This document shows positions 1-64,000 of a stretch of DNA of 64,000 bases, piece by piece. How positions within the stretch are numbered: position 1 is the stretch's first letter; each line of letters opens with the position of its first letter. The position numbers were made by a program, and so were the translations under genes. The DNA is from Achromobacter xylosoxidans (GTDB lineage Bacteria > Pseudomonadota > Gammaproteobacteria > Burkholderiales > Burkholderiaceae_B): contig NZ_CP061008.1 in assembly GCF_014490035.1 (NCBI RefSeq), positions 2,356,001 to 2,420,000 on the forward strand. The letters run 5' to 3'. Under the pieces are notes generated by a model that worked only from the letters and a program-made list of their open reading frames with translations, was not told the origin of the DNA and did not search any database.

Positions 1-124
1 CGCCTAGGACAACGACGTGTTTTCCCATGTCTTTTTATCTGAGTCCGGTCAGGAGGTGCCGTGATGCCCGGCAAGCTCGCGGAATTGTATTGCAGGCGGC
101 CGGAGAAAACGCGGCGCGCGAACT
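1..124. other. Window edge, no gene recognised
   Basis: This stretch lies downstream of the leftward oxidoreductase gene. I see no convincing gene in it. A rightward ATG at 64 opens about 29 codons that run into the 3' end of the neighbouring gene. It has an AGGAGG-like sequence in front but no recognisable product, so it is not called. Confidence 0.4.
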
Positions 125-1759
125 TCAGGCCTGCGGCGGCTTTTGGCCCATGATGCGCCCCGCGGCGGCCACGCCCCACCACGAGGCTTCCTCGAACACG
201 GAATAGCCCGATAGGTCCGAGTGCGCGAACAGTATCGGACCGTCCACGTCGCGCAGCGCGGCCAGTCCCGGATTGGACAGGTAGCCGCACAGCGGCGAGG
301 CCATGGCATGGCCGCGCACCGTGATTTCCAGCTGGCGCGCATGGCGCCAGAATTCCTTGCCGTAGGCCGCGACCAGGTCGGATGCGGCCTCGGCCCGCAG
401 CTCTTCCGGGGTGGCCCGGGTCAGCCATTCGCGCGCGGCCTGGGGCGTCTGTCCGCCGAGCGCGTGATACGCCGTGAAGACGCAGCGCGGCGTGCGGGCC
501 ACGCGCAGCAACTGGTGCGTGGAGACGACGTAGCCCAGCGCCTTGCCTTGATAGACCACGTTGTCCCAGGACAGCGGTTCGCCCGGGGCTTCGGCCGGGT
601 AGCCTTCCATGACGAAGTTCGACACCATCCAGGGCGCGTGCGGCGGCGCGTGCACCGCCGGATCGTAGCCATAGGCGCTGATGTCGGGCAGGATGCGCTG
701 GGCCACGAACAACGGCATCGCGCACACGGCTCGGCGCGCCTGCACCGTGTAGGCGTCGGAGGACGAGGCCAGGCAGGTGACCAGCGCGCCGGCGGGCGTC
801 TCCTGTACCCGGACCGCCGTGCCGGCGGCCAGCCAATCGGCATGGCCGAGCTTCTTGGTGATCGCGTCGCGCATGCGCTGCATCAGCGTCGACAGGCCGC
901 CAGGCCAGGTCAGCACGGCGCCTTCGCCCGCATTTTCGGCATGGCCGTCGCGGCTGGCGAAGTAGTGCAGGCCGGCCCAGGCCGAGACCGCGTCGTATTG
1001 CGCGCCGTAGTCGTCGCGGCAGCAGTAGTTCAGGTACCAGTGCAGCGCGGGCGAGGTGTAGCCTTCGCGGTCCAGCCATTGCTTGAACGTGATCGCGTCC
1101 AGCGCGCGCCAGGCCGGATCCCGCGACGACAGCGTGAGCGGGATGCTGAAGACCTTGCGGCCGTCGCTGCCGGTCTGCGTGTGCAGGCGATTGATCAGCG
1201 CGAGGAATTTGCGGTGCTGCGCCAGGTCCGCTTCCGGCAGCCCGTTCATGGGCAGCAGGTTTTCTTCCCAATGGCCGCCGCGCAGCAGACGCTCCTGGGG
1301 CGAGTGCACCAGCGCGGTCTCGTCGTAGTAGGGACGGAGGGTACTTGCGCCGCGCTCGATGATGCCGAAGTCGGCCAGCATTTGGCGTATGTGCGTGGAG
1401 GCCATCGAGGGCAGGGGCAGGTAGTGCGCGCCCAAGGGGTAGTCCAGGCCCTCGCGCTGGCCGGCGGCTGCATTGCCGTCGAGTTCGGGACCCTGTAGCA
1501 CCAGGAAATCCGTGTGCCCTTCGCGCGCCAGCTTCCAGGCGCAGGACAGGCCCGCCACGCCCGAACCCAGTATCACGACGTCGCGCTTGTGGTTGGCCGA
1601 GGGCTGCGGCCAGGCCGCCCCGTCGCGCAAGGCGTGGCCAGCCTGCATGCCCGGGTAATGGATTTCCGGCGTGGTCTCGACGATGCGCGAACGGTAGTAC
1701 CCGGCGGTGCCGGCGACCGCGGCCGTGGCCGCGCCCAACAGGAAGCTGCGCCGCCGCAT
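125..1759 (-). CDS. Tat-exported FAD-dependent amine-oxidase-like oxidoreductase
   Basis: The protein has 544 residues. It starts with a twin-arginine signal (RRRSFLLG, then an Ala-rich hydrophobic run), which suggests export as a folded flavoprotein. A Rossmann FAD motif, VVILGSGVAGLS, sits at residues 61-72. The C-terminal region (GPILFAHSDLSGY) resembles the second FAD contact of flavin amine oxidases and phytoene desaturases. The start codon overlaps the stop of the upstream spermidine synthase by one base (TGATG), so the two are translationally coupled. The company of spermidine synthase and, across the divergent promoter, AdoMet decarboxylase suggests a polyamine or polyamine-derived substrate in the periplasm; that is inference. 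It could instead be a desaturase of another substrate. Confidence 0.8.
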   Translation of the reverse strand: MRRRSFLLGAATAAVAGTAGYYRSRIVETTPEIHYPGMQAGHALRDGAAWPQPSANHKRDVVILGSGVAGLSCAWKLAREGHTDFLVLQGPELDGNAAAGQREGLDYPLGAHYLPLPSMASTHIRQMLADFGIIERGASTLRPYYDETALVHSPQERLLRGGHWEENLLPMNGLPEADLAQHRKFLALINRLHTQTGSDGRKVFSIPLTLSSRDPAWRALDAITFKQWLDREGYTSPALHWYLNYCCRDDYGAQYDAVSAWAGLHYFASRDGHAENAGEGAVLTWPGGLSTLMQRMRDAITKKLGHADWLAAGTAVRVQETPAGALVTCLASSSDAYTVQARRAVCAMPLFVAQRILPDISAYGYDPAVHAPPHAPWMVSNFVMEGYPAEAPGEPLSWDNVVYQGKALGYVVSTHQLLRVARTPRCVFTAYHALGGQTPQAAREWLTRATPEELRAEAASDLVAAYGKEFWRHARQLEITVRGHAMASPLCGYLSNPGLAALRDVDGPILFAHSDLSGYSVFEEASWWGVAAAGRIMGQKPPQA

Positions 1760-3270
1760 CAGCGGATGACCTTGCGCCAGTCCTCGTCGAAGTAGCGCAC
1801 CAGCGATTGCTCGTTCAGACGGTTCGGAGGCATCGCCAGCGCGGGCATGTCGGCAGGGAAGTGGAACAGTTCGCGCGTCGTGACCGGGTCCAGGTAGCGC
1901 GTGGGCACGGTGATCGCGGCGGGCGGCTCGTAGTCGCGGCGCTTGCTGGCCAGAATGAAGCCCCAGTCGCCGAAGGACGGCACGTAGGTGTGGTACGGCC
2001 AGGTGTTCAGGCCGGCTTCCTTCAAGGTGGCGTCCACGCTCCAGAACGAGCGCGGCGCGAAGTAGGGCGAGGTGGACTGCACCACCATGTAGCCGTTCTC
2101 GGCCAGGTGGCGCGCCATCAGGTGATAGACCGGCACCGAGTACAGCCGGCCCAGGCCGAAGTTGGACGGGTCCGGAAAATCCACCACGATGTAGTCATAG
2201 ACCTCGGCATGGGTTTCCAGCCAGCGGCCGGCGTCGTCGTTGATGACCGTGACCCGCGGATCCTTCAACGACCCCTGGTTCAGCTTGACCAGCGGCTCGG
2301 AGCGGGAAAACAGGCCGGTCATGGCCGGATCCAGATCCACCAGCGTCACGTGTTCGATATTCTTGTATTTGAGGATTTCGCGCACCGCCAGGCCATCGCC
2401 GCCGCCCAGCACCAGCACGTTGCGCGCCCAGGGCAGGGCTTGCAGGCCGGGATGCACCAGCGCTTCGTGGTAGCGGTGCTCGTCGCGCGACGAAAACTGC
2501 AGGTTGCCGTTGATGTACAGGCGCAGGTCGTCGTGCCAGCGCGTGACCACCAGGCGCTGATACTGCGTGGTTTCCGCGTGCACCACGTCGTCGCCGTACA
2601 GGCCTTTCTCGGCCCAGGCCGTCATGCTGCCGGAATAGATGAAGCCCAGGCCCAGGAACCCGATCACGACGCTGGCGCGGATGGCCTTTTCGCTGGGGCG
2701 GGGGATCTCGGCGCGGAACAGCCAGGTGGTCCACAGCGCCACGCTGGCGTTCAGGATGCCGAACAGGAAGCTGGTGCGCAGCAATCCGAGCTTGGGCGCG
2801 AGCAACAGGGGAAACACCAGCGACACAGCCAGCGCGCCCAGGTAATCGAAGGTCAGCACGCGGCTGACGATTTCGCGGAATTCGGTCTTGCGCTGGTTGA
2901 ACACCCGCATCACCAGCGGGATTTCCATGCCGACCATCAGGCCAATGAGGAACACGCCCACATACAGCGCCGCGCGAAAGGGGGCGGGCATCCATGAGAA
3001 GACCAGGAACAGCACCGCGGCGGAGACGCCGCCCAACAGCGCGACCAGCAGCTCCACATCGATGAAGCGATTCAAAACGTCTTCGTCTCTTACATATTTT
3101 GACAACCACGAGCCTATGCCCATGGCGAACAGATAACAGCCGATGACGGAAGAGAACTGCAGTATCGAATCCCCCAGCAAATAGCTGGCCAGCGCGCTGC
3201 TGATGAGCTCATAGCCCAAACCGCAGGAGGCGACGATCAATACCGAAAGGATGAGAATGCGGTCGCGCAT
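1759..3270 (-). CDS. Membrane-anchored spermidine synthase-like aminopropyltransferase
   Basis: The protein has 503 residues. The N-terminal ~200 residues are a run of hydrophobic helices (about seven spans by eye). The C-terminal half is a SpeE-type methyltransferase-fold domain. It carries the substrate-gate motif DEHRYHEALVHP, the AdoMet/dcAdoMet loop VLVLGGGDGLA, the acidic VDLDP and the active-site DFPDPSNFGLGRLYS. Classical SpeE is soluble and about 280 residues, so this form places aminopropyl transfer at the membrane. I chose the ATG at 3270; an upstream in-frame TTG at 3333 would overlap the divergent promoter. AdoMet decarboxylase, which makes the donor, is encoded across the divergent promoter. 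Which amine it uses cannot be read from the sequence. Confidence 0.85.
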   Translation of the reverse strand: MRDRILILSVLIVASCGLGYELISSALASYLLGDSILQFSSVIGCYLFAMGIGSWLSKYVRDEDVLNRFIDVELLVALLGGVSAAVLFLVFSWMPAPFRAALYVGVFLIGLMVGMEIPLVMRVFNQRKTEFREIVSRVLTFDYLGALAVSLVFPLLLAPKLGLLRTSFLFGILNASVALWTTWLFRAEIPRPSEKAIRASVVIGFLGLGFIYSGSMTAWAEKGLYGDDVVHAETTQYQRLVVTRWHDDLRLYINGNLQFSSRDEHRYHEALVHPGLQALPWARNVLVLGGGDGLAVREILKYKNIEHVTLVDLDPAMTGLFSRSEPLVKLNQGSLKDPRVTVINDDAGRWLETHAEVYDYIVVDFPDPSNFGLGRLYSVPVYHLMARHLAENGYMVVQSTSPYFAPRSFWSVDATLKEAGLNTWPYHTYVPSFGDWGFILASKRRDYEPPAAITVPTRYLDPVTTRELFHFPADMPALAMPPNRLNEQSLVRYFDEDWRKVIR

Positions 3271-3296
3271 GAGGTGTCCGACACGAAAAATGCGTT

Positions 3297-3328
3297 CGCA
3301 GTATATCGAACGCGCCGTATATACTGCG
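3297..3328. promoter_or_regulatory. Inverted repeat between divergent polyamine-cluster operons
   Basis: CGCAGTATAT at 3297-3306 is repeated inverted and perfectly as ATATACTGCG at 3319-3328, with a 12-nt spacer. Each arm contains a TATACT hexamer suited to a -10 box, on the plus strand at 3320-3325 and on the minus strand at 3305-3300. The plus-strand TSS would fall near 3332, only ~16 nt before the DUF350 start. A dimeric regulator binding here could control both operons together. No regulator gene is adjacent. Confidence 0.55.
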
Positions 3329-3347
3329 CGCAATTAGGAGGGTGGCA

Positions 3348-3746
3348 ATGGGAGAAGCAATGCATCCGGTGGTGACCTATCTTATCTATATGGCGTCCGC
3401 GCTTGCCATGCTGGGTGTCTTCACCTTGGTCTACACGGCCGTCACGCGCTATAAGGAATTCGAGCTGATCCGCGAAGGCAATATCGCCGCCGCGCTGTCG
3501 TATGGCGGCGCGCTGGTGGGCTTCAGCTTCACCTTGTGCTCCAGCATCGCGATCCATGCCAGCTATGCCATGTTCCTGCTGTGGGGCCTGGTGGCCATGC
3601 TGGTGCAGCTGGTCGTGTACGTGGGCGTGTCCCAGACGGTGCGCGGCATGAACGAGGCCATCGAAGAAAACAACATCGCCATGGGCGGGCTGATCGGCTC
3701 GATTTCCATCGCCGCCGGCATCGTCAACGCCGCCAGCCTGACCTGA
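3348..3746 (+). CDS. DUF350 membrane protein (YjfL-like)
   Basis: The protein has 132 residues and about four hydrophobic segments, typical of DUF350 (E. coli YjfL family). It opens the rightward operon. I chose the ATG at 3348 because AGGAGG at 3336-3341 sits 6 nt upstream; a GTG at 3342 and an ATG at 3360 are alternatives. Known context: DUF350 proteins occur in E. coli yjf-type operons with a PspA-like protein and a glutathionylspermidine synthase-like enzyme. Here it sits with an SPFH protein and polyamine enzymes, so a membrane-integrity role tied to polyamines is likely. Its molecular function is unknown. Confidence 0.85.
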   Translation: MGEAMHPVVTYLIYMASALAMLGVFTLVYTAVTRYKEFELIREGNIAAALSYGGALVGFSFTLCSSIAIHASYAMFLLWGLVAMLVQLVVYVGVSQTVRGMNEAIEENNIAMGGLIGSISIAAGIVNAASLT

Positions 3747-3787
3747 CGCGGGCTCGCGCCGCACCTGATCTGACAGGAGAAAGACTC

Positions 3788-4819
3788 ATGAGTCTCGGTT
3801 CATTCATCCGCAAGCAGTTCATCGACATCCTGCAATGGAACGAGGACCGCGACGGCGTGCTCGCCTGGCGTCATCCCATGCAGGATTTCGAAATCCAGTA
3901 TGGCGCCAGCCTGACCGTGCGCGAATCGCAGATGGCGGTGTTCGTCAACGAAGGCAAGGTCGCCGACGTGTTCGGTCCCGGCATGTACAAGCTGACCACG
4001 CAGACGCTGCCGATCCTGACCTACCTGAAGAACTGGGACAAGCTGTTCGAGTCGCCCTTCAAGTCGGACGTGATCTTCTTCAGTACGCGCCTGCAGCTGG
4101 GCCGGCGCTGGGGCACGGCGCAGCCGGTGACCTTGCGCGACAGCGAATTCGGCATGGTGCGGCTGCGCGCCTTCGGCGTTTATTCCTATCAGATTTCCGA
4201 TCCCGCCAAGTTCTACCGCGAGATCAGCGGCACGCGCGACGAGTACACCGTCGACGACCTGGAAGCGCAGCTGCGCAACATGGTGGTCGCGGCGATGACG
4301 ACGGCGCTGGGCGGCTCCAAGGTGCCGTTCCTGGACATGGCCGGCAACCAGGGGCTGATGTCGCAAAGCATCGCTGAACAGCTGGCGCCGGTGTTCGACC
4401 GCTACGGTGTCAAGCTCGACAACTTCACGGTCGAGAACGTCTCGCTGCCGGAAGAACTGCAGAAGGCGCTGGACACGCGGATTTCCATGGGCATGGCCGG
4501 CGACCTGGGCAAGTTCACCCAGTACCAGACCGCCACGGCCATACCGATGGCCGCGCAGAACGAAGGCGGCATCGCCGGCATCGGCGCGGGCCTGGCGGCC
4601 GGCGCGGCGCTGGGCCAGACCATGGCGGCAGGATTGGCCGGCGCCCAGGGGCAGCCGCAGCAGGCCGCGCAGCAACCTGCCCAGCAGGCGCCCGCCGCCG
4701 CGGGCGCGGATCCGGCGCAGCGGTTGCAGCAGCTCAAGGATCTGCTGGACAAAGGCCTGATCACGGCCGCGGACTACGATTCGGCCAAGGCCGAAGTGCT
4801 GAAGAAACTCACCAGCTAA
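3788..4819 (+). CDS. SPFH/Band-7 (virion core-like) protein with C-terminal SHOCT domain
   Basis: The protein has 343 residues. Residues ~20-240 form an SPFH/Band-7 domain of the virion-core-protein-like subfamily. A Gly/Ala/Gln-rich linker follows (~260-305). The last ~32 residues are a SHOCT motif (LKDLLDKGLITAADYDSAKAEVL), a short oligomerisation or tethering module. There is no N-terminal membrane helix, so peripheral association through partners is expected. The start at 3788 is set by AGGAGA at 3774-3779. DUF4178 follows after 6 nt. SPFH proteins scaffold membrane microdomains; here the partners are probably the DUF350 and DUF4178 membrane proteins. Confidence 0.88.
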   Translation: MSLGSFIRKQFIDILQWNEDRDGVLAWRHPMQDFEIQYGASLTVRESQMAVFVNEGKVADVFGPGMYKLTTQTLPILTYLKNWDKLFESPFKSDVIFFSTRLQLGRRWGTAQPVTLRDSEFGMVRLRAFGVYSYQISDPAKFYREISGTRDEYTVDDLEAQLRNMVVAAMTTALGGSKVPFLDMAGNQGLMSQSIAEQLAPVFDRYGVKLDNFTVENVSLPEELQKALDTRISMGMAGDLGKFTQYQTATAIPMAAQNEGGIAGIGAGLAAGAALGQTMAAGLAGAQGQPQQAAQQPAQQAPAAAGADPAQRLQQLKDLLDKGLITAADYDSAKAEVLKKLTS

Positions 4820-4825
4820 GGCTCC

Positions 4826-6295
4826 ATGCAGCAGGTTCTGTGTCCGCAGTGCGGCGCCCCAGTCAAGTTCACGTCCGCGGCATCGGTCATGGCGGTCTGC
4901 GGCGCCTGCCGCAGCACCTTGCTGAAGGACGCCGAGTCGGTCAAGCGCATCGGCGAGGCCGCCGAGGTCCTGGAGGACTACTCGCCCTTGTGCCTGGGGG
5001 CGGCCGGCACTCATGAAGGCAAGCGCTTCGACCTGATCGGCCGCATCCAGCTGCGCTACGAAGACGGCTTCTGGAACGAGTGGTATCTGTGGTTCGAGGA
5101 CGGCTCGGACGGCTGGCTGTCGGACGCCTCGGGCCAGTACGCCGTGACCCGGCGGCGCAAGGTCAAGTCCACGCAGGGCATGCCGGCGTTCAACGATATC
5201 GCGCCCGGCGACGAACTGAAGCTGGACGGCCAGCGCTTCACCGCCGCCGACGTGCGCGCCTGCCAGGCGGGCGGCACGCAAGGCGAGCTGCCCTTCGTGC
5301 CGGGCGACGGCTGGTTGGCCAAGGTGGCCGATTACCGCAGCCTGGACGCGTTCCTGACGCTGGACTTTTCCGACGGACCCGAGCCCGAGCTGTACATCGG
5401 CAAGGCATTCGACCTGTCCGCCATGCAGGCGGCATCGCTGCGGACCAACGAGCAGGTCGAGGAAACCGCCGGCCGTTTCCGCGGTCAGATCAAGGCGCTG
5501 GACTGCCCCAACTGCGGCGGGCCCATAAGCTTCGTGGCCGCCATGGCCACGCAAGTGGTCTGCCCCTCGTGTGCGGCCACCGTTGATTGCTCGGGACCTA
5601 CGGCCGAGGTCATCGAAAAGGCCCGCAAGGTCAAAGCCATCAAGACCACGTTGCCGCTGGGCGCGGTGGCCAAGATCGACGGCGCGTCCTACACGCTCAT
5701 CGGCCTGATGAAGTGCGCCGATCCGGACCCCGAGGAGCCGTCCGACTGGATCGAGTACCTGCTGTTCAATCCCGCGAAGGGATTCATCTGGCTGGTGGAA
5801 ACCGAAGAGGGCTGGGAGCGGGTGCAGGTATGCGATACCTGGCCCAGCCACAACAACGCCAGCAGCGTGCGCTGGCGCTCCAAGCTCTATCAGAAGCTGT
5901 ACGACTACACCTCGCGCGTGGAACTGGCGTTGGGCGCGTTCAACTGGCGCGTCAAGGTCGGCGACAGCACCAAGATCACGGATTACAAGGCCGGCAACCT
6001 GAAGCTGACCCGCGAGCTGAGCGAATCCGAGCTGGGCTGGTCGGCCTCGGGGCCGGTGGCGCCGGCGCAGTTGGCGGAATGGTTTGGCGATCCTGAACTT
6101 GCCAAGCAGAAGGCCATGCCGCTCAGCGGCAAGCCCGGGGGCTATCGCAAGTTCGCCTGGACGGCCATGATCGTGCTGGCCTTCCTGAATATCGACACCA
6201 TTTTCAGCGGGGGCATCATCCCGCTGCTGATCGGCGCGGCGTTTCTCTGGATCCCGGCGGCGCTGGCGGACAAACTGGCCGGCAAGGACGAATGA
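4826..6295 (+). CDS. Tandem zinc-ribbon/DUF4178 membrane protein
   Basis: The protein has 489 residues and is built as an internal duplication. A zinc ribbon (C6, C9, C25, C28) precedes a DUF4178 module (~50-200). A second ribbon with the same spacing (C227, C230, C246, C249) precedes a second DUF4178 module (~265-430). Two hydrophobic helices near the C-terminus (~445-480) would anchor it in the membrane with the ribbons in the cytoplasm. It lies 6 nt after the SPFH gene and just before the 54-residue membrane peptide gene. DUF4178 proteins are known to sit next to polyamine and DUF350 genes. Their function is not established. Confidence 0.85.
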   Translation: MQQVLCPQCGAPVKFTSAASVMAVCGACRSTLLKDAESVKRIGEAAEVLEDYSPLCLGAAGTHEGKRFDLIGRIQLRYEDGFWNEWYLWFEDGSDGWLSDASGQYAVTRRRKVKSTQGMPAFNDIAPGDELKLDGQRFTAADVRACQAGGTQGELPFVPGDGWLAKVADYRSLDAFLTLDFSDGPEPELYIGKAFDLSAMQAASLRTNEQVEETAGRFRGQIKALDCPNCGGPISFVAAMATQVVCPSCAATVDCSGPTAEVIEKARKVKAIKTTLPLGAVAKIDGASYTLIGLMKCADPDPEEPSDWIEYLLFNPAKGFIWLVETEEGWERVQVCDTWPSHNNASSVRWRSKLYQKLYDYTSRVELALGAFNWRVKVGDSTKITDYKAGNLKLTRELSESELGWSASGPVAPAQLAEWFGDPELAKQKAMPLSGKPGGYRKFAWTAMIVLAFLNIDTIFSGGIIPLLIGAAFLWIPAALADKLAGKDE

Positions 6296-6299
6296 CAGA

Positions 6300-6464
6300 A
6301 TGGGCAAGCTTCTATACACCGTCTACGCCATCGTGGTGGTGATCTTCGCCACCGGGTTCAACACCCCGGGCGCGCGCATGTCCAGCGGCGGCGGCTCCAG
6401 CAGCAGCTGGGGCAGCAGTTCCTCGGGCGGGTCGGGCTGGTCCTCGGGCGGATCCCACAAGTGA
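6300..6464 (+). CDS. Small membrane protein with Gly/Ser/Trp-rich tail
   Basis: This gene encodes 54 residues. Residues 4-19 form one hydrophobic helix (LLYTVYAIVVVIFATG). The remainder is almost entirely Gly, Ser and Trp with repeated SSGG and WSSGG units and ends in SHK. It starts 5 nt after the DUF4178 stop, and its TGA overlaps the GTG start of speD (GTGA), so it sits in frame with operon logic. No RBS stands out, and coupling to DUF4178 is likely. The low-complexity tail suggests a flexible tether, perhaps facing the periplasm. I know no named family for it. Confidence 0.7.
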   Translation: MGKLLYTVYAIVVVIFATGFNTPGARMSSGGGSSSSWGSSSSGGSGWSSGGSHK

Positions 6465-6811
6465 TCCCGCATGCCACACCCGGCCGCCACGTGCTGGCCG
6501 ATTTCCGCGGCGTGCCGGCGGATCGCCTGACCGACGCGCAAGCGCTGGAACGCGACCTGATCGCCGCGGCGCAGGCGGCGGGCGCGCGCGTGCTGAGCGC
6601 GCACTTCCATCATTTCGGCGCAGGCGCGGGCGTGACCGGCGTGGTCCTGCTGAGCGAATCCCACATCAGCATTCATACCTGGCCCGAACACGCGTTCGCG
6701 GCGCTGGACATCTTCATGTGCGGCGCGGCCCGGCCCGAGCTGGCGCTGGAGCACCTGCGGGCGCGGCTGGCGCCCGAGGCGGTGCACGCGACCACGGTGG
6801 CGCGCGGCTGA
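6461..6811 (+). CDS. speD: S-adenosylmethionine decarboxylase proenzyme
   Basis: This 116-residue protein matches short prokaryotic (class 1b) AdoMet decarboxylases. It is made as a proenzyme that self-cleaves at Glu66-Ser67 in SESHISIHTWPE, turning Ser67 into the pyruvoyl group. The conserved Cys in LDIFMCG is also present. It supplies decarboxylated AdoMet, the aminopropyl donor for the membrane-bound synthase encoded on the other arm of the cluster. The GTG start at 6461 overlaps the preceding stop. The next in-frame start, GTG at 6491, would remove the conserved N-terminal strand. No ornithine or arginine decarboxylase is nearby, so putrescine must come from elsewhere. Confidence 0.93.
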   Translation: MIPHATPGRHVLADFRGVPADRLTDAQALERDLIAAAQAAGARVLSAHFHHFGAGAGVTGVVLLSESHISIHTWPEHAFAALDIFMCGAARPELALEHLRARLAPEAVHATTVARG

Positions 6812-6872
6812 AGCCGGCGGCCGCCACTCCTTGATTTTGCTCAACCCTCCCTCGGGCGGCCAAATTGACGGG

Positions 6873-6896
6873 CGTTATATACCTATATATATTTCG
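6873..6896. promoter_or_regulatory. ModE-binding site upstream of modA
   Basis: CGTTATATA (6873-6881) and TATATTTCG (6888-6896) are separated by 6 nt. They match the known ModE operator architecture of two 9-bp half-sites around 6 nt. The left half is perfect and the right has two mismatches to TATATAACG. The site lies ~35 nt before the modA start, consistent with molybdate-dependent repression by the ModE encoded at 9088-9882. Confidence 0.75.
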
Positions 6897-6930
6897 TTAC
6901 CGACTTAGCGAATTCCCCTGGGAGAAGAAC

Positions 6931-7689
6931 ATGTTCCGCAACCGTCCGATCGTGGCGCTGTCCTTGGCGCTGGCCGCCGCATGGAGCGCCAACGCCACCG
7001 CCGGCGACCTGGTGGTTTCGGCCGCCGCCAGCCTGACCAACGCCTTCAAGGAAGTCGCGCAAGGCTACGAAAAAGAGCATGCCGGCACCAAGGTCATCCT
7101 GAACTTCGGCGCGTCCGACGTGCTGCTGCAGCAGATCGTCAAGGGCGCCCCGGCCGACGTGTTCGCCTCGGCGGACCAGAAGGCCATGGACAAGGCGGTC
7201 GAGGAGAAGGCCGTCAAGCCGGCCTCGCGCGTGGACTTCGCCGCCAACCAGGTGGTGCTGATCGTGCCGGCCGACAGCAAGGCCAACATCACCGCGCTCA
7301 AGGACCTGACCCGCGACGACGTCAAGCGCATCGCCTACGGCAACCCGGCATCGGTGCCGGTGGGCCGCTACACCCAGGGCGCGCTGGAAGCGGCCGGCCT
7401 CTGGAAGGAAGTGCAGGCCAAGAGCGTGCTGGCCCAGAACGTGCGCCAGAGCCTGGACTACGTGGCGCGCGGCGAGGTCGACGCGGGCTTCGTGTTCGCG
7501 ACCGACGCGGCCATCATGGCGGACAAGGTCAAGGTCGCGGTGCGCGTGCCTTCGCAGACGCCGGTGACCTATCCCATCGCCGTCACCACGCGTGAAACCG
7601 CCGCCAAGGAAGCCGAAAGCTTTGTTGCCTATGTGCTGTCTCCCGCAGGCCAGGCGATACTGTCGCGCTACGGCTTCCAGAAGCCCTGA
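6931..7689 (+). CDS. modA: Molybdate ABC transporter, periplasmic binding protein
   Basis: The protein has 252 residues with a cleavable signal peptide ending near SANATA. The mature N-terminus (LVVSAAASLTNAFKEVA) is characteristic of ModA, with the Ser residues that bind the oxyanion. Other family segments are FGASDVLLQQIVKGAPADVFASA and the domain-2 motif VDAGFVFATDA. It captures molybdate or tungstate in the periplasm for ModBC. The ATG at 6931 has GGGAGA just upstream, and a ModE box precedes it. The ATG start of modB follows after 23 nt. Confidence 0.95.
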   Translation: MFRNRPIVALSLALAAAWSANATAGDLVVSAAASLTNAFKEVAQGYEKEHAGTKVILNFGASDVLLQQIVKGAPADVFASADQKAMDKAVEEKAVKPASRVDFAANQVVLIVPADSKANITALKDLTRDDVKRIAYGNPASVPVGRYTQGALEAAGLWKEVQAKSVLAQNVRQSLDYVARGEVDAGFVFATDAAIMADKVKVAVRVPSQTPVTYPIAVTTRETAAKEAESFVAYVLSPAGQAILSRYGFQKP

Positions 7690-7712
7690 TACCTGTTGAA
7701 TCGTAGGCATTG

Positions 7713-8399
7713 ATGAGTGATCCGGTTTGGGTGCCGCTGCTGCTTTCCCTGAAAGTGGCGGGCTGGGCAACGCTGTTGGCGACCGTGGCGGGCACGGCCG
7801 CGGCTTATGGCCTGTCGCGCTGGCGCTGGCCGGGGCGCGACCTGCTGGACGCGCTGCTGACCTTGCCGCTGGTATTGCCGCCCACGGTGCTGGGCTACTA
7901 CCTGCTGGTGCTGCTGGGGCGCCGCGGCGTCATCGGCGAGACGCTGGCGGGCTGGGGCATCGAACTGGTCTTCACCTGGCAGGGCGCGGTGATCGCCGCT
8001 TCCGTGGTGGCCTTTCCGCTGGTGTTCAAGTCCGCCCGCGCCGCCTTCGAGAACGTCGACAGCCAGCTGGAAAGCGCGGCGCGCGTGCTGGGCGTGTGCG
8101 AGGCGGGGATCTTCTTCCGCGTCACCTTGCCGCTGGCCGCGCGCGGCATCGCCGCCGGCGTGCTGCTGGCCTTCGCGCGGGCGCTGGGCGAATTCGGCGC
8201 CACGCTGATGATTGCCGGCAACCTGCCGGGACGCACGCAGACCCTGTCGGTCGCCATCTACGAGGCCGTACAGGCGGGCGACGACGCCACGGCCAATATG
8301 CTGGTGCTGGTCACCTCGGTGACTTGCGTGGTGGTCCTGCTGCTGGCCGGCAAGCTGGTGCCCGTCAGCAGCGGCCGGCGCAATGGGAGCGCGCTATGA
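7713..8399 (+). CDS. modB: Molybdate ABC transporter permease
   Basis: This 228-residue protein has five or six hydrophobic segments and the permease EAA loop (ESAARVLGVCEAGIFFRVTLP), which docks on the ATPase. LPLVLPPTVLGYYLL is typical of ModB. I took the ATG at 7713 over the adjacent TTG at 7710. The stop overlaps the modC start (ATGA), indicating coupled translation. Confidence 0.95.
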   Translation: MSDPVWVPLLLSLKVAGWATLLATVAGTAAAYGLSRWRWPGRDLLDALLTLPLVLPPTVLGYYLLVLLGRRGVIGETLAGWGIELVFTWQGAVIAASVVAFPLVFKSARAAFENVDSQLESAARVLGVCEAGIFFRVTLPLAARGIAAGVLLAFARALGEFGATLMIAGNLPGRTQTLSVAIYEAVQAGDDATANMLVLVTSVTCVVVLLLAGKLVPVSSGRRNGSAL

Positions 8400-9082
8400 G
8401 CGTCAGCATCCAGGTGCGCAAGCAGATGGTGTCCGGCGAGCGGCGCTTCGCGCTGGACGTCGCATTCGATTCGTCCGCCAAGCGCATCGCGCTGTTCGGT
8501 CCCTCGGGCGCGGGCAAAAGCCTGACCCTGCGCGCGGTGGCGGGCCTGCTGCGCCCCGACTCGGGCCGCATCGAGATCAACGGCCGCGTGCTGTTCGACA
8601 CCGACGCTGGCATCAACCTGCCCGCGCAATCGCGCCGCGTCGCCTATCTGTTCCAGGACTATGCCCTGTTTCCCCACCTGACCGTGGCGCAGAACATCGC
8701 TTTCGGGCTGCGCCGCGGCTGGCGCAACCCGCCCCGGCGCGAGGTCGGACCCGAGGCGCAGCGCTGGGTGGACGCGTTCGAGCTGGGTTCCATCGTGGGC
8801 AGCTATCCCAGCGAGATCTCCGGCGGCCAGAAGCAGCGGGTGGCGCTGGCGCGAGCCCTCATGCTGCGGCCCGACATCCTGCTGCTGGACGAGCCTTTTT
8901 CAGCGCTGGATTCGCAGCTGCGCGGCAAGATGCGGCTGGAACTCAACGCCTTGCAACGCCAGCTGGACGTGCCGATGCTGCTGATCACGCACGACCCGGC
9001 GGATGTGGACGCGCTGGCCGACGAAGTGTTCGAAGTGCGCGAGGGCAGGGTGCGGCGCCACGACGAGGACGTGGGCGTCTGA
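8396..9082 (+). CDS. modC: Molybdate ABC transporter ATPase, short form without Mop domain
   Basis: The protein has 228 residues and a single ABC ATPase domain: Walker A GPSGAGKS (~38-45), Q-loop in LFQDYALFPHL, signature SGGQKQRVALARAL, Walker B ILLLDEP and H-loop LITHDP. Typical ModC is ~350 residues because a C-terminal molybdate-binding Mop/TOBE domain follows. That domain is absent here, and the stop falls 5 nt before the convergent modE stop. Molybdate sensing is therefore left to ModE, which has two Mop domains. The ATG overlaps the modB stop. Confidence 0.92.
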   Translation: MSVSIQVRKQMVSGERRFALDVAFDSSAKRIALFGPSGAGKSLTLRAVAGLLRPDSGRIEINGRVLFDTDAGINLPAQSRRVAYLFQDYALFPHLTVAQNIAFGLRRGWRNPPRREVGPEAQRWVDAFELGSIVGSYPSEISGGQKQRVALARALMLRPDILLLDEPFSALDSQLRGKMRLELNALQRQLDVPMLLITHDPADVDALADEVFEVREGRVRRHDEDVGV

Positions 9083-9087
9083 GCGGC

Positions 9088-9882
9088 TCAGTCCAGCACG
9101 CCCAGGATCACGCTGGAAGCCTTGAAGATCGCGACCGCGTCGGCGCCTACGTCCAGGCCCAGGTCCTGCGCGCTTTCATTGGTGACGATGGCTGCCAGCG
9201 TCACGCCGCCGTCCAGTCCGATCAGGATCTCGCTGTTGACGGCGCCCGGGCGCAGCGCCGTGATCTTGCCCGGCAGTTGATTGCGCGCCGACAGGCGCAG
9301 GCCGGGGCCGGGCGCGCCCACGATGACGGACGACGCCTTGACCAGCGCGATCGCTTCCTTGCCCGCGGCCAGTCCCAATTCCTGTGTGCTTTCGCGGGTG
9401 ATGGTGGCCGTGATGGTCAGGCCGCCCGCGATGCGCAGCACGATTTCGTCGTTGACGGCGCCGGCGCGGATCTGGATGACGGTGCCTAGCAGTTTGTTGC
9501 GCGCGCTGGTCTTGAGCATGAATCGCCTCATGAGGTCGATGTCGCCGGCGGCGTTCACGCCGGCGCGGGTCAGGTTTTCCATGAACTTGCGGTGTTCGGC
9601 TTCCAGGGCGCGGAAGGTGCCGATCAGGCCGCGCGCGCGGTCCGTCAGGCGCGTGCCGCCGCCGCCCTTGCCGCCGGCGGCCCTGATCACCAAAGGCTCG
9701 CCCGCCAGGTTGTTCATGGCGTCGATGGCGTCCCATGCGCCCTTGTAGCTCATGCCCACGGCGCGCGCGGCGGCCGTGATCGAGCCGGTGGCGTCGATCT
9801 GCGCCAGCAGGTCTATGCGGTTTTTTCCGCCCCAGGTCTGGGCGCCGGAGCGAAACCAAATCGAGCCGTCGAGTTCCAACAT
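9088..9882 (-). CDS. modE: ModE molybdate-responsive regulator with two Mop domains
   Basis: The protein has 264 residues. The N-terminal winged helix (~20-110) contains GSITAAARAVGMSYKGAWDAID, the ModE recognition region. Two tandem Mop/TOBE domains follow at ~125-190 and ~197-262, each with the S-A-R-N-x-L-x-G motif (TSARNKLLG, LSARNQLPG). It binds molybdate and represses modABC through the box at 6873-6896. It converges on modC with a 5-nt gap. No Shine-Dalgarno sequence is evident before the ATG. Confidence 0.95.
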   Translation of the reverse strand: MLELDGSIWFRSGAQTWGGKNRIDLLAQIDATGSITAAARAVGMSYKGAWDAIDAMNNLAGEPLVIRAAGGKGGGGTRLTDRARGLIGTFRALEAEHRKFMENLTRAGVNAAGDIDLMRRFMLKTSARNKLLGTVIQIRAGAVNDEIVLRIAGGLTITATITRESTQELGLAAGKEAIALVKASSVIVGAPGPGLRLSARNQLPGKITALRPGAVNSEILIGLDGGVTLAAIVTNESAQDLGLDVGADAVAIFKASSVILGVLD

Positions 9883-10040
9883 CGTTATCGTGCCGTGGTC
9901 AGGGTATGGGACAGCTGAAAGTGTAATGGACGGCCGCAGCCCTGGCGGAGCGAGACGAACGCGATGAGAATGAGATTCTGTTGAAATTTTGCAGGCTTGG
10001 CGGCACTATGTTCAGGCATCGGGCTCACGGAGAAAACGAC

Positions 10041-10631
10041 ATGAAAGCGTTCAAATTGCTGGCTGCGGGTTCCATGACGGCGTTGTTGGCGGCTTGCGCC
10101 ACAGGCCCTGACGTCAAGAGCGATTACGATCATCAGGCGAATTTCGCGCAGTACCGAACCTTCGGGTACATGACGCCGCTGGGTACCGACAAGGCCGGCT
10201 ACAGCACCCTGCTGACCGAGCGTCTGAAAAACGCCACGCGCGGCCAGATGGAAATGCGCGGCTACACCTATAGCGCCGCCAACCCCGACCTGCTGCTCAA
10301 CTTCAGCGCCAAGCTGCAGCAGAAGGTGCAGGTCACTCCGGCCCCGCCGCCCATGGGGCCGTACTACGGCTATCGCACCGGCTTCTACGGCGGTTGGCCC
10401 GGCTACGGCTGGGGCGATGACGTCTACCAATATACTGAAGGCACCTTGAACATCGACCTCGTCGACGCGCGTCGCAGGCAGTTGGTGTGGGAAGGCGTGG
10501 CGGTGGGCGAGGTCCAGCCCGATGCCAGCGCGTCGCCCGAGAACACGGACAAGGTGGTTGCGCAGATTTTCTCCAAGTATCCGTTCCGCGCGGGCGTGGC
10601 TGCGCCGCAGTTGCCGGACAAAAGCAAGTAG
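10041..10631 (+). CDS. DUF4136 outer-membrane lipoprotein
   Basis: The protein has 196 residues. The signal peptide ends in a lipobox, LLAAC, with the lipidated Cys at 19. The mature part begins TGPDVKSDYDHQANFAQYRTFG, the usual DUF4136 opening. It continues with a Tyr/Gly-rich loop (GPYYGYRTGFYGGWPGYGW) and a C-terminal segment of the DUF4136 kind. There is no Asp at +2, so Lol-dependent transport to the outer membrane is expected. GGAGA precedes the ATG. The function of the family is unknown. The patatin gene follows after 33 nt and may be co-transcribed. Confidence 0.85.
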   Translation: MKAFKLLAAGSMTALLAACATGPDVKSDYDHQANFAQYRTFGYMTPLGTDKAGYSTLLTERLKNATRGQMEMRGYTYSAANPDLLLNFSAKLQQKVQVTPAPPPMGPYYGYRTGFYGGWPGYGWGDDVYQYTEGTLNIDLVDARRRQLVWEGVAVGEVQPDASASPENTDKVVAQIFSKYPFRAGVAAPQLPDKSK

Positions 10632-10664
10632 GGCGGTCCGCCGGCCCTGCCTAGAGGAAGCCGT

Positions 10665-11858
10665 ATGAGTACTCGCCGCAAGGCTCCGAAGCAAGACACC
10701 GGCGATACGCCGCCCTATGAAGTCGTGGCCCTGGTGCTGCAAGGCGGCGGGGCGCTGGGGGCCTACCAGGCCGGGGTGTACCAGGGGCTGCACGAAGCGG
10801 GTATACGGCCCAACTGGATTTCCGGCATTTCCATCGGGTCGATCAACGCGGCGATCATCGCGGGCTCTCCCGAGGACGAGCGTGTGGGGCGTCTGCGCGG
10901 TTTCTGGGAAACCATCTGTCGGCCGGCTGGCTTCGCCTCGGTTCCCTGGGGCGAGACGCTCGGTCCCATGTTCGAAGGCTTGCCGTTCGGCTTCGGTTCG
11001 CCCGTCATGAACGGGCATGTGTCCGCCTTCCAGGCCTTGTTCTCGGGCCAGCCGGGCTTCTTCAAGCCGCGTTTTCCGCCGCCCTACCTGGTGCACGGCA
11101 GGGGCGCGGCGTCCACCAGCTTCTATGACACCACGCCGCTGGCCGCGACCTTGCGGGAGTTCGTGGATTTCGACCTGCTTAACAGCGGGTCCGTGCGCGC
11201 CAGTTTCGGCGTGGTCAACGTGCGGACCGGCAACTTCGCCTATTTCGACAGCCTGAAGGACACGCTGCGGCCCGAGCACATCATGGCCTCCGGCGCCTTG
11301 CCGCCGGGTTTCCCTTCTGTCGAGATCGACGGTGAACACTATTGGGACGGCGGCGTCGTGTCCAACACGCCGTTGGCCCAGGTGCTGACGACGGACAGCA
11401 TGCGGGACACGCTGGCGTTCCAGGTCGACCTGTGGCCCGCGCGCGGCGGCCTGCCGACCAACCTGGAGGAAGTGGCCGAACGCCAGAAGGACATCCAGTA
11501 CTCCAGCCGCACCCGCCTGGTCACGGACCAGTTGAGGCGCGTGCTCAAGCTGCGCCATGGCTTGCAGCGTCTGCTGGCGAAGCTGCCGGCCGCCGAGCGC
11601 AACGCGGCGGAGTTCGCCGACATCCGCAAGCTGTCCCATACGCCGGCCACCAACATCATCAACCTCATCTACGAGTCCAAGCACCGGGAGCGTTACTCCA
11701 AGGACTACGAGTTCGGCACCGAGGCCATGCGCGAGCACTGGGAGTCGGGCCTGGCGGACATCCGCGCCACGCTCGCCAAGCCTGGCATCCTGGCCCGTCC
11801 GACCGAGGACAGTTGTTTCGTCACTCACGATATCCATCGCAACGGCACGCGCACCTGA
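10665..11858 (+). CDS. Patatin-like phospholipase (DUF3734 type)
   Basis: The 397-residue protein carries a patatin Ser-Asp dyad: oxyanion loop QGGGALGAYQ (26-35), nucleophile Ser56 in GISIG and catalytic Asp228 in DGG. The C-terminal ~130 residues match the DUF3734 extension common in cytosolic bacterial patatins. There is no signal peptide. It probably hydrolyses phospholipid or polyester acyl bonds. AGAGGAA sits just before the ATG at 10665. Confidence 0.9.
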   Translation: MSTRRKAPKQDTGDTPPYEVVALVLQGGGALGAYQAGVYQGLHEAGIRPNWISGISIGSINAAIIAGSPEDERVGRLRGFWETICRPAGFASVPWGETLGPMFEGLPFGFGSPVMNGHVSAFQALFSGQPGFFKPRFPPPYLVHGRGAASTSFYDTTPLAATLREFVDFDLLNSGSVRASFGVVNVRTGNFAYFDSLKDTLRPEHIMASGALPPGFPSVEIDGEHYWDGGVVSNTPLAQVLTTDSMRDTLAFQVDLWPARGGLPTNLEEVAERQKDIQYSSRTRLVTDQLRRVLKLRHGLQRLLAKLPAAERNAAEFADIRKLSHTPATNIINLIYESKHRERYSKDYEFGTEAMREHWESGLADIRATLAKPGILARPTEDSCFVTHDIHRNGTRT

Positions 11859-12048
11859 ACTGCCGGGCAGGGGGGCGTGGCATCTGGACGGATTTCGGGC
11901 AGATTTCTCAGCGGATTGGTCTGATAGATGTCTTGCAGCCACAACGCCCGCGGGTTCCAGCGGTAGTCTTTCGGGGCAAATTGCAACCTTGTTCCGGGAA
12001 CCGGCCGCCACCCCGTGCGGCGCGGGCCGTCCTGGATGGAGATCCGTC

Positions 12049-12414
12049 GTGAATGCCCCCGCTCGCCTTGCACAGGTCGCTCCCGCCCGCGCGGCCGATA
12101 CTCCCTACGCCACGGATGGTTGGTGGTCGCTGGCCTACCAGGGCTGGACACTGCTTACGCCCCATGGCGCCCGCATCGGCCTGACGGCCCTGGAACGCAC
12201 CTGCCTGCTTTGCCTGGCGGGCAATCCCGCCAGGGAGTTGCGGCGCGATGCGTTCATGGCCCTGCGTAAACGCACCACCATGCGCACGCTGAATGTGGCG
12301 ATCTGCCGCTTGCGCGGCAAGGTCCTGCTGGCCGGCGCCCGGCTGCCGCTGCATACGGTGCACGGCATGGGCTATGTGTTCCTGGGCAAGCTGCGAGAGC
12401 TTTCCGAGAGCTGA
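12049..12414 (+). CDS. Orphan OmpR/PhoB-type winged-helix DNA-binding protein
   Basis: I chose a GTG start at 12049 behind GGAGAT, which gives 121 residues. Most of the protein is a Trans_reg_C-like winged helix: GWTLLTPHGARIGLTALERTCLLCLAGNP, then RTLNVAICRLRGKV and a C-terminal hairpin ending VHGMGYVFLGK. There is no receiver domain, sensor or membrane segment. It could act as a phosphorylation-independent regulator. It lies 185 nt upstream of, and in the same direction as, the RND pump operon, so control of that operon is possible but unproven. The 190 nt upstream of it hold nothing I recognise. Confidence 0.7.
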   Translation: MNAPARLAQVAPARAADTPYATDGWWSLAYQGWTLLTPHGARIGLTALERTCLLCLAGNPARELRRDAFMALRKRTTMRTLNVAICRLRGKVLLAGARLPLHTVHGMGYVFLGKLRELSES

Positions 12415-12536
12415 TCTGTTGTATGGAATCCCCGTGGGTGTGGCATTTGAAGCATTAAAAATCAGTGATTTCCCCAACAACTGAGTTACATTATTGGGCT
12501 GATTACGCGCCGTGATGACGCATGCTTTTTGTTGTG

Positions 12537-12556
12537 ACCGCGGTGTAAGTCGCGGT
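12537..12556. promoter_or_regulatory. Inverted repeat upstream of RND efflux operon
   Basis: ACCGCG and CGCGGT flank an 8-nt spacer in the 185-nt gap before the membrane fusion gene. The geometry suits a dimeric repressor, but the arms are short. No TetR or MarR gene is adjacent. A direct repeat GATTACG occurs at 12501 and 12567. Confidence 0.35.
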
Positions 12557-12599
12557 TAAATGCTGCGATTACGGTTTATTACGCTACGCGGGGGTTTCA

Positions 12600-13862
12600 A
12601 TGCGGTTTTCGCCTAAACGTGTTTCCGGCCTGGCTTTTTCCGGTGGGCTCCTCGCACTGATATTGGCTGGGTGCGGCGAAAAGCCGCAAATGAATCCTGG
12701 CATGCCCCAGGTCAGCGTCATCACGATCCAGCCGCAGCGCGCGCCCATCGTGTCTGAGCTGCCTGGCCGCGTCGATGCCGTCCGGGATGCGCAGATCCGT
12801 GCCCGGGTGACCGGCATCGTCCAGAAGATCGCCTTCGAACAAGGCGGGGACGTCAAGGAAAACCAGCTGCTCTTCAAGATCGATCCGGCGCCCTACAAGG
12901 CGGCCTACGATCAGGCGACGGCGCAGCTCAAGCAGGCGCAGGCCAACCTGTTCAGCGCCAAGCTGCTGGCCGACCGCTACGCGCCGCTGGTCAAGGCCAA
13001 CGCCGTCAGCAAGCAGGAATACGACAACGCCGTGGCTTCGTACCGCCAGGCAGACGCCGCTGTCGCCGCCGCCAAGGCGGCGCAGGACAACGCCGCGATC
13101 AACCTCGGCTACACCGACGTGACCTCGCCGATCACCGGCCGCATCGGCAAGCCGCTGGTCACCGAAGGCGCGCTGGTCGAGACCACCTCGGCCACGCAGA
13201 TGGCCACGGTGCAGCAGCTGGATCCGATCTACGTCGACTTCACCCAGTCCACCGCGCAGCTCGCGTCCCTGCGCCGCGCCTTTGCCAGCGGCCAGCTGCA
13301 GCAGGTCGGCAAGGATACGGCGCGCGCCACCATCGTGCTGGAAGACGGCTCTGAATACAGCCAGCCGGGCAAGCTGCTGTTCACCGGCATCACCGTGGAT
13401 CCGACCACGGGCCAGGTGAACCTTCGCGCCGAAGTCCCCAACCCCGACGGCATCCTGTTGCCCGGCATGTACGTGCGCGTGCGCCTGGAGCAGGGCGTGG
13501 ATGACAAGGCCCTGATGGTGCCGCAGCAGGCGCTGCAGCGTACCGCGGACGGCCTGCAGAGCCTGTTGCTGGTCAAGGACAACAAGATCGAGCAGATCCC
13601 GGTCACCACCGGCGGCGCCCTCAACAGCAACTGGATCGTCACCAGCGGCCTGAAGGCTGGCGACGTGGTCGTGGTGGAAGGATTCCAGAAGGTTCGCCCG
13701 GGCGCTCCGGTGCAGGCCAGCGAATGGAAGAACGGCACGCCCGCCCCGGGCGGCCAGGCTCCCGCGCAACCGGGCGCCAAGCCCGCGGAATCCGCCCCGC
13801 AGCCTGGCGCAAAACCGGCCGAGCCTGCGCAGCAGGACAAGGCCGCAGGCCAGAAATCTTAA
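12600..13862 (+). CDS. RND efflux periplasmic adaptor (MexA/AcrA family)
   Basis: The protein has 420 residues and is a lipoprotein: lipobox LILAGC with Cys25. It has the usual adaptor order of barrel-sandwich half, alpha-hairpin (~95-165), second lipoyl half (TSPITGRIGKPLVTEGALV), beta-barrel and membrane-proximal domain. A Pro/Ala/Gln-rich tail (~380-420) extends past the typical end. It links the inner-membrane pump to the outer-membrane channel. In Achromobacter the matching operon is known as axyABM; I leave the symbol empty because the genus is inferred. No local repressor gene is divergent from it, unusual for this family. Confidence 0.93.
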   Translation: MRFSPKRVSGLAFSGGLLALILAGCGEKPQMNPGMPQVSVITIQPQRAPIVSELPGRVDAVRDAQIRARVTGIVQKIAFEQGGDVKENQLLFKIDPAPYKAAYDQATAQLKQAQANLFSAKLLADRYAPLVKANAVSKQEYDNAVASYRQADAAVAAAKAAQDNAAINLGYTDVTSPITGRIGKPLVTEGALVETTSATQMATVQQLDPIYVDFTQSTAQLASLRRAFASGQLQQVGKDTARATIVLEDGSEYSQPGKLLFTGITVDPTTGQVNLRAEVPNPDGILLPGMYVRVRLEQGVDDKALMVPQQALQRTADGLQSLLLVKDNKIEQIPVTTGGALNSNWIVTSGLKAGDVVVVEGFQKVRPGAPVQASEWKNGTPAPGGQAPAQPGAKPAESAPQPGAKPAEPAQQDKAAGQKS

Positions 13863-13924
13863 GCGGCACGCGGCGCAGGCGCCGCGTTCCTCTTTGGTGA
13901 GCATCGCTTTCAGAGTCAGCCCAC

Positions 13925-16900
13925 ATGCCGCAATTTTTTATTGATAGACCGATTTTCGCTTGGGTAGTCGCCCTGTTCATCCTGCTGGCCGGGGTGCTGG
14001 CGATCCCGAACATGCCGATTTCGCAGTACCCGGACGTGGCGCCGCCCGCGATCACGATCACGGCTACCTATCCCGGCGCTTCGGCCAACGAAGTGGCCGA
14101 GCAGGTCACCAGTATCATCGAAGACCAGCTCAACGGCGCCAAGGGCCTGATCTACTACGAGTCGGTCAGCGATTCCTACGGCACTTCGACCATCACCGCG
14201 TCCTTCGCTCCGGGCACCAATCCGGACCTTGCGCAGGTGGACGTGCAGAACCGCGTGTCCAACGTGGTCGCGCAGCTGCCCACCGCCGTGCAGCAGCAGG
14301 GCCTGCAGTATGAGCAGACCAGTACCGGCTTCCTGATGGTGGCGGCGGTGTCCTCCACCGACGGTTCCCTGGACCAGACGGCGCTGGCCGACTACATCAC
14401 CCGCAACATCAAGAACCCGGTTTCCCGCGTGCCCGGCGTGGGCCAGTTCCAGCTGTTCGCGGCGCCGCGCGCCATGCGCGTGTGGGTCGATCCCGCCAAG
14501 CTGGTCGGCTTCAACCTGAGCATGTCGCAGGTCAACCAGGCCATCGCCCAGCAGAACGTGGTGATTTCCGGCGGCAGCATCGGCGCGCCGCCCAACCCGG
14601 ATTCGCAGCGCATCACCGCCACGGTCACGGCCAACGGCCAGCTGAGTACGGTGGAGGGCTTCGGCAAGATCGTCCTGCGCGCCAATACCGACGGCTCCCA
14701 GGTGCTGCTGCGCGACGTCGCCCGCATCGAAGTCGGCGCGGACAACTACCAGTTCGGCGCCCGCCTGAACGGCAAGCCGACGGCCGCATTCGCCATCGTG
14801 CTGTCGCCCAACGCCAACGCGCTGGCCACCGCCCAGGGTGTGCGCCAGCAGATGCAGGAACTGTCCAAGTACTTCCCGGGCAACATCACCTATTCCATTC
14901 CGTACGACACCGCGCCCTACGTGAAGGTGTCCATCGAGCAGGTGGTCCACACCCTGGCGGAAGCCATGGTGCTGGTGTTCCTGGTGATGTACCTGTTCCT
15001 GCAGAACGTCCGCTATACCCTGATACCGGCCCTGGTGGTGCCGGTGGCCATGCTGGGGGCGTTCGCGGTGATGCTGGCGCTGGGCTTCTCCATCAACGTG
15101 CTGACCATGTTCGCCATGGTGCTGGCCATCGGGATTCTGGTGGACGATGCCATCGTGGTGGTGGAGAACGTCGAGCGGATCATGTCCACAGAGGGATTGC
15201 CACCGAAAGAAGCCACCAAGAAAGCCATGCCGCAGATCAGCGGCGCCATCATCGGCATTACGCTGGTGCTGGTGACGGTGTTCCTGCCGCTGGCCTTCAT
15301 GAGCGGTTCGGTGGGCGTGATCTATCGCCAGTTCTCGATCGCGATGGCCGTGTCGATCTTCTTCTCGGCGCTGCTGGCCCTGACCTTCACGCCGGCGCTG
15401 TGCGCCACCATCCTCAAGCCGGTGCCCAAGGGCCACCACGAGGACAAGAAGGGCTTCTTCGGCTGGTTCAACCGCAAGTTCGACGCCACCACCCACAACT
15501 ACCAGAACTGGGTGTCGCGCATCCTGCACAAGGGCGGCCGCATGATGCTGGCGTTCCTGCTGCTGGTCGTGCTGCTGGGCTGGCTGTACCTGCGCCTGCC
15601 TTCGTCCTTCCTGCCCGAGGAAGACCAGGGCTACGTGGTCAGCAACATCGAGCTGCCCACCGGCGCCACGGCCAACCGCACGGTCGAGGTCATCGAGCAG
15701 GTCGAGAAGTACTTCTCGGACGTGCCCGCGGTCGAGAACATCATCGCGGTGCAGGGCTACAGCTTCAACGGCAACGGCCTGAACGCCGCTATCGCCTTCG
15801 TCACGCTGAAAGACTTCAGCGAGCGCAAGTCGCGCCAGGACTCGGCGGGCGCCATTGCCTTCCATGCCTTCGAAAAGCAGTTGATGGGCATCCATGACGC
15901 GCAGGTGTTCACCTTGGTGCCGCCCGCCATTTCGTCCCTGGGCAACGCCACCGGCTTCGACTTCCGCCTGCAGGATCGCGGCGCGGCGGGTTCGGCCGCC
16001 CTGGCCTCGGCCACCGGCGAACTCATGGGCCTGGTCATGAAGAGCCCCGTGCTGTCGCAGGTGCGCATCACCGGCCTCGGACCGGGCGCGCAGCTCAGCC
16101 TGACCATCGACCGCGACAAGGCGGCCGCGCTGGGCGTGGACTTCAACGAGGCCGCCTCGCTGATTTCCACCGCGGTCGGCTCCGCCTACCTGAGCAAGTT
16201 CCCCAACCTGGGCCGGATGCAGAACATCTGGGTGCAGGCCGACGCGCCGTACCGCATGCAGCTCAATGACGTGCTGCAGCTGAATGCGCGCAACAGCCAG
16301 GGTGGCATGGTGCCGCTGTCCACCTTCGTCAGGGCCGAATGGAAGCAGGGCCCGGTGCAGGTGGTGCGCTACAACAGTTACGAGTCCATGCGCATCAGCG
16401 GCAACGCCGCCCCTGGCTACACCACGGGCGAGGCGATGGCCGAGATGGAACGCCTGGTGGGCCAGTTGCCACAGGGCTTCGGCTACGAGTGGAACGGCCT
16501 TTCGTATCAGGAACGCCAGGCTGGCAACCAGGCTCCGATCCTGATGGGCCTGTCGCTGCTGGTGGTGTTCCTGGTGCTGGCCGCCCTGTATGAAAGCTGG
16601 GCCATCCCGATTTCGGTGATGCTGGTGGTGCCGCTGGGCATGCTGGGCGCGGTGGCGCTGATCAGCGCGCTGGGCATGTCCAACGACGTGTACTTCCAGG
16701 TGGGCATGGTGACCGTGATCGGCTTGGCGGCCAAGAACGCCATTCTTATCGTGGAATTCGCCAAGGACCAGTACGCCCGCGGCATGGGGCTGTACGAGTC
16801 CGCGGTGGAAGCCGCGAGGCTGCGGTTCCGTCCCATCCTGATGACCTCGCTGGCCTTCATCCTGGGCGTGGTGCCCCTGGCCATGGCGACCGGCGCTGGC

Positions 16901-17158
16901 GCCGCCAGCCAGCGCGCCGTGGGTCTGGGCGTGCTGGGCGGCATGTTGGCCGCCACGCCGTTCGCGGTGATTTTCGTGCCGACGTTCTTCGTGGTGGTGC
17001 TGGGCCTGTTCAAGACCCGTCCGCGCCTGCTGGGCGCCGAACTGCGCGCCTTCGAAGAAGAGCAGGCGGCCAAGAAGGCTGCCGCCGGGCAGGCTGCGCC
17101 GGACGCGCCCGCGCAACATCCCGCACAACCCAACGGTGGCCAGGAGGGCAAGGAATGA
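13925..17158 (+). CDS. RND multidrug efflux pump, inner-membrane transporter (MexB/AcrB family)
   Basis: The 1077-residue protein is full length for HAE1 pumps. The N-terminus MPQFFIDRPIFAWVVALFI is diagnostic. The proton-relay Asp pair lies in the TM4 segment GILVDDAIVVVENVER. Large periplasmic porter loops follow TM1 and TM7, and a C-terminal cytoplasmic tail is rich in Ala, Pro and Gln. It exports hydrophobic drugs by proton antiport as a trimer. The start lies 62 nt after the adaptor gene, and the stop overlaps the outer-membrane factor start (ATGA). Confidence 0.95.
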   Translation: MPQFFIDRPIFAWVVALFILLAGVLAIPNMPISQYPDVAPPAITITATYPGASANEVAEQVTSIIEDQLNGAKGLIYYESVSDSYGTSTITASFAPGTNPDLAQVDVQNRVSNVVAQLPTAVQQQGLQYEQTSTGFLMVAAVSSTDGSLDQTALADYITRNIKNPVSRVPGVGQFQLFAAPRAMRVWVDPAKLVGFNLSMSQVNQAIAQQNVVISGGSIGAPPNPDSQRITATVTANGQLSTVEGFGKIVLRANTDGSQVLLRDVARIEVGADNYQFGARLNGKPTAAFAIVLSPNANALATAQGVRQQMQELSKYFPGNITYSIPYDTAPYVKVSIEQVVHTLAEAMVLVFLVMYLFLQNVRYTLIPALVVPVAMLGAFAVMLALGFSINVLTMFAMVLAIGILVDDAIVVVENVERIMSTEGLPPKEATKKAMPQISGAIIGITLVLVTVFLPLAFMSGSVGVIYRQFSIAMAVSIFFSALLALTFTPALCATILKPVPKGHHEDKKGFFGWFNRKFDATTHNYQNWVSRILHKGGRMMLAFLLLVVLLGWLYLRLPSSFLPEEDQGYVVSNIELPTGATANRTVEVIEQVEKYFSDVPAVENIIAVQGYSFNGNGLNAAIAFVTLKDFSERKSRQDSAGAIAFHAFEKQLMGIHDAQVFTLVPPAISSLGNATGFDFRLQDRGAAGSAALASATGELMGLVMKSPVLSQVRITGLGPGAQLSLTIDRDKAAALGVDFNEAASLISTAVGSAYLSKFPNLGRMQNIWVQADAPYRMQLNDVLQLNARNSQGGMVPLSTFVRAEWKQGPVQVVRYNSYESMRISGNAAPGYTTGEAMAEMERLVGQLPQGFGYEWNGLSYQERQAGNQAPILMGLSLLVVFLVLAALYESWAIPISVMLVVPLGMLGAVALISALGMSNDVYFQVGMVTVIGLAAKNAILIVEFAKDQYARGMGLYESAVEAARLRFRPILMTSLAFILGVVPLAMATGAGAASQRAVGLGVLGGMLAATPFAVIFVPTFFVVVLGLFKTRPRLLGAELRAFEEEQAAKKAAAGQAAPDAPAQHPAQPNGGQEGKE

Positions 17159-18642
17159 AAGCCCTGAAGTTCAAACAGACCGCCTTGTCCGCTTTCGTGG
17201 CGGTGGCGTTGGCCGGCTGCTCGCTGGCGCCTGATTACAAGCGCCCCGATGCGCCGGTTTCCGGCACGTGGCCCGACCAGCCCAAGGTGCAATACGGCGG
17301 CTACGCCAAGCCCACCTCGCTGGGCACCCAGCCGTCCACCGCTGTCATGCCGCAGGACGGCACGCCGGCGGCCAATCTGGGCTGGCGCGAGTTCTTCCGT
17401 GATCCGCGCCTGCAAAGCCTGATCGAGCTGGCGCTGGTCAACAACCGCGACCTGCGCGTGGCGGTGCAGCGGGTGGAAGAGGCCCGTGCCCAGTACGGCG
17501 TCCAGCGCGGCGCGCAATGGCCCAGCATCGGCGCCGGCATCCAGGGCCAGCGCCAGCATTTGCCGCAGAACATGCGGGCGCAAGGTGCTGGCTCCATCAG
17601 CAGTTCGTACCAGGCGGGCATCGGCCTGACCACCTTCGAGATCGACCTGTTCGGCCGCCTGCGTAATCTGTCCGAAGCGGCGTACCAGCAGTACCTGTCG
17701 ACGGAGCAGGCGCAGAAGAGCGTGCACATCACGCTGGTGGGTTCGGTTGCGCAGTCGTATTTCAACCTGCGCGCGGCCGAGGTCCAGCTGGACCTGACCA
17801 AGCGCACGCTGGCCTCGCGCCAGGAATCCTACGACCTGGTCAAGCGCCGTTTCGACGGCGGCGTGGCTTCGGAGCTGGATCTGAACCAGGCCAAGACGCT
17901 GCTGGATACGGCCTCGTCCGACCTGGCGCAACTGGCCCGCGCCCAGGCCCAGGCCATGAACGCCCTGGTGCTGCTGGTCGGCGCGCCCTTGCCGCCGGAC
18001 CTGCCGGCGCCGGCCGTGTTCGGCCGCGACCAGCTGCTGGCGACGGTGCCCGCAGGCCTGCCGTCCGATCTGCTGGAGCGCCGTCCGGACATCATGGCCG
18101 CGGAGAACCAGCTGCTGTCCGCCAACGCCAATATCGGCGCGGCGCGCGCGGCGTTCTTCCCGACCATCTCGCTGACCGGCCTGCTGGGCGTGGCCAGCCC
18201 CTCGTTGGGCGACCTGTTCAAGGGCGGCCAGGGCTATTGGAGCTTCTCGCCGTCAATCACCACGCCGCTGTTCGCCGGCGGCAGTATCCGCGAAGGGCTG
18301 AACCTGGCCAAGGCGCGCGACAATATCGCCGTGGCGCAGTACGAACAGTCCATCCAGCAGGCGTTCCGCGAAGTGTCGGACGCGCTGGCGGGCGAAGCCA
18401 CCTACGGGGCGCAACTGGATGCCCAGCGCGCCTTGCAGGATGCGTCCGGCCGCACGCTGGAACTGTCGAATCTGCGCTATACCAATGGTATCGACAGCTA
18501 CCTGCAGGTGCAGACCGCGCAGGTGGACTTTTTCAATGCCCAGCTCGCGCTGGTCCAGACTGGACTGGCTGCGCTGATCAACCGCGTGGAGCTCTACAAG
18601 GCCCTGGGCGGCGGCTGGGAAGAAACAACGAAAGTGCAATGA
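17155..18642 (+). CDS. RND efflux outer-membrane channel lipoprotein (OprM/NodT family)
   Basis: The protein has 495 residues with lipobox ALAGC (Cys22) and the NodT opening [14 protein letters not shown]. Two OEP repeats of long helices and short strands form the trimeric channel-tunnel. Repeat landmarks are [15 protein letters not shown] and [11 protein letters not shown] ~40-residue Gly/Pro-rich insertion follows the N-terminal strand. The gene overlaps the pump by ATGA, and its own stop overlaps the pdxJ start by ATGA, so the pump and vitamin B6 genes share a transcript at least in part. Confidence 0.94.
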
Positions 18643-19379
18643 TAGAACTTGGTGTAAACATCGATCACGTTGCCACGCTGCGGCAACAACGCCACACGAC
18701 CTATCCGGACCCGGTGCTCGCCGCGTTGCGCGCGGAGGACGCCGGCGCCGACCTGATCACGCTGCATCTGCGCGAAGACCGGCGCCATATCCAGGACAAG
18801 GACGTCTATGCCATGCGTCCGCAACTGCGCACGCGCATGAACCTGGAATGCGCGGTGACGGCGGAAATGCTGGAGATTGCCTGCGCGGTCAAGCCGAATG
18901 ACGTCTGCCTTGTGCCTGAAAAGCGCACCGAACTCACGACCGAAGGCGGCCTGGAAGTCGCTGGCGCCATGGGCCCCGTATCGGATGCGGTGGGCCTGCT
19001 GGCCGAGGCTGGCATCCGCGTGTCGCTTTTCATCGATCCGGATCCGGTGCAGATCGCGGCCGCGGCCAAGGCCGGCGCGCCGGTGATCGAATTGCATACC
19101 GGCGCCTACGCCGAAGCTGAAGGCGAGGCCGCCGAGGCCGAACTGCAGCGCCTGCGCCTGGCCGTGACCGAAGGGCTGCGCCACGGCTTGCGCGTGAACG
19201 CAGGCCATGGCCTGCACTACGGCAACGTCAAGCCGGTGGCCGCGCTGGAAGGCATTTCCGAACTCAACATCGGCCACGCCATCGTGGCGCAGGCCGTGTT
19301 CGACGGCTGGGAAAAGGCGGTGCGCGACATGAAGGCGCTGATGGTGCAGGCCCGCCTGCAAGCGCTGCGCGGGCTGTGA
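18639..19379 (+). CDS. pdxJ: Pyridoxine 5'-phosphate synthase
   Basis: This 246-residue protein is a complete PdxJ TIM barrel. It joins 1-deoxyxylulose 5-phosphate and 3-amino-2-oxopropyl phosphate to give pyridoxine 5'-phosphate. The N-terminus [14 protein letters not shown], catalytic His43 in HLREDRRHI, the Glu region [14 protein letters not shown] and [10 protein letters not shown] are conserved. Its ATG at 18639 overlaps the stop of the efflux channel gene. Elsewhere pdxJ often follows recO, so the linkage to an RND pump is notable. acpS follows after 48 nt, the common pdxJ-acpS pairing. Confidence 0.97.
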
Positions 19380-19427
19380 CCGCGGACCCGATGCGTCCTG
19401 CCTGCCGCCGGACGCGCGCTCACAACC

Positions 19428-19859
19428 ATGTCTGACGCTTCCCGCCCCGCCGCGCCCGCGGGCGCCATTGCCGGCATCGGCATGGACCTGCTGCGCATCG
19501 ACCGCATCGAGCGCGCGCTGGCGCGCCACGGCGACCGTTTCGCGGAAAAGATCCTGGGCGTCGAAGAATTGCAGAAGTTCCACGCGCGCCGCGCCCGCGA
19601 CCCGGTGCGCGGCCTGCGTTTCCTGGCCACGCGGTTTGCGGCCAAGGAGGCGTTTTCCAAGGCCATCGGCCTGGGCATGCGCATGCCCATGACGTGGCGG
19701 CGCGTGCAGACGCTGAATGCGCCCGGCGGGCGTCCCGTGCTGGTGATCGCGCCCGAACTGCTGTCATGGTATGAGCAGCGTTTCGGCGCGGCCCACGTTT
19801 CCATTACCGACGAATCCGACATGGCCGCCGCTTACGTGGTGGTCGAACGCAAGCCCTGA
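19428..19859 (+). CDS. acpS: Holo-[acyl-carrier-protein] synthase
   Basis: The 143-residue AcpS transfers 4'-phosphopantetheine from CoA to acyl carrier protein. The metal ligands are Asp20 in [13 protein letters not shown] and Glu74 in [13 protein letters not shown]. An extra ~12 residues at the N-terminus, rich in Ser, Ala and Pro, precede the core. If translation begins further in, the core would still be complete. Confidence 0.96.
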
Positions 19860-19916
19860 CCCGCGGACCCGTGTCCGCCGCCGGCTTGCCAGACTTAGAC
19901 AGAAGGACAGCCTGAC

Positions 19917-20975
19917 ATGGCCAAGAAGAAATCCAGGGCGGTCCTGCCGCCCGGCCCCGTGATGGTCGATGTGGCGGGATACTCGCTGACGAAAGCGGAG
20001 AAGAAGCGTCTGCGCCACCCGCTGGTGGGCGGCGTGATTCTGTTTGCGCGCAACTTCGAAAGCCGCAAGCAACTGACCGAACTGACGCGCCAGATCCACA
20101 AGGCCCGCAAGGAACCCCTGCTGATCCTGGTGGACCATGAGGGCGGCCGCGTGCAGCGTTTCCGCGAAGACGGCTTCACGGCGCTGCCCGCCATGCGCGA
20201 CCTGGGCGTGCTGTGGGACCGCGATCCGCTGCAGGCCATGCGCCTCGCGACCGAAGCCGGCTACGTGCTGGCCGCCGAGTTGCGCGCCTGCGGCGTGGAC
20301 ATGAGCTTCACCCCGGTGCTGGACCTGGACTATGGCGTCAGCAAGGTGATCGGCACCCGCGCCTTCCACCAGGACCCGCGCGTGGTCACGATGCTGTCGC
20401 GCGCGCTGATCCAGGGCCTGCAGCTGGCGGGCATGTCGGCTTGCGGCAAGCATTTCCCCGGCCATGGTTTCGTGGAAGCGGATTCGCACCACGAGATCCC
20501 GGTGGACCCGCGTCCCTTGGACAAGATCCTGAAGGACGACGCCGCGCCGTACGCGTGGCTGGGCGACGCGGTGCTGCCGTCGGTGATGCCCGCGCACGTG
20601 ATCTATCCCAAGGTCGACAAGCACCCGGCCGGCTTCTCCAAGCGCTGGGTGCAGGATATCCTGCGCACCCGCCTGGGCTACGATGGAGTGGTGTTCTCGG
20701 ACGACCTGACCATGGAAGGCGCCTCGGTCGCGGGCGACATCCTGGACCGTGCCAACGCGGCTCTGGGCGCCGGCTGCGACATGGTGCTGGTGTGCAACCG
20801 GCCGGACCTGGCGGACGAATTGCTCGAACGCCTGAAGTTCGAGCACGCGCCCGAATCCGTCGAGCGCATCCGCCGCCTGATGCCGCGCTTTGACGCGCCG
20901 GACTGGGATACCTTGCAGGCCGAAAGCCGTTATCAGAATGCCCGACGACTTCAATCTCAAATCGTTCCTGGCTGA
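19917..20975 (+). CDS. nagZ: Beta-N-acetylhexosaminidase
   Basis: The 352-residue GH3 enzyme removes GlcNAc from 1,6-anhydromuropeptides in cytoplasmic cell-wall recycling. The family motif KHFPGHG is at 178-184 with the catalytic His in the following loop (EADSHHE). The nucleophile Asp lies in SDDLTMEG (~261-268). It lacks a signal peptide, as expected. AGAAGGA precedes the ATG. Its last 38 nt overlap uvrC. Confidence 0.96.
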
Positions 20976-22764
20976 CCTGCCGCATCTGCCGGGCGTTTAC
21001 CGGCATCTGGATGCGGCCGGCGAGGTCATGTATGTCGGCAAGGCGCGCGATCTGAAAAAGCGCGTCTCGTCGTATTTCCAGAAGAACCTGGCCAGTCCCC
21101 GCATCGCCCAGATGGTGGCGAAGGTGGCGCGGCTGGAGGTGACGGTGACGCGCTCCGAAGCGGAAGCGCTGATCCTCGAAAACAACCTCATCAAGACGCT
21201 GAAGCCGCGCTACAACATCCTGTTCCGCGACGACAAGTCTTATCCCTACCTGCTGATCACCGGCCATGACTGGCCGCGCATCGCCTATTACCGCGGCGCC
21301 ACCAACAAGCGCGGGCAGTATTTCGGGCCGTTCCCCAACGCCTGGGCCGTGCGCGAGACCATCCAGATCCTGCAGAAGGTATTCCGCCTGCGGACCTGTG
21401 AGGACTCGGTTTTCGCCAACCGTTCGCGGCCCTGTCTGCTGCATCAGATCGGGCGCTGTTCGGCGCCCTGCGTCGGCGCGATCGAGGCCGCCGACTACGA
21501 GCGCGACGTGCAGCGCGCCGTGCGCTTCCTCAACGGGGAAGCCAAGGACGTGATGGGTGAAATCGAAAGCCGGATGCAGCAGGCCGCCGGCGAACTGCGC
21601 TTCGAGGAAGCGGCGGCGCTGCGCGATCAGATGGGGTCGCTGGCGCGCGTGCTGCACCAGCAGACCATGGAGAACGTCAGCGGCGAGGACACCGACATCA
21701 TCGCGGTGGCGATCGCGGGCGGCAAGGTCTGCGTCAATCTGGCCATGGTGCGGGGCGGCCGCCATCTGGGCGACAAGCCGTTCTTTCCCACGCACGCCGA
21801 AGGCGAAGCCGCGCCGCAGGTGCTGGAGGCTTTCGTCGCCCAGCACTACACCGACAATGCCATGCCGCCGGTGCTGGTCTGTTCGCACGCCTTGCCGGAT
21901 CCCGACCTGATCGGCCTGTTGGTCGAGCAGGCTGGCGGCCGGCCTTCGCGCGTGTTGACACGCCCGCAAGGCGCGCGCCGCGCCTGGCTGGAGCAGGCGG
22001 GCAAAAACGCCGAGATGGCCCTGGCTCGCGCCTTGACCGAATCCGGCGCCCGCGCCGCCCGCACCTTGGCGCTGGCCGAAGCGCTGGACCTGGACACGGA
22101 CGAAGCGGCGCTCGACGCGTTGCGCATCGAATGCTTCGACATCAGCCACACGGCCGGCGAAGCAACCCAGGCGTCCTGCGTGGTGTTCGAACACCACGAC
22201 ATGCAGCCGTCGCTTTACCGCCGCTACAACATCGCCGGCATCACGCCGGGCGACGATTACGCCGCGATGCGCCAGGTGCTGAGCCGCCGCTTCGCCAAGG
22301 TGGCGGACGGCGAGGCGCCCATGCCAGGCCTGGTGCTGATCGACGGCGGCAAGGGCCAGGTGGAAGTCGCCCGCCAGGTGTTCGTGGAACTGGGCCTGGA
22401 TATCCAGACATTGGTAGGCGTAGCCAAGGGGGAAGGGCGCAAGGTCGGCCTGGAAACCCTGGTGTTCGCCGACGCCCGCCCGCCGGTGGCGCTGGGCGGC
22501 GAATCCGCCGCGCTGATGCTGATCGCGCAGGTGCGCGACGAAGCCCACCGCTTCGCCATCACCGGCATGCGCGCCCGCCGCGCCAAGGCCCGCAACGTCT
22601 CTCGCCTGGAAGAAATAGAAGGCATCGGCGCCCGCCGCCGCCAGCGCCTGCTGGCCCGCTTCGGCGGCTTCTCCGGCGTGGCCTCGGCCAGCATCGAAGA
22701 CCTGGCCTCGGTCGACGGCATCTCCCAAGACCTCGCGATCCGCATCTATGAAGCGCTGCGGTAA
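20938..22764 (+). CDS. uvrC: Excinuclease ABC subunit C
   Basis: The 608-residue UvrC makes both incisions in nucleotide excision repair. In order: GIY-YIG nuclease (LPGVYRHLD...[13 protein letters not shown], ~15-45), Cys-rich region ([27 protein letters not shown]), UVR domain (~205-240), RNaseH-like endonuclease ([21 protein letters not shown]) and a C-terminal helix-hairpin-helix pair ([17 protein letters not shown]). I chose ATG 20938; longer readings would extend into conserved nagZ sequence without family support. It overlaps nagZ by 38 nt. Confidence 0.96.
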
Positions 22765-22935
22765 TGCCGCCGCACATCACCGCCAGCTGTAAAAATGCCG
22801 GTGTGCAAAAACGCCGGCTGCAAAAAGGCCCCCAGTCCCAACCACCTGTTTCCTCAAAGCGTCGGACGCAGACGCCGCAACCGGCGTAGCGCCAGCCGGG
22901 CCGCGCGGATCCGGCTCCGCCGGTCCGCAGCGGCG

Positions 22936-22975
22936 CCCCCCTGGGGGGGAAGCGCCTCCGGCGCTTCGGGGGGGG
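22936..22975. repeat. GC-rich dispersed-repeat-like hairpin element
   Basis: In the 235-nt gap between uvrC and pgsA, CCCCCC-T-GGGGGGG is followed by AGCGCC-TCC-GGCGCT and then GGGGGGGG. The C-run can pair with the adjacent G-run, or with the distal G-run to enclose the middle hairpin, so two structures exclude each other. Such C-run/hairpin/G-run elements recur between genes in Bordetella and Achromobacter as far as I recall. Only one copy is visible here. Confidence 0.55.
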
Positions 22976-22999
22976 CTCTTGATGTAGCATACGGACACT

Positions 23000-23572
23000 A
23001 TGCCAATTAATGTACCCATTATCCTGACATGGCTGCGCATCGCCATGATTCCGCTGGTGGTCGGGCTGTTCTACCTGCCCGAAAGCTGGATGTCGGTCCC
23101 TGTACGCGACACTTTCGCCGCCTGGGCTTTCATTATTGCGGCGTTGACCGACTGGTTCGATGGCTGGCTGGCCCGCCGCTGGAACCAGACCTCGGCGTTC
23201 GGAGCCTTCCTGGATCCTGTCGCCGACAAGCTGATGGTCTGCGCGGCCCTGATCGTCCTGCTGGACCTCAGCCGCGTCGACGCCTTTATTTCCCTGATCA
23301 TCATCGGCCGTGAAATCACGATTTCCGCGCTGCGCGAATGGATGGCCAAGATCGGCGCCAGCGCCAGCGTGGCGGTGCACCGGCTGGGCAAGTTCAAGAC
23401 CGCCGCGCAGATGGTGGCGATTCCGTGCCTGCTGTACAACCAGCCGATCTACGGCATCAGCGCCCGCCTGCTGGGCGATGTGCTGATCATCGTGGCGGCG
23501 GTGCTGACGGTGTGGTCGATGCTGTATTACCTGCAGCGCGCCTGGCCCGCCATCCGCGAAAAGGCCATGTAG
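23000..23572 (+). CDS. pgsA: CDP-diacylglycerol-glycerol-3-phosphate 3-phosphatidyltransferase
   Basis: The 190-residue membrane enzyme makes phosphatidylglycerol phosphate, the first step to PG and cardiolipin. The CDP-alcohol phosphatidyltransferase signature D-x2-D-G-x2-A-R-x8-G-x3-D-x3-D is complete at residues 51-76 (D51, D54, D72, D76). About five hydrophobic helices surround it. The order uvrC-pgsA is common in proteobacteria. The tRNA genes that often follow pgsA are absent. Confidence 0.96.
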   Translation: MPINVPIILTWLRIAMIPLVVGLFYLPESWMSVPVRDTFAAWAFIIAALTDWFDGWLARRWNQTSAFGAFLDPVADKLMVCAALIVLLDLSRVDAFISLIIIGREITISALREWMAKIGASASVAVHRLGKFKTAAQMVAIPCLLYNQPIYGISARLLGDVLIIVAAVLTVWSMLYYLQRAWPAIREKAM

Positions 23573-23599
23573 TCCAGAGTCCGATTTATTGTTTGACAG

Positions 23600-23634
23600 A
23601 ACGGCGGCTCGGCTCGCGCAAGGCGGCCGCCGTT
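23600..23634. terminator. Possible hairpin terminator after pgsA
   Basis: AACGGCGGC and GCCGCCGTT form a perfect 9-bp stem with a 17-nt loop, 28 nt after the pgsA stop. There is no T-run after it, so it is a weak intrinsic terminator at best, or a processing hairpin. The rest of the ~200-nt gap to the MFS gene shows nothing else. Confidence 0.35.
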
Positions 23635-23775
23635 GAATACCAAGAGCGATCCACCGGCGTGTCCGGCACGGCGCCTCAGAGTCCAACGCCCGGAGCATCC
23701 GGACGTTGCCGGAGACAACCCGCGCACCGCCCCATCCGGCGCCGCGCTACCTGCCGCTGACCGCGGCCGCCCGCA

Positions 23776-25080
23776 ATGAACACCGCTGCGAATACCCTGG
23801 CCCTGGACGCCGCCGCCCGCCGGCGCGACTGGAAGATCATCCTGCTGATCGGGGTGGCCCACGCTTCCTCGCACTTTTTCCAGCTGGTCCTGCCCTCGCT
23901 TTATGTCTCGCTGGGCAATGAGTTCGGCCTGGACTTCGCCCGCCTGGGGCTGCTGGTGTCAACGTTCTACGTGGTGTCCGGCATCGGCCAGGCCTCGTCG
24001 GGCTTCGTCGTGGACCGCATCGGCGCGCGGCCGGTGCTGTGGTTCGGGCTGACGTGCTTCGTGCTGTCGGGCGTGCTGATCGGGTCGGCCAACGGCTATG
24101 CCATGCTGATCGCGGCGGCGGTCGTGGGCGGCATCGGCAACTCCGTGTTCCATCCCGCCGACTATTCCATCATCAACCATCGCATTTCCGCGCCGCGCCT
24201 GGGACACGCTTTCTCCACGCACGGGCTGACGGGCAATCTGGGCTGGGCGCTGACGCCGGTGTTCATGACCAGCATCACCTTGCTGGCGGACTGGCGCGTG
24301 GCGGCCTATAGCGCGGCCGGCCTGGTGGCGCTGGTCCTGCTGCTGACGGTGCTGGGCCGCGACCTGATCGGCGGGCCTTCGCCTCTGGAGCACCATGCGG
24401 ACGCGGAAGCCGGCAAGGCTGCCGCCAAGCCCGCGGCGAAACCACAGGAAAGCGTGCTGACCACGCTGGCCACGCTTTTGTCCAAGCCTGCGCTGTGGGG
24501 CGCGTTCCTGTTCTTTGCGTGCACCTCCATCGCGCTGTCCTCGGTGCAGAACTACACCATTCCCTTGCTGGGCCAGCTGTACGACCTGTCGAAGGTCGCG
24601 GCCAGCTCGGCGCTGTCCGGGTATATGGTGGCTTCGGCCGTGGGCATGGCCGCGGGCGGCTTTCTGGTGTCGGCCAATCCGCGCACCGAACGCACCGTGA
24701 TGGTGGCCCTGATCCTGGCGGGCCTGACGCTGGTGGTGCTGGCGCTGGGCCTGGTGCCCGCGGTCCTGGCCGCGCCTGTGGTGGCGCTGGCGGGCTTCTG
24801 CTCGGGCGTTGCGGCGCCGTCACGCGACATGCTGATCCGCCGCGTCACGCCCAAGGGATCCACCGGATCCGTCTACGGGCTGGTGTATTCCGGCATGGAC
24901 GTGGGTTCGGCGCTGGGCCCGCTGGCATTTGGCCTGCTGCTGGACGCCGGATTGCGCCAGGGCCCCTGGGTGGGCGCGGGCGTGGCATTCGCTGCCGCCG
25001 CCTTCTTGGCGCAATGGATCGCGGTGCAGGCCCGGCGCGCGGAACCCGCGGCCGCGGCTTCGGCGGCTGCGCGCTCCTGA
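23776..25080 (+). CDS. Major facilitator superfamily transporter
   Basis: The 434-residue protein has twelve hydrophobic segments in two halves joined by a cytoplasmic loop (~205-235) rich in Ala, Lys and Pro. The MFS motif A region between TM2 and TM3 reads GFVVDRIGARPVLWFG. GNSVFHPADYSIINHRIS resembles the fosmidomycin-resistance (Fsr) branch. The substrate is not predictable. It appears monocistronic, with the peroxidase gene 112 nt beyond. Confidence 0.87.
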   Translation: MNTAANTLALDAAARRRDWKIILLIGVAHASSHFFQLVLPSLYVSLGNEFGLDFARLGLLVSTFYVVSGIGQASSGFVVDRIGARPVLWFGLTCFVLSGVLIGSANGYAMLIAAAVVGGIGNSVFHPADYSIINHRISAPRLGHAFSTHGLTGNLGWALTPVFMTSITLLADWRVAAYSAAGLVALVLLLTVLGRDLIGGPSPLEHHADAEAGKAAAKPAAKPQESVLTTLATLLSKPALWGAFLFFACTSIALSSVQNYTIPLLGQLYDLSKVAASSALSGYMVASAVGMAAGGFLVSANPRTERTVMVALILAGLTLVVLALGLVPAVLAAPVVALAGFCSGVAAPSRDMLIRRVTPKGSTGSVYGLVYSGMDVGSALGPLAFGLLLDAGLRQGPWVGAGVAFAAAAFLAQWIAVQARRAEPAAAASAAARS

Positions 25081-25150
25081 TTCTGGCGGGCCCCGCACGG
25101 GGGCCGGCTGTTTGACCCGCCGCAAGGTTCGACCCGTTTCCCTCTGATGT

Positions 25151-25177
25151 AATAACCCTTATTTGAAAAAGGTTATT
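25151..25177. promoter_or_regulatory. Inverted repeat before cytochrome c peroxidase gene
   Basis: AATAACC (25151-25157) and GGTTATT (25171-25177) are perfect inverted arms around 13 nt. The repeat ends a few nt before the AGGAG Shine-Dalgarno sequence at 25181. It could be an operator or a 5'-UTR hairpin that masks initiation. The arms do not match FNR (TTGAT-N4-ATCAA). Confidence 0.45.
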
Positions 25178-25192
25178 CACAGGAGAAGCGAA

Positions 25193-26194
25193 ATGAGAAG
25201 GGCAAGCGCGTTGCTGGCGGCGGGAGTCGCCTTGGGCGGTTGGATCGGTCTGGCCCACGCGGCCTCGCAAGAGCCGATACAGCCGGTGGAGCCAGCGGTC
25301 ATCAAGGAGCCGGCCAAGGTCGAGCTGGGCAAGAAGCTCTTCTTTGACCCGCGCCTGTCCCGCTCCGGCGCGATTTCCTGTAATTCCTGCCACAACCTGG
25401 GCATGGGCGGCGCGGACAATCTCAAGGCCTCGATTGGCCACAAGTGGCAGCAGGGCTCGATCAATTCGCCGACAGTGCTCAACTCCAGCCTGAACATCGC
25501 CCAGTTCTGGGACGGCCGCGCCAAGGACTTGCGCGAGCAGGCGGGCGGCCCCATCGCCAATCCCATGGAGATGGCCTCCACCCACGAACTGGCGGTGCAG
25601 GTGCTGAACTCCATCCCCGGCTATCGGGCGGAATTCAAGCAGGTCTTCGGCAAGGACGACATCACCATCGACGAGGTTACCGGCGCCCTGGCCGCGTTCG
25701 AGGAAACGCTGGTGACGCCCAACTCGCGCTTCGACCAGTGGCTGCGCGGTGACCAGAAGGCGCTGACGGTGCGCGAGCTGGCCGGCTATGAACTCTTCAA
25801 GAACAGCGGCTGCGTGGCCTGCCACAACGGCGTGGCGGTGGGTGGCAATTCGTTCCAGAAGATGGGTCTGGTCACGCCCTACGTCACCGAGAACAAGGCC
25901 GAGGGCCGCGCGGCGGTGACGGGCAAGGACGCCGACCGCTTCAACTTCAAGGTGCCGACGCTGCGCAACGTGGCGCTGACCTATCCGTACTTCCATGACG
26001 GCGAGGCGGCCACCTTGACGCAGGCGGTGGACGTGATGGGCCGGTTGCAGCTGGGCCGGACTTTCACGCCGGACGAGAACGCGCAGATCGTGGCGTTCCT
26101 GAAAACCCTGACGGGCGATCAGCCGGCGATCCAATACCCGGTGCTGCCGCCGTCGGCCGACGACACGCCGCGGCCCGAGCCCTTTGTGAAGTAA
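25193..26194 (+). CDS. Dihaem cytochrome c peroxidase (CcpA/MauG family)
   Basis: This 333-residue periplasmic protein has a Sec signal ending near AHA. Two c-type haem sites are present: CNSCH (63-67), the low-potential peroxidatic haem, and CVACH (207-211), the high-potential haem. It reduces hydrogen peroxide with electrons from cytochrome c. The ATG at 25193 is fixed by AGGAG 7 nt upstream; an in-frame upstream TTG at 25163 lies inside the inverted repeat. The cbb3 oxidase locus further along would use the same cytochrome pool. Confidence 0.93.
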   Translation: MRRASALLAAGVALGGWIGLAHAASQEPIQPVEPAVIKEPAKVELGKKLFFDPRLSRSGAISCNSCHNLGMGGADNLKASIGHKWQQGSINSPTVLNSSLNIAQFWDGRAKDLREQAGGPIANPMEMASTHELAVQVLNSIPGYRAEFKQVFGKDDITIDEVTGALAAFEETLVTPNSRFDQWLRGDQKALTVRELAGYELFKNSGCVACHNGVAVGGNSFQKMGLVTPYVTENKAEGRAAVTGKDADRFNFKVPTLRNVALTYPYFHDGEAATLTQAVDVMGRLQLGRTFTPDENAQIVAFLKTLTGDQPAIQYPVLPPSADDTPRPEPFVK

Positions 26195-26209
26195 CGCGGT
26201 TTCCGGCGC

Positions 26210-27034
26210 CTACTGGCGGACGGTGCGCACGTCCGCCGGCGGCCCGGCTTCGAAGTTGCTGCGCCAGGGGTTGATGTCCAGCCCGCCGCGGCGCGTATAG
26301 CGCGCGTAGACCGTCAGCTGCTCCGGCTGGCAGGCCTGCATGATGTCGCTGAAGATGCGCTCGACGCAATGCTCGTGGAATTCCGCATGTTGGCGGAACG
26401 AGACGACGTAGCGCAGCAGCGATTCGCGGTCTATCGGCGCGCCCCGGTAGCGGATCTGCACGCTGGCCCAGTCGGGCTGGCCCGTGACGGGGCAGTTCGA
26501 TTTCAGGAGGCGCGAGGCCAGCGTTTCCTCGACCACGTCGCCCGGGCGGGTGCGCAGCACTTCGGGCGCGGGCTCGTAGGTGTCGATCTCGATGTCCAGC
26601 TTGTCTATATAGATGCCGTCCATCTCGCCCATCCGCAATTCGGAGAAGCGCTGCGGCAGGAAGAAATCCAGCCCCACCGGCGCGCCGGCGGCGGCGCTCA
26701 GGTCGCGTTCCAGGCGGCCGCGCAGGGCGGCCGAATTGACCAGGCGGGTCTGGTTGAACGAGTTCAGGTACAGCTTGAAGGATTTGGACTCGATGATGTT
26801 GGGGCTGTCGGCCGGCACCGAGAAGGTGGCCATGGCTACGCGCGGCTTGCCCTTGGCGTCCAGCCAGGACAGTTCATAGGCATTCCACAGGTCCACCCCG
26901 GTGAAGGGCAGCTTGCCGGCTTCCAGGTTCAGCGCCGCGCGATTGTGCGAGCGCGCGATGGGGAAGAGCAGCGAGGGGTCGTATTGCGAGGCGTAGGCCA
27001 CGCTCTGGCCCAGCGGGCCGTGGGACAGCGTCAT
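26210..27034 (-). CDS. queF: NADPH-dependent 7-cyano-7-deazaguanine reductase
   Basis: The 274-residue bimodular QueF (E. coli type) reduces preQ0 to preQ1 for queuosine. The specificity motif [16 protein letters not shown] is at ~82-97. Catalytic Cys181 and Asp188 lie in [12 protein letters not shown], matching Cys190 and Asp197 of the E. coli enzyme. I chose ATG 27034; the sequence upstream is AT-rich and not family-like. It converges on the peroxidase gene with a 15-nt gap. Confidence 0.96.
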
Positions 27035-27104
27035 AGCGGAGTCATCGGAAACTTGAAGAATGAGCGCATTGTAGGCGGTAGGAAAAAAGCCCGATTTTCC
27101 ACAT

Positions 27105-27189
27105 TGTGAAATGTAACCTTCGTCATGTGAAAGCCGCTGCTGCGCAGCAGCGGGAACCCATTTCACAGATGATAATTGCGTTCCGCAAT
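27105..27189. promoter_or_regulatory. Structured regulatory region between queF and aceA
   Basis: The queF-aceA gap spans 27035-27358. TGTGAAATG (27105-27113) and CATTTCACA (27159-27167) are perfect inverted arms. Between them lies a perfect 20-bp palindrome, CCGCTGCTGCGCAGCAGCGG (27134-27153). A second TGTGAAA begins at 27126, 21 bp after the first, and so lies on the same DNA face. Just beyond is ATTGCG-TTC-CGCAAT (27175-27189), which overlaps TTCCG-N5-CGAAA, similar to IclR-family operators that often govern isocitrate lyase. The AT-rich 27200-27250 stretch holds promoter-like hexamers (TTGTAA, TAATAT). Confidence 0.55.
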
Positions 27190-27358
27190 ACGAAATCAAG
27201 TTTGTAATTCATTGATTTATAAGAATAATATTTTTCGTCTTGTATAAGACATCAGTCCACATTGCTCCGCAGCAGAGGCATAGACTTTGTCCAACGATTC
27301 ACGCAACGCAGGACGCGAATCTTTTGAAGTCTTCCCATCACTGACCAGGAGCATCAAC

Positions 27359-28678
<1,320 letters not shown>

Positions 28679-28727
28679 GCATCGCAGGAGAGTTATGCAG
28701 TTGTAGTTGCTGTTGTAGGGTGGATTC

Positions 28728-28753
28728 GGGTGCCTTCGGGCACCCTTTTTTTT
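28728..28753 (+). terminator. Intrinsic terminator of aceA
   Basis: A perfect 7-bp stem GGGTGCC / GGCACCC with the stable tetraloop TTCG is followed by eight T residues (28746-28753). It lies 50 nt after the aceA stop. Confidence 0.92.
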
Positions 28754-28879
28754 ACTTGGCGCTTGGCGTCGTTCGACATCCTTTGGGTCCACACACTCCG
28801 TTACAATAAGAAGCTTTGTGAATTCGAGCGATTCGCGCAGCCGTCCCACTTCTGGATCGGCCTATTTCTTGCTTTCAGA

Positions 28880-29518
28880 ATGCCTCAAGAACCTCCATCC
28901 TCAGCTGCCATGCCCGTGGTCGCGGCCTTCGACTTCGACGGAACGCTGACCTATCGGGACACGCTGCTCCCATTTCTGGCGCGAGTGTCGTGGCCCAAGC
29001 TGGCGCTAGGCCTGGCCATGGTGTCTCCGGCCCTAGCGCTGCTCATGTGCGGACAGGGGGGCAACGACCATGGCATGGCCAGAAGGGAACGCGCGAAACA
29101 GCGCCTGTGCAGCGTCGTGTTGCGCGGCCGCAGGCAGTCCGACCTGAAGGCGCTGGCTGCCCGTTGGATTCCTGGCATCGCGCTGCGGCCCGACATGCTC
29201 GCTCGATTGCGGGCACATCAAGAGTCCGGGCACCAGGTGGTGATCGTCAGCGCTTCCCCCGACCTCTATCTCGAGGATGTGGCCCGGGGCCTGGGGGCTG
29301 AACTCATTTGCACCAGGTTGGAAACGGAGGGAGGCCGCCTGACCGGACGTTTCAGCACGCCAAATTGCTGGGGGCCGGAGAAGGTGGCGCGCCTGGAAGC
29401 GCGTTTCGGGCCTATCGGCGACTACGCGTTGCACGCTTACGGAGACAGCAGCGGCGATGCCTGGATGCTGAAGGCCGCGGATTGCGCCTGGCTCAACGGG
29501 AAGAGGGTGGTTCGATGA
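28880..29518 (+). CDS. HAD-superfamily (SerB-like, IB) phosphatase
   Basis: About 212 residues carry all four HAD motifs: nucleophile Asp18 and acid Asp20 in FDFDGTLT, Ser in VIVSASPD, Lys in GPEKVARL, and the metal-binding YGDSSGDAWM. A helical cap (~30-90) fits subfamily IB. The start is uncertain, ATG 28880 or 28910; neither has a clear RBS. The stop overlaps the UbiA start (ATGA). Next to a phosphoribosyltransferase of the UbiA family, the likely substrate is a polyprenyl-phosphoryl-5-phosphopentose, from which it would remove the 5-phosphate. That is inference from context. In other bacteria these two domains may be fused. Confidence 0.82.
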   Translation: MPQEPPSSAAMPVVAAFDFDGTLTYRDTLLPFLARVSWPKLALGLAMVSPALALLMCGQGGNDHGMARRERAKQRLCSVVLRGRRQSDLKALAARWIPGIALRPDMLARLRAHQESGHQVVIVSASPDLYLEDVARGLGAELICTRLETEGGRLTGRFSTPNCWGPEKVARLEARFGPIGDYALHAYGDSSGDAWMLKAADCAWLNGKRVVR

Positions 29519-30393
29519 TGCCGGCATGGACCCTGCTGCGGCCCCATCAGTGGCTCAAGAACGGATTCGTGCTGGTCGGGCTGCTGTTCGGGCATTACTG
29601 GAACGATCCCGGCCTGGTCATGGCCGTCGCGATCGGATTCGTGGCATTTTGCATGGCGTCCAGCGCCGTCTACGTGTTCAACGACTACCACGACCGCGAG
29701 GCCGACGCGCGCCACCCCAGGAAGAAGATGCGCCCCATCGCGAGCGGAAGCGTAAGCCTGCGCAGCGCCCGCATGCTGGTGGCGGCATTGGTTGCGGGGG
29801 CGCTGTCGCTGCCCGCGTGGTTCGGCCTGTGGGGGGTGATGGCTGCCGTGGCTGCCTATCTCGCCCTCAATATCGCGTATACCTTCAAGCTCAAGCATGT
29901 GGTCCTGGTGGACGTGTTCTGCATCGTGGCGGGATTCATGATCCGCCTGGTCTGCGGAACCTACGCCGTGGGCATCACGCCGTCGCGCTGGATGCTGCTT
30001 TGCTCGTTCATGCTCACTTTGTTCCTGGGATTTGCGAAGCGTCGTGCGGAGTTCGGCCCGGCCTTGTCCGGGGAAGCCGCCGGGCACGGGGCCACGCGTC
30101 AGGTGCTGCGACATTATTCGCCTCAGATGCTGGACGTGCTCATGGCGGTAACCGTGAGCATGACGCTGGTGACCTACGGGCTCTACACCGTGGATGCCAC
30201 GACCGCAGCCATGCATGGCACTGACAATCTGATCATCACCCTGCCCATCGTGACCTTCGGCCTTTTCCGATACTTGTACCTGATCTACCGGGAAGGGGCG
30301 GGGGAAGACACCGGCCGGGATTTGCTGTCCGATGCGCCGATCCGCCTGGCGGTGATCGCCTGGGCTCTCGCGGTTTTCCTTCTGGTCAGATAA
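29515..30393 (+). CDS. UbiA-family prenyltransferase (decaprenyl-phosphate phosphoribosyltransferase-like)
   Basis: The protein has 292 residues and seven to nine membrane helices. The first Asp-rich site NDYHDREAD (56-64) is followed by HPRKKMRPIASG, the HP-x-K-x-x-RPIASG pattern of the Rv3806c branch, which moves phosphoribose from PRPP to decaprenyl phosphate. This is distinct from ubiquinone or haem O enzymes. It starts at ATG 29515, overlapping the HAD stop, with AGAGGG upstream; a second ATG lies at 29518. The product would be lipid-linked phosphoribose. No DprE1/DprE2 epimerase pair is nearby, so the sugar may stay ribose. Confidence 0.82.
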   Translation: MMPAWTLLRPHQWLKNGFVLVGLLFGHYWNDPGLVMAVAIGFVAFCMASSAVYVFNDYHDREADARHPRKKMRPIASGSVSLRSARMLVAALVAGALSLPAWFGLWGVMAAVAAYLALNIAYTFKLKHVVLVDVFCIVAGFMIRLVCGTYAVGITPSRWMLLCSFMLTLFLGFAKRRAEFGPALSGEAAGHGATRQVLRHYSPQMLDVLMAVTVSMTLVTYGLYTVDATTAAMHGTDNLIITLPIVTFGLFRYLYLIYREGAGEDTGRDLLSDAPIRLAVIAWALAVFLLVR

Positions 30394-30395
30394 CC

Positions 30396-30728
30396 ATGGC
30401 ATACCTATTCCTATTCCTGGCCAGCGCATGCAGCGTCGCTGCGAGCATTGCCTTGAAAATCGCGGGAACGTCCCGCGGCATGCCCTTGTTCGGCGTGCCG
30501 GGCGGCGCGACTTATGTCCTGGCCATCGCCTCATACGGCGCGGGCTTTGGCTTTTACGCGCTGTCGCTGCGCCGCTTGGACCTTACGCTGGCGTATCCGC
30601 TGATGGTCGCCATATCCATACTTGGCATCTTCGCGTATGGGGCATTTTCAGGCGCCGAGGAACTCGGCGCGTATCGCCTGGCGGGCGCCGCGCTCATCGC
30701 CCTCGGCATCTTCCTACTCTCTCAATAA
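30396..30728 (+). CDS. SMR/EamA-like four-helix membrane protein, possible lipid-sugar flippase
   Basis: This 110-residue protein has four hydrophobic helices like small multidrug-resistance and ArnE/ArnF proteins. Motifs include SIALKIAG near TM1 and YALSLRRLDLTLAYPLMVAI, the EmrE-like TM3 signature. It starts 2 nt after the UbiA stop. Between a lipid-sugar synthase and a GT-C-like protein, a flippase for polyprenyl-phosphate pentose is the best reading. A drug exporter is the alternative. Confidence 0.78.
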   Translation: MAYLFLFLASACSVAASIALKIAGTSRGMPLFGVPGGATYVLAIASYGAGFGFYALSLRRLDLTLAYPLMVAISILGIFAYGAFSGAEELGAYRLAGAALIALGIFLLSQ

Positions 30729-30739
30729 AAGCCGATCCG

Positions 30740-31867
30740 ATGATGACGAGATTCTTCGGCAGCCGCTTCTACAGCGGTTTCCTGTTGCTGTTCTTTTTCC
30801 TGATGGTGGCGGCGGCCTCGTTCAATGGCTTCTATACGAAGTGGCGCCTGAACGACGGCCATCCTTCGCTGGGCTTGTCGTACATGGTTGAAGGGACCGC
30901 CGCTCGACCCTACGTCTATCGCCAGCTGCTTCCCGCCATTGCCAATCAGGTCCAGGCCTGGCTGCCGCCGGCAAGCGTGGAGCGGATTTCCAAGAGCCTG
31001 TCGGACCCGCGGAAAGTGAACAGCCGCTCCAGCCTGGCGATGAAGTATCCCGAATCAGAGGCCCTGAAGCCGGCAGTCGCCTTGCGCTATTACATCGTCT
31101 ATTACCTGACCTTCTTCGCCTTGGTCGCCTGCCTTTACGTCATGCGCGCACTCTGCCTGCGGGTCGGGGCGACGGCGCCGGCCGCGATCGCCGCGCCGGC
31201 GGTCATGGCCTTGCTCTTGCCGTTCATGCTGACCGAGGGCGGCTACTTCTACGACTTCACCGAGGCGCTCTTCATCATGAGCGCCGTGACGCTTGCGCTG
31301 GGCATGACAACGCTGCGTTCATGGCGGGTGCCGCTCCTGCTGGCGCTGGCGGGGCTGGCGACGTGGAACAAGGAGGCGTTCTTCTGGTTTACGCCGGCGC
31401 TCTATCCGCTCCTGCGCGGGCACTTGGACCGCGTGCGCGCGGCTGGCCTGGTTTCCGCGTTGATGTTGGTCGGCGGCTGCGTCTACCTGGCGATGCGGCT
31501 GCGCTATGCCGGAAATCCCGGTACGACGGTGGATTTCCAGCTATGGGACAACCTGCTGTTCTACGCGGATCCCGGCAACTGGTTCCGCACTGAGAACACG
31601 TACGGCATTCTGTTGCCGCGCGGTTTCAGCATCGTGTTCATGCTTGTCTTTGCCGGCCTGCTGGCCAAGGCATGGCGCAGCTTGCCTGCCGCCTTGCGCA
31701 ACCATGGCGCGACAGCCGCGGCGATCAATCTGCCCCTGTTCTTCCTGTTCTGTTCGCCTGGTGAAATGCGCAATCTCAGCATGCTGTATCCCACGTTGCT
31801 GCTGTTGATCGCCTGCGCGCTGTCGGCGTGGCTGGCCGGGGCCGGCCACGCCAACCGGTCCCGATAA
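30740..31867 (+). CDS. Multispan membrane protein, possible GT-C glycosyltransferase
   Basis: The protein has 375 residues with about nine hydrophobic segments. A soluble loop (~45-100) after TM1 contains GLSYMVEGTAARPYVYRQLLP and a polar helix. Later segments carry TEGGYFYDFTEALF and WNKEAFFWFTPALYPLLR, the acidic-plus-aromatic loops often seen in GT-C enzymes. I do not recognise a named family. As last gene of the HAD-UbiA-SMR operon it is the natural acceptor-side transferase for a lipid-linked pentose. Start ATG 30740 or 30743. Confidence 0.72.
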   Translation: MMTRFFGSRFYSGFLLLFFFLMVAAASFNGFYTKWRLNDGHPSLGLSYMVEGTAARPYVYRQLLPAIANQVQAWLPPASVERISKSLSDPRKVNSRSSLAMKYPESEALKPAVALRYYIVYYLTFFALVACLYVMRALCLRVGATAPAAIAAPAVMALLLPFMLTEGGYFYDFTEALFIMSAVTLALGMTTLRSWRVPLLLALAGLATWNKEAFFWFTPALYPLLRGHLDRVRAAGLVSALMLVGGCVYLAMRLRYAGNPGTTVDFQLWDNLLFYADPGNWFRTENTYGILLPRGFSIVFMLVFAGLLAKAWRSLPAALRNHGATAAAINLPLFFLFCSPGEMRNLSMLYPTLLLLIACALSAWLAGAGHANRSR

Positions 31868-31900
31868 GGGAAGCCCGGCAATTCTGCGCGGCGCTTGGCG

Positions 31901-34900
31901 TCAGAGCCCGAAGAACGCCGAGTACACCAGCCTTTCCTCCACCACGCGGCGCTGCTGCGTGGCGCCGGCGCGCCGTTCGGGCACGGCGTTGTCGGTGTAG
32001 TAGCGTTCGTATTCGCGCACCGCGATGCGCGCAGGCTTGCCGCCGCGGTCGGGCAGCGTGACGCTGGCGGACCAGATGACCGGATCCAGCAGCTCGCCCA
32101 GCAGGGGGCCTTCCAGCACTGGCGGAAAACGCACCACCGGGCCGACGACCACGTTGCCCAGGCGCGAGAGATCGGCGAGCGTCGTGGGCGTGGCGGTTTC
32201 CAGGATGGGCAGTTCGCGCATGCGGTCTATGAGTATGGGGCCAGGTATCGGGCCTGGCGGCTGGGGCGCCGGTCCTGACGGATCCAGCAGGCCCGAGGCC
32301 AGTACGGCGGCATCGCTCCAGGCCAGGTCGCTGTCCAGTGCCGGGTCGCGCGTCTGCAGCACCAGCTCGACGCGGTTGCGGCCGCTTTCGGCCGTCTGGC
32401 CTATGCCGGGAATGAAGGAGATGTTCAGGTACTCGGAGTCCAGCGGGAACTTCATCGGCCCGTGTTTGGGCACCACGCCGCGCAGGCTGAACGTCAGCCG
32501 GCCGCGTTTCTGCTCGAACACGGCGCGGCGGCGCGGCAGCACCTGGGAGAACTCGGCCTGCACCACCCGCGACAGCTTGGCCGAACCGATGGCGTTGGGC
32601 TGATAGCGGGCCAGCGCCAGGCGCACGAAGGGCATGTAGGTCCGGCCGGGGTCGAGCTCGATGTCGCAATACCAGCGCGCGCGTTCCTCGCTCCAGCGCA
32701 CGCGGTGTCCGACCACATGCACCAGCTTGGCCGGGATTTCCTGCAGATAGACCTGCTCGTCGGTGACGCGCGCCGAGAAGTCCGACACGCGTGCCTTGTG
32801 CTTGGGCGGGGCCGTTTCCCACAACGGATCCAGGCCCCATTGCGTCACCAGCGGCGTCAGCGGGTTGGTGATGTCGGTGAAGTTCTGGCCGTCGCCCGCG
32901 ATCACCACGCCCAGCAACTCGCCGTCGCCGGAGGAGAACCAGGGCCGCTCCAGCCAGACCCGCAGGCCGTTGCCCAGCCGCGTTACGTCCAGCTTGCCGT
33001 CGCCCGCCGTTTCCTCCCAGCGGAAGGTCGGCACCACGTAGGTCAGGACGGGGGCGTCCGGCGGCGCGCTGGCGCGCACGATGGTGTTCTGTGCCGTACC
33101 GTCGCGCCTGAGCACCGGGGCGCCAGGGTCATCGTCCGCGCCCGTTTCCACCAGCGGGCCGTCGGCAACGGGCCCCAGCCGCGTGACCTTGTCCGCCTGC
33201 GCGTACAGCGAGGGCGGCAGGTATTCGCGGAACCGCGTGGCGGCGCGCAGACGGTAGCGGATGAGGCGGAATCGGGTGTCGCCGAATTCATGGCGGTCGC
33301 CGCGCGCGCGCAGCTTGCCGTCCGCGTTCAGTTGTTCCTTCACCGCGTTGCTCAGGGTGAAGAGGTTCGCGTAGTTTTCCGACAAGGGAACCTCGGCCAG
33401 CACGCCATGGCCGGCCTGGCGTTCCGGGCGCGGCTTCTGCAGGTCGTCCACCCATTCGTGCCAATCGGCCTCGATCTCGACCTTGCCGGTGGTGGGGCCG
33501 TGCAGCCGTACGCGGGCGTACAGGTCCGCGTGGGCATCGCCAGGTCCGCGTTGCGGTTCCTCTGCCATCAGCAGCAGCGGCTCGCAGATTGGTTGCTGCG
33601 TCGCATGGACCAGCACCAGCGAGCGGTACGGCGTGACCATCCAGCAGCCGCCCAGTACGGAAGACAGGCGCAGCGTGCCGCGCTCGCCTTCGCTGTTCGC
33701 CCAGGCGGGGATGCCGAAGGTGTTGGCCAGGCCGGGATTCACGAAGCTGGAATAGCGCAGCCGGGCAATGCGCCCTTTGGGCAGGTAGAAGGTCAGGACC
33801 CGCTTGGCTTCGTCCCAGCTGGGGAGGCCGTCGTCCAGGAAGTCCTCCGAGCAGGGCGGGTCGGTCAGGGTGGCGCGACGCTCTTCCAGCACGATGCGCA
33901 AGCCCAGCGTGTCCGGCCACTTGGATGCATGCGCCACCAGCAGCACAAGCTCTTGCGCGGGCGTCAGCGCGATTACCGCGCTGGGTCCCAGCACCTTCGG
34001 TCCCGTGACGCCGGGCAGGGCATGGCCGGGCTGGGCGCGCAGCGCGATGCCGCCCGCGGCCGGGTCCGGCAGATAAGGCGTGAGCACCTGGGCTTCGCGG
34101 TGGATGACATATTGCCCGGCGGCCAGGCGCTCGCCGGTGGGATGCTCGGCCGAGGGTTCTTTCGGCGGCACCTGTTCGGTGGTGGCGACCGCTTTCAGCA
34201 CCTGCGGCGTCACCAGTTCTATGTCCGTGCCCGGCCCCTCGTCGTAGAGCGTACCGGCGTCGCGGGCTGCGATCTCGTAGGCCTGCTTGATGCCGGCGGG
34301 GCTGCCCATCATGGCGTCGAACAGGCCGTGCGTTTCGCATTGCAGCTGCGAAGCCTTGGGCGGCACCACGTGGCGTTCATTGATGGCGGTATACGTGTAG
34401 TCCTTGGAGGCGTCCTCCAGGCGGGCAGCCTTGAAATCGGGGCTGTCGAGGTAGGTGGCCGGGTCCATGCCGGTATTGCTTCGAATCACCAAGCGCTCCA
34501 GCGACTCGCCTTCACTCAGGCGGGCGCGTTGCACCAGCGCCGGCGGGTCCACCGGCTCGAAGCGCCAGTAGACGACGGGCTGGGTGGCGTTGTCGTCGCG
34601 CTCCAGCGAGGGATCGTCATGCGCCAGGCTGTTGCCGGCCAGGTCCACCAGGCGCGCGCGGAAGCGGTACGGCATGCCGAAGCGCAGGCGCGGCAGGCTG
34701 CCCTTGGCCGCCGCGAAGCTGACCGCCAGGCCGTTGCCTTTTTCCGCGGCCGTGTCCTGCACGTCTTCCGGCGCCTCGCCTTGCACACCGCTGTCCGGAT
34801 CGACGCGGTCACGCAGCGTGCGCCCGGGCCGCGGAGCCACCAGGCTCCAGCCGGTCCAGCGGAACAGCGATTCATGCAGGTATTGGTCGTCCGGGTCCTC

Positions 34901-36550
34901 GCCGCCGCTGGTGGAGGCGCCTTTTACATAGCCCTCGTCGTCAGGCAGTTGCAACGGCGCGCCGCCATCCGTGCAGCGGTAGGTGCCGGCGCGCTGGCAC
35001 AACGAGCGCCATTTCGGAGGATCGCCAGGCGCCTGCGGCTGCGCATCCACGCGATAGCCGCGCAGCAGATCCTCGGCATAGAGCACGATGCTGCCCGGCG
35101 CGCCCGACAGCGCCGCGTTCTTCAGGGCCGCGGCCGCGGCGTTCTGCGCGACCTCCCAGGCGCGGCCGCGCCGCGCCACGCCCAGGCCGCCCGAGCGCAG
35201 CGCAGCCACGCCCTGCTTGTCGCCGGTGGTGTAGGTCACCGCGCCGTCGGCGCCCAGCGCCAGGCTCTTGGCGATCAGGTTCTGGGCGCTGAGCACGAAG
35301 TCCACGGTTTTTAGCGCGGCGCCGTCGGCGTCGACCTGGTAGACGTCGAACGGCGTGCGTGGTTCGTACAGGTTCCAGCTGTCGTCCGCGCGGCGCAGCT
35401 TCAGCATGCCGCGTTCATGGTCGGCGGGATTGCGGGGACGCGTGGTGAAGCGTTCCGCGTCGCCCGTCCAGGCGGTGGCGGGGCAGGCGTCATCACCGGC
35501 GTCGTGGCCGTCCTCCCAGCGCAGGGTCAGGAAGAAATAGCCCTGCGCGGCGGGCGCCGCCGCCAACTGCTGTTCCAAGACCGAACTCGCCGGGACCAGG
35601 CAGTCGATGACCAGTCCGAGCTGGCGCAGCAGCGCCGGGTAATCGCCGTAGGACGCCACGATGGCGTGGAAGTCCATTTCCGGCTGCGCAGGCGGCGCGG
35701 GCACGTTTGCGCCGTCAGGCCGGCGGATGCTGCGTTGTTGCGCCGTGGGCGGGTTGCGGCGGTAGAAACGGTTGGCCTGGAACAGGGTGTACTCGGCCTG
35801 CGAGTTCCACAGCTTCATCAGGTTCTGGTCGGGGCCGGCGAGGCCGCCATCGTTCCAGCGGGTGGGCAGGGCGCGCAGCGGGAAGCTCGCCCCGGGCTGG
35901 GGATTGCCCTCGGCGTTCACGCCCGGCGCCGCAGCGTGGCCTTCGTAGACGCTATGCGGGCCGTAGACCTGGGAGCGCAGCACGCGCTCGGCGCCGTCGC
36001 CGCCGTCGTCGAAGAAGCGGTCGAAGCCGGGCAGCGGCATTTCGACGCGCCGGTCGCCCAGCGAGATGAAGGCCGTGCGCGTGCCGCAGTCGCTCAGCAT
36101 GTCCTTCAGGCCCGGATGCGCGTCGCGCCAGGGCAGCAGCGTGGGCGGCGTGCCGGTGGCCTGCACCGCCAGCCTGCCGTAGTGCTTGCGCGCCAGGCCC
36201 AGCACGCCCGCCACCGAGTACGAGAACAGGTTGACTTTGCTCATGTCGCGGAACACGAAACCGGCGACCGGCGTGGTCTTGGGCAGCAGCCGTTCCCACA
36301 GCGCCGCGTCGGCTTGCGCCTGCGGCTCCAGCTCGATCTCCGCCGCGCCGGTGTTCAGCGCGAAGCGCACCCGCTCCAGCGTGCGCGGCCAGTTGACCCA
36401 GTCGGCGAACGCGTGCAGCTGCTGCTCGTTCACGGCCTGCGGCGTCAGGCGCGGCGAGGCCACGATGGAGATGCGCAGCCGGCCGGCGTCGGGGCCGGCG
36501 GGTACGCGGCCGTTGGGGATCGCGGTCCAGACTATCGTTTGCTTGGCCAT
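31901..36550 (-). CDS. Giant protein of unknown function (1549 residues)
   Basis: I do not recognise this family. The protein has no signal peptide, no hydrophobic membrane span, no P-loop and no obvious catalytic motif. By eye it is beta-rich, with many short strands alternating charged and aromatic residues, and is Pro/Asp-rich in loops. One segment reads YRFRARLVDLAGNSL, reminiscent of Ig-like or fibronectin-like folds. A Pro-rich hinge (GPAPQPPGPIPGPILID) lies ~110 residues before the end, and the C-terminus is RVVEERLVYSAFFGL. It starts 9 nt after the stop of the second giant gene, behind AGGAA, and the two must form an operon. It converges with the GT-C-like gene (33-nt gap). Composition looks like the neighbourhood. 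Confidence 0.8.
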   Translation of the reverse strand: MAKQTIVWTAIPNGRVPAGPDAGRLRISIVASPRLTPQAVNEQQLHAFADWVNWPRTLERVRFALNTGAAEIELEPQAQADAALWERLLPKTTPVAGFVFRDMSKVNLFSYSVAGVLGLARKHYGRLAVQATGTPPTLLPWRDAHPGLKDMLSDCGTRTAFISLGDRRVEMPLPGFDRFFDDGGDGAERVLRSQVYGPHSVYEGHAAAPGVNAEGNPQPGASFPLRALPTRWNDGGLAGPDQNLMKLWNSQAEYTLFQANRFYRRNPPTAQQRSIRRPDGANVPAPPAQPEMDFHAIVASYGDYPALLRQLGLVIDCLVPASSVLEQQLAAAPAAQGYFFLTLRWEDGHDAGDDACPATAWTGDAERFTTRPRNPADHERGMLKLRRADDSWNLYEPRTPFDVYQVDADGAALKTVDFVLSAQNLIAKSLALGADGAVTYTTGDKQGVAALRSGGLGVARRGRAWEVAQNAAAAALKNAALSGAPGSIVLYAEDLLRGYRVDAQPQAPGDPPKWRSLCQRAGTYRCTDGGAPLQLPDDEGYVKGASTSGGEDPDDQYLHESLFRWTGWSLVAPRPGRTLRDRVDPDSGVQGEAPEDVQDTAAEKGNGLAVSFAAAKGSLPRLRFGMPYRFRARLVDLAGNSLAHDDPSLERDDNATQPVVYWRFEPVDPPALVQRARLSEGESLERLVIRSNTGMDPATYLDSPDFKAARLEDASKDYTYTAINERHVVPPKASQLQCETHGLFDAMMGSPAGIKQAYEIAARDAGTLYDEGPGTDIELVTPQVLKAVATTEQVPPKEPSAEHPTGERLAAGQYVIHREAQVLTPYLPDPAAGGIALRAQPGHALPGVTGPKVLGPSAVIALTPAQELVLLVAHASKWPDTLGLRIVLEERRATLTDPPCSEDFLDDGLPSWDEAKRVLTFYLPKGRIARLRYSSFVNPGLANTFGIPAWANSEGERGTLRLSSVLGGCWMVTPYRSLVLVHATQQPICEPLLLMAEEPQRGPGDAHADLYARVRLHGPTTGKVEIEADWHEWVDDLQKPRPERQAGHGVLAEVPLSENYANLFTLSNAVKEQLNADGKLRARGDRHEFGDTRFRLIRYRLRAATRFREYLPPSLYAQADKVTRLGPVADGPLVETGADDDPGAPVLRRDGTAQNTIVRASAPPDAPVLTYVVPTFRWEETAGDGKLDVTRLGNGLRVWLERPWFSSGDGELLGVVIAGDGQNFTDITNPLTPLVTQWGLDPLWETAPPKHKARVSDFSARVTDEQVYLQEIPAKLVHVVGHRVRWSEERARWYCDIELDPGRTYMPFVRLALARYQPNAIGSAKLSRVVQAEFSQVLPRRRAVFEQKRGRLTFSLRGVVPKHGPMKFPLDSEYLNISFIPGIGQTAESGRNRVELVLQTRDPALDSDLAWSDAAVLASGLLDPSGPAPQPPGPIPGPILIDRMRELPILETATPTTLADLSRLGNVVVGPVVRFPPVLEGPLLGELLDPVIWSASVTLPDRGGKPARIAVREYERYYTDNAVPERRAGATQQRRVVEERLVYSAFFGL

Positions 36551-36559
36551 GGACGTTCC

Positions 36560-39500
36560 TCAGGCAAAGGCTTCGGCGTATTCGCGCCAGGCGTACTCGG
36601 TGCCGTCGTCGATCTGCGCCAGCTCCTGCGCCAGCGGCAGGTCGGGATGCGGCCCCATCAGGTCGCGGAAACCCGGGTCGCCATTGGACCCGGCGAACTT
36701 GCGTTCGCACGACAGCGACACGCTCATCGAGAACATGAAGACTTCGATCTCGACGGTGATGGTGGCGCGCCCCGCGCACTTGCCGCTTTCGAACTCGTAA
36801 CGCAGTTCCAGGTAGATCTCGATGGAAATGCTGACGATGCCCAGCACGCTGACGCAGCCGCCCATGCGGAAGTAGCCGGCCAGCGAGCAGGCGTTCTTTT
36901 CCATGCGGAAATAAATGCCCGCCATGACGTGCACGCCGCCGGAGGCCACGCCCAGGTTCACCGACACGCTGGCGCCGAACTCGAAGGCGGCTTCCATCAG
37001 CTGGATCCCGCTGGGATCCAGCGTGATGCCGAAAAAGCCGCCGCCGCCGAACATGCACACCGACAGATTGAAGGGCTGTTCGCGCGTGCAGAAGTTGAAG
37101 CGCACGGCCAGCGGTTGGCCGATGAAGGGCACGGTGAAGCCCGCGCCCAGGCTGAGGTTGGACAGGTTGAAGACGCCGATGGCGACGGCTGGCAGCGCCA
37201 GGTCGAAACCTGCGTCCACGCCCTTGGCCGAGATATCCAGGTAAGGCGGGTCGGAGAATCCATCCAGCGGGATCAGGTCGCGCAGCGTTTCGACGAAGGA
37301 CAAGGGGCCCACGAACTTGATGTCGGTCAGCAGCACGTCCACGTCCATCTTCGCGGCCGTGTCGATGCGGAACTCGATCTTCTCGAAGTTCAGCTCCATG
37401 AAGCTGGCAGGCGCGATCAGGACCAGGTCGAAGTCCTTCAGAGAGCAGACCACCGACATCTTGGGCGCGCTCTGCCCGTTCTTGCGCACGCGCGCCTCCA
37501 CCGCCACGCGAAAGCCGCGCGCATCGTTGACGCGGAACAGCGGCGGATCGCCCGGCTTGATCGACCAGCTCTTGATCACCGGGTTCCAGTCGAAGCGGAT
37601 GGTGAGTTCATCGCCGGTCAACAGCTCCAGCAGTTCCGCGCTGGCCAGCACGGCGTCCACCGCCAGCTTGACCGCCTGCAGCGCAGTCTGCGCGATCTGG
37701 CGCGGCGCGCCTTCCAGCAGGCGCGCGCCGCCTATGGTGACGGACAGAGGATCGACCGCGTTTGTGATGGCCTGCAGGCGCGTCCTGAGCGTCGCGGCGT
37801 CGGCAAACAGTTCGTCCAGCTGGTCGGGGTGGCCCACCACCGCATCGAGCGCGTCGTACAGCGCCTTGCCCTGCACCAGCAGCGCCGGCACGACGCCGAC
37901 GCTATCCAGCAGCGTCTGGGCGGTGTTGGCTGTCTGGCGCAGCGATTGCCGCAGGCCATCCGGCAAGTGCGCGCCGTTCACTTGCGCGTCCGCCGCCGTG
38001 CCCAACGCCCGGGCGGCATCGCGCGCGGCGGTGAGCACGGCGGGCAGTCCCGGCAGCGCGGGCGCGGCGTCGAAGGACAGTCCGGCCAGCAGCGCGACCT
38101 GCGCGCGCACGGCTGCCAGCGCGGCGATCAGATCGTTGACGCGGGCCTTTGCGTCCTGCACCAGGTTCTGCGCGTAGGCCTGCGCCTGGCTGAGCAGGTC
38201 CTCCAGCGTGTCGTTCAGCACCTGCAACGCGGCCTCGGCGATGCGGCCCGGCTGTTGCGCCAGGTCCGCCACCAGGCCATAGAGCCGGCCCATCTCGTTG
38301 ACCAGGCTTTCCAACTGGGAACAGGCTTCCGATACGAAGCGCGGCACCTGCTCCGGCGTGCCGGCGGCGTTGGACACCGCTTCAATCACGTCGCCCAGCG
38401 GTATGCAGCCGAACAGCAGCGGAAAGGGCAGGTCCGGGGACATGACCTTGGGGAAGATGTCCGGGCCGTTCATCTTGCCGGCGACGAAGTCCGCCACCTT
38501 GCCGCTGACCGGACCTGCCATGCGCGACAGCGCCGTGGGGCGCAGATTCGGCTGGACGAAGCCGCCCGCGCGGTCGCCTTGCGCGGAAAAGTTCAGCACC
38601 GCGTCGCCGCGGTAGCCGGGCTCGGCGTCTATGTTGCCGAAGACCTGGCCGACGTTGCCGGAGTCGAATCCGAACCGCAGGTAGTGGTCGTTCCAGCTCA
38701 GCACGTTGTTGCTGTCGCTGCCGGTCAGTTCAGCCAGCGCGGCAATGCGGATCTCGGCGCGCTTGACGCCGGGATAGAACAAGGGGCCGTTCAGCGAGTC
38801 GCTATAGGCGCGCAGCTGGGTGTTGCCAGGATCGACCAGGCCGTCGAACTCGATCGTCTCCGCTTGCGCCGCGGTATCGCCCGGCTTGAGCGGGGAGGCG
38901 AACGTGACGCGTTGCTGCTTGAACTGCGCCGTGCGGCGGCCGGATTCGGCGTCGCGCCAGGCCTTGCGCGTTTGCTTCGCGAAAAGCTCGGCATTCACGT
39001 AGTCGGGCGTCAGCCATTGGCCGCTGATCTTGCGCGGGCAGGCATGGCCGCCGTCCATGAAGATCATGGGCAGGTCGAACTGCACGATGCGGCCGTCGAT
39101 GTCGGTGGCCGAACAGGCGAAGCGGAAGGGGATTTTGTCTATGCACGGCCAGAACAGCACCTGCCCCAGGCCGTCGATGTCGCTGTCCGGAGAGGTGGGT
39201 GCATCCAGGCTGGGCGTGACGGTGGTCAGGATGCGCACGCTGGAGAACGGCATCTGGCGGTGCAGGAAGATCATGTTCCCCGAGTCGTCGCGCGCCTGCA
39301 GCAGCGGGTCGGCGTACTGGCGTTCGCGCTGGCGCACGATGAGGAACATGCGCTGGCGCAGGTAGGCGGTGTTGCCGGCCGGGGCGCCCGTATGGAACTT
39401 GCGTTCGCTGACCTTCACCAGCGAGGCGCGATGGCCGAAGGGAAACAGCAGGCCCTTGTAGACCACGCGGACGTAATGATCGCGGCCCATGGCGCCGCGA

Positions 39501-40738
39501 TGCGTCCATTCTTCCAGCGACAGCCCGGGCGCGTCCCAGTTGCCGCGCGAGTCCAGCCAGGCGCCCAGCGCGGACAGCATCAGCAGCTTGGCGTCCACCG
39601 GCTGCGGCGTGTAGTTGGCGACGGAAAAGTTGGAAGACAGGTGCGCGATCTGGAAGCGGTCGAAATCGTCCATCGGCATGCGGAAGGGCGAGGTATTCGG
39701 CTGCGGCAGATAGGTCGTCGCCGGCACCGGGAACGCCGCCTGCATCGGCTTGGTGGTGCCTTCGCCACCCAGCGCCCAGACGGCGCGCACGGTGGGCTTG
39801 GGATCGTCCGCCTGCGGCGCCGTCGCGCTGTTCTCCGGCTGCGCGGCCAGCAACTGGGTATGCCAGAGTTCGGTGTGCTGCGTGGCGGCGGAAGTCGCCG
39901 GCGCCTTGGCGTGGCGCCAGCGTTCGTCCGCATGCGGGCTGAGGATCAGCCGCCACGGCAGTTCTATCGCCGTCTGCTGCGCGGCGGGCAGCGCGGGCTT
40001 GGGGCCGCGCCTGAGGATTTCGATCAGGGCGCTGGTGCGCTGAACCTCACGGACCGGCGCGCCGCCGCCCACGCGCAATGCGCGCAGGCCTGGCGCGCCG
40101 CCTGCCTGCCGCAGCAGCAGCGCCCCGGGCGCGTTCTGCTGCGTGGCGATGCGCGCGCTGCGCAGCGCGAAGCTCGACAGCGCCGCGCGTTGCACCGGCG
40201 AGAGCTTGTCGATGCGGGTGTCGAACAGATCGCGCAGGTTCAGGCGCGGCGCGCTGGGCCCGGGCGGGCGCGCATTGGCGGCCACGGTCAACGGCAGCGA
40301 CTCCATCGCGGCCAGCACGCCTTCCAGCGTGTAGGGCACGTCGAAGCCGTCGGGAACGGCAAAGGCCAGCCGCGACTCGCCCGCGATGCGCGCGCGCACC
40401 GGCGGACCGGTGGGATCTTCCACGCCGCCTGCGGGTTCCGGCTTGTCCGGCGTGGGACGGGGCGGCGGCTGCTTGAAGACGTCGGGAGGCGGACGTTCGA
40501 AAAACGTCTCTTCGCTGATCGACTGCGGCGGGAAGTGGACGATGAGCGTGGCGGCGCCGTCGCCAGCTTTCTTCAGGCGGGGCGGCTGGCCCGGCGTGAC
40601 CGTCAGGTTGCGCAGCTCCAGCCGCAAGGCCAGCAGATCGGCCGGGCGCAGCACGGCATGGCCGGGGCGGGTGCCGTCGAAGAAATTGCGGTTGGGATTG
40701 GGGGCCAAAACAGGAATGTTCAGCCTTCTGGTGACCAT
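36560..40738 (-). CDS. Giant protein of unknown function (1392 residues)
   Basis: No known family is recognised. I chose ATG 40738 (MVTRRLNIPVLAPNPNRNFF) because AGGAG lies ~7 nt upstream. Residues 1-~780 look globular and beta-rich. Residues ~795-1040 are a long Ala/Leu/Gln-rich helical stretch likely to form a coiled bundle. From ~1045 to the end the sequence turns into alternating hydrophobic/polar strands with Gly-rich turns (CMFGGGGFFGITLDPSG; SISIEIYLELRYEF), which looks like a beta-barrel or lipid-groove fold. It also holds several Cys residues. There is no signal peptide. It is the first gene of the pair, 9 nt before the 1549-residue gene. A structural or secreted complex is possible; nothing in the neighbourhood names it. 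Confidence 0.8.
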   Translation of the reverse strand: MVTRRLNIPVLAPNPNRNFFDGTRPGHAVLRPADLLALRLELRNLTVTPGQPPRLKKAGDGAATLIVHFPPQSISEETFFERPPPDVFKQPPPRPTPDKPEPAGGVEDPTGPPVRARIAGESRLAFAVPDGFDVPYTLEGVLAAMESLPLTVAANARPPGPSAPRLNLRDLFDTRIDKLSPVQRAALSSFALRSARIATQQNAPGALLLRQAGGAPGLRALRVGGGAPVREVQRTSALIEILRRGPKPALPAAQQTAIELPWRLILSPHADERWRHAKAPATSAATQHTELWHTQLLAAQPENSATAPQADDPKPTVRAVWALGGEGTTKPMQAAFPVPATTYLPQPNTSPFRMPMDDFDRFQIAHLSSNFSVANYTPQPVDAKLLMLSALGAWLDSRGNWDAPGLSLEEWTHRGAMGRDHYVRVVYKGLLFPFGHRASLVKVSERKFHTGAPAGNTAYLRQRMFLIVRQRERQYADPLLQARDDSGNMIFLHRQMPFSSVRILTTVTPSLDAPTSPDSDIDGLGQVLFWPCIDKIPFRFACSATDIDGRIVQFDLPMIFMDGGHACPRKISGQWLTPDYVNAELFAKQTRKAWRDAESGRRTAQFKQQRVTFASPLKPGDTAAQAETIEFDGLVDPGNTQLRAYSDSLNGPLFYPGVKRAEIRIAALAELTGSDSNNVLSWNDHYLRFGFDSGNVGQVFGNIDAEPGYRGDAVLNFSAQGDRAGGFVQPNLRPTALSRMAGPVSGKVADFVAGKMNGPDIFPKVMSPDLPFPLLFGCIPLGDVIEAVSNAAGTPEQVPRFVSEACSQLESLVNEMGRLYGLVADLAQQPGRIAEAALQVLNDTLEDLLSQAQAYAQNLVQDAKARVNDLIAALAAVRAQVALLAGLSFDAAPALPGLPAVLTAARDAARALGTAADAQVNGAHLPDGLRQSLRQTANTAQTLLDSVGVVPALLVQGKALYDALDAVVGHPDQLDELFADAATLRTRLQAITNAVDPLSVTIGGARLLEGAPRQIAQTALQAVKLAVDAVLASAELLELLTGDELTIRFDWNPVIKSWSIKPGDPPLFRVNDARGFRVAVEARVRKNGQSAPKMSVVCSLKDFDLVLIAPASFMELNFEKIEFRIDTAAKMDVDVLLTDIKFVGPLSFVETLRDLIPLDGFSDPPYLDISAKGVDAGFDLALPAVAIGVFNLSNLSLGAGFTVPFIGQPLAVRFNFCTREQPFNLSVCMFGGGGFFGITLDPSGIQLMEAAFEFGASVSVNLGVASGGVHVMAGIYFRMEKNACSLAGYFRMGGCVSVLGIVSISIEIYLELRYEFESGKCAGRATITVEIEVFMFSMSVSLSCERKFAGSNGDPGFRDLMGPHPDLPLAQELAQIDDGTEYAWREYAEAFA

Positions 40739-41114
40739 GCCAGTTCTCCTGCAAATAAGGAAACCCAGGAACGAAATCCTGCACGTCCAGCTACCTGCGA
40801 ATCGAACTGCCAATGTGGCGAAAATTATCGTTGTGTTGCGTTAGTAGTCAACAACGCACGGGCCTGCGGCAGCGGCTGCCGCGACAGCGCCGGTTTGAGA
40901 ATCCGGATGTGGCCGAAAGATGTAGAAGAGGCAAGCTTTCGCTGGGGAAGCTCATGCTTTGCATGAGACTTTTGCCGCCATCTTCAGACTCGGGAAGGGG
41001 TAAGGCGGTGCCTATCCGCATGGGGGACGGGTGGCCGTCAGCGGAATTTATTTTGTACGAATGCGTAACGGCTACGGCCCCGGAAATCACGCCATCCGCG
41101 GCCGGGCCGGGATC
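40739..41114. other. 376-nt intergenic region upstream of the giant gene pair
   Basis: This gap lies between the giant operon start and the 3' end of the biotin operon. It must hold the promoter of the giant pair and any biotin terminator. It contains a perfect inverted repeat, CTCATGC-TTT-GCATGAG (40951-40967), followed by ACTTTT. That could be an operator or a weak terminator read rightward. No convincing small gene was found. Confidence 0.5.
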
Positions 41115-42551
41115 TCAACTGGCGACCGCGGGCGCGCCGCCCAGCGCCTCCAGGCATTCCGCCAGCGGAGGAATGGCGCTGGCCAGCGCCTGGACGGTTT
41201 GCGCGTCAACCTTGGCCAAGGGTGGAATCTCGGCCAGCACGCGCACATCGCCAAAGCGTTCGATGGCTTCCTTGTTGCCCGCCGAGAGCGGCCCGCTCAT
41301 GATCACGCCCAGCACCGGAATGCCGCGGCGCTTGAGGGCCTCAAGGCTGAGCAGGGTGTGGTTGATGGTGCCCAGTCCGCTGCGGGCGGCCAGCACCACC
41401 GGCATGTCCAGCCGCGCAATCAAGTCGATCATCATGTGGGTGTCGTCGATCGGCACGTAGAGGCCGCCCGCGCCTTCCACCACCAGCGGCGCCTGCGTGG
41501 CCGGCGGGACGATGCTGGTGGCGTCGACGATGGCGTCTTCCAGCGTGGCCGCGGCCCAGGGCGACAGCGGCGCCTGCAGCACGTAGGCCGGCAGGTGCAG
41601 GCGTTCGGGCGGCAGCCCGGCCAGTTGCGCCACGGTTTCGGTGTCGCCGGGTTCTTCGGCCACGCCCGTCTGCACGGGCTTCCAATAGTCGGCGTTCCAG
41701 GCGCGCGCCAGGATCGCGGACACCAGGGTCTTGCCGATGCCAGTGTCAGTGCCGGTCACGAAGACGCCGGCGGGGGACTGGTTTGATTTTTTCCACATAC
41801 CGTAGGCCAGGTGATAGGTCACCCCGGCTCCTTGTTCGTCAAACGCCGCCAGCACCCGCCGCAGTTGCGCTGCGCCCAGTGGCGCGCGTCCGGGGGCGGG
41901 CGTGGTGGCGCCTATGCCTTTCAGGGCGCGCAGGAAATGCAGCCCGTCAGGATGATTTTGTATCAGCCGTTCGCTGCGCACGCCACCCGCCAGATTGCCC
42001 CTGTCCGGATGGATGGCGGCGGCGGCCGGATAGCGCGGCGTGGCGGGGGCAAGCCCCGCCGCGGCATGCGCGGCCTGCCATTCGTGGAAGGTGCCGTCCG
42101 CCAGCGTCGCCACCGCCAGGCAGCCGCCCGGCGCGAGCAGCGCGGCCAGCCGGCCCAGCCCGGCGTTCAGGTCGGAGAACCATTGCACCGCCAGGCTGGA
42201 GCAGATCAGGTCGTAGCCGCCTTCGAGTCCGGCGGGATGCTCGCCGTCCAGCAATTGGTAGCGAGCCCGGCCAGGCAGTGAGGGGCCGCGCTGCGCGGCC
42301 GCGAGCATGCCGGGGGCGATGTCGGTGACGGTCCAGTCGGCGGGACCGATGCGGCGCGCCAGCGCCTGGGTCAGCAGGCCGGTGCCGCAACCGATTTCCA
42401 GGATGCGGGGGCGGCGCGGCAGGGGCAGCAGGGCGATATCGCCGGCCAGCCGCTCGGCAGCCAGCCGCTGGACGGACGCGTGGTCTTCATAGGCGGGTGC
42501 GGCGGCGCCAAAGCGCGCGCCGATGCCGGCGTTGCGGGGGGCTTGCGTCAT
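41115..42551 (-). CDS. bioCD: Bifunctional malonyl-ACP O-methyltransferase / dethiobiotin synthetase (BioC-BioD fusion)
   Basis: One uninterrupted 478-residue frame joins two biotin enzymes. Residues 1-~250 are BioC: AdoMet motif LEIGCGTGLLTQAL (51-64), acidic VTDIAPGML and the usual BioC end VTYHLAYG. Directly after, MWKKSNQSPAGVFVTGTDTGIGKT begins a complete BioD with P-loop GTDTGIGKT (267-275), KPVQTG and VVEGAGGLYVP. There is no linker, and Met252 could be the ancestral BioD start. BioC makes malonyl-ACP methyl ester at the start of pimelate synthesis; BioD closes the ureido ring. The ATG overlaps the preceding esterase stop (ATGA). Internal initiation at 41798 remains possible. Confidence 0.9.
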   Translation of the reverse strand: MTQAPRNAGIGARFGAAAPAYEDHASVQRLAAERLAGDIALLPLPRRPRILEIGCGTGLLTQALARRIGPADWTVTDIAPGMLAAAQRGPSLPGRARYQLLDGEHPAGLEGGYDLICSSLAVQWFSDLNAGLGRLAALLAPGGCLAVATLADGTFHEWQAAHAAAGLAPATPRYPAAAAIHPDRGNLAGGVRSERLIQNHPDGLHFLRALKGIGATTPAPGRAPLGAAQLRRVLAAFDEQGAGVTYHLAYGMWKKSNQSPAGVFVTGTDTGIGKTLVSAILARAWNADYWKPVQTGVAEEPGDTETVAQLAGLPPERLHLPAYVLQAPLSPWAAATLEDAIVDATSIVPPATQAPLVVEGAGGLYVPIDDTHMMIDLIARLDMPVVLAARSGLGTINHTLLSLEALKRRGIPVLGVIMSGPLSAGNKEAIERFGDVRVLAEIPPLAKVDAQTVQALASAIPPLAECLEALGGAPAVAS

Positions 42552-43231
42552 GCGGCGCGCGCCAGGCCGTCAATGAAGGCGCGGATGCGCTCCGCGCACC
42601 AGGGCGCGTCCGACACTGGCAGCAGGTGGCCGCCGCGTGTCCGCATATGGATCTCCGCGTCGGCCCCGCCGGCAAAGACCGCCTGCGTCATGGCCTGAGG
42701 CACGATGGGGTCGTCGGCGCCAGCCAGGACCAGCAGCGGCACGGGCAGCGCCGCCAGGGCCTCGCGCCGGTCTTCGTCGCGCAGGACTTCCAGGTCGCGC
42801 GTCAGCGGCGCAAGTTGCGGGTCGCCGAAATCGGTCGCGTCGCCGCAGCGCTGGCGGAAGTCGCGCAGCACCGCCGCAGGGTCAGCGGACAGGCGCCGGG
42901 ACATGCGTTCCAGCACACGCGGCGCCACGCCGGCCTCGAAGCCGGGGCCGGCCGCGAAGCGGGCGAAGCCGTTGATCGACACCAGGCCGAGGCAGTCTTG
43001 CGGCTGTCCGCGCAAGAGGCGCAGCAGGCCCAGCGAATGGCCAATGGCGATCACCGGGCCGGCCAAGACCGGCTCCTGCGCCGGCCCGAAATAGCCCGCG
43101 TCGAAGACGGCTTGCGGCCAGTCTTCGAGTTCAGCGCGCAGCGGCGCCCAGACCGAAGCGTCGAAGGCCCAGCCGTGTACGAACAGCAGGGTGGGGCGGG
43201 GCATGCCGGCTTGCATGGAGACGGCGGTCAT
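42548..43231 (-). CDS. Alpha/beta hydrolase, BioH-like pimeloyl-ACP methyl ester esterase
   Basis: The 227-residue hydrolase has nucleophile Ser66 in GHSLG, the oxyanion strand LLFVHGWAFDASVW and a C-terminal catalytic His in RGGHLLPVSDAPWC. It sits between bioF and bioCD with one-base overlap (TGATG) at one end and ATGA at the other. Context and the HGWAFDASVW motif point to cleavage of the methyl ester introduced by BioC, which stops the fatty acid cycle at pimeloyl-ACP. The sequence is diverged enough that I give no symbol; bioH is the likely name. Confidence 0.83.
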   Translation of the reverse strand: MTAVSMQAGMPRPTLLFVHGWAFDASVWAPLRAELEDWPQAVFDAGYFGPAQEPVLAGPVIAIGHSLGLLRLLRGQPQDCLGLVSINGFARFAAGPGFEAGVAPRVLERMSRRLSADPAAVLRDFRQRCGDATDFGDPQLAPLTRDLEVLRDEDRREALAALPVPLLVLAGADDPIVPQAMTQAVFAGGADAEIHMRTRGGHLLPVSDAPWCAERIRAFIDGLARAA

Positions 43232-44418
43232 CACGCCAGCGCGGCGGCGAAACCGTCGATCAGGCGCGCCACGTCCACATCGCGGTGCGCCGCGCTCAGG
43301 GTGACGCGCAGGCGGCTGGTGCCGGCGGGGACGGTGGGCGGGCGGATCGCCACGGCCAGCAGGCCGCGCTGCTCCAGCCCCGAGGCCAGTTCCAGGGCGC
43401 GGGCTTCGTCGCCCACGATGGCCGGCACGATCTGGGTGGACGAAGCCCCCGTGTCCAGCCCCATGCCGCGCAGCGCGGCGCGCAGATTGTCGCCCGCAGC
43501 CGCCAGGCGGGCGCGTTCGGCGTCCAGCGTGGGTACCAGGTCCAGCGCCGCGTCCATGGCGCCCAGCACCGCGGGCGGCAGCGCCGTGGTGTAGATGAAG
43601 CCCGAGCAGGCGTTGATCAGGTAGTCGCACAGCGCGCGCGAACCGGCGACGTAGGCGCCGAATCCGCCCAGCGCCTTGCTGAACGTGCCCATGGCCAGGT
43701 CGATGCGGCCGGGCGCCAGCCCTGCCAGCCCCATGCCGCGCGGACCCAGCACGCCGGTGGCGTGCGCTTCGTCCAGGTAGACGAAGGCGCGGTAACGGTC
43801 GGCCAGGGTTGCCAGCCGTTCCACGTCGGTCCGGTCGCCGTCCATGCTGAACACGCTTTCGGTGACGATGAATCGCGACACGGGCTGGCCGGCCGCGCTC
43901 TCCGCCTTGGCGGCCAGCAGGCTTTCCAGATGAGCCAGGTCGTTGTGCCGGAAGCGGATCTGCTTCACGCCCGCCGCCTGGCAACCATGGTGCAGGCTGG
44001 CGTGGTTGAGCTTGTCGGCATACAGCTCGACCTCGCCCTGGCTGGCGGCCGCGCGCAGCAGGGCGGGCAGTACGGCGGCGTTGGCCTGCCAGCCCGAGGC
44101 CAGCAGCAGCGCGGCCTCGGTGCCTTTCAGCCGGGCCAGCTTGGCTTCCACCTGTTCGTGCAGGTCCAGATTGCCGGTCACCAGGCGCGACGCCTGGGCG
44201 CCCGCGCCGTGGCGGGCCGCCCATTCGCGCGAGCGCTCGACCAGCAGCGGATGCCGCGACAGGCCGAGGTAATCGTTGCTGGAGAAGTTCAGGACCGGCT
44301 CGCCCTCGAGGACGAGGCGTCCCGGAGCGGCGGCGGAGGCCGTGCGCAGGCGGCGGCGCACGCGGCGCGCTTGCGCGCGCGCCAGTTCGGAGGAGAAAAG
44401 CGGATCCAGCTTGGACAT
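43231..44418 (-). CDS. bioF: 8-amino-7-oxononanoate synthase
   Basis: The 395-residue PLP enzyme condenses pimeloyl-ACP or -CoA with L-alanine. NFSSNDYLGLS (44-54), the cofactor Asp in YLDEAHATG and Schiff-base Lys248 in GTFSKALGG are conserved. It is first in the bioF-esterase-bioCD operon and has AGGAA before the ATG. bioA diverges from it across 147 nt in which I see no BirA or BioR operator. Confidence 0.95.
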   Translation of the reverse strand: MSKLDPLFSSELARAQARRVRRRLRTASAAAPGRLVLEGEPVLNFSSNDYLGLSRHPLLVERSREWAARHGAGAQASRLVTGNLDLHEQVEAKLARLKGTEAALLLASGWQANAAVLPALLRAAASQGEVELYADKLNHASLHHGCQAAGVKQIRFRHNDLAHLESLLAAKAESAAGQPVSRFIVTESVFSMDGDRTDVERLATLADRYRAFVYLDEAHATGVLGPRGMGLAGLAPGRIDLAMGTFSKALGGFGAYVAGSRALCDYLINACSGFIYTTALPPAVLGAMDAALDLVPTLDAERARLAAAGDNLRAALRGMGLDTGASSTQIVPAIVGDEARALELASGLEQRGLLAVAIRPPTVPAGTSRLRVTLSAAHRDVDVARLIDGFAAALA

Positions 44419-44565
44419 CTATATTTCCTGCAGCGGCCGGGCAGGGGGGAGGCCGCGCCAGGCCGTAGAATGCGGGCCATTGTAGTGGAGGCGGGCGTGG
44501 CCCCCGTTCCGGCCGGATGCGCCGGGCGGACCCCGGGGCGCGCCGCCGGTATCGAGAGGTGAATC

Positions 44566-45834
44566 ATGCACATGCCCGACTGGGTGGCCCAGGGCCAGCC
44601 CCATATCTGGCTACCCTATGCCCAAATGAAGACGGCCACGCCGCCGCTGCCCGTGGTGCGCAGCCATGGCAGCCGGCTTGAACTGGCCGACGGCCGCAGC
44701 CTGATCGATGGCGTCGCGTCCTGGTGGACGGCCTGCCATGGGTACAACCACCCGCACATCGCCCAGGCCGTGCGCGCGCAGCTGGACGCCATGCCGCACG
44801 TCATGTTCGGCGGGCTGACCCATGAGCCGGCGCTGACCCTGGCGCGCCGGCTGGCCGCCATGCTGGGGCCGGGACTGGACCGCGTCTTCTACACCGATTC
44901 CGGCTCGGTGGCGGTGGAAGTCGCCATGAAGATGGCGCTGCAGTTCTGGCTGAACCAGGGAGAACGCGGCCGCAGCCGTTTCCTGGCGTTCCGCGGCGGC
45001 TATCACGGCGACACCTTCGGCACCATGGCGGTGTGCGATCCGGACGAGGGCATGCACAGCCTGTACCGCGGCATGCTGGCCGAACACGACATCGTCGACC
45101 TGCCGTGCAGCGAGGCCGAACTGGCCGCGCTGGAGGCGCACCTGGAAGTCCATGCCTCCCGGCTGGCGGGCATCCTGGTCGAGCCGCTGGTGCAGGGCGC
45201 GGGCGGCATGCTGCTGCACGACCCGGAAGTGCTGCGCCGTCTGCGCCGCGTGGCCGACCGCCACGGCCTGCTGCTGATCTTCGACGAGATCTTCACCGGC
45301 TTCGGCCGCACCGGCACGATGTTCGCCTTCGAGCAGGCCGGCATCCGCCCGGACATCGTGACCTTGTCCAAGGCTCTGACCGGCGGCACCTTGCCGCTGG
45401 CCGCCACGGTGGCCAGCAGCCGGGTGTTCGAGGCGTTCTGGTCCGATGACCCTTCGCACGCGCTGATGCACGGCCCCACCTTCATGGGCAACGCGTTGGC
45501 CTGCGCCGCGGCCAACGCCTCGCTGGATCTCTTCGAGACCGAACCGCGGCTGGCGCAGGCGCAATCGATCTCCGCGAGCCTGGCCGCGGGCCTGGAACCG
45601 TGCCGCGAGCTGCCCTGGGTGCGCGACGTGCGCGTGCTGGGCGCGATCGGCGTGGTCGAGCTGGACGGCATCGCCGACCGCGAGGGCCTGAAGCGGCGCC
45701 TGGTCGACGCCGGCGTGTGGGTGCGGCCGTTCGGCAATGTGGTCTACCTGACGCCGGCGCTGACCATCGCCGAGGACGATCTCGCCAGCCTGATGCGGGC
45801 GGTGGTCGAGGTGCTGCGCCGCCAGCGCCCCTGA
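44566..45834 (+). CDS. bioA: Adenosylmethionine-8-amino-7-oxononanoate aminotransferase
   Basis: The 422-residue class III aminotransferase uses AdoMet as amino donor to make 7,8-diaminopelargonate. WLPYAQMKTA near the N-terminus, SWWTACHGYNHP, FDEIFTGFGRTG and the PLP Lys in LSKALTGGTLPLAAT are family marks. GAGAGGTGA precedes the ATG. Together with the leftward operon only bioB is missing from the pathway here. Confidence 0.96.
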   Translation: MHMPDWVAQGQPHIWLPYAQMKTATPPLPVVRSHGSRLELADGRSLIDGVASWWTACHGYNHPHIAQAVRAQLDAMPHVMFGGLTHEPALTLARRLAAMLGPGLDRVFYTDSGSVAVEVAMKMALQFWLNQGERGRSRFLAFRGGYHGDTFGTMAVCDPDEGMHSLYRGMLAEHDIVDLPCSEAELAALEAHLEVHASRLAGILVEPLVQGAGGMLLHDPEVLRRLRRVADRHGLLLIFDEIFTGFGRTGTMFAFEQAGIRPDIVTLSKALTGGTLPLAATVASSRVFEAFWSDDPSHALMHGPTFMGNALACAAANASLDLFETEPRLAQAQSISASLAAGLEPCRELPWVRDVRVLGAIGVVELDGIADREGLKRRLVDAGVWVRPFGNVVYLTPALTIAEDDLASLMRAVVEVLRRQRP

Positions 45835-45884
45835 GCCGGATGGCGCCCGGCCCGCGTGGCCGGGGCAAACCCGCCGGACCCGCC

Positions 45885-45898
45885 TTGATCCAGATCAA
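45885..45898. promoter_or_regulatory. ANR/FNR box upstream of the copper-ATPase-like gene
   Basis: TTGATCCAGATCAA is a perfect TTGAT-N4-ATCAA site. Its centre at 45891.5 lies 41.5 bp before 45933, the ATG of the next gene. A -10-like TAACAT sits at 45921-45926, exactly where a class II site would need it. This implies oxygen-controlled expression and a start point at or near the start codon. Confidence 0.85.
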
Positions 45899-45932
45899 GG
45901 CGGCTTTGTAACGCGCTGGGTAACATCGGCGC

Positions 45933-46907
45933 ATGCGAGCAAAATCGATCTTCGCCGTCCCGGCCGCCCTGTCCGACGCCGACCGCCAGCAGCGCCGCCA
46001 TGCGCTGGTGCGCCTGTCGCTGGCGTGGCTGGCCATGATGCAGGTGATGATGTTCGCCTGGCCCGGCTACCTGCGGCATGAAAGCATGCCGGCCGATGCG
46101 CTGGAAACGCTGGACTGGGCCATCGTGCTGATGAACTGGGCCAGCTTCGCGCTGACCGTGCCCGTGGTGGTCTATTCGGCCTGGCCGATCTGGCGCCACG
46201 CGGGCGACAACCTGCGCCATGGCCGCGCCGGCATGGACGTGCCGGTGGCCCTGGGCATCGTCGCCGCCTTCATTCCCAGCGTCCACGCCACCTACACGGG
46301 GCGCGGCGAGGTCTACTTCGATTCGGTCACGATGTTCGTGGCCTTCCTGCTGACCGCGCGCTATCTGGAGCTGTGCGCCCGCCAGTCCTTCGGCGGCGCG
46401 GCAGGCGGCTTGCGCCACGAGCGCGTGGAGGCGCAGCGCCTGGAGCTGGGCGCGCGCGCCGATCGGCTGGCCTCGCGCTTCGTCATGGTCCAGGTCGCGT
46501 TGGCGCTGGCCGCCGCGGCCGCCTGGGCCTACATCGATGCGGCGCACAGCGTTCCGGTGATGGTGGCGTTGCTGGTGATGAGCTGTCCCTGCGCCATGTC
46601 GATGGCGGTGCCCACCGCCATGGCCTCCGCCCATTCGGCGCTGGCCGCCCATCCCAATATGTCCGACGCGGCGCTGGACGAGCTGCTGGGCGAGGCGCGG
46701 CGCCGCGCTCGCCAGAACCTGTACGGATCGGTGGTCTGGCACCTGCTGATGACCCCGCTGGCGCTGGTCGGCTGGGTGACGCCGTGGCTGGCCGCGATCA
46801 CCATGCTGGTGTCCTCGCTGGCGGTCGCCTACAACTCGTGGCGCTTGTGCCGCCGCGACTGGGCTGGCGCGCCGGCGCCCGCCGCCGCGCTGGAAACGGC
46901 GCAATGA
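45933..46907 (+). CDS. Truncated P1B-type copper ATPase (CcoI-like) lacking catalytic domains
   Basis: The 324-residue protein retains the membrane core of a CcoI/FixI copper ATPase. TMA/TMB and TM1/TM2 are present, GRAGMDVPVALGIV marks the family, TM4 has the copper motif CPC (218-220, in SCPCAMSMAVPTAMAS), and the last pair ends PWLAAITMLVSSLAVAYNSWRL. The N-terminal metal-binding domain, the actuator TGE loop between TM2 and TM3, and the whole P and N domains with DKTGT between TM4 and TM5 are missing. Each is replaced by a short linker while the reading frame stays open. It cannot be an active ATPase. It sits directly before ccoS, where ccoI normally is. It may pass copper passively or assist assembly. 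Confidence 0.85.
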   Translation: MRAKSIFAVPAALSDADRQQRRHALVRLSLAWLAMMQVMMFAWPGYLRHESMPADALETLDWAIVLMNWASFALTVPVVVYSAWPIWRHAGDNLRHGRAGMDVPVALGIVAAFIPSVHATYTGRGEVYFDSVTMFVAFLLTARYLELCARQSFGGAAGGLRHERVEAQRLELGARADRLASRFVMVQVALALAAAAAWAYIDAAHSVPVMVALLVMSCPCAMSMAVPTAMASAHSALAAHPNMSDAALDELLGEARRRARQNLYGSVVWHLLMTPLALVGWVTPWLAAITMLVSSLAVAYNSWRLCRRDWAGAPAPAAALETAQ

Positions 46908-47065
46908 CCATCCTCTATCTGCTTCTGCCCCTGTCCCTGCTGTTCGTGCTGGCCATCGGGGTGTCGCTGTGGTGGGCCGTTTTCAACGGCCAGTACGACG
47001 ACACCGATGATGCCGGCCGCGCCATCCTGCTCGACGACGACAGCGGACCCGCCAGCCGCGGCTGA
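46904..47065 (+). CDS. ccoS: cbb3 oxidase maturation protein CcoS
   Basis: This 53-residue, single-span protein begins MTILYLLLPLSLLFVLAIGVSLWW and has an acidic tail with QYDDTDDAGRAILLDDD, the CcoS hallmark. CcoS is needed to place haem and copper in subunit CcoN. The ATG overlaps the stop of the copper-ATPase-like gene (ATGA), so both share the ANR-controlled transcript. Confidence 0.93.
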   Translation: MTILYLLLPLSLLFVLAIGVSLWWAVFNGQYDDTDDAGRAILLDDDSGPASRG

Positions 47066-47134
47066 GCGGCGCGTTTGATTTCGCGCCTGGACCCGTTGCG
47101 CCGGCGCCGCGTTCCCCACCGTGTAACCAGATGC

Positions 47135-47148
47135 TTGATCCAGATCAA
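47135..47148. promoter_or_regulatory. ANR/FNR box upstream of ccoN
   Basis: TTGATCCAGATCAA, identical in all 14 bases to the site at 45885. The centre at 47141.5 predicts a class II start near 47183, and CATCAT at 47171-47176 is a plausible -10. That leaves ~32 nt of leader before the ccoN ATG at 47215. Confidence 0.88.
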
Positions 47149-47214
47149 CGCTGCCTTGTTTGACTAGTCCCATCATTGCAGCCTGGAGCTATCTGTAACT
47201 TTAGGGGAAGGGCG

Positions 47215-48702
47215 ATGAACGATTGCGCCGCAATCGCAAGCAAGGCCGACACCTTCAACTACAAGATCGTGAGGCAATTCGCGCTCATGACGGTAGTGTG
47301 GGGCATCGTCGGCATGGCTGTGGGCGTTTTTCTCGCTGCGCAGCTTATCTGGCCGCAGCTGAACTTTGACACCGCATGGCTGAGCTATGGCCGCCTGCGC
47401 CCGCTGCACACCAACGCGGTGATCTTCGCGTTCGGCGGCAGCGCGTTGTTTACGACGTCGTACTACGTGGTCCAGCGCACCTGTCAGGCGCGCCTGTTCT
47501 GCGGCCCGCTGGCCGCGTTCACGTTCTGGGGCTGGCAGATCGTCATCGTCGCCGCCGCCATCACCTTGCCCATGGGTTTCACCAGCAGCAAGGAATACGC
47601 CGAACTCGAATGGCCCATCGACATCCTGATCACCCTGGTCTGGGTGGCTTACGCCATCGTGTTCTTCGGCACCATCGTCAAGCGCCGTTCCAAGCACATC
47701 TACGTGGCCAACTGGTTCTTCGGCTCGTACATCCTGACCATCGCCATCCTGCACATCTTCAATAACATCGAAATGCCGGTGTCGATGTGGAAGTCCTACT
47801 CCGCCTACTCGGGCGTGCAGGACGCCATGGTGCAGTGGTGGTACGGCCATAACGCCGTGGGCTTCTTCCTGACCACCAGCTTCCTGGGCATGATGTATTA
47901 CTTCGTGCCCAAGCAGGCCGGCCGTCCCATCTATTCCTACCGCCTGTCCATCGTCCACTTCTGGGCGCTGGCCTTCACCTACATGTGGGCGGGCCCGCAC
48001 CACCTGCTGTACACCTCGTTGCCCGACTGGACCCAGTCGCTGGGCATGACCTTCTCGCTGATCCTGCTGGCGCCGTCCTGGGGCGGCATGATCAACGGCA
48101 TCATGACGCTGCAGGGCGCCTGGTACAAGCTGCGCACCGATCCGATCCTGAAGTTCATGGTGACGGCCCTGTCGTTCTACGGCATGTCGACCTTCGAAGG
48201 CTCGATGATGTCGATCCGCACGGTCAACGCGCTGTCGCACTACACGGACTGGACCATCGGCCACGTGCACTCCGGCGCGCTGGGCTGGGTCGCCATGATC
48301 TCCTTCGGTTCGCTCTACTACCTGATCCCGCGTCTCTACGGCCGCGAGAAGATGTACAGCGTCAAGGCCATCGAACTGCACTTCTGGATCGCGACCATCG
48401 GCGTGGTGCTGTACATCGCCGCCATGTGGATCGCCGGCGTGCAGCAGGGCCTGATGTGGCGCGACACCGCCAGCGACGGCACCCTGGTCTACAGCTTCGT
48501 CGAGGAACTGAAGACGCGCGTCCCGTACTACCTGATCCGTTTGCTGGGCGGCACCTTGTTCCTGTCGGGTGTGTTCGTCATGGCCTGGAACGTGTGGATG
48601 ACGGTGCGCGGCGCGCAGCCGGTCAATCCCGCGATTCCGCAAGACGATCCCCATGCCGCTCGCCAGCCGGTCCCCGTGACCGCCGCGCCGGCCACCGTTT
48701 GA
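47215..48702 (+). CDS. ccoN: cbb3-type cytochrome c oxidase subunit I
   Basis: The 495-residue catalytic subunit has twelve helices and binds two b haems and CuB. Low-spin haem His lies in LHTNAVIF, CuB ligands in [13 protein letters not shown] and the following helices, and the high-spin haem region in [14 protein letters not shown] chose ATG 47215 behind AGGGGAAGGG. An ANR box controls it. The oxidase works at low oxygen at the inner membrane. Confidence 0.97.
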
Positions 48703-48712
48703 CGAGGACATC

Positions 48713-49438
48713 ATGGCCAACCATAAATCTGGTTTCTTTTCCCACCAGACGCTCGAGAAGAACATCGGCTGGATGATCATCGCCAGCATCCTGGTGGTGT
48801 CCTTCGCGGGCCTGGTCCAGATCGTGCCGCTGTTCTTCCAGCACAGCACGACCCAGCCCATCGCGGGCGTGGAACCCTACAGCCCGCTGCGCCTGATGGG
48901 CCGCGACGTCTACATCCGCGAAGGCTGCGTCGGCTGCCATTCGCAGCAGGTGCGGGTGCTGGCGGCCGAAGTGCAGCGCTACGGCCCGTACTCGGTGGCC
49001 TCGGAATCGGTCTTCGACCATCCCTTCCTGTGGGGCTCCAAGCGCACCGGTCCCGATCTGGCGCGCGTGGGCGAACGCTATTCGGATGACTGGCACCGCA
49101 TCCACCTGCGCGACCCGCGCAAGGTGGTGCCGGAATCCAACATGCCCGCCTATCCCTGGCTGGAAAAGACGGTCATCACCGGCGAGAACGTGAGCGACCG
49201 CATGCGCGCCCTGCGCACGCTGGGCGTGCCCTACACCGACGAGGAAATCGCCGCGGCGCCCAAGGCCATCGAAGGCAAGACCGAGGAAGACGCGCTGGTC
49301 GCCTACCTGCAAGGGTTGGGCGTGGGCGTGCGCAAGGCCGAGCAGGCCAGGAAGGCGGAAGAGGCCAAGAAGGCCGCCGCGCAACCCGCGGCACAGCCCG
49401 CGACCCAAGCCGCCGCGCCCGCGGCCGCGGGAGGCTGA
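48713..49438 (+). CDS. ccoO: cbb3-type cytochrome c oxidase subunit II (mono-haem cytochrome c)
   Basis: The 241-residue protein has one N-terminal membrane anchor (~20-42) and a single c-haem site CVGCH (72-76) in the typical [15 protein letters not shown]. The axial Met is in [11 protein letters not shown]. The last ~40 residues form an extra Lys/Glu then Ala/Pro/Gln-rich tail absent from many homologues. It passes electrons from CcoP to CcoN. Confidence 0.97.
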
Positions 49439-49440
49439 CC

Positions 49441-49617
49441 ATGCTGGGCTACCTGAGCGCAGTCGTCACCGCCATTTCGATGGCAACTTTCTTCGGCATC
49501 GTCTGGTGGGCCTGCTCGCGCGGCCGCCAGAGCGCCAACCGCGAATCGGCCATGCTGCCGTTCGCACTGCCCGATGAGTTCGGGCAGGGACAACAAGATG
49601 GAGCGAATCGGTCATGA
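49441..49617 (+). CDS. ccoQ: cbb3-type oxidase small subunit CcoQ
   Basis: A 58-residue protein with one helix (MLGYLSAVVTAISMATFFGIVWWAC) and a polar tail with LPFALPDEFG, a CcoQ feature. It stabilises the oxidase. It starts 2 nt after ccoO, and its stop overlaps the ccoP start (ATGA). Confidence 0.93.
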   Translation: MLGYLSAVVTAISMATFFGIVWWACSRGRQSANRESAMLPFALPDEFGQGQQDGANRS

Positions 49618-50564
49618 GCGATTTCGTTAATGGCTTCTGGGGATATTTCATCTCGATCGTCGCGGTGGGCGGCGTGGTCTGGTGCGTGTGGCTGCTGTAC
49701 ACGCAGCGCCGCTGGCTCAGCACCAAGCCGGCCAACGGCAAGGTCGAGGACACGGGCCACGTCTGGGACGGCGACCTGACCGAGCTGAACAACCCGGTGC
49801 CGGGCTGGTGGACCTGGATGTACCTGCTGGCCTGCGCCTTCGCGCTGGGCTACCTGTTCTTCATGCCGGGCCTGGGTGAGTACAAGGGCCAACTGGGCTA
49901 CAGCAGCACCGAGGAAGTGGCCAGGCAGCAGGCCAAGATGGCCGAAGCCGTGCGTCCGATCTACGCGCGCTTCGAAACCATGGACATTCCGCAGATCGCC
50001 CAGGATCCGGGCGCCCGCGAAATCGGCCAGCGCCTGTTCCTGAATACCTGCGCGCAATGCCATGGCTCGGACGCCAAGGGCGGCCCCAGCTTTCCCAACC
50101 TGGCCGACGGCGACTGGCTGCACGGCGGCTCGCCTGAAGCCATCACGCAGACCATCACGCAGGGCCGCGTGGGCGTGATGCCGCCCTGGAAGGCCGCGAT
50201 CGACGCCAAGACGGCGGCCGACATCGCCCAGTACGTGCGTTCGCTGTCGGGCCTCACGGCAGATCCGGTGCGCGTGTTCCGCGGCAAGCGCGAGTTCGCC
50301 AACTACTGCGTGGCCTGTCACGGCGTCGACGGCAAGGGCAACCAGGCGCTGGGCGCGCCCAACCTGACGGACGATGTCTGGCTCTACGGCAGCTCGGAAG
50401 CCACCATCGTCAAGACCATCCTGGATGGCCGCGACAACCGCATGCCGGCGCATGGCGACATCCTGACGCCGGAGCAGATCAAGATCCTGACGGCCTGGGT
50501 CTGGGGCTTGTCGAACAAGCCCGAAGCGACGGCCGGGGCCGCGCCGGGCACGGTAACGAAGTAA
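49614..50564 (+). CDS. ccoP: cbb3-type cytochrome c oxidase subunit III (dihaem cytochrome c)
   Basis: The 316-residue protein has two N-terminal membrane helices (~10-30 and ~65-85) and two periplasmic c-haem domains with CAQCH (146-150) and CVACH (232-236). The linker motif HVWDGDLTELNNPVPGWW is diagnostic. It is the electron entry point of the oxidase. Its ATG overlaps the ccoQ stop. Confidence 0.97.
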   Translation: MSDFVNGFWGYFISIVAVGGVVWCVWLLYTQRRWLSTKPANGKVEDTGHVWDGDLTELNNPVPGWWTWMYLLACAFALGYLFFMPGLGEYKGQLGYSSTEEVARQQAKMAEAVRPIYARFETMDIPQIAQDPGAREIGQRLFLNTCAQCHGSDAKGGPSFPNLADGDWLHGGSPEAITQTITQGRVGVMPPWKAAIDAKTAADIAQYVRSLSGLTADPVRVFRGKREFANYCVACHGVDGKGNQALGAPNLTDDVWLYGSSEATIVKTILDGRDNRMPAHGDILTPEQIKILTAWVWGLSNKPEATAGAAPGTVTK

Positions 50565-50583
50565 AGGCTTTACAGCGCGTTTT

Positions 50584-50610
50584 TGGGGGCCGCGCCTGGC
50601 GTGGCCCCCA
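50584..50610. terminator. Hairpin between ccoP and ccoG
   Basis: TGGGGGCC and GGCCCCCA form a perfect 8-bp stem around an 11-nt loop, 20 nt after ccoP. No T-run follows, so it more likely tunes read-through or protects the ccoNOQP message than stops it fully. Confidence 0.5.
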
Positions 50611-50640
50611 TATCACTGGACATACAGCAGGGAGCAGGAA

Positions 50641-52131
50641 ATGGAAGATGGGTCAGCCGCAAGGACCGGCAATTCGCCTGACGGTGACCCGCCGCCCTGG
50701 CGGCCGCACGTAAAGCCGCCGCGCCCCGGGACGGAAACCCTGGAGCAGACGCTGGCGGGCGTGCGCAGCAAGATCTACCCCCGGTCCGTCAGCGGCATCT
50801 TCGCCCGCTGGCGCATCGCATTCGTCTTTCTCACCCAGCTGATTTTCTATGGCCTGCCCTGGCTGCAATGGAACGGCCGCCAGGCCGTGCTGTTCGACCT
50901 GGGCGCGCGCAAGTTCTATCTCTTCGGCCTGGTGCTGTGGCCGCAGGACGTGGTCTATCTGGCGGTGCTGCTGGTGATTTCGGCGCTGGCGCTGTTCCTG
51001 TTCACCGCGGTGGCGGGGCGGCTGTTCTGCGGCTACGCCTGTCCGCAGACCGTCTATACCGAAATCTTCATGTGGATCGAGCGCAAGGTCGAAGGCGACC
51101 GCGTCGCGCGCATCCGCCTGGACGAATCGCCCTGGACCTGGCGCAAGGCGCGCCTGAAGATCACCAAGCATTTCCTGTGGATCGCGCTGGCCTGGTGGAC
51201 GGGTTCCACCTTCATTGGCTACTTCGCGCCCATCCGCGAACTGGGCCATGAGCTGTTCGCGCTGCAACTCGGCCCCTGGCAGTGGTTCTGGATGCTGTTC
51301 TACGGCTTCGCCACCTGGGGCAACGCCGGCTTCATGCGCGAATCCGTGTGCAAGTACATGTGCCCCTACGCGCGCTTCCAGAGCGTGATGGTGGACCCCG
51401 ACACCTTCGTGGTCACCTACGACAAGCGCCGCGGCGATCCGCGCGGCGGCCGCTCGCGCAAGGTGGACCACAAGGCCGCCGGGCTGGGCGATTGCGTCGA
51501 TTGCAGCCTGTGCGTGCAGGTCTGTCCGACCGGCATCGATATCCGCGACGGCCTGCAGTACATGTGCATAGGCTGCGGCGCCTGTATCGATGCCTGTGAA
51601 CAGGTCATGGACAAGATGCAGTACGAACCCGGCCTGATCCGCTATACCTCGGAACGCGCCATGCTGGACGGCTTGTCCGCCAAGAGCGCGCGCTCCCATC
51701 TGCTGCGCCCGCGCGTGCTGATCTACGGCACGCTGATCCTGGCGCTGGCCATCGCCTTCGTCGCATCGCTGGCCATGCGCAACCCCCTGCGGGTGGACGT
51801 GATCCGCGACCGCGGCGCGCTGGGGCGCGAAGTGGCCGGCGGCATGATCGAAAACGTATACCGCCTGCAGATCATCAATACCTCCGACCAGCCGATGCGC
51901 CTGCAACTCTCGGCCGACGGCATGCCCGGCCTGAAGGTGATGACCGGACGACAAGGCTCGGACACCGTCGACGTCGAGGCCGCGGCCAACAAGCTGGTGC
52001 CCATGGTCATCCGCGCGCCGGCCGGCGCCGAGCCCGGCGCCCATGCCATCACGCTGCGCGCGCGCGGCCAGGATGGCGAGAGCCGTGCGGTCGAGACCGA
52101 CGAGCCCGCCAGCTTCTACGTACCCGACTGA
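50641..52131 (+). CDS. ccoG: cbb3 oxidase accessory Fe-S protein CcoG (FixG/RdxA)
   Basis: The 496-residue protein has about five membrane helices and a cytoplasmic dicluster ferredoxin domain: CVDCSLCVQVCPTGID and CIGCGACIDACEQVMD. Extra conserved Cys motifs (FCGYACPQTVYTEIF; SVCKYMCPYARFQ) are present. The C-terminal ~110 residues form a periplasmic Ig-like domain. CcoG is thought to reduce Cu(II) for CuB insertion, relevant because the adjacent copper ATPase is degenerate. Confidence 0.96.
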   Translation: MEDGSAARTGNSPDGDPPPWRPHVKPPRPGTETLEQTLAGVRSKIYPRSVSGIFARWRIAFVFLTQLIFYGLPWLQWNGRQAVLFDLGARKFYLFGLVLWPQDVVYLAVLLVISALALFLFTAVAGRLFCGYACPQTVYTEIFMWIERKVEGDRVARIRLDESPWTWRKARLKITKHFLWIALAWWTGSTFIGYFAPIRELGHELFALQLGPWQWFWMLFYGFATWGNAGFMRESVCKYMCPYARFQSVMVDPDTFVVTYDKRRGDPRGGRSRKVDHKAAGLGDCVDCSLCVQVCPTGIDIRDGLQYMCIGCGACIDACEQVMDKMQYEPGLIRYTSERAMLDGLSAKSARSHLLRPRVLIYGTLILALAIAFVASLAMRNPLRVDVIRDRGALGREVAGGMIENVYRLQIINTSDQPMRLQLSADGMPGLKVMTGRQGSDTVDVEAAANKLVPMVIRAPAGAEPGAHAITLRARGQDGESRAVETDEPASFYVPD

Positions 52132-52151
52132 ATACTGAAAAGGACAAGCCC

Positions 52152-52361
52152 ATGACCGCCGCCCAACCCGCCAAGACCGCCAAGCCCTGGTACCGCGAGC
52201 CCTGGCCCTGGATCCTGATGGCCGGCCCGTTCGCGGCCATGATAGGCTGCTTCGTCACGATCTATTTCGCTTTCACCAATTTCAGCAACCAGCCGATCCA
52301 GGAGGGCGTGGTCAAGCGCGGCCTGGTCATCGAGCAGGCGGCGCCCAGCGCCAATCCGTAA
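52152..52361 (+). CDS. ccoH: Short FixH/CcoH-like protein
   Basis: Only 69 residues: a cytoplasmic lead (KPWYREPWPWILMAGP), one helix (~20-42) and a short tail containing NQPIQEGVVKRGL. This matches the N-terminal third of FixH/CcoH, which normally has ~100 further periplasmic residues. It stabilises the assembled cbb3 complex. It lies 20 nt after ccoG. Confidence 0.8.
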   Translation: MTAAQPAKTAKPWYREPWPWILMAGPFAAMIGCFVTIYFAFTNFSNQPIQEGVVKRGLVIEQAAPSANP

Positions 52362-52376
52362 CCGGGGAGAACACAG

Positions 52377-52613
52377 ATGGGCTTGCGATCGTTGATGTGG
52401 ATCCTGTGGCCGTCCTTCATGGCGGCCGCGGCGGGGAGCGCGCTGATCTTCGCCCTGATCGATCCCCTGGACGTGGCGATCTTCGGGCATGTGCCCACCG
52501 GGCGCACCGGCTTCTACACGGTGGCTTTCTTCGTGCTGTGGGTGATGGCGGGGCTGTCCAGCACGCTGACCGCGTACCTGATGCCCAAGGCCGAGGAGCC
52601 CGAGGACCTGTAG
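52377..52613 (+). CDS. Small two-helix membrane protein of the cco locus
   Basis: The protein has 78 residues with two hydrophobic helices (~5-28, ~45-68) joined by a loop containing GHVPTGRTGFY, and an acidic end (KAEEPEDL). It starts 15 nt after ccoH behind GGGGAGA. I know no symbol for it. Position suggests a role in cbb3 assembly or stability. Confidence 0.8.
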   Translation: MGLRSLMWILWPSFMAAAAGSALIFALIDPLDVAIFGHVPTGRTGFYTVAFFVLWVMAGLSSTLTAYLMPKAEEPEDL

Positions 52614-52660
52614 CCAGGGCGCGGCGCTGCCGCAGCCCCGGAGCCGTCGCAAGTGGCGGC

Positions 52661-53002
52661 TTATACCTTCTTCACAAACTCCGACTTCAGGCTCATCGCC
52701 CCGAAGCCGTCGATCTTGCAATCGATGTCGTGGTCGCCATCGACCAGGCGGATGCCCTTGACCTTGGTGCCCATCTTGACCACGCCGCCGGAACCCTTGA
52801 GTTTCAGGTCCTTGATGACGGTGACGGTGTCGCCGTCCTGCAGCACATTGCCGGCCGAATCGCGGTAGACGCGGGCGGCTTCATCGGCAGATTCCGCGGC
52901 CTGCGCCGGCCATTCATGCGCGCATTCCGGGCAGACGTACAGGGCGCCGTCTTCATAGGTGTATTCGGACTGGCATTTGGGACAGGCGGGCAGTGCGCTC
53001 AC
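52661..53002 (-). CDS. yjdM: YjdM/PhnA-family zinc-ribbon protein
   Basis: The 113-residue protein has an N-terminal zinc ribbon ([25 protein letters not shown]) and the conserved PhnA core ([43 protein letters not shown]). The name alkylphosphonate utilisation protein is historical; its activity is unclear. The start is GTG 53002, supported by GAGG 8 nt upstream. Confidence 0.92.
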
Positions 53003-53111
53003 GTGTGGACCTCAGTGTAAAAAACGCGCGATGCGCAACACGCGATTGTACTGCGCCGCATGCAGTTTTCTCCTGCGCCGCGGGCGTTTTCCCCCTTTGC
53101 ATTGCGCGCTC

Positions 53112-54044
53112 TCAAGCCGCTGCGTCGCCGTGCAGCAAGCCCACGAAATGCCTAGCCGCGGCGCTCAGCGGCCGGTCGCGCGGCACGATGCTGCCGAAGG
53201 CCGTCAGGCTCTGCCGGATCTGGTAGGGCAGTATCGCCAGGAGACCATGCGCCGCATAGCGGCTGGCCACCGACTCCGGAATCACGCCCAGCATCGTGGA
53301 CTTCATCGCCAGGTTGGTCGTGGTCAGGATGGAGGCCGATTCGATCAGGCCCTTGGGCGTGGCGGCATCGTGCGAGCGGAACTCCTGTTCGATGACGTCG
53401 CGCATCGGACTGCCGTGCGGCTGCAATACCCAGGGATAGGCCAGCATGGCCTCGAAGCTCACGCGCTTGCGGCCGGCCAGCGGATGGTCCACCGCCGCGA
53501 TCACGGACAGCGCTTCATCGCCGATGGGGCGGAACACATACTGGCAGTCCGACGGCGTCAGCATGCGGCCGATCACCACGTCCAGCTTGCCTTCGTTCAT
53601 GCGGCCCATCAGCAGGTCGCTGGTGCCGGTGGAAATCTCCACCGCGAGCAGCGGGAAAGTCTCTTTCAGGCGCAGCAGGGCGTCGGTCAGGTGGCCGGGC
53701 GAAGCCGCCATGATGCTGCCGATGAACAGCTTGCCCGCGCTGCCCAGGCGCAGCTCCTCCAGTTCGCGCGCCAGCGACGAGACCGTGCCGCGCATGCCCC
53801 GGAAGTACCCCATCACGCATTCGCCCGCCGCGGTCAGCGCAAGGCCCCGGCCGACCCGTCCGTACAGCGGCTGGCCGATGGCCAGTTCCAGTTCATGCAG
53901 CATCTTGCTGGCTGCGGACTGGGTCATGTTGAGCTGGTTGGCGGCGGCGCGCAGCGTGCCGCGCTCCTCGATCGCCAGCAGCAGGACGATCTGCCGCATG
54001 CGCAGCCGGGCCAGCAGGGCAGGGACGTGGATCGCGCGTTCCAT
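53112..54044 (-). CDS. LysR-family transcriptional regulator
   Basis: The 310-residue regulator has an N-terminal winged helix (~12-75, GTLRAAANQLNMTQSAASKMLHELE) and a periplasmic-binding-like effector domain. It diverges from the acid-sugar operon across 127 nt that contain a palindromic LysR-type site, so it almost certainly controls that operon. The effector is probably a sugar acid or its keto-deoxy derivative. Confidence 0.93.
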   Translation of the reverse strand: MERAIHVPALLARLRMRQIVLLLAIEERGTLRAAANQLNMTQSAASKMLHELELAIGQPLYGRVGRGLALTAAGECVMGYFRGMRGTVSSLARELEELRLGSAGKLFIGSIMAASPGHLTDALLRLKETFPLLAVEISTGTSDLLMGRMNEGKLDVVIGRMLTPSDCQYVFRPIGDEALSVIAAVDHPLAGRKRVSFEAMLAYPWVLQPHGSPMRDVIEQEFRSHDAATPKGLIESASILTTTNLAMKSTMLGVIPESVASRYAAHGLLAILPYQIRQSLTAFGSIVPRDRPLSAAARHFVGLLHGDAAA

Positions 54045-54078
54045 GATTGATCGCCTCAGGTGAACGATTGGTGCAAAA

Positions 54079-54096
54079 GTTTCATTTTACGGAAAC
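54079..54096. promoter_or_regulatory. LysR-type operator candidate
   Basis: GTTTC-N8-GAAAC is a perfect interrupted dyad fitting the T-N11-A rule. It lies between the divergent LysR gene and the Bug-receptor gene. Outer GTGC (54071) and GCAC (54098) extend the symmetry imperfectly. Confidence 0.55.
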
Positions 54097-54171
54097 AGCA
54101 CTTCTTTCTAAGATGGACCCACAAAAGATTGCCCCCGCAAGGGCAAAAAAACATCAACCAAGGAGACAACC

Positions 54172-55146
54172 ATGAAGACTCGGCTATTGGCCGCGATGGC
54201 GGCTGGCGCCCTGTGCCTGTCGGCCCTGGCGCCCGTCCAGGCGCAGACCGCCGACTGGCCCAACAAGCCACTGCGCCTGCTGGTGGGATCCGCGCCGGGC
54301 GGCGGCACCGACGCCATGGCGCGCGCCGTGGCGGACAAGCTGGGGCCCTTGCTCAAGCAGACCGTGGTGGTCGAGAACAAGCCGGGCGCGTCGAACACGC
54401 TGGCGGCCGACCTGGCGGCCAAGTCCACGGACGGCCACACCATGGTGATGGGGGTGTCGACCGCCCATGCCATCGCGCCGCACCTGCTGAAGCTGGGCTA
54501 TGACAACGACCGCGACCTGACGCCGGTGGTGTTCGTGGGCGCCGTGCCCAACATCCTGGTGGTCAACAACGACGTGCCGGCCAAGTCGGTGCAGGAATTG
54601 ATCGCCTTGCTCAAGAGCAAGCCCGGCACCTACAACTTCGCCAGCAGCGGTTCCGGCAGCACCCAGCACATCGCCGCCGAGCTGTTCAAGGACGCCACCG
54701 GCGTGCAGATGATCCACATCCCGTACCGCGGCAGCGGCCCGGCGCTGGTGGACCTGATGGGCGGGCAGGTGCAGATCGCGTTCGAGACCGCGTCTTCCGT
54801 GATCCCCCATATCAAGAGCGGCAAGGTGCGCGCGTTGGCCGTGCTGAGCGCCAAGCGCAACGCCCAGCTGCCCGACGTGCCGACCATGGCCGAGGCCGGC
54901 GTGCCGGGCGTGGAAATGAGCGCCTGGTACGGCATCTACATGCCCAGCGCCACGCCCGCCGCCAATCAGAAGCGCATCCATGACGCCGTCAACGGCATCC
55001 TGGCCCTGCCCGACACGCAGACCCGCCTGCAGGCGATCGGCGCCGATATCAACCCGATGAGCCAGGAGCAGTTCGCGCAGTTCCACAAGAGCGAGAACCA
55101 GCGCTACGCCGGCGTCATCAAGAAGAACAACATTTCCGTGGAATGA
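54172..55146 (+). CDS. Bug/TctC-family periplasmic solute-binding protein
   Basis: The 324-residue receptor has a Sec signal ending PVQAQ and Bug motifs: WPNKPLRLLVGSAPGGGTDAMAR, the VVENKPGAS strand and VQMIHIPYRGSGPALVDLMGGQV. Bug proteins bind carboxylates; no TctAB membrane partners are adjacent, as is usual for the many orphan Bugs of Bordetella and Achromobacter. AAGGAG precedes the ATG. It leads an operon of sugar-acid enzymes, so a sugar acid is the likely ligand. Confidence 0.92.
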   Translation: MKTRLLAAMAAGALCLSALAPVQAQTADWPNKPLRLLVGSAPGGGTDAMARAVADKLGPLLKQTVVVENKPGASNTLAADLAAKSTDGHTMVMGVSTAHAIAPHLLKLGYDNDRDLTPVVFVGAVPNILVVNNDVPAKSVQELIALLKSKPGTYNFASSGSGSTQHIAAELFKDATGVQMIHIPYRGSGPALVDLMGGQVQIAFETASSVIPHIKSGKVRALAVLSAKRNAQLPDVPTMAEAGVPGVEMSAWYGIYMPSATPAANQKRIHDAVNGILALPDTQTRLQAIGADINPMSQEQFAQFHKSENQRYAGVIKKNNISVE

Positions 55147-55153
55147 CCCAGAC

Positions 55154-56188
55154 ATGAGTACGCAGCAGAAACCCGTCATTGCCCTGACCCTGGGCGACCC
55201 CGCCGGCATCGGCGCCGAACTGATCGCCCGCCTGCTGGCCAGGCCAGAAGCCACGCAGCAGGCGAACATCGTGCTGGTGGGCGACGAGTGGCTGTGGCGC
55301 GAAGGCCAGCGGGTGGCGGGTGTGCAGGTCGCCACCCAGCCCGTGGACAGCATCGAGGCGGTGCGCGGCCGGCCGGACACCGGCGCGCCCGCCTGGCTGG
55401 GGGTGGACACCATCAAACCCGGCCAGGTGCATGTGGGTCAGGCCGAGGCCGCGGGCGGCGCGTCGGTGCTGCGGGTGCTCAACGCCTGCATGGACGCGGC
55501 GCGCGACGGCCACGTCGACGCCATCTGTTTCGCGCCCTTGAACAAGTACGCCATGAAGCTGGGCGGCCTGGGGCATGACGACGAGTTGCACCATTTTGCG
55601 CAGTACCTGGGCGTGACCGGCTACTTCTGCGAGTTCAACACCCTGGGCGACCTGTGGACCTCGCGCGTGTCCTCGCATATCCCGCTGAAGGACGCGGCGG
55701 CGGCGCTCAGCATCGACGGCATCAAGGACGCCACCCGACTGATCTACCGTTCGCTGCAGGCCAACGGCATTGCCGAGCCGCGCGTGGCGGTGGCGGCCTT
55801 CAACCCGCATGGCGGCGACGGCGGCACCTGCGGCCGCGAAGAGGTGGACATCATCGCGCCGGCCGTGCGGCAACTGAATGAAGAGGGGCTGCCGGTGCAA
55901 GGGCCGTTCCCCGCCGACACCATCTTCCTGAAGGCCCAGGCCGGCGAGTTCCAGGCCATCGTCACCATGTACCACGACCAGGGCCAGATCGCGATCAAGC
56001 TGCTGGGCTTCTCGCGCGGCGTGACGGTGCAGGGCGGCCTGCCCATCCCCATCACCACGCCGGCCCACGGCACGGCGTACGACATCGCAGGCCTCGGCCG
56101 CGCCAACCTGGACGCCACCTGGCAGGCCTTTCTCATCGCCTGCCGCATGGGCCTGTCGCACCGCGCCGCGCGGACGCAGGCCGGCTGA
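55154..56188 (+). CDS. PdxA2-like 4-phospho-threonate/erythronate dehydrogenase
   Basis: The 344-residue protein is in the PdxA family (LGDPAGIGAELIAR; FAPLNKYAMKLGG; metal and substrate residues in GHDDELHHFAQ, AAFNPHGGDGG and TMYHDQGQIAIK). The pathway setting points to the PdxA2 branch, which oxidises 4-phospho-D-threonate or -erythronate, rather than vitamin B6 PdxA. Those pathways need a DUF1537 kinase, which is not here. It starts 7 nt after the receptor gene. Confidence 0.83.
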   Translation: MSTQQKPVIALTLGDPAGIGAELIARLLARPEATQQANIVLVGDEWLWREGQRVAGVQVATQPVDSIEAVRGRPDTGAPAWLGVDTIKPGQVHVGQAEAAGGASVLRVLNACMDAARDGHVDAICFAPLNKYAMKLGGLGHDDELHHFAQYLGVTGYFCEFNTLGDLWTSRVSSHIPLKDAAAALSIDGIKDATRLIYRSLQANGIAEPRVAVAAFNPHGGDGGTCGREEVDIIAPAVRQLNEEGLPVQGPFPADTIFLKAQAGEFQAIVTMYHDQGQIAIKLLGFSRGVTVQGGLPIPITTPAHGTAYDIAGLGRANLDATWQAFLIACRMGLSHRAARTQAG

Positions 56189-56233
56189 TCCGCCGCTTTC
56201 ATTCCATACCCTTATTCCAAGCAGGAACTCCTC

Positions 56234-57406
56234 ATGAAGATCAAATCCGTCCGCGCCCGCGTCTACGAGTGGACCGGCAAGACCGTGCCGCCGCAGGGCA
56301 ATTTCTGCTCCAACGCCATGGACCTGCTGTATTCCAAGCAGGAAACCATGAGCACCTTCCGCTTCCATGGCTGGACCGTGGTCGAGGTGGAGACGGACGA
56401 CGGCATCGTGGGCCTGGGCAACGTGGCGCTGGCGCCGCGCGTGGCCAAGGCCATCATCGACCAGTACCTGGCCCCGCTGGTGATCGGGCAGGATCCCTGG
56501 GACTACGAATACCTGTGGCAGCGCATGTATCGGTCCACCCATGCCTGGGGCCGCAAGGGCGTGACCATGGCGGCGATCTCGGCGGTGGACCTGGCCATCT
56601 GGGACATCCTGGGCAAGTCGGTGAACAAGCCGGTCTTCAAGCTGCTGGGCGGCCGCACCAAGGAAAAGATCCCGGTCTATTACTCCAAGCTCTATCGCAC
56701 CGACCTGAAGGCCATGCAGGAAGAGGCCCAGACCTATCTGGACCAGGGCTTCACCGCTTTCAAGATGCGCTTCGGCTATGGCCCGGCGCACCTGCAGAAA
56801 GGCGTGTCGGAGAACCTGAAGTCGGTGGAGGCGGTGCGCGAGGTGATCGGCTACGACACCGACCTGATGCTGGAGTGCTACATGGGCTGGAATCTTGAGT
56901 ACGCCAAGCGCATCCTGCCCAAGCTGGAGAAGTTCGAGCCGCGCTGGCTGGAGGAACCCGTCATCGCCGACGACATCGACGGCTATGCGGAACTGAACCA
57001 GCTCACCTCGATCCCGATCTCCGGCGGCGAACACGAATTCTCGCTCTACGGCTTCAAGCAGCTGCTGGACCGCAAGGCGGTGTCGGTGGTGCAGTACGAC
57101 ACCAACCGCGTCGGCGGCATCACGGCGGCGCACAAGATCAACGCGCTGTGCGAGGCCTACAGCGTGCCGGTGGTGCCGCATGCCGGCCAGATGCACAACT
57201 ACCACCTGACCATGAGCACGCTGGCCTCGCCCATGAGCGAGTACTTCCCCATGTTCGACGTGGAGGTCGGCAACGAACTGTTCTATTACATCTTCGATGG
57301 CGAGCCGGTGGCCAAGGAAGGCTTCATCGACCTGGACGACGACAAGCCGGGGCTGGGCCTGACGCTGAAGACCGAATACCTCAAAGACTTCAACATCATC
57401 GAATAA
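56234..57406 (+). CDS. Enolase-superfamily acid-sugar dehydratase (rhamnonate/lyxonate dehydratase-like)
   Basis: The 390-residue protein has a capping domain (1-~125) and an MLE/MR barrel. Metal ligands are Glu in LMLECYMGW, Glu in [10 protein letters not shown] and Glu in ISGGEHEF. The general acid/base His lies in [11 protein letters not shown], and KMRFGYGP lies where the barrel Lys site is expected. The pattern is closest to L-rhamnonate/L-lyxonate dehydratases. With the next gene making 2-keto-3-deoxy-L-pentonate dehydratase, L-lyxonate is my preferred substrate; this is inference. Confidence 0.85.
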
Positions 57407-57408
57407 CC

Positions 57409-58338
57409 ATGGCTACCTACCAGAACCCGCGCTATCGCGGCATCTTCCCGGTCGTGCCCACCACCTTCACCGAATCCGGCGAGCTGGATCTTCCCAGCCA
57501 GAAGCGGGCCGTGGATTTCATGATCGACTCGGGCGTCGACGGGCTTTGCATCCTGGCCAATTTTTCCGAGCAGTTCGTGCTGTCTGACGACGAGCGCGAA
57601 GTCCTGACGCGGACCATCCTGGAGCACGTCGCCGGCCGCGTGCCGGTGATCGTGACCACCACGCACTTCAGCACCCAGGTCTGCGCCGCGCGCAGCCGTC
57701 GCGCGCAGGAGCAGGGCGCCGCGATGCTGATGATCATGCCGCCTTACCATGGCGCGACGATCCGCGTGTCCGAGGAACAGGTGACGGGATTCTTCCAGCG
57801 CGTGTCGGACGCGGTGGACATCCCCATGATGATCCAGGACGCGCCGGTCGCCGGCACGCCGTTGTCGGCCGCGGCGCTGGCGCGGATGGCGCGCGAGATC
57901 GAGCACGTCGCCTACTTCAAGATCGAGACCGCGGGCGCGGCCTCCAAGCTGCGCGACCTGATCGCGCTGGGCGGGGACACCGTGGAAGGACCCTGGGACG
58001 GCGAGGAAGCCATCACGCTGCTGCCCGACCTGGATGCCGGCGCCACCGGCTCCATGACCGGCGGCGGTTTCGCCGATGGCCTGCGGCCCATCATCGAGGC
58101 CCACCGCGCGGGCAAGCGCGACGAGGCCTACCGCCTGTACGAGCGCTGGCTGCCCCTGATCAATTACGAGAACCGGCAGGGCGGCATCCTCACGGCCAAG
58201 GCCTTGATGAAGGCCGGCGGCGTGATCGCCTGCGATGCGCCGCGGCACCCGTGGCCGGCCATGCGCGCGGAGGTCCGGCAGGGCCTGCTGGAGACCGCGA
58301 GCCGCCTGGATCCGCTGGTCCTGCGCTGGGGGCGTTGA
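57409..58338 (+). CDS. 2-keto-3-deoxy-L-pentonate dehydratase (L-KDA dehydratase family)
   Basis: The 309-residue protein of the DHDPS/NAL superfamily has Schiff-base Lys in VAYFKIETAG and Tyr in MPPYHGATIR. RYRGIFPVVPTTFTESGELDL and GLCILANFSEQFVL are typical of L-2-keto-3-deoxyarabonate dehydratases, which give alpha-ketoglutarate semialdehyde. It starts 2 nt after the dehydratase gene. The semialdehyde dehydrogenase needed to reach 2-oxoglutarate is not in the window. Confidence 0.85.
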   Translation: MATYQNPRYRGIFPVVPTTFTESGELDLPSQKRAVDFMIDSGVDGLCILANFSEQFVLSDDEREVLTRTILEHVAGRVPVIVTTTHFSTQVCAARSRRAQEQGAAMLMIMPPYHGATIRVSEEQVTGFFQRVSDAVDIPMMIQDAPVAGTPLSAAALARMAREIEHVAYFKIETAGAASKLRDLIALGGDTVEGPWDGEEAITLLPDLDAGATGSMTGGGFADGLRPIIEAHRAGKRDEAYRLYERWLPLINYENRQGGILTAKALMKAGGVIACDAPRHPWPAMRAEVRQGLLETASRLDPLVLRWGR

Positions 58339-58371
58339 GCAGGGATTGATCAGCCCGCCAAACACACTGTT

Positions 58372-58405
58372 CCGTCACGGCGAACAAGCCTGTCGCGCGT
58401 GACGG
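58372..58405. terminator. Hairpin at the end of the acid-sugar operon
   Basis: CCGTCACG and CGTGACGG form a perfect 8-bp stem with an 18-nt loop, followed by TTAAAAT. It may end the acid-sugar transcript or be an operator for the ABC genes, whose GTG start lies ~37 nt on. Confidence 0.4.
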
Positions 58406-58442
58406 TTAAAATCCCTGGCTATCCATCCAGTCGGGGGCGCGT

Positions 58443-59362
<920 letters not shown>

Positions 59363-59366
<4 letters not shown>

Positions 59367-60124
59367 ACTTCTACGCCATCCGCGCTATCTACCTGTTTGA
59401 AATGGCCCGCGCGTGGCGCACGCTGATGCAGAGCGTGCTGTCGCCCGTGATCTCCACCTCGCTGTATTTCGTGGTGTTCGGTTCAGCCATTGGTTCGCAC
59501 ATGGTCGAGATCGACGGCGTGAGCTACGGCGCCTTCATCGTGCCTGGCATGATCATGCTGGCGCTGCTGACGCAAAGCATCGCCAACGCGTCCTTCGGCA
59601 TCTACATGCCGCGCTTCTCGGGCACCATCTACGAAATCCACTCGGCGCCCATCTCCTATGTGGAGATCGTCATGGGCTATGTGGGCGCCGCAGCCAGCAA
59701 GTCCATCATCCTGGGGCTCATCATGTTGGCCACGGCGCGGCTGTTCGTGTCGTTCGAGGTCGCGCATCCGTTCTGGATGCTGGGCTTCCTGGTGCTGACG
59801 GCCGTGACCTTCAGCCTGTTCGGCTTCATCATCGGCATCTGGGCCGACGGCTTCGAAAAGCTGCAGATCATCCCGCTGATGATCATCACGCCGCTGACCT
59901 TCCTGGGCGGCACTTTCTATTCCATCAAGATGCTGCCGCCGTTCTGGCAGACCGCCACGCTGTTCAACCCGGTGGTGTATCTGGTCAGCGGCTTTCGCTG
60001 GGCCTTCTATGGCGTCGCGGACGTCAGCGTCGGCGTCAGCGTGGGCATGACGCTGGTGTTCCTGCTGGCCTGCCTGATTGGGGTGCGCTGGATCTTCAAG
60101 ACCGGTTACCGGCTGAAGACCTAG
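59363..60124 (+). CDS. ABC-2 type permease (YadH-like)
   Basis: The 253-residue protein has six hydrophobic helices and the ABC-2 signature region ([20 protein letters not shown], then [12 protein letters not shown]). The ATGA overlap with the ATPase gene confirms the pair. It resembles E. coli YadH, whose substrate is unknown. Confidence 0.93.
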
Positions 60125-60148
60125 CGCAGACAGACCGGGCGCGGCGGC

Positions 60149-60847
60149 TCAGGCTTGCGCCGCCGGCGCGCGGCGGGCCAGGCCGTCATGCGCGTCGAGC
60201 AGGCGCTCGCGCCAGGCGTGGACCGGATCGTCCTGGGCCAGCAGTTCCAGCGTGCTGGTGCAGCGCGCCCACATGAACATGCCGAACACCGCATAGTCGG
60301 CATAGGCCGGCTGAGCGCCTGCCAGATAGGGCTGCTTGCCCAGCATCTGCCGCAAGGGCAGCAGCGCCGCGCGCAGCGCGGCGATCTGGTCTTCATAGCC
60401 CGCCGGCAGGTCTTCCAGCCTGCCGAAGCGCTTCTCCCGCGTGGCGCGGAAATAGTCCCGGTCCTTTTCGTGGATCAGGCCGTGGATGCTGGGCAGCAGC
60501 AACCGCGCCAGCGTCGGCACCAGGGTCGTGTCCGACCATGAATTCACGAACAGGCTCAGCGCGCGGCCGCTGGCGCCGCCGAACAACGAGGGCCGCTCGG
60601 GGAAGGTGTCTTCCAGGTAGCAGGCGATCTGCCAGGAATCGCTGACGACATGTTCGCCATGCACCAGCACCGGCACCAGTTTCTGGCCGGAAAAGTCTAT
60701 GGCTTCCTTTTCCGTGAAGCGCCACGGCACGGTCGTCGCGGTCAGGCCCTTGTGGGCCAGGGCCATGCGGGTCTTCCAGCAATGCGGGCTGAAGCGTAGC
60801 GACGCATCGGCGCCGGCCAGGTCATAGAGAGTGAGATCCGGGGTCAA
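60149..60847 (-). CDS. Glutathione S-transferase family protein (beta-etherase-like)
   Basis: The 232-residue protein has a thioredoxin-like N-terminal domain (SPHCWKTRMALAHKG; cis-Pro in KLVPVLVHG; SDSWQIACYLE) and an all-helical C-terminal domain. SPHCWKTRMAL resembles LigE/etherase-type GSTs. The start is TTG 60847: AAGGAG lies ~9 nt upstream and no earlier ATG exists. The substrate is unknown. Confidence 0.85.
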   Translation of the reverse strand: MTPDLTLYDLAGADASLRFSPHCWKTRMALAHKGLTATTVPWRFTEKEAIDFSGQKLVPVLVHGEHVVSDSWQIACYLEDTFPERPSLFGGASGRALSLFVNSWSDTTLVPTLARLLLPSIHGLIHEKDRDYFRATREKRFGRLEDLPAGYEDQIAALRAALLPLRQMLGKQPYLAGAQPAYADYAVFGMFMWARCTSTLELLAQDDPVHAWRERLLDAHDGLARRAPAAQA

Positions 60848-60940
60848 GATACTGCGCTCCTTCTACGTGTCGGTGAGGGAAACCGGAACAGGATAACCGG
60901 TTGCGCAGGACAGACGGCGGGCGGGCGCCTTGCGCCGCGG

Positions 60941-61435
60941 TCAGCTCCACACCTGCCTGAGCGCCGCCGCCGACAGATACAGGCCGCAGCCGAACACCGC
61001 ATGCGTCGCCAGGCTGCGCAGGCGGTTCTTCCAGGGCGTGGGCGTGCGGGACGCGGCGATCCCCGCGCCCATGGCGGGCTGCATGACGAAAAACGGCATC
61101 ACGACGGTCGCGACGCCCACGGCCAGGGCGGGCAGCCATGTGGGATCGCGCAGCCATGCCGCGCCCTCGATGCCGACCAGCAGCGCGGCGAAGACGAGAC
61201 CCACGGCGTAGTGGATCGTCCATCCCAGCGCCGATTCGCCCGCGACGGGCTCGGCCCGGCCGATATTGGCGTGGGCAAGCGTGCCCCGGCACAGGTGGCC
61301 GGCCCACCGGCCGACCAGCGCATAGCCCAGTGTGGGCATGCCCAAGGCCTTCTGGAGCATGCCCCACACGTCCATCACGATCGTCGCGCCGATACCGATC
61401 AAAACCACTTTTGCCGCCACTTCCATCGATTCCAT
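60941..61435 (-). CDS. DUF2938 membrane protein
   Basis: The 164-residue protein has four hydrophobic helices: opening IGIGATIVMDVWGMLQKALG, a GESALGWTIHYAVGLVFA segment, MPFFVMQPAMGAG and a C-terminal helix. This is the DUF2938 pattern, function unknown. It diverges from a MerR gene across 80 nt with a palindromic operator, so MerR-controlled inducible expression is likely. Confidence 0.87.
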   Translation of the reverse strand: MESMEVAAKVVLIGIGATIVMDVWGMLQKALGMPTLGYALVGRWAGHLCRGTLAHANIGRAEPVAGESALGWTIHYAVGLVFAALLVGIEGAAWLRDPTWLPALAVGVATVVMPFFVMQPAMGAGIAASRTPTPWKNRLRSLATHAVFGCGLYLSAAALRQVWS

Positions 61436-61480
61436 GTCTTGTTCCTTGCATTGCCGACCGCATTGTTTGCAGGCATGATA

Positions 61481-61498
61481 GAAGTTGAAGTCAACTTC
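61481..61498. promoter_or_regulatory. MerR-type operator
   Basis: GAAGTTGA-AG-TCAACTTC is a perfect 8-bp dyad with a 2-nt gap, placed between the divergent DUF2938 and merR genes. MerR proteins bind such dyads between -35 and -10. It sits ~18 nt before the merR start. Confidence 0.7.
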
Positions 61499-61515
61499 AA
61501 GTCAAGGAGGGCGCC

Positions 61516-61950
61516 ATGGATATTTCGGAAGTCGCCCGGCGCACGGGCCTGCCGGCCTCCACGCTGCGCTTCTATGAAAACAAGGGCTTGATCAAGGCGG
61601 TCAGCGCCGCCGGCGAACGCCGGCGTTTCGCGCCTGGCGTGCTGGATCAATTGGCGCTGATCGCGCTGGGGCAGGCCGGTGGCCTGTCGCTGGACGAGAT
61701 CCAGGCCATGCTCTCGCCCGAGGGCGCGTTGCGGGTGGACAGGCAGTTGTTGCTGGACAAGGCCGACAGCATCGATGCGACCATCAAGCGCCTGCGGGCG
61801 ATGAGCCAGGGCCTGCGCCATGCCGCGGTATGTCCCGCCGCCAACCATGCGCAATGCCCGACTTTCCAGCGGCTGTTGAAGGCCGCCGCGGGACGGTTGA
61901 AGCAGAACAGGGCGGCGGCCGGCAAGCAAAAAAACGCCATCCACCCGTAA
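61516..61950 (+). CDS. MerR-family transcriptional regulator
   Basis: The 144-residue regulator has a MerR winged helix (MDISEVARRTGLPASTLRFYENKGLI), dimer helix and a C-terminal segment with two Cys (AAVCPAANHAQCPTF). The Cys spacing suggests a redox or metal effector. GGAGG precedes the ATG. Its last codons overlap the intrinsic terminator of the convergent DUF4168 gene, which explains the odd GKQKNAIHP end. Confidence 0.92.
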   Translation: MDISEVARRTGLPASTLRFYENKGLIKAVSAAGERRRFAPGVLDQLALIALGQAGGLSLDEIQAMLSPEGALRVDRQLLLDKADSIDATIKRLRAMSQGLRHAAVCPAANHAQCPTFQRLLKAAAGRLKQNRAAAGKQKNAIHP

Positions 61951-61963
61951 TGGGCGGATGGCG
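61928..61963 (-). terminator. Intrinsic terminator of the DUF4168 gene
   Basis: Read leftward, CGCCATCC and GGATGGCG form an 8-bp stem with inner CCC/GGG pairs, followed by seven T residues. It overlaps the merR 3' end and stop codon. A smaller GGCTCT/AGAGCC hairpin (61972-61986) lies just after the DUF4168 stop. Confidence 0.9.
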
Positions 61964-61986
61964 CCAGGGCTGGCTCTCGGAGAGCC

Positions 61987-62400
61987 TTACTTCGCGGCGG
62001 GGGCGCCCTTGCTCATGCTCATCAGGCGTTGCTTGAGCTGGGGGTCCTGCTGTATGGCCTGGCCTATGCCGTTGAATTCGTCGACGCTCAGACCGTCGGC
62101 CTGCACCAGTTTCACCATCTTGGCGTCGGCTTCCTCGACGACCTTCTGCTTGGCGGCATCCGTCTTGGCGGCGTCGACCTTGGGGCGGTACTCGTCGACG
62201 ACGCCGGAAATCTTCTGCGATGCCGAAGCGAAACGCTGCAATTGCTGGTCGGTCGGCTGGATCGCGGGCGGGGGCGCCATGCGCGGTTGAGCCTGGGCCT
62301 GGCCTTGCGCCTGGCTGGCTTGCTGCGCAAGGGCGGGAGCACCGGACAGCGCCGTCGCCAGCAGGGCGGCGGACAGGAATGCATAAGTGGAACGCTGCAT
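61987..62400 (-). CDS. DUF4168 exported protein
   Basis: The 137-residue protein has a Sec signal ending APALAQ, a Gln/Ala-rich linker and a helical DUF4168 domain (ISGVVDEYRPKVDAAK; SVDEFNGIGQAIQQDPQLKQRL). AGGAGG sits 4 nt before the ATG. Function is unknown. Confidence 0.87.
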   Translation of the reverse strand: MQRSTYAFLSAALLATALSGAPALAQQASQAQGQAQAQPRMAPPPAIQPTDQQLQRFASASQKISGVVDEYRPKVDAAKTDAAKQKVVEEADAKMVKLVQADGLSVDEFNGIGQAIQQDPQLKQRLMSMSKGAPAAK

Positions 62401-62507
62401 GAAACCTCCTTGTTCCGGTTGAATGTCGGGCCATGATGACGACCCGGACGGTGCGGGGGCAAGTTTCGCGATGTGTTTTCCTGTTTCGGCAGGCCACGGG
62501 ATGCGCG

Positions 62508-62538
62508 CGCGCCCCGGGAGGGAGCCCCCCGGGGCGCG
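62508..62538. terminator. GC-rich hairpin downstream of the TauE gene
   Basis: CGCGCCCCGGG and CCCGGGGCGCG form a perfect 11-bp stem with a 9-nt loop, ~70 nt after the TauE stop in the leftward direction. There is no T-run, so termination is uncertain. It lies in the 209-nt gap that must also hold the DUF4168 promoter. Confidence 0.4.
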
Positions 62539-62609
62539 GCCGAAACGTTTTGCGCGGTTTCGTAGTCGCTGCTGGCCGCGATGTTTCCTTAAATTTATGC
62601 GGGACGGGT

Positions 62610-63422
62610 CTATACGATCAGCATGCTCAGCAGCACCAGCGCCAGCAGCAGCACGTAGACGCGGGCGTGCAGGTGGTCCGGGATGCGCGGGATCAGCGGC
62701 GCGGCCAGCCGGATGCCGGCCAGCGACCCCAGCGCCAGCGCGGCGAAGGCCAGCAGGTCCACATAGCCCACGATCCAGGGCGCCAGCGGGTCGGCCAGGC
62801 CGCCGGCCGCAGCCATGTAGGTCAGTGTTCCCACCACCGCCACCGGCAGCGTCAGCGGATTGGCCATGGCCGCCGCCTTGGCCATGGGCAGGCCGCGGCG
62901 GCGCAGCAGCGGCACCGTCATGACGCTGCCGCCCACGCCCAGGAAGGCCGCCACCGCGCCGATGATCACGCCGCCGCCGACCAGGACGCCGCGGTCCAGA
63001 GGCCGGGGATGCGCGTCCTCCTGGGCCATGAAACCCTGGCGCAGCAGGCAATCCAGGATGGTCACGCCCAGATAGGCGATGAAGGCGTAGCGCACGAAGT
63101 CGCCGCTGGCGCGCGTGGCGGCGAGCGCGCCCAGCGCCGCGCCTGCGGCGATGAAGCCGGCCAGCGGCCAGACATAGGCCCGCAGGATGTTGCCGGCGCG
63201 CTGGTGCTTGCGCGTGGCCGCCACCGAATTCACGATCATGACGCAGGTGGACGTGGCCACCGCGATGTGCATGGCCGCCAGGCCGATGGCGTCGTGCGCG
63301 CCGTGCGCCGCCGTCAACACCGCATACAGCACGGGCACCACCACAAAGCCTCCGCCAAAGCCGAACAGCACGGTCGTCACGCCGCTCAAGCAGCCGAACA
63401 GGGCCAGAACCAGATAAAGCAT
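62610..63422 (-). CDS. TauE/SafE-family sulfite exporter-like permease
   Basis: The 270-residue protein has eight hydrophobic helices and two family repeats: GVTTVLFGFGGGFVVVPVLY near the start and GAVAAFLGVGGSVMTVPLLRRRGLP in the middle. TauE/SafE proteins move sulfite, sulfoacetate or related anions. ATG 63422 is supported by AAGGA; a longer reading would extend into the divergent regulator's promoter. Confidence 0.9.
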   Translation of the reverse strand: MLYLVLALFGCLSGVTTVLFGFGGGFVVVPVLYAVLTAAHGAHDAIGLAAMHIAVATSTCVMIVNSVAATRKHQRAGNILRAYVWPLAGFIAAGAALGALAATRASGDFVRYAFIAYLGVTILDCLLRQGFMAQEDAHPRPLDRGVLVGGGVIIGAVAAFLGVGGSVMTVPLLRRRGLPMAKAAAMANPLTLPVAVVGTLTYMAAAGGLADPLAPWIVGYVDLLAFAALALGSLAGIRLAAPLIPRIPDHLHARVYVLLLALVLLSMLIV

Positions 63423-63545
63423 TGCTGCGTCCTTCCTGGGGGGAAAACGCCACGATACGGCGGCCGAAGGTGGCCCGCTTTCGAGGATGAGACAATAATG
63501 TTCGAGTTTCGGCCAATCGACCTGCCGCCGGGCAGGCGGCATCAA

Positions 63546-63586
63546 CAGGCCATGAGTCCCAGGCCATGCGCCTCAGACAGGCCATG
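63546..63586. repeat. Triple direct repeat CAGGCCATG before the AraC-type gene
   Basis: CAGGCCATG occurs at 63546, 63560 and 63578, each followed by a similar GAGTCC, CGCCTCAGA or CGTCCCAGA segment. A degenerate fourth copy runs into the start codon. It lies between divergent TauE and AraC-type genes. It may be a tandem regulator site or a small tandem duplication. Confidence 0.55.
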
Positions 63587-63597
63587 CGTCCCAGACT

Positions 63598-64000
63598 ATG
63601 CGCAATACCCACATCGACCGCTACGACCATCTGGACCGCGCCGTCGTCGCCATCGGCAACGACTATCCGCCTGGCCGGCTGCTGCCGGCCCACGCGCATC
63701 GCCGCGCGCAACTGTTGTATGGCGCAACCGGCGTCATGCACGTGGTCACGCGCGACGGCAACTGGGTGGTGCCGCCGCAGCGCGCGGTATGGATCCCGGC
63801 CGGCGTGACGCATCAGGTCCGAATGCTGGACGTCAGCACGCGCAGCGCCTACATCGAGCCGGGTTCGGCGCGCGCGGACCGCGAGGCCTGCGAAGTGATC
63901 GAGGTGTCGCCGCTGTTGAGGCAGCTATTGCTGGACGCGGTCGACATGCCTCCCGCCTACGATCTGGCGGGGCGTGACGGCGCGCTGGCGGCCCTGCTGC
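63598..64000 (+). CDS. AraC-type regulator, N-terminal cupin domain (partial)
   Basis: The frame is open from ATG 63598 to the window end, so 134 residues are seen and the 3' part is missing. The sequence reads as an AraC N-terminal cupin: GRLLPAHAHRRAQLLYGATGVMHVV, then GNWVVPPQRAVWIPAGVTHQV, and a SPLLRQLLLDAV helix. The AraC DNA-binding domain would follow beyond the edge. It diverges from the TauE gene and probably regulates it. No RBS is clear before the ATG. Confidence 0.85.
   Translation, partial: MRNTHIDRYDHLDRAVVAIGNDYPPGRLLPAHAHRRAQLLYGATGVMHVVTRDGNWVVPPQRAVWIPAGVTHQVRMLDVSTRSAYIEPGSARADREACEVIEVSPLLRQLLLDAVDMPPAYDLAGRDGALAALL

Follow-up and report, generated by a model that had tools for sequence, protein, structure and literature searches.

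The gene cluster described here raises the question of what an aminopropyltransferase embedded in the membrane modifies. Ravi et al. 2024 (PMC11237479, section 19) have already described this operon variant, and in that section the target of the enzyme is left open. The window that we analysed is a stretch of 64,000 nucleotides of Achromobacter xylosoxidans contig NZ_CP061008.1, whose list of open reading frames confirms seven real ORFs within positions 125–6811. We propose, with a probability a little short of one half, that these genes form a membrane protein-aminopropylation system, in which the membrane aminopropyltransferase (mAPT) would aminopropylate the C-terminal lysine of an exported partner. 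Gene families, synteny, invariance of the lysine and co-occurrence are what we observe, and the chemistry is our proposal.

A preliminary description had treated the seven genes as one system and had suggested checking whether the families occur together merely by chance. We find a single conserved divergent cluster in 80 named mAPT loci, with identical strand layout in all 80. The layout is fixed in Achromobacter, Bordetella, Burkholderia, Cupriavidus, Zoogloea, Andreprevotia and others, supporting one system and ruling out a chance neighbourhood. The amine oxidase (OX) is present at 78 of these loci, DUF350 at 79, SPFH at 79, DUF4178 at 71 and the AdoMet decarboxylase (SpeD) at 68, and all absences are at contig ends except that of SpeD in L071 and L072. 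The two arms are separated by a 77-bp spacer (3271–3347) with facing TATACT-like elements. The idea of one divergent promoter was supported in part, since the octamer AGTATATC occurs, on either strand, in 68 of 79 orthologous divergent spacers, whereas a consensus promoter scan of the 77 bp returned no sigma-70 site.

The plus-strand arm opens with a DUF350 protein of the YjfL family (3348–3746; Pfam 110 bits; four hydrophobic segments by hydropathy), followed by an SPFH/Band 7 protein with a C-terminal SHOCT domain (3788–4819; Pfam Band_7_1 258.6 bits, SHOCT 28.5 bits) and a tandem zinc-ribbon/DUF4178 protein (4826–6295; Pfam 93.8 bits, in two stretches). The last has two C-terminal hydrophobic segments and, from its Cys positions, two CxxC...CxxC zinc-ribbon-like motifs. 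These three proteins may act in assembly or sensing at the membrane. As far as the relevant part of PMC11237479 describes the band-7 variant, the window agrees with it in having a 7TM-fused spermidine-synthase-like protein, DUF350 and DUF4178 together, in having band-7 and SHOCT in place of CesT/Tir-PspA (no PspA is among the seven), and in including an AdoMet decarboxylase and a polyamine oxidase, OX being a predicted amine oxidase. The same account places a 2TM between band-7 and SHOCT, whereas the window protein has only a Gly/Ala-rich stretch and no segment with a mean hydropathy of at least 1.6 over 19 residues.

The preliminary description had paired an enzyme making decarboxylated AdoMet (dcAdoMet) with a membrane aminopropyltransferase, and family matches for both agree. 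SpeD (6461–6811, plus strand) is a class 1b AdoMet decarboxylase (TIGR03330, 125 bits) and the sole PF02675 match in the genome of the window; its GTG start overlaps the stop codon of the preceding peptide gene. Its alignment to 1tlu spans 7–115 and shows that the self-processing Ser and the catalytic His and Cys are kept (SESHxxIHTWPE plus a Cys), corresponding to the class 1b roles of S63, H68 and C83 of T. maritima as given in the pertinent part of PMC10407285. The HTWPE proline is also present, which we assume to be the AdoMetDC proline marked in Fig. 8 of that paper; loss of this proline, together with ODC-diagnostic residues, characterises the neofunctionalised SpeDC/SpeDA decarboxylases. 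Identity as an ornithine or arginine decarboxylase appears unsupported by the alignment and by the residues that this part of the paper describes. From homology, SpeD would produce dcAdoMet in the cytoplasm.

In a survey sample of 398 Pseudomonadota genomes mAPT was found in 44, and AdoMetDC in 41 of these, near mAPT in only 18. In the other 23 the two genes sit over 10 kb apart or on different contigs, and several of these AdoMetDC genes adjoin a soluble SpeE-like gene, so AdoMetDC need not serve mAPT alone. PF02675 is missing in 4 of the first 22 and in 7 of 22 further mAPT genomes, of which the class-2 family PF01536 covers one and seven. Searches with both families found no AdoMetDC in G077, G097 and G208 (the last 71% complete), and all three keep the Lys tail, which we count against the aminopropylation reading.

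The mAPT gene itself (1759–3270, minus strand, starting with the ATG at 3270; NF002956, 700 bits) joins seven transmembrane helices to a domain with the fold and catalytic motifs of spermidine synthase (SpeE); the domain matches the folds of 1uir, 6bq2 and 3o4f, and GGGDG, DExxYHE and DxPDP are retained in 19 sequences. An AF2 model shows seven long helices, with low confidence (pLDDT 46–67) over residues 1–160. Across 13 divergent mAPTs, loops 2, 4 and 6 hold 115 Lys and Arg residues versus 15 in loops 1, 3 and 5. Judging from the seven-helix topology, the catalytic domain would face away from the cytoplasm, and aminopropylation would probably take place outside the inner membrane. Since dcAdoMet would then have to cross the membrane, this placement also counts against our reading, and the transmembrane part of mAPT may be what passes the donor across.

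A FAD amine oxidase, OX (125–1759, minus strand; Pfam Amino_oxidase/NAD_binding_8), overlaps the mAPT stop by 1 nt. It has the amine-oxidase fold with the FAD-binding Rossmann motif of flavin amine oxidases (AF2 pLDDT 86.6), and its best PDB fold matches are putrescine oxidase 2yg3 (E 4.5e-20), monoamine oxidases and spermidine dehydrogenase 7d9h. It was earlier called Tat-exported; the RR motif MRRRSFLLG makes export probable, with the Tat route read from the motif, and several orthologues show by eye an RR motif together with a lipobox-like site. In the proposed system OX would remove or oxidise the new amine.

Between the DUF4178 gene and speD lies an ORF for a 54-residue peptide with a single transmembrane segment and a Ser/Gly-rich tail ending in His-Lys (6300–6464, plus strand; His-Lys codons at 6456–6461). 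The preliminary description had listed it and assigned it no role; the ORF is real and conserved by position. It has no match in Pfam or NCBIfam, and tblastn recovers it at only 16 of 80 loci, while all 70 complete orthologous intervals encode a peptide with the His-Lys end, and 62 of them have no further Lys in the last 28 residues. By comparison, the remaining cluster genes and modA at these loci give a C-terminal Lys in 8 of 454 cases. We considered whether the overlap with the SpeD start (GTGA) dictates the terminal Lys and rejected this, because the constraint falls on the third codon position alone and both AAG (39) and AAA (31) are used, and because fused or distant tails likewise end in Lys. 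Section 19 and related passages of PMC11237479 do not mention the peptide, and the word lysine has no occurrence in the main text of that paper; the ORF, a conserved family, appears to be new relative to the published description of the cluster.

A Lys-ending membrane, lipoprotein or DUF4178-fused partner was found in all 44 mAPT genomes, where partners were recognised partly by their tails and related genomes are not independent. The count comprises the window, 17 of 20 loci in a first batch and 24 of 24 in a second, the latter obtained after the Lys-tail idea arose; for the three first-batch misses (L148, L156, L159) the Lys-ending partner is on other contigs. Eleven further ORFs came through the tail filter of the second batch, ten without a terminal Lys and one (L234) with it; they were dropped by eye, some being antisense to cluster genes and some (e.g. 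L217, L223, L233, L239) lying on the operon strand outside the run of cluster genes. Counting against our reading, the 67% complete genome G292 carries a partner with a terminal Lys, and no mAPT there scores above the cut-off. Several partners resemble lipoproteins, and a lipoprotein-partner profile matches 16 of the 398 genomes, all mAPT-positive; leaving out the 10 matched genomes that contributed rows to it, 6 of 6 are mAPT-positive (Fisher 3e-7). A small-peptide profile, to which 7 of its 9 matched genomes contributed rows, leaves, by the same exclusion, one mAPT-positive and one negative genome and no significant link (Fisher 0.18), which also counts against our reading. Twelve full-length mAPTs are plasmid-borne, and the five examined, one of them from Gemmatimonadota, all have a Lys-ending partner. 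In the sampled genomes mAPT thus comes with a small protein, exported or in the membrane, whose last residue is Lys. This makes the terminal Lys the prime acceptor candidate, and the 54-residue peptide the likely acceptor here.

Other readings of the cluster were weighed against these findings. The preliminary description had inferred that a polyamine is made or modified at the membrane. In such a model mAPT would aminopropylate a small diamine there, for instance putrescine or 2-hydroxyputrescine, and OX would oxidise the product outside. The retained catalytic motifs of mAPT, the apparently intact SpeD and the resemblance of OX to putrescine oxidase and spermidine dehydrogenase all fit this model. 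However, fusions of this kind reportedly failed to yield spermidine (Li et al. 2019), the genome has besides mAPT only three Spermine_synth matches, all weaker, its single PF02675 gene is in the cluster, and the invariant lysine tails are left unexplained; we thus find the polyamine product not supported and consider the model unlikely. An amino lipid such as phosphatidylethanolamine might instead be aminopropylated, changing surface charge, with the tail protein as an accessory. This would suit a membrane enzyme with SPFH and DUF350 partners, and the relevant part of PMC11237479 ties these operons to membrane dynamics, but no lipid-binding family is matched among the seven genes and lysine invariance is again not accounted for, making a lipid acceptor quite improbable.

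Two further possibilities take the tail itself as their starting point. In Braun's lipoprotein, an exported protein, the C-terminal lysine amine is cross-linked to peptidoglycan by L,D-transpeptidases, and no aminopropyltransferase is involved. That a C-terminal Lys of an exported protein can have other uses of this kind counts against our reading. The Lys tail could be an anchor of this type, with mAPT acting elsewhere or regulating anchoring, as the export of the tail and its several lipoprotein-like counterparts would allow; since the seven genes include no L,D-transpeptidase and the lipoprotein partner family was found only in mAPT genomes, some of which had contributed rows to its profile, we regard this as improbable. 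The terminal Lys might also be read by a protein partner as a docking or proteolysis signal and never be modified, and a binding motif would likewise look like an invariant C-terminal dipeptide. Against this, the partners found end in Lys rather than Arg, even though Arg occurs often in their tails, an argument weakened by the tail-based recognition of partners; we think such a signal hardly probable.

In the aminopropylation reading, mAPT would use dcAdoMet to modify the side-chain amine of the C-terminal Lys on a dedicated exported tail, as co-occurrence and invariance suggest; in the window this role would fall to the 54-residue peptide, and at other loci to a lipoprotein or to a DUF4178 protein with such a tail fused to it. 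Aminoalkyl groups are carried on lysine side chains in deoxyhypusine and hypusine on eIF5A and in the lysine-polyamines of diatom silaffins, whose peptides are Ser/Gly/Lys-rich. The modification proposed for the window would be a bacterial counterpart of this chemistry, differing in enzymes, donors and proteins. If this reading is correct, aminopropylation would join the known post-translational modifications of bacterial proteins as a new kind, and AdoMet decarboxylase would gain a role outside spermidine synthesis. With an acceptor candidate accompanying the enzyme in all 44 genomes, the question left open in print can be tested directly on a single small protein by mass spectrometry.

More tentatively still, extracytoplasmic aminopropylation of the C-terminal Lys of a dedicated partner, fed by AdoMetDC, may be widespread in bacteria. 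In the Achromobacter-type variant a periplasmic amine oxidase could erase the added group or modify it further, and the last residue of the partner may follow the type of enzyme: Lys with a transferase, Gly or Ser with a peptide-spermidine ligase. The E. coli yjfIJKLMC operon encodes such a ligase, YjfC (Pederick et al. 2023, as cited in the relevant parts of PMC12568646 and PMC10948618). The earlier proposed kinship with this operon holds, in agreement with the corresponding part of PMC11237479, as both place DUF350 (YjfL) and a partner with a Ser/Gly/Arg-rich tail (YjfM) beside an enzyme of polyamine chemistry; E. coli differs in having a ligase in place of the aminopropyltransferase and a YjfM tail that ends in Gly-Gly. 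DUF1190 has no match in G000, and the window tail ends in HK, unlike the Gly/Ser-ending DUF1190/YjfM partners beside GspS-like ligases. In 200 genomes mAPT and DUF1190 have zero overlap, which is not significant (0.14). Of 25 DUF1190 matches, 24 C-termini were read (L182, at a contig edge, was left out) and none is Lys; three weak matches in G225 end in R, E and D. Beside YjfC-like peptide-spermidine ligases, the partner tail ends in Gly or Ser in all 17 cases read.

On the best-supported reading, the cluster at 125–6811 is a system for adding aminopropyl to the lysine that ends a dedicated exported partner; in this variant its oxidase would act on the product. All seven genes of the preliminary description were found there. 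The surrounding genome is Achromobacter-like and 6.76 Mb in size, with the window at G000:C1:2356001–2420000. A predicted exported FAD amine oxidase (OX) and a membrane aminopropyltransferase (mAPT) diverge from genes for DUF350, SPFH-SHOCT and DUF4178 proteins, a 54-residue single-TM peptide and SpeD. They are tightly packed; in the window sequence the mAPT stop and OX start have one base in common, and the GTG start of SpeD overlaps the stop codon of the 54-residue ORF. The mAPT is up to 98% identical to its closest named relatives (Achromobacter). Among the best 80 of 325 relatives confirmed in a scan with the mAPT protein, OX adjoins mAPT in 78 loci, and DUF350 (79), SPFH (79), DUF4178 (71) and SpeD (68) lie beside it; absent genes fall at contig ends, except for SpeD in L071 (Pseudoxanthomonas) and L072 (Lysobacter). 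One strand order, OX-mAPT // DUF350-SPFH-DUF4178-SpeD, is shared by 80/80 loci, from Achromobacter, Bordetella, Burkholderia and Cupriavidus to Zoogloea, Andreprevotia and Chromobacterium. Because gene set and strand order are kept across these loci, the proposal that the genes form one system is borne out.

The operon is the one described by Ravi et al. 2024 (PMC11237479), in which DUF350 and DUF4178 accompany a 7TM-fused spermidine-synthase-like protein, joined in one variant by band-7/SHOCT, AdoMet decarboxylase and polyamine oxidase; to that extent the general idea of the preliminary description was already published. DUF4178 was treated nowhere else in the literature searched. Within that same literature, which left out preprints and most subscription papers, aminopropylation was found for polyamine synthesis and microcin C only, and the C-terminal tail rule set out below was not found. 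The fusion protein reportedly does not make spermidine and DUF350 is said to cluster with it, both points being attributed to Li et al. 2019.

The short ORF between DUF4178 and speD encodes a TM segment and then a tail, rich in Ser and Gly, whose last two residues are His-Lys. This end was present in 70/70 tails from the 71 loci with DUF4178 (L064, a truncated contig, lacks the tail), found by a rule in which Lys was not a criterion. The terminal Lys is encoded by AAG in 39 cases and AAA in 31, indicating that selection acts on the amino acid. No further Lys occurs in the last 28 residues of 62/70 tails, and the six other cluster genes plus the neighbouring modA have a C-terminal Lys in 8/454 cases. 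BLAST alone recovers the peptide in just 16 of the best 80 loci, owing to its short length and low complexity. In many small HK peptides of Burkholderia and Paraburkholderia (L073–L108) the TM segment is followed by LFSC or MFSC, which resembles a lipobox and suggests a lipoprotein form.

NF002956 scored above cut-off in 22/200 genomes and, with these included, in 44/398 Pseudomonadota genomes. A Lys-ending partner lay near mAPT in 17/20 loci of a first batch, from which the Lys-tail idea arose. These partners were HK or THK peptides, 79–100-residue peptides ending GSGK or GGK, an 80-residue peptide ending RIK, lipoproteins ending RRGK or FGGK, a 576-residue protein ending SGK, and HK tails fused to the DUF4178 C-terminus with no separate peptide (L145, L146, L149). 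The fused form also occurs in L216, L221, L223, L238 and L240. In a second batch, fetched afterwards (24 loci from 22 new genomes and G062), 23/24 had such a partner under a filter without a Lys requirement; the filter also let through 11 further ORFs, ten without terminal Lys, which were excluded by eye. At the remaining locus (G245, L218/L240) an island that by eye is restriction-modification-like separates mAPT from the DUF4178 and SPFH genes, and the DUF4178 beyond it ends HK. Profiles of two partner families were also run against the 398 genomes. The lipoprotein profile matched 16 genomes, 16/16 mAPT-positive (6/6 without the ten genomes that gave its rows; Fisher 3e-7); in G092 and G097 the lipoprotein is on another contig than mAPT, adjoining DUF350. 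The small-peptide profile matched nine genomes, seven of them row donors; of the other two G203 is mAPT-positive and G292 (67% complete) has no mAPT over cut-off, which alone amounts to no significant association. In all four of G092, G097, G203 and G292 the last residue of the tail is Lys. Combining batch loci and profile matches, 44/44 mAPT genomes have a Lys-ending partner, as do 5/5 plasmid loci (one from Gemmatimonadota) fetched from 12 full-length plasmid-borne matches.

The E. coli yjf system offers a contrast. YjfM, adjoining YjfC, ends ...SSSARGHWGG, and peptide-spermidine ligase activity has been reported for both YjfC and YgiC (Pederick et al. 2023, as cited in PMC12568646 and PMC10948618). 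DUF1190 gave 25 matches in 22/200 genomes; none of the 24 C-termini read has a terminal Lys, and the 17 proteins beside a YjfC-like gene end in Gly (12) or Ser (5), whereas mAPT partners end in Lys. A ligase resembling glutathionylspermidine synthetase would act on a C-terminal carboxylate, while aminopropyl transfer calls for an acceptor such as an amine. We infer from this correlation that the tail's last residue tracks the enzyme type.

SpeD is class 1b and, aligned to T. maritima 1tlu, has the processing Ser, His and Cys, whose roles are taken from PMC10407285. It is the sole PF02675 match in its genome, where a PF01536 profile search gave zero matches and Spermine_synth four (mAPT, 125 bits; others 44, 41 and 26 bits). 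The mAPT catalytic domain resembles aminopropyltransferases both by sequence and by fold; GGGDG, DExxYHE and DxPDP are invariant among 19 mAPT sequences, and 12 divergent relatives show GAGDG in three and YHD in one (L161). The Asp residues presumably bind amine substrates, as in solved synthases. An 881-residue ORF at G000:C1:3478779–3480743 of the same genome, with a membrane part and weak spermidine-synthase-like matches (NF002956 106 bits, PF01564 26 bits), may be a distant fused paralogue. OX had no PDB match by sequence at 1e-3; by fold its best matches are putrescine oxidase, monoamine oxidases and spermidine dehydrogenase. An RR motif opens the protein; by eye, some orthologues also have a lipobox-like site.

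PF02675, the AdoMet decarboxylase family of SpeD, occurs in 18/22 first mAPT genomes vs 28/178 others (Fisher 6e-10) and in 15/22 new ones. Eight genomes carry the class-2, eukaryote-type decarboxylase (PF01536) without PF02675 (G201, G254, G328, G355, G357, G367, G379, G398), so that 41/44 have one or the other; neither matched in G077, G097 and G208 (71% complete). In only 18/41 genomes does the decarboxylase share a contig with mAPT and lie no more than 10 kb from it; in the rest it is located elsewhere, in several beside a soluble SpeE-like match (e.g. G122, G398, G357, G379), and these distant enzymes may therefore also serve spermidine synthesis.

In 13 divergent mAPTs including the window's, with loop borders set from hydropathy of the latter, loops 2, 4 and 6 hold 115 Lys+Arg vs 15 in loops 1, 3 and 5. 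If the positive-inside rule holds, the N-terminus would lie inside and the domain that follows TM7 would be exposed outside; an outward orientation is also suggested by the partners with a lipobox and by the oxidase with its RR motif. AF2 predicts seven long helices, although pLDDT is 46–67 over residues 1–160. An outside catalytic domain means that the TM domain would have to pass decarboxylated AdoMet across the membrane. Alternatively TM7 may not cross, placing the domain in the cytoplasm and tail modification before export. The side chain of the partner's terminal Lys would present to mAPT the same four-carbon amine as putrescine does to spermidine synthase; OX would then act on the product in clusters of this type.

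The divergent spacer (3271–3347) contains the inverted arrangement GCAGTATATcgaacgcgccgTATATACTGC, and 68/79 spacers have the octamer AGTATATC, perhaps as −10 elements that face each other or as an operator. The cluster seems to be followed by molybdate-type uptake genes (6928–9882): a ModA-like SBP_bac_11 Pfam match (6928–7689), a putative permease-like ORF (7710–8399), a putative ATPase-like ORF and a putative ModE-like regulator ORF (9088–9882, − strand).
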